This document shows positions 1-12,875 of a DNA stretch of 12,875 bases, in pieces (the stretch's first letter is position 1; each line of letters opens with the position of its first letter). Location of the stretch: assembly GCA_028287205.1 (NCBI GenBank), contig JAQBQC010000097.1, forward strand, positions 1 through 12,875, read 5' to 3'. The notes under the pieces were generated by a model that worked only from the letters and a program-made list of their open reading frames with translations, had not been told where the DNA came from and did not search any database. Made by a program: the position numbers and the translations under genes. Origin of the DNA: Gemmatimonadota bacterium (GTDB taxonomy: Bacteria; Gemmatimonadota; Gemmatimonadetes; Gemmatimonadales; Gemmatimonadaceae).

Positions 1-228
1 CGCATCCACGTCGATGCATCGATCCGAATGACCGGCCACGACGATCGCATCGATCCGGAGAAGTGGCGCCCGCTGATCATGAGCTTCCAGCAGTTCTTCG
101 GACTCGGCGAGATCGTGCACGAGTCGGCGCTGAGCCGCATTCCGGAGACGGTCTACCGTCCGCGCCGCACGGCATCAGCCGCGCGCGCGTCCGAGCATGC
201 GCGTGCGACCGTCGGTGCGGCGTCGTGA
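1..228 (+). CDS. Flavin reductase-like protein (DIM6/NTAB type), C-terminal fragment
   Basis: The frame is open from the first base of the window to a TGA at 226-228, so this is the last 75 residues of a gene that begins upstream. The visible part contains the stretch IDPEKWRPLIMSFQQFFGLG followed by a Pro/Arg/Ala-rich tail. I recall Asp-Pro-x-Lys-Trp-x-Pro-Leu-Ile followed by Phe-Gly-Leu-Gly as the C-terminal end of some FMN-binding flavin reductase/flavoredoxin-like proteins. These split-barrel proteins reduce flavin or bind FMN in the cytoplasm. Only the C-terminal tail is seen and no cofactor-binding residues are visible, so the assignment rests on resemblance. The stop codon overlaps the GTG start of ada, which suggests co-transcription and perhaps translational coupling. 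Confidence 0.55.
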   Translation, partial: RIHVDASIRMTGHDDRIDPEKWRPLIMSFQQFFGLGEIVHESALSRIPETVYRPRRTASAARASEHARATVGAAS

Positions 229-1337
229 GCGCGCGCACCGATGCATCGCGCTGGAACGCCGTCGCCGCGCGCGATCGCGACCACGATGGAGAGTTCGTCT
301 ACGCGGTTCGCACCACCGGCGTGTACTGCAGGCCGAGCTGCGCGTCGCGGCGTGCGCTGCGCGCGAACGTGCGTTTCTTCGAAGACGGGAGCGCGGCGGA
401 AGCGGCCGGCTTTCGCGCGTGCAAGCGCTGCGAGCCGCGCTCGACGGAGAGTGCGACGACTCGCGTGATCGCGAAGGCTCGCGCGTATCTCGACGCGCAC
501 ATCGATGCGCAGCCAGCGCTCGCGACGCTGGCCAAGGCCGTGGGGATGAGCGCGTCGCATCTGCAGCGCACGTTCAAGCGAGAGATGGGTGTCTCGCCCC
601 GCCAGTACGTGGCCGCATTGCGCGCGGATCGGCTGAAGGCGCACCTGCGCGCGGGCGCCACCGTGAGCCGAGCGACCTTCGACGCGGGTTACGGCGCCAG
701 CAGTCGCGCGTACCACGCGGCGACGGAGCAGCTCGGGATGACGCCGGGCGCGTATCGCCGAGGCGGCAAGGGCGTGCATATCCGCTACATGACGGCGCCA
801 TCTGCGCTCGGGCGGCTTCTCGTGGCCGCGACGGATCGCGGCGTGTGCGCGGTCACTCTTGGCGACGATGATGTCACGCTGGAAAATGCCTTGAATTCAG
901 AGTATCCGCAGTCGACTCGCAGGCGTGTACGTGGCACGCGCGGGGACGACGACCTCCGCGCGTGGGTGGCCGCGGTGCGCGCGTATCTGGAGGGAGTCGA
1001 GCGAGAGATTGCGGTTCCGCTCGATGTTGCGGGCACGCCATTCCAGGAGCGCGTGTGGCAGGCGCTGCAGCGCATTCCGTTCGGTGAGACGAGATCCTAC
1101 ACGCAGGTGGCCGAATCGATCGCGGCACCGACTGCCGTTCGCGCAGTCGCGAGTGCGTGCGCGCGAAATCGGGTCTCGCTCGTGATCCCCTGTCATCGAG
1201 TCGTGCGCGGCACCGGCGCACTCGGCGGCTATCGTTGGGGGCTCGCGCGCAAGGAGCGGCTGCTCGCGCGCGAGCACGGCATCGCGGCGCGGCGAGTGGA
1301 TGCGAGCGAAGGGCCAGCGACGCGGGCGAGTCGCTGA
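225..1337 (+). CDS. ada: Ada: bifunctional alkylation-repair methyltransferase and AraC-type regulator
   Basis: Ada removes methyl groups from O6-methylguanine and from phosphotriesters by suicidal transfer to its own cysteines, and in E. coli the methylated form activates the adaptive response. The GTG at 225 starts a 370-residue protein. The N-terminal zinc domain has Cys35, Cys39, Cys66 and Cys69, matching the four-cysteine Ada site in which the first Cys accepts phosphotriester methyl groups. An AraC-type DNA-binding region spans about residues 80-178, with an HTH around LATLAKAVGMSASHLQRTF. The methyltransferase domain follows and ends with the active-site motif VIPCHRVV, Cys323, very near the E. 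coli position (Cys321 of 354). The frame is also open upstream to 63, but that extension lies inside the preceding gene and lacks Ada homology. GTG at 225 overlaps the previous TGA as GTGA. All catalytic residues are present and the length is normal. No promoter is visible directly upstream. Confidence 0.95.
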   Translation: MSARTDASRWNAVAARDRDHDGEFVYAVRTTGVYCRPSCASRRALRANVRFFEDGSAAEAAGFRACKRCEPRSTESATTRVIAKARAYLDAHIDAQPALATLAKAVGMSASHLQRTFKREMGVSPRQYVAALRADRLKAHLRAGATVSRATFDAGYGASSRAYHAATEQLGMTPGAYRRGGKGVHIRYMTAPSALGRLLVAATDRGVCAVTLGDDDVTLENALNSEYPQSTRRRVRGTRGDDDLRAWVAAVRAYLEGVEREIAVPLDVAGTPFQERVWQALQRIPFGETRSYTQVAESIAAPTAVRAVASACARNRVSLVIPCHRVVRGTGALGGYRWGLARKERLLAREHGIAARRVDASEGPATRASR

Positions 1338-1355
1338 CGCGCGAGGTGTAAAGCG

Positions 1356-2444
1356 CTAGTCGTCCGCAGCGAGCATTCGGTCCAGAGCGTCGCGCGCCGT
1401 ATCGACGTCGAGCGAATCAACGGATGATCCGGTCCAGTATGCGACCTCCGATGGTGTACGCCACGAGCCCCACTGGTCCTCCCCGTGCTCGAGCAGGAGC
1501 ACTGTCGGAATCCTGAACGCGGACGCGGCGTGCGTGATGCTCGTGTTCGAGGTGACGACGCGCTCGCTCGTACCAACGAGAGCGAGCGCGTCGCGAAGAC
1601 GCGGTGCGCTGAGCGCGACCGCTCCCGAGGCGAGCGCGACTCGCTGGACGGAGACTCGCTCGGACTCGACGCCTATCACGGCCACGGTCGCGCACGGCTG
1701 CCGCGCCTTGAGATGAGCAACGAGAGCAATCCAGCGCTCGTCGGGCCAGCGGCGAACGCGATCACCAGCCGACAGATTCACCAACCATCGATTGCCAGTG
1801 GTCGAAGGGCCGCGAGTGGCAGTCGCCCAGGAGCGCTCCGCCCACGCCCGTTCTTCGTTCGTCAGAAAGATCTCGGGACGAAAATCCGCTGTCGCGAGGT
1901 CGACACCGAATGGTGCTGCCAACGCCGCGCTTCCCTCGACCATGTGTGTGGTCGTGCGGTCGAACCGCGGAACGCAGATGTTGAACACGAGATGATGATT
2001 TCCGCCGCCCACGCCCACTCGGTACGGAGCCCGCGACATCATGGTGAGCGTCGGGCTGCGAATGAACGACGCGCCGCGCGTGATCTTCCCGTCGATGATT
2101 ACGTCGTAGCGCGATCGGCGAAGCACGGATGCGAGTCCAATGGCATCGCCGTATCGCTCCCCGATCGTGTGGACGCGGCGCACGTACGGATTGTGATCGA
2201 GCACCGGTGCCGCCTTTCCCGTCGTCAGCACATCCAGTGCGATCGTGGGGTGCGAGCGCGCGATCGCGCGAAGAACGCCCGTTGCGAGGATCATGTCGCC
2301 GATGCCCTGCGCACGGAGATACAGCACCGACCACGTGCGAGCATCCCAGTCTGGAACGGATGCGGTCCGCGCCCCAGCTGAAAGGGCGCCGATCGCCCGC
2401 ATCCATTCGCGCCGCCAGGCGCGCTCCAACCCACCGAGATCCAA
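1356..2444 (-). CDS. Glycosyltransferase family 9 (ADP-heptose:LPS heptosyltransferase-like)
   Basis: The 362-residue protein has the GT9 layout. A Rossmann-like N-terminal half opens with VLYLRAQGIGDMILATG (about residues 40-56), the G-x-G-D acceptor-side loop. The C-terminal nucleotide-sugar half contains LVNLSAGDRVRRWPDERW (221-238) and a loop TSNTSITHAASAFRIPT (288-304), where heptosyltransferases usually have D-T-G-x-x-H. The family transfers sugars, classically L-glycero-D-manno-heptose, to the lipopolysaccharide inner core at the cytoplasmic face. The exact substrate cannot be read here. Length is typical. The longest reading uses TTG at 2444, since an in-frame TAA lies just upstream; ATG at 2402 (residue 15) is an alternative and neither has a convincing Shine-Dalgarno sequence. 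It lies 131 bp downstream of the ClC gene on the same strand and converges on ada. No other envelope glycan genes are visible, so it is an isolated GT9. Confidence 0.8.
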   Translation of the reverse strand: MDLGGLERAWRREWMRAIGALSAGARTASVPDWDARTWSVLYLRAQGIGDMILATGVLRAIARSHPTIALDVLTTGKAAPVLDHNPYVRRVHTIGERYGDAIGLASVLRRSRYDVIIDGKITRGASFIRSPTLTMMSRAPYRVGVGGGNHHLVFNICVPRFDRTTTHMVEGSAALAAPFGVDLATADFRPEIFLTNEERAWAERSWATATRGPSTTGNRWLVNLSAGDRVRRWPDERWIALVAHLKARQPCATVAVIGVESERVSVQRVALASGAVALSAPRLRDALALVGTSERVVTSNTSITHAASAFRIPTVLLLEHGEDQWGSWRTPSEVAYWTGSSVDSLDVDTARDALDRMLAADD

Positions 2445-2575
2445 TGCGACTTACGGCTCGAGGAATGTGTCGACAGCCCGCGCAACTTGCGCGCGTTCTC
2501 CTTTCAACGCGATAACATTAGTCGAGAGGCGAGACAGAGGTTCCCAGGTCGGGAGTCTGGCGCGCCTCACGGGGC

Positions 2576-4459
2576 TCAGGACGCGAGCCTTCTCCCGCGT
2601 TGTACCCTGCTGGCGGCGTCCAGGCGCGGCGCGTGCGCCGAGAGCAGATCGCTGCGCGAGATGATCCCGACGAGCAGATGCGGCTCCTCGCGCTCGACCA
2701 CCGGGAGGCGCCCAACGCCTTCCGCGACCATCTGATCGGCGGCATCGCGCAACGTGCTGTCCTCGTACACGACCACGGGCGCGCGTCTGATCGTCTGCGC
2801 GACCGTTTGCATCGGATCACACGCAGGATCGAGAAGATCGCGGCGCGTGAGCACCCCAACCACGACGCCGTTGCCCGCGAGCACCGGAAAGCCCTGGTGC
2901 GTCGCGCTCGTGCCGCCCCGCGCGATCCACTCGCGCGCCTGTGCGATCGTGTCCGCGGCCCGAAGCGTGACGACTTCGCGCGTCGCAACATCGCGCACGA
3001 GAATCTGACCCAGATAGTCCACGGCGTAGTCCGTGCGCAGGCTCGCACCACGACGCGCGAGCTTCTCGGTCATGATCGAATGCCTGTTGAGCAGCAGCGC
3101 GATCAGATACGACGCCGTGCACCCGGCGAGAAGCGGAAGCAGCCCGAACGGCTGCCGCGTCGTCTCGAACGCAAAGACCACGGAGGTGAGCAGCGCGTGC
3201 GATGCGCCCGCGAAGATCGCCGCCATGCCGACGAGCCCGGCGACGTGCGCATCGATGCCGAGCCACGGCGCGAACGCGGCGCACTGTTCGCCGATCCATG
3301 CACCGATTCCCGCACCGATCGTGAACAGCGGTGCGAGCGTACCGCCCGACGTGCCGCTTCCGAGATACACCGCCCACGAGATCAGCTTGAGCACCACGAG
3401 CGCGAGCAGCGCCCGTCCCACGATGGCGCCCGAGATGAGGTCGGTGATGTTGTCATAGCCAACGCCGAGCGTGCGCGGGGAGATCACACCGATCCCGCCC
3501 ACGACGAGTGCGCCGAGTGCGGGCCACCACATCCAGTGAATGTGAAACCGCTCCCCGAATTTCTCGAATGCCTCTTCGATGCCGTAGGTGAAGCGGGTGA
3601 TGCCGGCTGCGCACGCGCCGATGAGCATCCCCAGCACGGCGTACGCGACCAGCGCCAACCCGGTCGGCTGCGCGAGCGGTGCGATCTCGAAGATGGGCGC
3701 AGTACCGCTGAAAGCGACGCGAACGGCCGTCGCGACTGCTGCGGCCAGCGCGACGGGAATGAGCGACCGCGGGCGGTACTCGAACAGCAACAGCTCCACA
3801 GCCAGCAGCACGGCACTCACCGGGCTGCCAAAGGTGGCCGCCATTCCAGCGGCGGCGCCCGCTGCCAGGAGTGTCTTGCGCTCATCGGCGGTGATGTGCA
3901 CGAACTGCCCGGTAAGCGAGCCGAGCGCGCCTCCAGTTGCGATGATGGGCCCTTCGGCGCCAAACGGTCCGCCGGTACCGATCGCGATCGCGGCGGAGAT
4001 GGGCTTGAGGAAGAGCACGCGCGCCGGAATCCGGCTCTCGCCGTAGAGCACGCGCTCCATCACCTCCGGAATTCCATGACCGCGAATCGCAGCGGAGCCG
4101 TATCGGGCCATCAGCCCGACGATGATCGCACCGCCCACCGGGATGGCGATGATGAGCAGCGGATTGTGCGTGCCGAAGCGCGGCGCTGCAAAGTCGGTGG
4201 AGAGTCGGCCGTAAAACGTGGCGTTGGTCACCAAGCCGATCAGGCGGATCAACAGCTGCGCCGCGAGGCCGGCACCGAGGGCGACGACGATCGCGCCGGC
4301 GCAGATGCCAATGATGCGTTTGTCGACGGGAGCGTATTCGGGCGGTGCGCGAAACGCAGCAGACGACGTACCTGCATTCGCCGCCGCATCCTCGAGCCCA
4401 GGTGCGACGGGAACGGCGCCGGGCTCGATGGGTAACTCTCTGTCTGAGGGGTTCGTCAC
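2576..4459 (-). CDS. ClC-family chloride channel or Cl-/H+ antiporter with C-terminal CBS pair
   Basis: This 627-residue inner-membrane protein has the ClC selectivity signatures: GHGIP at 127-131 (G-S-G-I-P equivalent), GAEGP at 167-171 with the gating glutamate Glu169, and GGTLAP at 372-377 (G-x-F-x-P equivalent, with Leu for Phe). Multiple hydrophobic helices run from about residue 48 to 457. Two CBS domains follow, about 484-543 and 549-608. CBS pairs in ClC proteins bind adenine nucleotides and modulate gating. The translated frame starts at GTG 4459 after a weak AAGG-like sequence; no ATG or GTG lies further upstream in frame. It is transcribed away from the GntR-family gene across a 226-bp gap. 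By eye the E. coli internal proton glutamate (Glu203) position is Leu223, so the transport mode is uncertain. The Pro/Ala-rich first 45 residues are a poorly conserved cytoplasmic leader. Confidence 0.93.
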   Translation of the reverse strand: MTNPSDRELPIEPGAVPVAPGLEDAAANAGTSSAAFRAPPEYAPVDKRIIGICAGAIVVALGAGLAAQLLIRLIGLVTNATFYGRLSTDFAAPRFGTHNPLLIIAIPVGGAIIVGLMARYGSAAIRGHGIPEVMERVLYGESRIPARVLFLKPISAAIAIGTGGPFGAEGPIIATGGALGSLTGQFVHITADERKTLLAAGAAAGMAATFGSPVSAVLLAVELLLFEYRPRSLIPVALAAAVATAVRVAFSGTAPIFEIAPLAQPTGLALVAYAVLGMLIGACAAGITRFTYGIEEAFEKFGERFHIHWMWWPALGALVVGGIGVISPRTLGVGYDNITDLISGAIVGRALLALVVLKLISWAVYLGSGTSGGTLAPLFTIGAGIGAWIGEQCAAFAPWLGIDAHVAGLVGMAAIFAGASHALLTSVVFAFETTRQPFGLLPLLAGCTASYLIALLLNRHSIMTEKLARRGASLRTDYAVDYLGQILVRDVATREVVTLRAADTIAQAREWIARGGTSATHQGFPVLAGNGVVVGVLTRRDLLDPACDPMQTVAQTIRRAPVVVYEDSTLRDAADQMVAEGVGRLPVVEREEPHLLVGIISRSDLLSAHAPRLDAASRVQRGRRLAS

Positions 4460-4685
4460 GCGGGCCGAGCCTTTGCCTTCATGCGCATCGGACGCGCTGT
4501 CAGAAATCGTTTCATCACAAATTGTCAGTGCGTCGAATACAGGGGTCGAGTAGTCATCGTGGTCACCGCATGCGCCCCTGTCGGGGCACCACTGCGAATA
4601 GTATCATTGGACACTACGTGAGCGAACGTCGTGCTTGGCTCACACTCCCGGGCCTGCCCTCCCACTCCTTTCAATCGCGCGCCTG
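4460..4685. promoter_or_regulatory. Divergent intergenic region between the ClC and GntR-family genes
   Basis: This gap must hold the promoters of both divergent genes. It is more AT-rich than its surroundings in two places: around 4500-4530 and at 4598-4616, where TAGTATCATTGGACACTA occurs. The TAGTAT at about 4600 is a possible -10 box for the plus-strand gene, and the flanking TAGT/ACTA ends form a short inverted repeat that could be an operator. A short perfect hairpin, GCCCC-TGTC-GGGGC, lies at 4574-4587. No clear -35 boxes are seen on either strand. FCD-type regulators often bind the promoter next to their own gene, so autoregulation is a reasonable inference. Confidence 0.35.
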
Positions 4686-5510
4686 ATGAGTGTACGGCCT
4701 CTAGCTGCTGACCCTCTGAATCCCACGACGCGCCAGGCCCCGGTCTCACCGCGCGCGAAATCCGCCCGGCGCGCCGAGGGGATGCGGGTGTATCGCGCGC
4801 TCCGCGATGCGATCAACGAGGGCCGCCTCGCCCCGGACACGCGGCTGATCGAGGATCAACTCGCCCTTCAGTTCCGCGTGAGCCGCACGCCGATCCGGGA
4901 TGCCATTCAGCGGCTCCAGCAGGAAGGCTACGTCGTCACGCCGGACGGATTTCGGCACGCGCGGCCCGTCGTGGCGCCTCTGGTCGAGAGCGATGCGGAC
5001 GAGCTGTGCTCGCTCGTTGCGCTGCACGAGGGCCACGCCGCCGCGGCAGCCGCGCGACTGCCAACGGACCGCCGGCTCGAGCTGGTCGCCGAGCTCGTGT
5101 CGCTCAACGAGAGCATGCGTCGTGAAGGTGCGTCGCCCACTGCGTCGCGCGATCGGCTGCGCGACATCGACGCGGCGTTCCATCACGCGTGCACGCATGC
5201 CGCGGCGGGACCGCGCCTGCTCACGCTGCTCGACGTGATCAAGCCGCAGGCGGAGCGCTACAACCGCGTGTACGCGAACGAGATTCTCCCGAAGCGCATT
5301 GCCGACGCGGCCATCGAGCACGACGCGATCATTCGCGCGCTTCGCGCCGGCGATCCGGAATCCGCGCGCCGTGCGGTCGAGACGAACTATGGGCACGGCA
5401 CCGCGGAGCTCACGCACGTGATCGATGCACCGGAGGCGAGCGACCAGTCGTCGCGCTCTCGGCGTGCTCCTTCGCTGACGCTCGCGAAGAAGCGGAGCGA
5501 CGGCCGCTAG
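4686..5510 (+). CDS. GntR-family transcriptional regulator, FCD (FadR-like) subfamily
   Basis: From ATG 4686 the protein has 274 residues. A winged helix-turn-helix occupies about residues 34-93, with the GntR signature LIEDQLALQFRVSRTPIRDA, where the SRTPIRDA recognition helix is typical. The rest is an all-helical FCD ligand domain with Asp162, His166, His212 and His237 in the positions of the usual metal-binding set, so it probably binds a metal plus a carboxylate-type effector. A basic tail of about 25 residues ends the protein. A longer reading from TTG 4635 adds 17 residues without domain content, so ATG 4686 is preferred although no Shine-Dalgarno sequence is evident. FCD regulators usually repress genes for sugar-acid, amino-acid or fatty-acid use, but no such pathway lies adjacent. 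The divergent ClC gene is the nearest possible target. It converges on the SLOG-domain gene with 14 bp between stop codons. Confidence 0.9.
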   Translation: MSVRPLAADPLNPTTRQAPVSPRAKSARRAEGMRVYRALRDAINEGRLAPDTRLIEDQLALQFRVSRTPIRDAIQRLQQEGYVVTPDGFRHARPVVAPLVESDADELCSLVALHEGHAAAAAARLPTDRRLELVAELVSLNESMRREGASPTASRDRLRDIDAAFHHACTHAAAGPRLLTLLDVIKPQAERYNRVYANEILPKRIADAAIEHDAIIRALRAGDPESARRAVETNYGHGTAELTHVIDAPEASDQSSRSRRAPSLTLAKKRSDGR

Positions 5511-5541
5511 CCCCACAGCGCGGCTCAGAGCTCGGCCGTCG
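5498..5541. terminator. Candidate bidirectional terminator hairpin between convergent stops
   Basis: A perfect 9-bp inverted repeat, CGACGGCCG at 5498-5506 and CGGCCGTCG at 5533-5541, encloses both convergent stop codons. A second stem, AGCC at 5509-5512 with GGCT at 5522-5525, nests inside, giving an imperfect two-step hairpin. There is no T-tract on either side, so it is not a textbook intrinsic terminator. Its position between two convergent genes only 14 bp apart suggests a shared terminator or a 3'-end protecting structure. Confidence 0.4.
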
Positions 5542-7564
5542 GCAGCTCGATGGGGCGCGCGCGATGGAGCAGCAGCCAGTCCGCATGCTCCGCCAGCGCC
5601 TCGCAGCCGAGATCCAGGAAAATCCGGTCGGCGTCTGCGGAGGTGGCGGTCGTGCCGGCACGCTCGAGTGCCTCGTCCGCAGCCTGGAACAGCTCCTTCA
5701 TCCGATCGTACTGCTTCTGATGCTCGCCGAACGCGCGCACGTTCGCGTACGCGTGCGCGAAGGTGCCGACGAGTGCGGTGATGCCGATCGCGGCAAGCAT
5801 CCAGTCGAACGGCGCGTCACCGATCGCGAGGCGCGGGAGCTGACTGGCGATGATGGGGCCACCGAAGACGAGCGTCGCGTAGAAGGCAAAGGCCACGCAG
5901 GCGCTGAGCAGTCCGAGTGCGACCATGTCGCGAAGCGAGCTCTCGGTTGGCGACTCGGCCTCTCCCATCGCATTCACCACCTCGTGGGCACAGTGCGCGG
6001 CGAGCACCAGCGCGGCGAGCACTGCGATTGCGATGAACGCCAGTTGCCCCTCGGCGCTGTCCCACAGCCACTTGATGGTCGCGCCGAGGCTGAGGAGCAC
6101 CAGCGCGCTGCCGATGGTACGCTGCCGGCGGCGCCGCAGCCCGTCGCGGGATCCCGCGCGATCGTAGTAGGCTCGCTGGTCCTTCACCCACAGCCGCTGC
6201 ACGGCGGCGACGTCGCCTGCGGCGAGCGGCGCAGCGCGGAGCGCTGAGACGCGCAGCACATCGCGAATCCATCGAAGCTCGCTTCGCTGCTTGCGCAGGT
6301 AGTAGTCGGAGACCGCGCGCGCGGAGCCCTCGAGTCGCCAGAAGAACTGCACGCGAAGTCCCTCGGCGATCGCGCGATAGTCCTGAAAGCGATCCTGGCT
6401 CCGCCGCCGGCGCGTGCGCAGATACGCGAGGTCGGCGATCGTGAGCAGAAGGAGATAGCCTGCGAGACACAGGCGCCGGGCCTCGTCCGTGATCGCGAGA
6501 TTGCGGAGCACGAGCGAGATGGTTGCGATCGCGATCATCGCGAAGAGCACGAGCATCGTGCGGTAGATGCTCTTCTGGTGCTCGATGGCGAGCGAGTCGG
6601 CCATCGCGAAGGTCGCGCGAAGCGTGGCGAGGAGCGTCGGCGCGCGCGCGTCGCGAGAGGATGGCGTGGTTTGGCCGGCCGTCAGCATCGCGTCCGCTTT
6701 CGCCACGCGGCCGCTGTGACGCCGGCGATACGCGGCGCCCTCGCGATTCAGCTCGTTGCGATGCTGCAGCGTGGACAGATTCATGCGCACGAATCGCTCG
6801 CGCATGCGGGCGGAAGCATGGTACGGCGCGGGCACGAGCCAATCGGACGCGGTGGTGTCCGCGGGCGGCGCACCGCTCGCGCGGCTCACGGCGATGTGAT
6901 AGACAAGCCCCGTCTGCGGCGCATCGAGCGGCGCATCGGCAATGCGAAACGGAGCGGGAGCGGCGGCGAACGCGGCCTGGATGCTAGCATCCGCATCGAG
7001 TCGTCCGGTTCGGCGGAACGAAACGATCTGCGCGCTGCCGCCGGTTCCCCGCGACGGTGCGCCGTCCCAGAGCGCGATGAGCACGTCGCTGTTGCGCGCG
7101 ACGTACGATCCGGCAAGCAGATACTGGACGTCGCGCGCCTCGCCGGGCGCATCGGCGGCCGAGCTGAGCTTCGGCGCCACGATGCACTGCTCCACGCGCG
7201 GATCGGCGAGGAGCGCGCGGAACTCATCGCGCGATTGCGAATCGGCGAAGTCGCGCTCGTAACTCTCCTGCGCGAGCGGCAGCACCGCAATGATGCGAAC
7301 ACCTTCTGCGAGCGCGAAACGCGTCACGAGTCGGTCCGCTCCCTCCGCGAGCGATGTGAGCAACACGATCGGGGAGTCGGGCGCCTCGCGCTTCAGCCGC
7401 GCGAGCACGAGTCGGGTTCTGGCCCCGATCTCATCCTGGTCGGCAGAGCGAAGCGAGCGATGCCCGGTCACGCCGACCATGATGGGAATGCGCGCATCGG
7501 GCTCGCCCGCGAACATGGACGGTGCATCGAGTGTGGAACGAGATGTGGCAGTCGGGTCTGACAT
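5525..7564 (-). CDS. SLOG-like nucleotide-sensor domain fused to a six-segment membrane region
   Basis: From ATG 7564 the protein has 679 residues. The first 230 form a Rossmann-like SLOG-type domain: MVGVTGHRSL (29-38) as the phosphate loop, SLAEGADRLV (71-80), VLPLAQESYERDF (94-106), and SDVLIALWDG (159-168) followed by a GGS loop. SLOG domains bind nucleotides or nucleotide-derived signals. Six hydrophobic segments follow at about 337-353, 364-382, 483-501, 508-528, 547-570 and 586-606. The stretch after the first pair (RFQDYRAIAEGLRVQFFWRL, 392-411) recalls the SLATT two-helix effectors that accompany SLOG domains. A charged helical tail contains KQYDRMKELFQAADEALE. The frame stays open to GTG 7759, with ATGs at 7603 and 7681, but the extra residues look like translated intergenic DNA and no start has a Shine-Dalgarno sequence. 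It is divergent from the TIR gene, which suggests a two-gene signalling or immune module. Function is inferred, not established. Confidence 0.75.
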   Translation of the reverse strand: MSDPTATSRSTLDAPSMFAGEPDARIPIMVGVTGHRSLRSADQDEIGARTRLVLARLKREAPDSPIVLLTSLAEGADRLVTRFALAEGVRIIAVLPLAQESYERDFADSQSRDEFRALLADPRVEQCIVAPKLSSAADAPGEARDVQYLLAGSYVARNSDVLIALWDGAPSRGTGGSAQIVSFRRTGRLDADASIQAAFAAAPAPFRIADAPLDAPQTGLVYHIAVSRASGAPPADTTASDWLVPAPYHASARMRERFVRMNLSTLQHRNELNREGAAYRRRHSGRVAKADAMLTAGQTTPSSRDARAPTLLATLRATFAMADSLAIEHQKSIYRTMLVLFAMIAIATISLVLRNLAITDEARRLCLAGYLLLLTIADLAYLRTRRRRSQDRFQDYRAIAEGLRVQFFWRLEGSARAVSDYYLRKQRSELRWIRDVLRVSALRAAPLAAGDVAAVQRLWVKDQRAYYDRAGSRDGLRRRRQRTIGSALVLLSLGATIKWLWDSAEGQLAFIAIAVLAALVLAAHCAHEVVNAMGEAESPTESSLRDMVALGLLSACVAFAFYATLVFGGPIIASQLPRLAIGDAPFDWMLAAIGITALVGTFAHAYANVRAFGEHQKQYDRMKELFQAADEALERAGTTATSADADRIFLDLGCEALAEHADWLLLHRARPIELPTAEL

Positions 7565-7743
7565 GCGCGTGCGCGGCTCGCGGTGTTGGTCGGCGGAGAT
7601 CATGTTGCCGAAGGGGCCGTCGCGCCAGAGCCGGCCATGCGCGTGCGCGTGCTTGCGGGCGCCGCCAGTGGTTCCTAGCATAGCAGGAGCGCCGAACGAC
7701 GCGTCGCCGGAATGGTGCTCCCTCCGGCAACTCGGAGTGGCCG
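7562..7743. promoter_or_regulatory. Divergent control region between the SLOG-TM and TIR genes
   Basis: About 180 bp separate the preferred starts. A perfect 14-bp direct repeat, CATGCGCGTGCGCG, occurs at 7562-7575, overlapping the SLOG ATG, and at 7636-7649. Near 7676-7685 the more AT-rich TAGCATAGCA contains TATGCT on the minus strand (7677-7682), a possible -10 box placing transcription start near 7670. On the plus strand TAGCAT (7676-7681) could serve the TIR gene. No convincing -35 elements are visible. The shared, nearly overlapping -10 candidates would let one regulator control both genes. Confidence 0.35.
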
Positions 7744-8988
7744 ATGCCGTACGCTGCACGACGAGGGAGAATGCCGGACGCGCCAGCCGCGGGACCCATG
7801 ATCTTCATCAGCTACCGACGTGACGACAGCAGTGGTCACGTCGGCAGACTGTACGACGCGTTGAGCGGGCACTTCGGACGCAAGCGACTGTTCTTCGACA
7901 TCGATCACATCGCGCCCGGCCAGGATTTCGTGCAGGTGCTCGAGGATTCGTTGAATCGATCGTCCGTGATGATCGTGGTGATCGGCAAGCGCTGGGGCGG
8001 CAGCGGAAAGATCGGCGCGCGGCGCATCGACGATCCGGGCGACTTCGTGCGGCTCGAGGTGGCGTCGGGGCTCAGACGGCCGGAGCTCAAGGTCATTCCC
8101 GCACTGATTCAGGGTGCGAAGATGCCGGGACCCGCGGCGCTGGCGGATGAGCTCAAGGATCTCTCCCGTCGTAACGCGATCGAGCTGAGTGACCTGCGCT
8201 GGCGCGAGGACGTCGATCGATTGATCGCGAGTCTCGAGCGCGACATGGCGAGCGGAGTTGCGCATCACGGCGCCGCGGACCTCGTGCGAAAGGCGCGAGA
8301 GATCACGCACGCACCCGCGCTCGCGACGGGCAATTGGCCGCGCTGGGGAATGATCGGCGCAGCGGTGATCGTGCTTGGCTTCGGTGCGCGCGCGATCTTC
8401 CGGCGTCCGGCCGACGCCGCGAAGAACCCCGCCGCTGCGACCGTCGCGACACGAGACGCGGGGATCATCATCGGCGTGCCGTCGGACGATCCGCACGCGA
8501 TGCCCTCGCATCTCGCGGAGGCGGCGCGCAGCGCACTCGCATCGGGAAAGAAGTGGCGCCCGGACGCAGTGCTCACCCAGATCGTCGCAGCGCCCGACTC
8601 CACGGGAGATGCTGCTGCCTATCGCGTGCAGTTCGGCTTTCGCTCTCCGACCGATGGCGCGGGACTCGCCCTGACCGCCCGTAAATCGGGAGACCCGATT
8701 TCGGAGCGACTGCCCGCGATCCCGATGACGTCCATACACGCGCTGCCCGCGTCGTTCATCGATCTGCCCGCCGCGGTCGACTCGGCGCGGCGCTTCGGGA
8801 TGTTCGGCTCATTGCGCGAAGGCAAGCTGGCCAGCATCACGAGCCGCGGCGCTCCGCGCACTGCGTGGCGACTGCGGAGCGCGAGCGCCGATGCGCGCAT
8901 GTACTTCATCGATGCGACGACCGGCGCGAACATCCCTCCCCCACCTCGCGCAAAGCTCGTCGACAAGGTGAAGGGACTCTTTCACTGA
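7744..8988 (+). CDS. TIR-domain membrane protein with C-terminal PepSY-like domain
   Basis: From ATG 7744, with GGAG six bases upstream, the protein has 414 residues; ATG 7771 (behind GAGGGAGA) and ATG 7798 are alternatives. Residues 19-165 are a bacterial TIR domain: FISYRRDDSSGHVGRLYDAL (21-40), FFDIDHIAPGQDF (50-62), VVIGKRW (78-84), FVRLEVASGL (101-110) and the end motif NAIELSDLRW. Glu105 in FVRLEV sits where NAD-cleaving TIRs such as SARM1 have their catalytic Glu, so NADase or cyclic-ADP-ribose-forming activity is plausible. One hydrophobic segment at about 202-219 would anchor the protein. Residues 220-414 have no family I can name with certainty, but AWRLRSASADARMYFIDATTG near the end resembles the PepSY pattern of paired strands ending in D-A-T-T-G. 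The divergent SLOG-TM gene is the likely partner. The tail's extracytoplasmic location is an inference. Confidence 0.85.
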   Translation: MPYAARRGRMPDAPAAGPMIFISYRRDDSSGHVGRLYDALSGHFGRKRLFFDIDHIAPGQDFVQVLEDSLNRSSVMIVVIGKRWGGSGKIGARRIDDPGDFVRLEVASGLRRPELKVIPALIQGAKMPGPAALADELKDLSRRNAIELSDLRWREDVDRLIASLERDMASGVAHHGAADLVRKAREITHAPALATGNWPRWGMIGAAVIVLGFGARAIFRRPADAAKNPAAATVATRDAGIIIGVPSDDPHAMPSHLAEAARSALASGKKWRPDAVLTQIVAAPDSTGDAAAYRVQFGFRSPTDGAGLALTARKSGDPISERLPAIPMTSIHALPASFIDLPAAVDSARRFGMFGSLREGKLASITSRGAPRTAWRLRSASADARMYFIDATTGANIPPPPRAKLVDKVKGLFH

Positions 8989-9008
8989 GCGTGCGGCACC
9001 GTCTCAGT
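8984..9008. terminator. Candidate bidirectional terminator between the TIR and lipoprotein genes
   Basis: The inverted repeat ACTGAG (8984-8989) / CTCAGT (9003-9008) encloses an inner GTG-CGG-CAC stem at 8991-8999. It contains the TGA of the TIR gene and the start of the stop codon (TCA on this strand) of the convergent lipoprotein gene. On the plus strand a short TTT follows, a weak intrinsic-terminator-like feature. The placement mirrors the repeat at the 5510/5525 convergent junction. Confidence 0.4.
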
Positions 9009-9744
9009 TTCGCCTGAGCAAGGCCTGCAGCCACTCGCTGCTCACACGCGATGTCAACGCGCCGAACGGATCCTGGAATCGCTCTCCGGCGAACGTCGTG
9101 GTCGTAAATGACAGATGCGTGAGTGCCGGGTCGACACCGGTGGTCGACGGAAAGCCGAACGTGAGCGCCGCGCTGTACGTGGCCAGCAGACATGTCGCCT
9201 GGCTCGCGGTGGCGATCACGGGATTGGTGAGCCCCGTGGGCGGCGCCGGGCAGCTTGCACCGACGGCCGTCTGTGTGATGCTTCCGGAGCTCGAGCTTGC
9301 GTTCACGACGACCGTGTCGTTCGACACGAGCGACGCGCCGCCGAAGGAGCCATTGGCGAGCAGCACCGCCACGACCAGCGTGTGCGCGTCCGCGTCACGA
9401 TACGCGAGAAAGATGCGGCCGGAGTCGGACGGCGTACCGCTGTTCGTCATCACTTCCTCGAACACGAAGCCCTTCCAGCTTTCCGCCCCAGATGCGGTGG
9501 TCATCGTGATATTGCTTGGCGTGGCGCCGAATGCTGCCGGGAGCTCGAGGTCCGAGAGCGCAATCGCGCGGAAGTCGTAGTTCGTGTCCGTCGCGCTGAG
9601 CGCCTTCGCCGCCACGTACAGCGAATCGAAATGCACCGCGAGATTCGGGGTGACTTTCGGACTCGTGCTGTCGCCCCCGCACGCGGCAGTGGTTGCAAGG
9701 ACGGCGATTGCTGCGGCGAGAACAAAGCGTGGGGCGAGTTGCAT
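9004..9744 (-). CDS. Putative lipoprotein of unknown family (paralogue A)
   Basis: From ATG 9744 this is a 246-residue exported protein. A hydrophobic signal segment (residues 5-20) ends in TAAC with the lipidated Cys at 22, followed by GGDST, a typical tether-like start. The -3 residue is Thr rather than the usual Leu/Val. A further in-frame ATG at 9780 would add 12 residues before the signal, so the inner ATG is preferred; GGAG lies 10 nt ahead of it. The mature part is rich in Ser, Thr, Ala and Val and probably beta-structured. Landmarks are LELPAAFGATPSNITMTTA (67-85), AYRDADAHT (114-122) and Cys165/Cys185, a C-X19-C pair that could form a disulfide. The same landmarks occur in the next gene on this strand, so the two are paralogues. 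I do not recognise a named domain. It lies 15 bp from the convergent TIR gene. Confidence 0.75.
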   Translation of the reverse strand: MQLAPRFVLAAAIAVLATTAACGGDSTSPKVTPNLAVHFDSLYVAAKALSATDTNYDFRAIALSDLELPAAFGATPSNITMTTASGAESWKGFVFEEVMTNSGTPSDSGRIFLAYRDADAHTLVVAVLLANGSFGGASLVSNDTVVVNASSSSGSITQTAVGASCPAPPTGLTNPVIATASQATCLLATYSAALTFGFPSTTGVDPALTHLSFTTTTFAGERFQDPFGALTSRVSSEWLQALLRRN

Positions 9745-10094
9745 GTGCGAAGGACTCCGGAGTGCGTGTGTGATTGGCATGGCTCCAGCGCTGGCCGCGA
9801 TGGGAATTGCGAACGCAGCAAGGGCGCTGCGTGACCGTGTGCTGAACCCGCTGAAAGAGCACTAAGCGATTTCTGTTCCCGCGAGATTGCGTGTTGGGCG
9901 GGGGTGACTGGGGTCACACGATACCGCGCGCTCGGCAGAGCACGGATGTTCCGCAATGCGATGAAGCTCCGTCGATCGTGAGCGATCGACGGAGCTTCGA
10001 AGGAACCGTACTAAAATCCGAGGCGATCTCGAATCAAGCCCTGCCGCGCTGGTGCGTGAGCTCTTCCCGCTCCAGCCTGGTCAGGTCACGAAGC
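9745..10094. other. 350-bp intergenic region between the two lipoprotein genes
   Basis: No convincing gene is seen here. It contains the strong hairpin at 9963-9998 (listed separately) and a small inverted repeat GTGAC-TGGG-GTCAC at 9904-9917, about 160 bp upstream of the lipoprotein A start, which could be an operator. More AT-rich patches lie around 9858-9875 and 10008-10035. The promoter of lipoprotein A should lie between the hairpin and 9744, but no clear -35/-10 pair stands out. Confidence 0.5.
9963..9998. terminator. Perfect 16-bp-stem hairpin downstream of lipoprotein B
   Basis: GAAGCTCCGTCGATCG (9963-9978) and its exact reverse complement (9983-9998) are separated by a TGAG loop. 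This is by far the strongest hairpin noticed in the window. It lies about 97 nt beyond the stop codon of the upstream minus-strand lipoprotein gene and before the next gene, the position expected of a terminator. No T-tract follows on either strand, so it may act as a T-less terminator or an RNA-stabilising 3' structure. Confidence 0.6.
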
Positions 10095-10844
10095 TCAGTG
10101 ACTCGTCATGTTGCTTGCCGAGCGAAGCATCGCCTTCACGCGCCGTATGGTCGCGCCCGACGCCTGGTCAACCGCTCGTACGCCGTTGACCGTTGCATTC
10201 GTGAACGTCACCGTCGTGAGCGCGGCGTCCATGCCGGGCGTCGTGGGCGATGTCAGCGACAGACTGGTCCGGAACTTCGCGAGATTGCATTGCGAAACCG
10301 CGATCGTGCCAAGCTGCGGATTGTGGAGCGAGCCGGAGGGGGTCGCGCATGTCGTGCTCGTGGACGTCAGCGAGGTGGAACCGGCTCCCTGTGAGGGGTT
10401 CACGGAGATCGTGTCACCGGTGATGATACCTCCGTCCTGTGCCGTTCCCGTGCTGTCGAAGAACACGGCGATCGCGGTGTGCGCATCCGCGTCTCTGAAC
10501 GCCAGCAGAATGAACGACGAGTCGGTGTTGCTCGAGCCCGGCGGAAAGACATCGAGCAGCTCGTACGCCTTCCACTGCTCGACGCCATTTGCGGTGGTGA
10601 CGCTCACGGTGGACGGCACTGCGCCGAGCGCGGCGGGGAGCTCGATCAGCGTGGAAAGGAAGCTGCGCACGCCATAGGCGGAATTGGTATCGCTCTGGGC
10701 GTTCGCGCGAATCGCGATGGAGTCGAAGTGCGCCGCCACTTGTGCGGCGGTCTGTTGGCCCGGGCCGGTGCTGTCACTGCACGCGGCAGCGGTCACGACC
10801 ACGAGGAGAGATGCGGCGATGCGAAGACGTGCGGGTGAGCGCAT
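10095..10844 (-). CDS. Putative lipoprotein of unknown family (paralogue B)
   Basis: From ATG 10844 this is a 249-residue protein with signal segment LRIAASLLVVVTAAAC, lipidated Cys at 22 and mature start SDSTGPG. The Cys position is identical to paralogue A. In-frame starts at 10892 and 10919 would add up to 25 residues ahead of the signal and are less likely. Shared landmarks with A are VAAHFDS (36-42), IELPAALGAVPSTVSVTTA (68-86), LAFRDADAHT (114-123) and Cys166/Cys186 with the same C-X19-C spacing, although most of the sequence has diverged. This points to an old tandem duplication. Function is unknown; an envelope-located structural or binding role is a guess. It follows cysK on the same strand with 97 bp between them, so read-through is possible but not obvious. 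Confidence 0.75.
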   Translation of the reverse strand: MRSPARLRIAASLLVVVTAAACSDSTGPGQQTAAQVAAHFDSIAIRANAQSDTNSAYGVRSFLSTLIELPAALGAVPSTVSVTTANGVEQWKAYELLDVFPPGSSNTDSSFILLAFRDADAHTAIAVFFDSTGTAQDGGIITGDTISVNPSQGAGSTSLTSTSTTCATPSGSLHNPQLGTIAVSQCNLAKFRTSLSLTSPTTPGMDAALTTVTFTNATVNGVRAVDQASGATIRRVKAMLRSASNMTSH

Positions 10845-10924
10845 GCGGGGTCTTGCTCCGAAAAATGGGTTGCACAAGAATCTCTTTACCATTGACGGTG
10901 CCGCTGTACCTCGCGTCACGAACC

Positions 10925-10945
10925 CGAAAATGAAAGTTCGTTCAT
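10925..10945 (-). terminator. Weak hairpin at the end of cysK
   Basis: ATGAA (10930-10934) and TTCAT (10941-10945) form a 5-bp stem overlapping the cysK TGA. On the minus strand it is followed by TTTTC at 10925-10930, sharing one base with the stem. An overlapping alternative stem pairs ACGAAC with GTTCGT around 10919-10941. The small AT-rich stem makes this a weak terminator candidate only. Confidence 0.25.
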
Positions 10946-12000
10946 GCAGGTTGCGCCACGAGACGCGCGCTCGGTGTCGAGCTCGCGATCTTCAATTCCT
11001 CCTCCGTCATCTCCACCGGAATGTCCGCGAACAAGGGCGTGCTCAAGTAGCGCTCGCCGGTGTCGGGCAGCATGCAGAGCACCGTCGCGCCTTTCGCCGC
11101 ATCCCTGCACACCTGCAGCGCGCCAGCGAATGTGGCGCCTGATGAGGTGCCGACGAAAATCCCCTCCTTCTGCGCGAGCTCCCGGCTCCAGTGCATCGCA
11201 TCGGGACCCGTCACAGTGATGATGCGGTCGATGATACCCATCGCCACCGCGTCCGCCGTGAGCTTCGGGATGAAGTCCGGACTCCACCCCTGGACCGGAT
11301 GCGGCTTCCACGACGGATGACTCGCTGCCGGAGAGCCGTCGGGCTTCGTGTCCTGCTTCGTGCCGCTCGAAAGCATGGGCGCGTCCGCTGGCTCGCACAC
11401 GACGACCTTCGTTTCGGGTCTCTCTTTCGCCAGCACGCGACCCACGCCCTTCAGCGTGCCCCCCGTGCCGAAGCCCGTGACCCAGTAGTCGAGTTGGTCC
11501 CCCGCGAACGCCTCGATGATCTCTCTCGCCGTCGTGCGCGAATGCATGTCCGCGTTTGCCTCATTCTCGAACTGTCGCGTCAGAAACCAGCCATTCGCCT
11601 CGGCAAGCTCCACCGCCTTCCTCACCATGCCGGTTCCCCGCTCCGCAGCCGGCGTGATCACGACCTTCGCTCCCAGAAAGCGCATCAGTTTGCGGCGCTC
11701 CACGCTGAAGCTCTCGGCCATGGTCACGACCAATGGATAGCCCTTCGCAGCGCACACCATCGCGAGCCCGATTCCCGTGTTGCCGCTCGTGGCCTCGATG
11801 ACTGTCTGCCCAGGCTTGAGCGCACCTCTGCGTTCGGCATCCTCGATGACGCCGAGCGCGAGCCGGTCTTTCACGGAGCCGAGCGGATTGAATGCTTCGA
11901 TCTTCACGAAGAGATGCACGCCCGCTGGCGCGAGCTTGTTGATGCGCACGACGGGTGTGTTGCCGACGGTCTCGAGAATGCTGTCGAATTTTCGTTTCAT
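10942..12000 (-). CDS. cysK: Cysteine synthase (O-acetylserine sulfhydrylase)
   Basis: The enzyme joins O-acetyl-L-serine and sulfide to make L-cysteine in the cytoplasm using pyridoxal phosphate. From ATG 12000 the protein has 352 residues. It shows the N-terminal signature TVGNTPVVRI (11-20), the PLP Schiff-base lysine Lys44 in NPLGSVKDR, the substrate-binding TSGNTG loop (71-76), the PLP-phosphate loop GTGGT (178-182), GTSSGAT (284-290) with the serine facing the PLP ring, and LPDTGERYLSTPLF (311-324). The frame remains open upstream to 12723, but that stretch runs through the neighbouring acyltransferase gene in another frame and has no CysK homology; ATG 12000, with AGG nine bases upstream, is the clear start. 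A segment of about 18 residues at 214-231 is extra compared with E. coli CysK, a variant I recall from other bacteria. No cysE or sulfate-assimilation genes are adjacent. Confidence 0.95.
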   Translation of the reverse strand: MKRKFDSILETVGNTPVVRINKLAPAGVHLFVKIEAFNPLGSVKDRLALGVIEDAERRGALKPGQTVIEATSGNTGIGLAMVCAAKGYPLVVTMAESFSVERRKLMRFLGAKVVITPAAERGTGMVRKAVELAEANGWFLTRQFENEANADMHSRTTAREIIEAFAGDQLDYWVTGFGTGGTLKGVGRVLAKERPETKVVVCEPADAPMLSSGTKQDTKPDGSPAASHPSWKPHPVQGWSPDFIPKLTADAVAMGIIDRIITVTGPDAMHWSRELAQKEGIFVGTSSGATFAGALQVCRDAAKGATVLCMLPDTGERYLSTPLFADIPVEMTEEELKIASSTPSARLVAQPA

Positions 12001-12131
12001 TGCCGATACCTGGAAATTCGTTCGGTGAATTCGGTCGCGAGCGTTCAACGATAGCGAATTCCGGGACCGTCTTCCACGCCGGCGCGTCGCAGCGCTCGAA
12101 GCGGCCTCCGCCGCGGACGAGTAGATGTCGT
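12001..12131 (-). promoter_or_regulatory. Upstream region of cysK
   Basis: This 131-bp gap should contain the cysK promoter. On the minus strand CTATCGTTGAAC near 12044-12055 offers a possible -10 (TATCGT), with no good -35. An inverted repeat, GAATTCG at 12027-12033 and CGAATTC at 12055-12061, flanks the space just downstream of that box, and another ATTCG lies at 12016-12020. The arrangement could be an operator, but I cannot link it to a known sulfur regulator. Confidence 0.25.
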
Positions 12132-12875
12132 CTACAGATAGCTCAGCCACGGGCTGTTGCTTCTCGCCTTGAGCGCCGCGTACCAACGGCAGAGCGGAAA
12201 CATCGCGCACACGATCAACGCCCATGTCAGGTAGACGACGGGCAGCGAAAATCCCCATCGGGGCGGCGCCGTGAAAGGATAGTGCGCGAGATCCGGCGAC
12301 TCGAACATCCAGTGGCCTGTTCCATATCGCGCATAGCACGTCGCGAGCGCCAGCAGATGAATGAGTGGAAAGTGCACGACATAGTAGAACAGCGGCACTC
12401 GCCCGAACACGATTGCGGGTCGCAACACTCGCGGGGTCGCATGGTCCACCGCGCCGAGGAAGAGGAGCGCGGGGCCGAGCGTCATGAGCAGGAACAGAAG
12501 CGACGGCGGGTACTTGGTCGTGTTCAGGAACGAGAGCACCGTGTACACAGTCGTCTCGTGTCGCGACCAGCGCGACGGATCTCCATAGACATTGAATGCG
12601 CGCAGGGCGACGAATGCGACGCTCAGCGCGAGCCCAAGCCGAAAGAGAAATGCGCGCCGGCGCGTTGCGTTCCAGGAGTAGATCCGTCCGAGTCCATAGC
12701 CCACGGCGGTGACGCCAATCCATGGAATGAGCGGATACGCCGCCAGGACCACGTGCGTGGGCGTGTTCAACACGAAGCCCGGTTGGTGGAGGATGGTCCA
12801 GAGCGGGCTCGCCCAGCGCACCGAGTCGAAGAGATTGTGAGTGATGATCATGACGATGCCGATCGCGGTGACGAT
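12132..12875 (-). CDS. DUF1624 / heparan-alpha-glucosaminide N-acetyltransferase-like membrane protein, C-terminal part
   Basis: The frame is open through the right edge of the window, so the N-terminus lies outside; the visible 247 residues end at the stop at 12132-12134. The ATG at 12851 is internal, because the codons before it continue the family pattern (VTAIGIVMIITHNLFD). Landmarks are YPLIPWIGVTAVGYGLGRIY, FNVYGDPSRW, FLNTTKYPPSLLFLLMTLGP, FGRVPLFYYVVHFPLIH and the C-terminal PLCRWYAALKARS. At least five membrane segments are visible. This matches DUF1624 proteins, relatives of the catalytic part of lysosomal HGSNAT, which moves acetyl groups across a membrane onto amino sugars. The bacterial substrate is generally unknown. 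The catalytic N-terminal region is not in the window, so activity cannot be judged. It lies 131 bp upstream of cysK on the same strand. Confidence 0.85.
   Translation of the reverse strand: MVTAIGIVMIITHNLFDSVRWASPLWTILHQPGFVLNTPTHVVLAAYPLIPWIGVTAVGYGLGRIYSWNATRRRAFLFRLGLALSVAFVALRAFNVYGDPSRWSRHETTVYTVLSFLNTTKYPPSLLFLLMTLGPALLFLGAVDHATPRVLRPAIVFGRVPLFYYVVHFPLIHLLALATCYARYGTGHWMFESPDLAHYPFTAPPRWGFSLPVVYLTWALIVCAMFPLCRWYAALKARSNSPWLSYL

Follow-up and report, generated by a model that had tools for sequence, protein, structure and literature searches.

What does a TIR protein anchored in the membrane do when it is encoded head to head with a protein that joins a SLOG domain to membrane helices? 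The question is raised by a Gemmatimonadaceae bacterium (assembly GCA_028287205.1), of which we analyzed a stretch of 12,875 nucleotides (contig JAQBQC010000097.1), here called the window; the pairing recurs across the phylum. In our view, the two genes probably act as an alarm based on nucleotide signalling between two components: an NAD-derived messenger made by the TIR protein would open the membrane helices of the SLOG partner.

The gene pair and its setting

5525..7564, minus strand: SLOG-membrane (SLOG-SLATT-like) gene, 679 aa counted from the conserved start
7653..7681, unstranded: promoter-like block TTGCGG-N17-TAGCAT inside the 206-bp intergenic gap
7771..8988, plus strand: TIR-TM-PepSY-like gene, 405 aa counted from the conserved start
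5511..9037, unstranded: segment missing in the congener G001 (blastn of locus L139 against the window)

The head-to-head arrangement of a TIR and a SLOG-membrane gene, which the original prediction had described, is found as claimed, and the start of the SLOG-membrane gene is common to the relatives in G002 and G004. The block in the gap, with identical hexamers and spacing in 3/3 genus members, is a candidate promoter as judged from its sequence. In G001, 15 bp replaces the listed segment while both flanks are collinear with the window, i.e. both genes are missing together as one unit. A lipoprotein-like gene at 9004-9780 was considered as a third component and rejected, as G001 retains it (75% identity) without the pair. 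The neighbours of the pair in the window are housekeeping-type genes, the setting is not a defence island, and the context is collinear within the genus.

A TIR protein built like a receptor

7792..8250, plus strand: TIR domain, residues 8-160
8056..8058, plus strand: Glu96, predicted catalytic glutamate, aligned with SARM1 Glu642
8338..8397, plus strand: transmembrane segment, residues 190-209
8479..8940, plus strand: presumed extracytoplasmic part, residues 237-390, with a predicted tandem PepSY-like fold

The TIR assignment is based on a TIR_2 match (Pfam PF13676) of 45 bits, above the cut-off of 28, and on the TIR fold seen in a structure model that is moderate overall (pLDDT 78, pTM 0.44). 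One hydrophobic segment follows the domain, which bears out the proposed membrane anchoring. The glutamate that had been placed at the usual catalytic position, then numbered Glu105, is Glu96 in our counting; it lies in the position of the glutamate of animal SARM1 and is invariant in 100/100 alignment rows. The domain may act as an NADase or cyclase. The PepSY-like outer part, absent from the original prediction, gave no significant Pfam match, and the literature collection searched contained no paper on TIR domains combined with PepSY in bacteria.

The invariant glutamate bears on a reading without any diffusible messenger, in which the TIR domain would be a scaffold that, once assembled at the membrane, opens the SLOG protein by direct contact. 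TIR domains also serve as adaptors, and as a membrane location is predicted for both proteins, a direct contact would be possible. However, adaptor TIRs usually lose the glutamate, and the partner TIRs of the loci described below belong to several subgroups, which is better compatible with a shared small molecule than with a shared interface. We therefore regard a scaffold function as improbable.

A SLOG domain coupled to membrane helices

6845..7489, minus strand: SLOG (YpsA-like) domain, residues 26-240, with the motifs GVTGHR, LAEGADRL and ALWDG...GG(T/S)
5561..6643, minus strand: helical membrane region, residues 308-668

The structure model of the partner agrees with the prediction of a SLOG-like N-terminal domain joined to about six membrane segments: the N-terminal domain adopts a SLOG (Rossmann-like) fold, and it is fused to helices that form about six such segments. 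The membrane region opens with a 2TM unit (residues 308-411) that is SLATT_3/DUF4231-like and bears a DYRA(L/I/V)AEGLRV stretch, and a second unit of about four segments follows. In profile searches, the window protein reached 17.1 bits with YAcAr (curated Pfam cut-off 28.2) and 23.9 bits with SLATT_3 (E 3.4e-5; NCBIfam cut-off 45), and since both matches are below the curated cut-offs, the SLOG and SLATT assignment leans on the model and on relatives. Among the 48 rows of the alignment, the YAcAr-type SLOG profile matches 7 at E 1e-3, DUF4231 matches 12, SLATT_3 9 and SLATT_1 2. A Foldseek comparison of the model with the PDB gave no match at E 0.001, and a PDB sequence search with the profile of the protein returned nothing meaningful, with matches only at E about 2. 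ThsA was absent among the matches listed in the structure comparison of the SLOG domain, which is not evidence for another fold. Profile searches detected neither a SIR2 domain nor STALD in the protein, and no macro domain in it or in the 48 rows.

TIR and SLOG genes occur together

In 298 genomes of the phylum, 16 SLOG places were recognized with profile A1 at E 1e-20, and at 10 of them a TIR_2 gene lies no more than 5 kb away, whereas 0.062 would be expected (calculated with rounded genome sizes). These ten places span seven genera of three families; the other six have no TIR gene within that distance. The TIR_2 places of this sample lie in the window or in fetched stretches, and four more pairs (G050, G053, G055, G176) were found only with a broader SLOG profile. 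Full-length relatives of the window TIR are present in 6/298 genomes, window included, and each of the six is accompanied by a SLOG match at a distance of up to about 1.5 kb.

A wider survey covered 74 SLOG-membrane loci, after 5 of 79 had been dropped for having no called SLOG gene (L033, L042, L049, L053, L056), and used a TIR profile that was iterated on sequences of those same loci. A TIR gene lies within two genes in 29 of these loci, two of them from the genus of the window and the rest from other groups, while 45 are without one. The TIR frequency was 33/260 genes at a distance of 1-2 and 11/332 at a distance of at least 4 (P 2e-5). The co-occurrence across genomes that the original prediction had put forward as its test is thus far above chance, and the other outcomes it had named as refuting, a missing SLOG fold and a TIR pocket devoid of a suitable glutamate, were not observed either.

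We further scanned 106 fetched loci, window excluded, of which 100 have a TIR ORF and six do not (L196, L204, L213, L222, L227, L229); L110 (from G004) was included though G004 is outside the 298-genome sample. Fifteen pair loci plus the window give the 16 pair loci considered in the following, which are spread over eight genera. A hydrophobic segment follows the TIR domain in 16/17 loci with SLOG versus 11/83 TIR loci without it at a hydropathy threshold of 1.35, which was picked after the data were seen, and in 12/17 versus 10/83 at 1.6. The 17 SLOG-bearing loci include L183 and L199, where other TIR clusters accompany a SLOG ORF and which are outside the 15 pair loci. Both orientations occur: in six of the 16 pair loci the two genes run in tandem with SLOG leading, and divergent order, initially regarded as a distinguishing feature, was rejected as a defining one. 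In one other pair locus, also in tandem, TIR leads and two genes separate it from SLOG.

That the two genes are chance neighbours of unrelated function could be argued from the SLOG-membrane genes that have no TIR nearby. This is already contradicted by the counts, i.e. by the ten observed against 0.062 expected places, by the spread and mixed orientation of the pair loci, and by the joint absence in G001, so that practically no probability remains for it.

Variants of the membrane module

Membrane modules of three kinds are fused to SLOG or encoded beside it. In G078, a TIR-TM gene diverges from the gene of an 862-aa TrkA_N-RyR-SLOG protein, whose SLOG match spans residues 630-711 only, and G130 has separate genes for SLOG, an 8xMP membrane protein and a TIR-TM-Sel1 protein. 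The free-standing SLOG of G130 has YAcAr and YpsA matches, both below cut-off, and its 8xMP gene, scanned separately, gave no PADLOC match. Because the membrane module beside TIR and SLOG differs between loci, the originally suggested order of events from TIR via a nucleotide and SLOG to the membrane is strengthened and is the best reading. The original interpretation as a whole is supported in part, its immune role and a cyclic ADP-ribose isomer as the product being putative. The replacement of SLATT by RCK-RyR or 8xMP suggests that the output shared by these modules is membrane conductance.

The same variation bears on the idea that SLOG clears away the TIR product as a LOG-like N-glycosidase, which would make the membrane protein an off-switch and not an effector. 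The LOG motif is PGGxGTxxE, but in the alignment rows the GG(T/S) motif is not followed by a conserved GTxxE, and the three kinds of membrane modules would be superfluous for a soluble enzyme with a clean-up function. Enzymatic SLOG clades do exist (PMC9503650), and yet we consider this role quite unlikely here, slightly more so than a scaffold function of the TIR domain.

The partner TIR proteins carry varied C-terminal parts after the TIR domain (TPR, Sel1, DUF3859-like, PepSY-like). The window-TIR profile missed those of G129, G130, G156 and G302, which were recovered by Pfam or a broader profile. In 3/16 pair loci, a patatin phospholipase gene is located upstream of SLOG and in the same orientation. 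A PADLOC scan (E 1e-5) of neighbours within three genes took 68 of 77 listed neighbours, leaving out a mis-called 643-aa frame at the window end and short or contig-edge ORFs, and found three phospholipases, one mad2 (E 4.7e-16) and one mad8 (7.5e-8). As no CD-NTase was among these 68 neighbours of the 16 pair loci, CBASS was rejected.

Comparison with known systems

The pair most resembles the TIR/SLOG/SLATT conflict systems of the Burroughs and Aravind framework, where an ADP-ribose derivative is produced by TIR and sensed by SLOG while SLATT is the membrane effector, and here, too, TIR and SLOG(-SLATT) genes are adjacent across genomes. Differences are that SLOG and about six membrane segments are united in one protein, and that the TIR protein, too, is anchored in the membrane and continues past its segment into a PepSY-like part. 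SLATT has been described as a predicted nucleotide-responsive pore former (PMC7159879), and TIR genes of Firmicutes phages adjoin 2TM SLATT genes, with SLATT predicted to be ADPr-regulated (PMC9503650).

Thoeris type I (ThsB TIR and ThsA SIR2-SLOG) likewise has a TIR gene beside that of a SLOG-containing effector, but was rejected, since the window effector has no SIR2 match and its model is SLOG plus helices; membrane helices replace the NADase, as had been anticipated. Type II (ThsB TIR and ThsA TM-macro) shares a TIR signal and a membrane effector, whose proposed action is a nucleotide-driven clustering of TM domains (PMC11204291). It was rejected because there is no macro match and the sensor fold is SLOG; moreover, the window pair has more membrane segments and an anchored TIR. 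Type III (NCBIfam ThcB4) was rejected at 32.6 bits versus a cut-off of 220. Among animal proteins, SARM1 and TRPM2 are the closest known counterparts.

A possible mechanism and its meaning

In the proposed module, the membrane-anchored TIR enzyme would convert NAD+ to an ADP-ribose-type messenger, for which we predict binding by the partner's SLOG domain, whereupon the membrane helices would open, or cluster, as a pore. The PepSY-like part, situated past the membrane segment, suggests an envelope cue as the trigger, for instance phage adsorption, phage injection or another kind of damage to the envelope. The outcome would be a loss of membrane potential, with growth arrest or abortive infection as its form. 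All of this, from the enzyme activity and the type of messenger to SLOG binding, pore opening and the trigger, is what we infer for the module.

The same wiring could in principle serve a non-immune purpose, with the PepSY-like part reading a periplasmic cue and a SLOG-gated channel reversibly tuning ion flow in an envelope-stress or ion-homeostasis circuit. The housekeeping-type neighbours and collinear context, the varied C-terminal parts of the partner TIRs and the channel-like TrkA_N-RyR variants are in line with such a circuit. Bacterial TIRs, however, are best known from defence, and the patchy presence of full-length TIR relatives, the clean presence or absence of the cassette and the patatin phospholipases resemble conflict systems, so that we see this circuit as a possible but clearly less probable alternative to the proposed alarm module.

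More speculatively, the module could be what corresponds in bacteria, with two genes, to the SARM1-TRPM2 axis. An envelope receptor with an inner SARM1-like TIR domain would answer a cue from outside by making an NAD-derived messenger in the cytosol, and a SLOG-gated channel would depolarize the cell, with three kinds of channels (SLATT, RCK-RyR, 8xMP) plugged behind the same TIR-SLOG relay.

In Thoeris, the best-described bacterial TIR signalling, infection is sensed in the cytosol, and the endpoint is NAD depletion or membrane clustering. The window TIR has the architecture of a transmembrane receptor, and in its partner a membrane domain of several segments is joined directly to a fold of the nucleotide-sensor type. 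If the proposed module is real, it would be a compact, testable system for learning which TIR products are read by SLOG-membrane (SLATT) effectors, and it would make testable whether bacteria use TIR receptors to detect invaders from the outside, in the way that Toll-like receptors serve animals.

Genomic context of the TIR-SLOG pair

The contig (12,875 bp) is entirely covered by the window and belongs to an incomplete genome (68% complete), the close relatives of which carry the label Gemmatimonadaceae. The head-to-head arrangement of a TIR gene and a SLOG-membrane gene, as claimed in the original prediction, is seen here and again in two genomes of the same genus, G002 and G004. The relevant features are:

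4635-5510: GntR-type regulator, one flank of the pair
7564 down to 5525, minus strand: SLOG-membrane gene, 679 aa, head to head with the TIR gene
7771-8988, plus strand: TIR gene, 405 aa, head to head with the SLOG-membrane gene
9004-9780: lipoprotein-like gene, other flank of the pair

The conserved starts of the two divergent genes are separated by 206 bp, and this gap contains a putative promoter, TTGCGG-N17-TAGCAT, whose hexamers and spacing are identical in all three genus members.

The congener G001 (93% complete) is collinear with the window on both sides of the pair: positions 3494-7614 of its stretch L139 correspond to window 1369-5510, and 7630-8368 to window 9038-9773. Window 5511-9037, which is exactly the pair, is therefore replaced by 15 bp in G001, and judged from this alignment the pair appears to be a clean cassette. 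A search for SLOG homologues was negative in G001 and in a further genome, G003 (68% complete). As G001 keeps the lipoprotein-like gene without the pair, this gene can be ruled out as a part of the module. A second lipoprotein-like gene lies at 10095-10919; the two share 36% identity, neither has a Pfam match, and both have relatives in G001.

Recurrence of the pair

The SLOG profile, run on 298 genomes of the phylum, matched 16 places in 14 of them, and the profile of the window's TIR matched in nine genomes; all six full-length TIR relatives, the window included, have a SLOG match nearby. TIR_2 genes of any kind occur in 73 of the 298 genomes, and one lies within 5 kb of 10 of the 16 SLOG places, versus 0.062 expected. 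The TIR-SLOG pairing is real, and homologues of the two genes co-occur far more often than by chance. In the surroundings of the TIR_2 places from the phylum listing, a TIR ORF was detected at 100 loci, 17 of which contain a SLOG ORF. At a threshold of 1.35, a hydrophobic segment follows the TIR in 16 of these 17 and in 11 of the 83 without SLOG (P 1e-10); at the stricter threshold of 1.6, the counts are 12 of 17 and 10 of 83 (P 2e-6). Of the 16 pair loci (the window and 15 others, from eight genera), nine are divergent and six are tandem with SLOG first; in the remaining one the genes are tandem with TIR leading and two other genes separating it from SLOG. In a wider survey, a TIR was present within two genes of 29 of 74 SLOG-membrane loci and absent there in 45. 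The longest contigs of the clusters from two protein searches have 13 lengths in common.

Variants and neighbours

Across the variants, TIR, SLOG and a membrane module are constant, and it is the kind of membrane module that is exchanged. In G078 (L127 4576-8285), an 862-aa protein with TrkA_N, RyR (26.7 bits, slightly below the cut-off of 27.4) and a C-terminal match to our own SLOG profile (residues 630-711) is encoded head to head with a TIR-TM gene of 364 aa; this pair looks like the same relay in a channel-type form. The row in G130 (L124 5895-10204), with a patatin phospholipase, a free YpsA-like SLOG, an 8xMP membrane gene and a TIR-TM-Sel1 gene, is a split version of the module. TrkA_N-RyR proteins also adjoin SLOG-SLATT genes at three loci of other phyla (L016, L027, L032), and TIR genes occur in the same loci as these channel-like genes.

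Other arrangements were observed as well. Six gammaproteobacterial loci (L051, L057, L059, L064, L077, L078; mostly Lysobacterales/Xanthomonadales) share a row of a TIR gene (~700-780 aa, hydrophobic segment after the TIR), a small gene (~90-200 aa) and a SLOG-membrane gene; in L051, the one scanned, the TIR protein has TPR repeats and the small protein has no Pfam family match. In two Eremiobacterota loci (L015 6243-8171, L022 1880-3571), the TIR forms the C-terminal end of a protein that has several hydrophobic segments, and its gene is divergent from a SLOG-membrane gene. The locus L183 of G010 (3339-6594), with a 183-aa SLOG ORF amid three short TIR-like ORFs (130-157 aa), is apparently a different arrangement without membrane segments.

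In three of the 16 pair loci (G040, G115, G130), a patatin gene is situated upstream of SLOG and on its strand; PADLOC classes these genes as phospholipase effectors. At E 1e-5, PADLOC recognized among 68 neighbours of the 16 pair loci three phospholipases, a mad2 (E 4.7e-16) and a mad8 (E 7.5e-8); the window's neighbours are of housekeeping type. The patatin phospholipase genes at L112 14849-16012 and L113 5444-6610, PADLOC phospholipase effectors, immediately precede SLOG-membrane and TIR-TM genes of the same strand.

Proposed mechanism and role

In PMC9503650, SLATT is predicted to be an ADPr-regulated membrane effector, phage TIR genes are reported to adjoin SLATT, and some SLOG domains are treated as cADPr sensors; PMC7159879 predicts SLATT to form nucleotide-responsive pores. 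Thoeris I is described as SIR2-SLOG and Thoeris II as TM-macro (PMC12948488, PMC11204291). Literature searches returned, in the accessible portions of the papers, no account of a SLOG-membrane protein partnered by a membrane-anchored TIR protein that carries a PepSY-like part, and as far as these portions go, the pair is an apparently new variant within a known, largely predicted class.

The predicted folds, the TIR glutamate, the hydrophobic segments and the pairing are established here. The originally proposed order from TIR via SLOG to the membrane is the preferred reading, for which we infer the trigger and the biochemical steps: a cue from outside the cell would reach the TIR protein, which would produce an NAD-derived messenger, and the messenger may be bound by SLOG, upon which the membrane domain of the partner would open. 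An immune role for the pair is plausible but tentative: the patchy presence, the cassette-like nature and the phospholipase neighbours speak for it, the housekeeping-type neighbours of the window and the PADLOC result for the 68 neighbours for caution.
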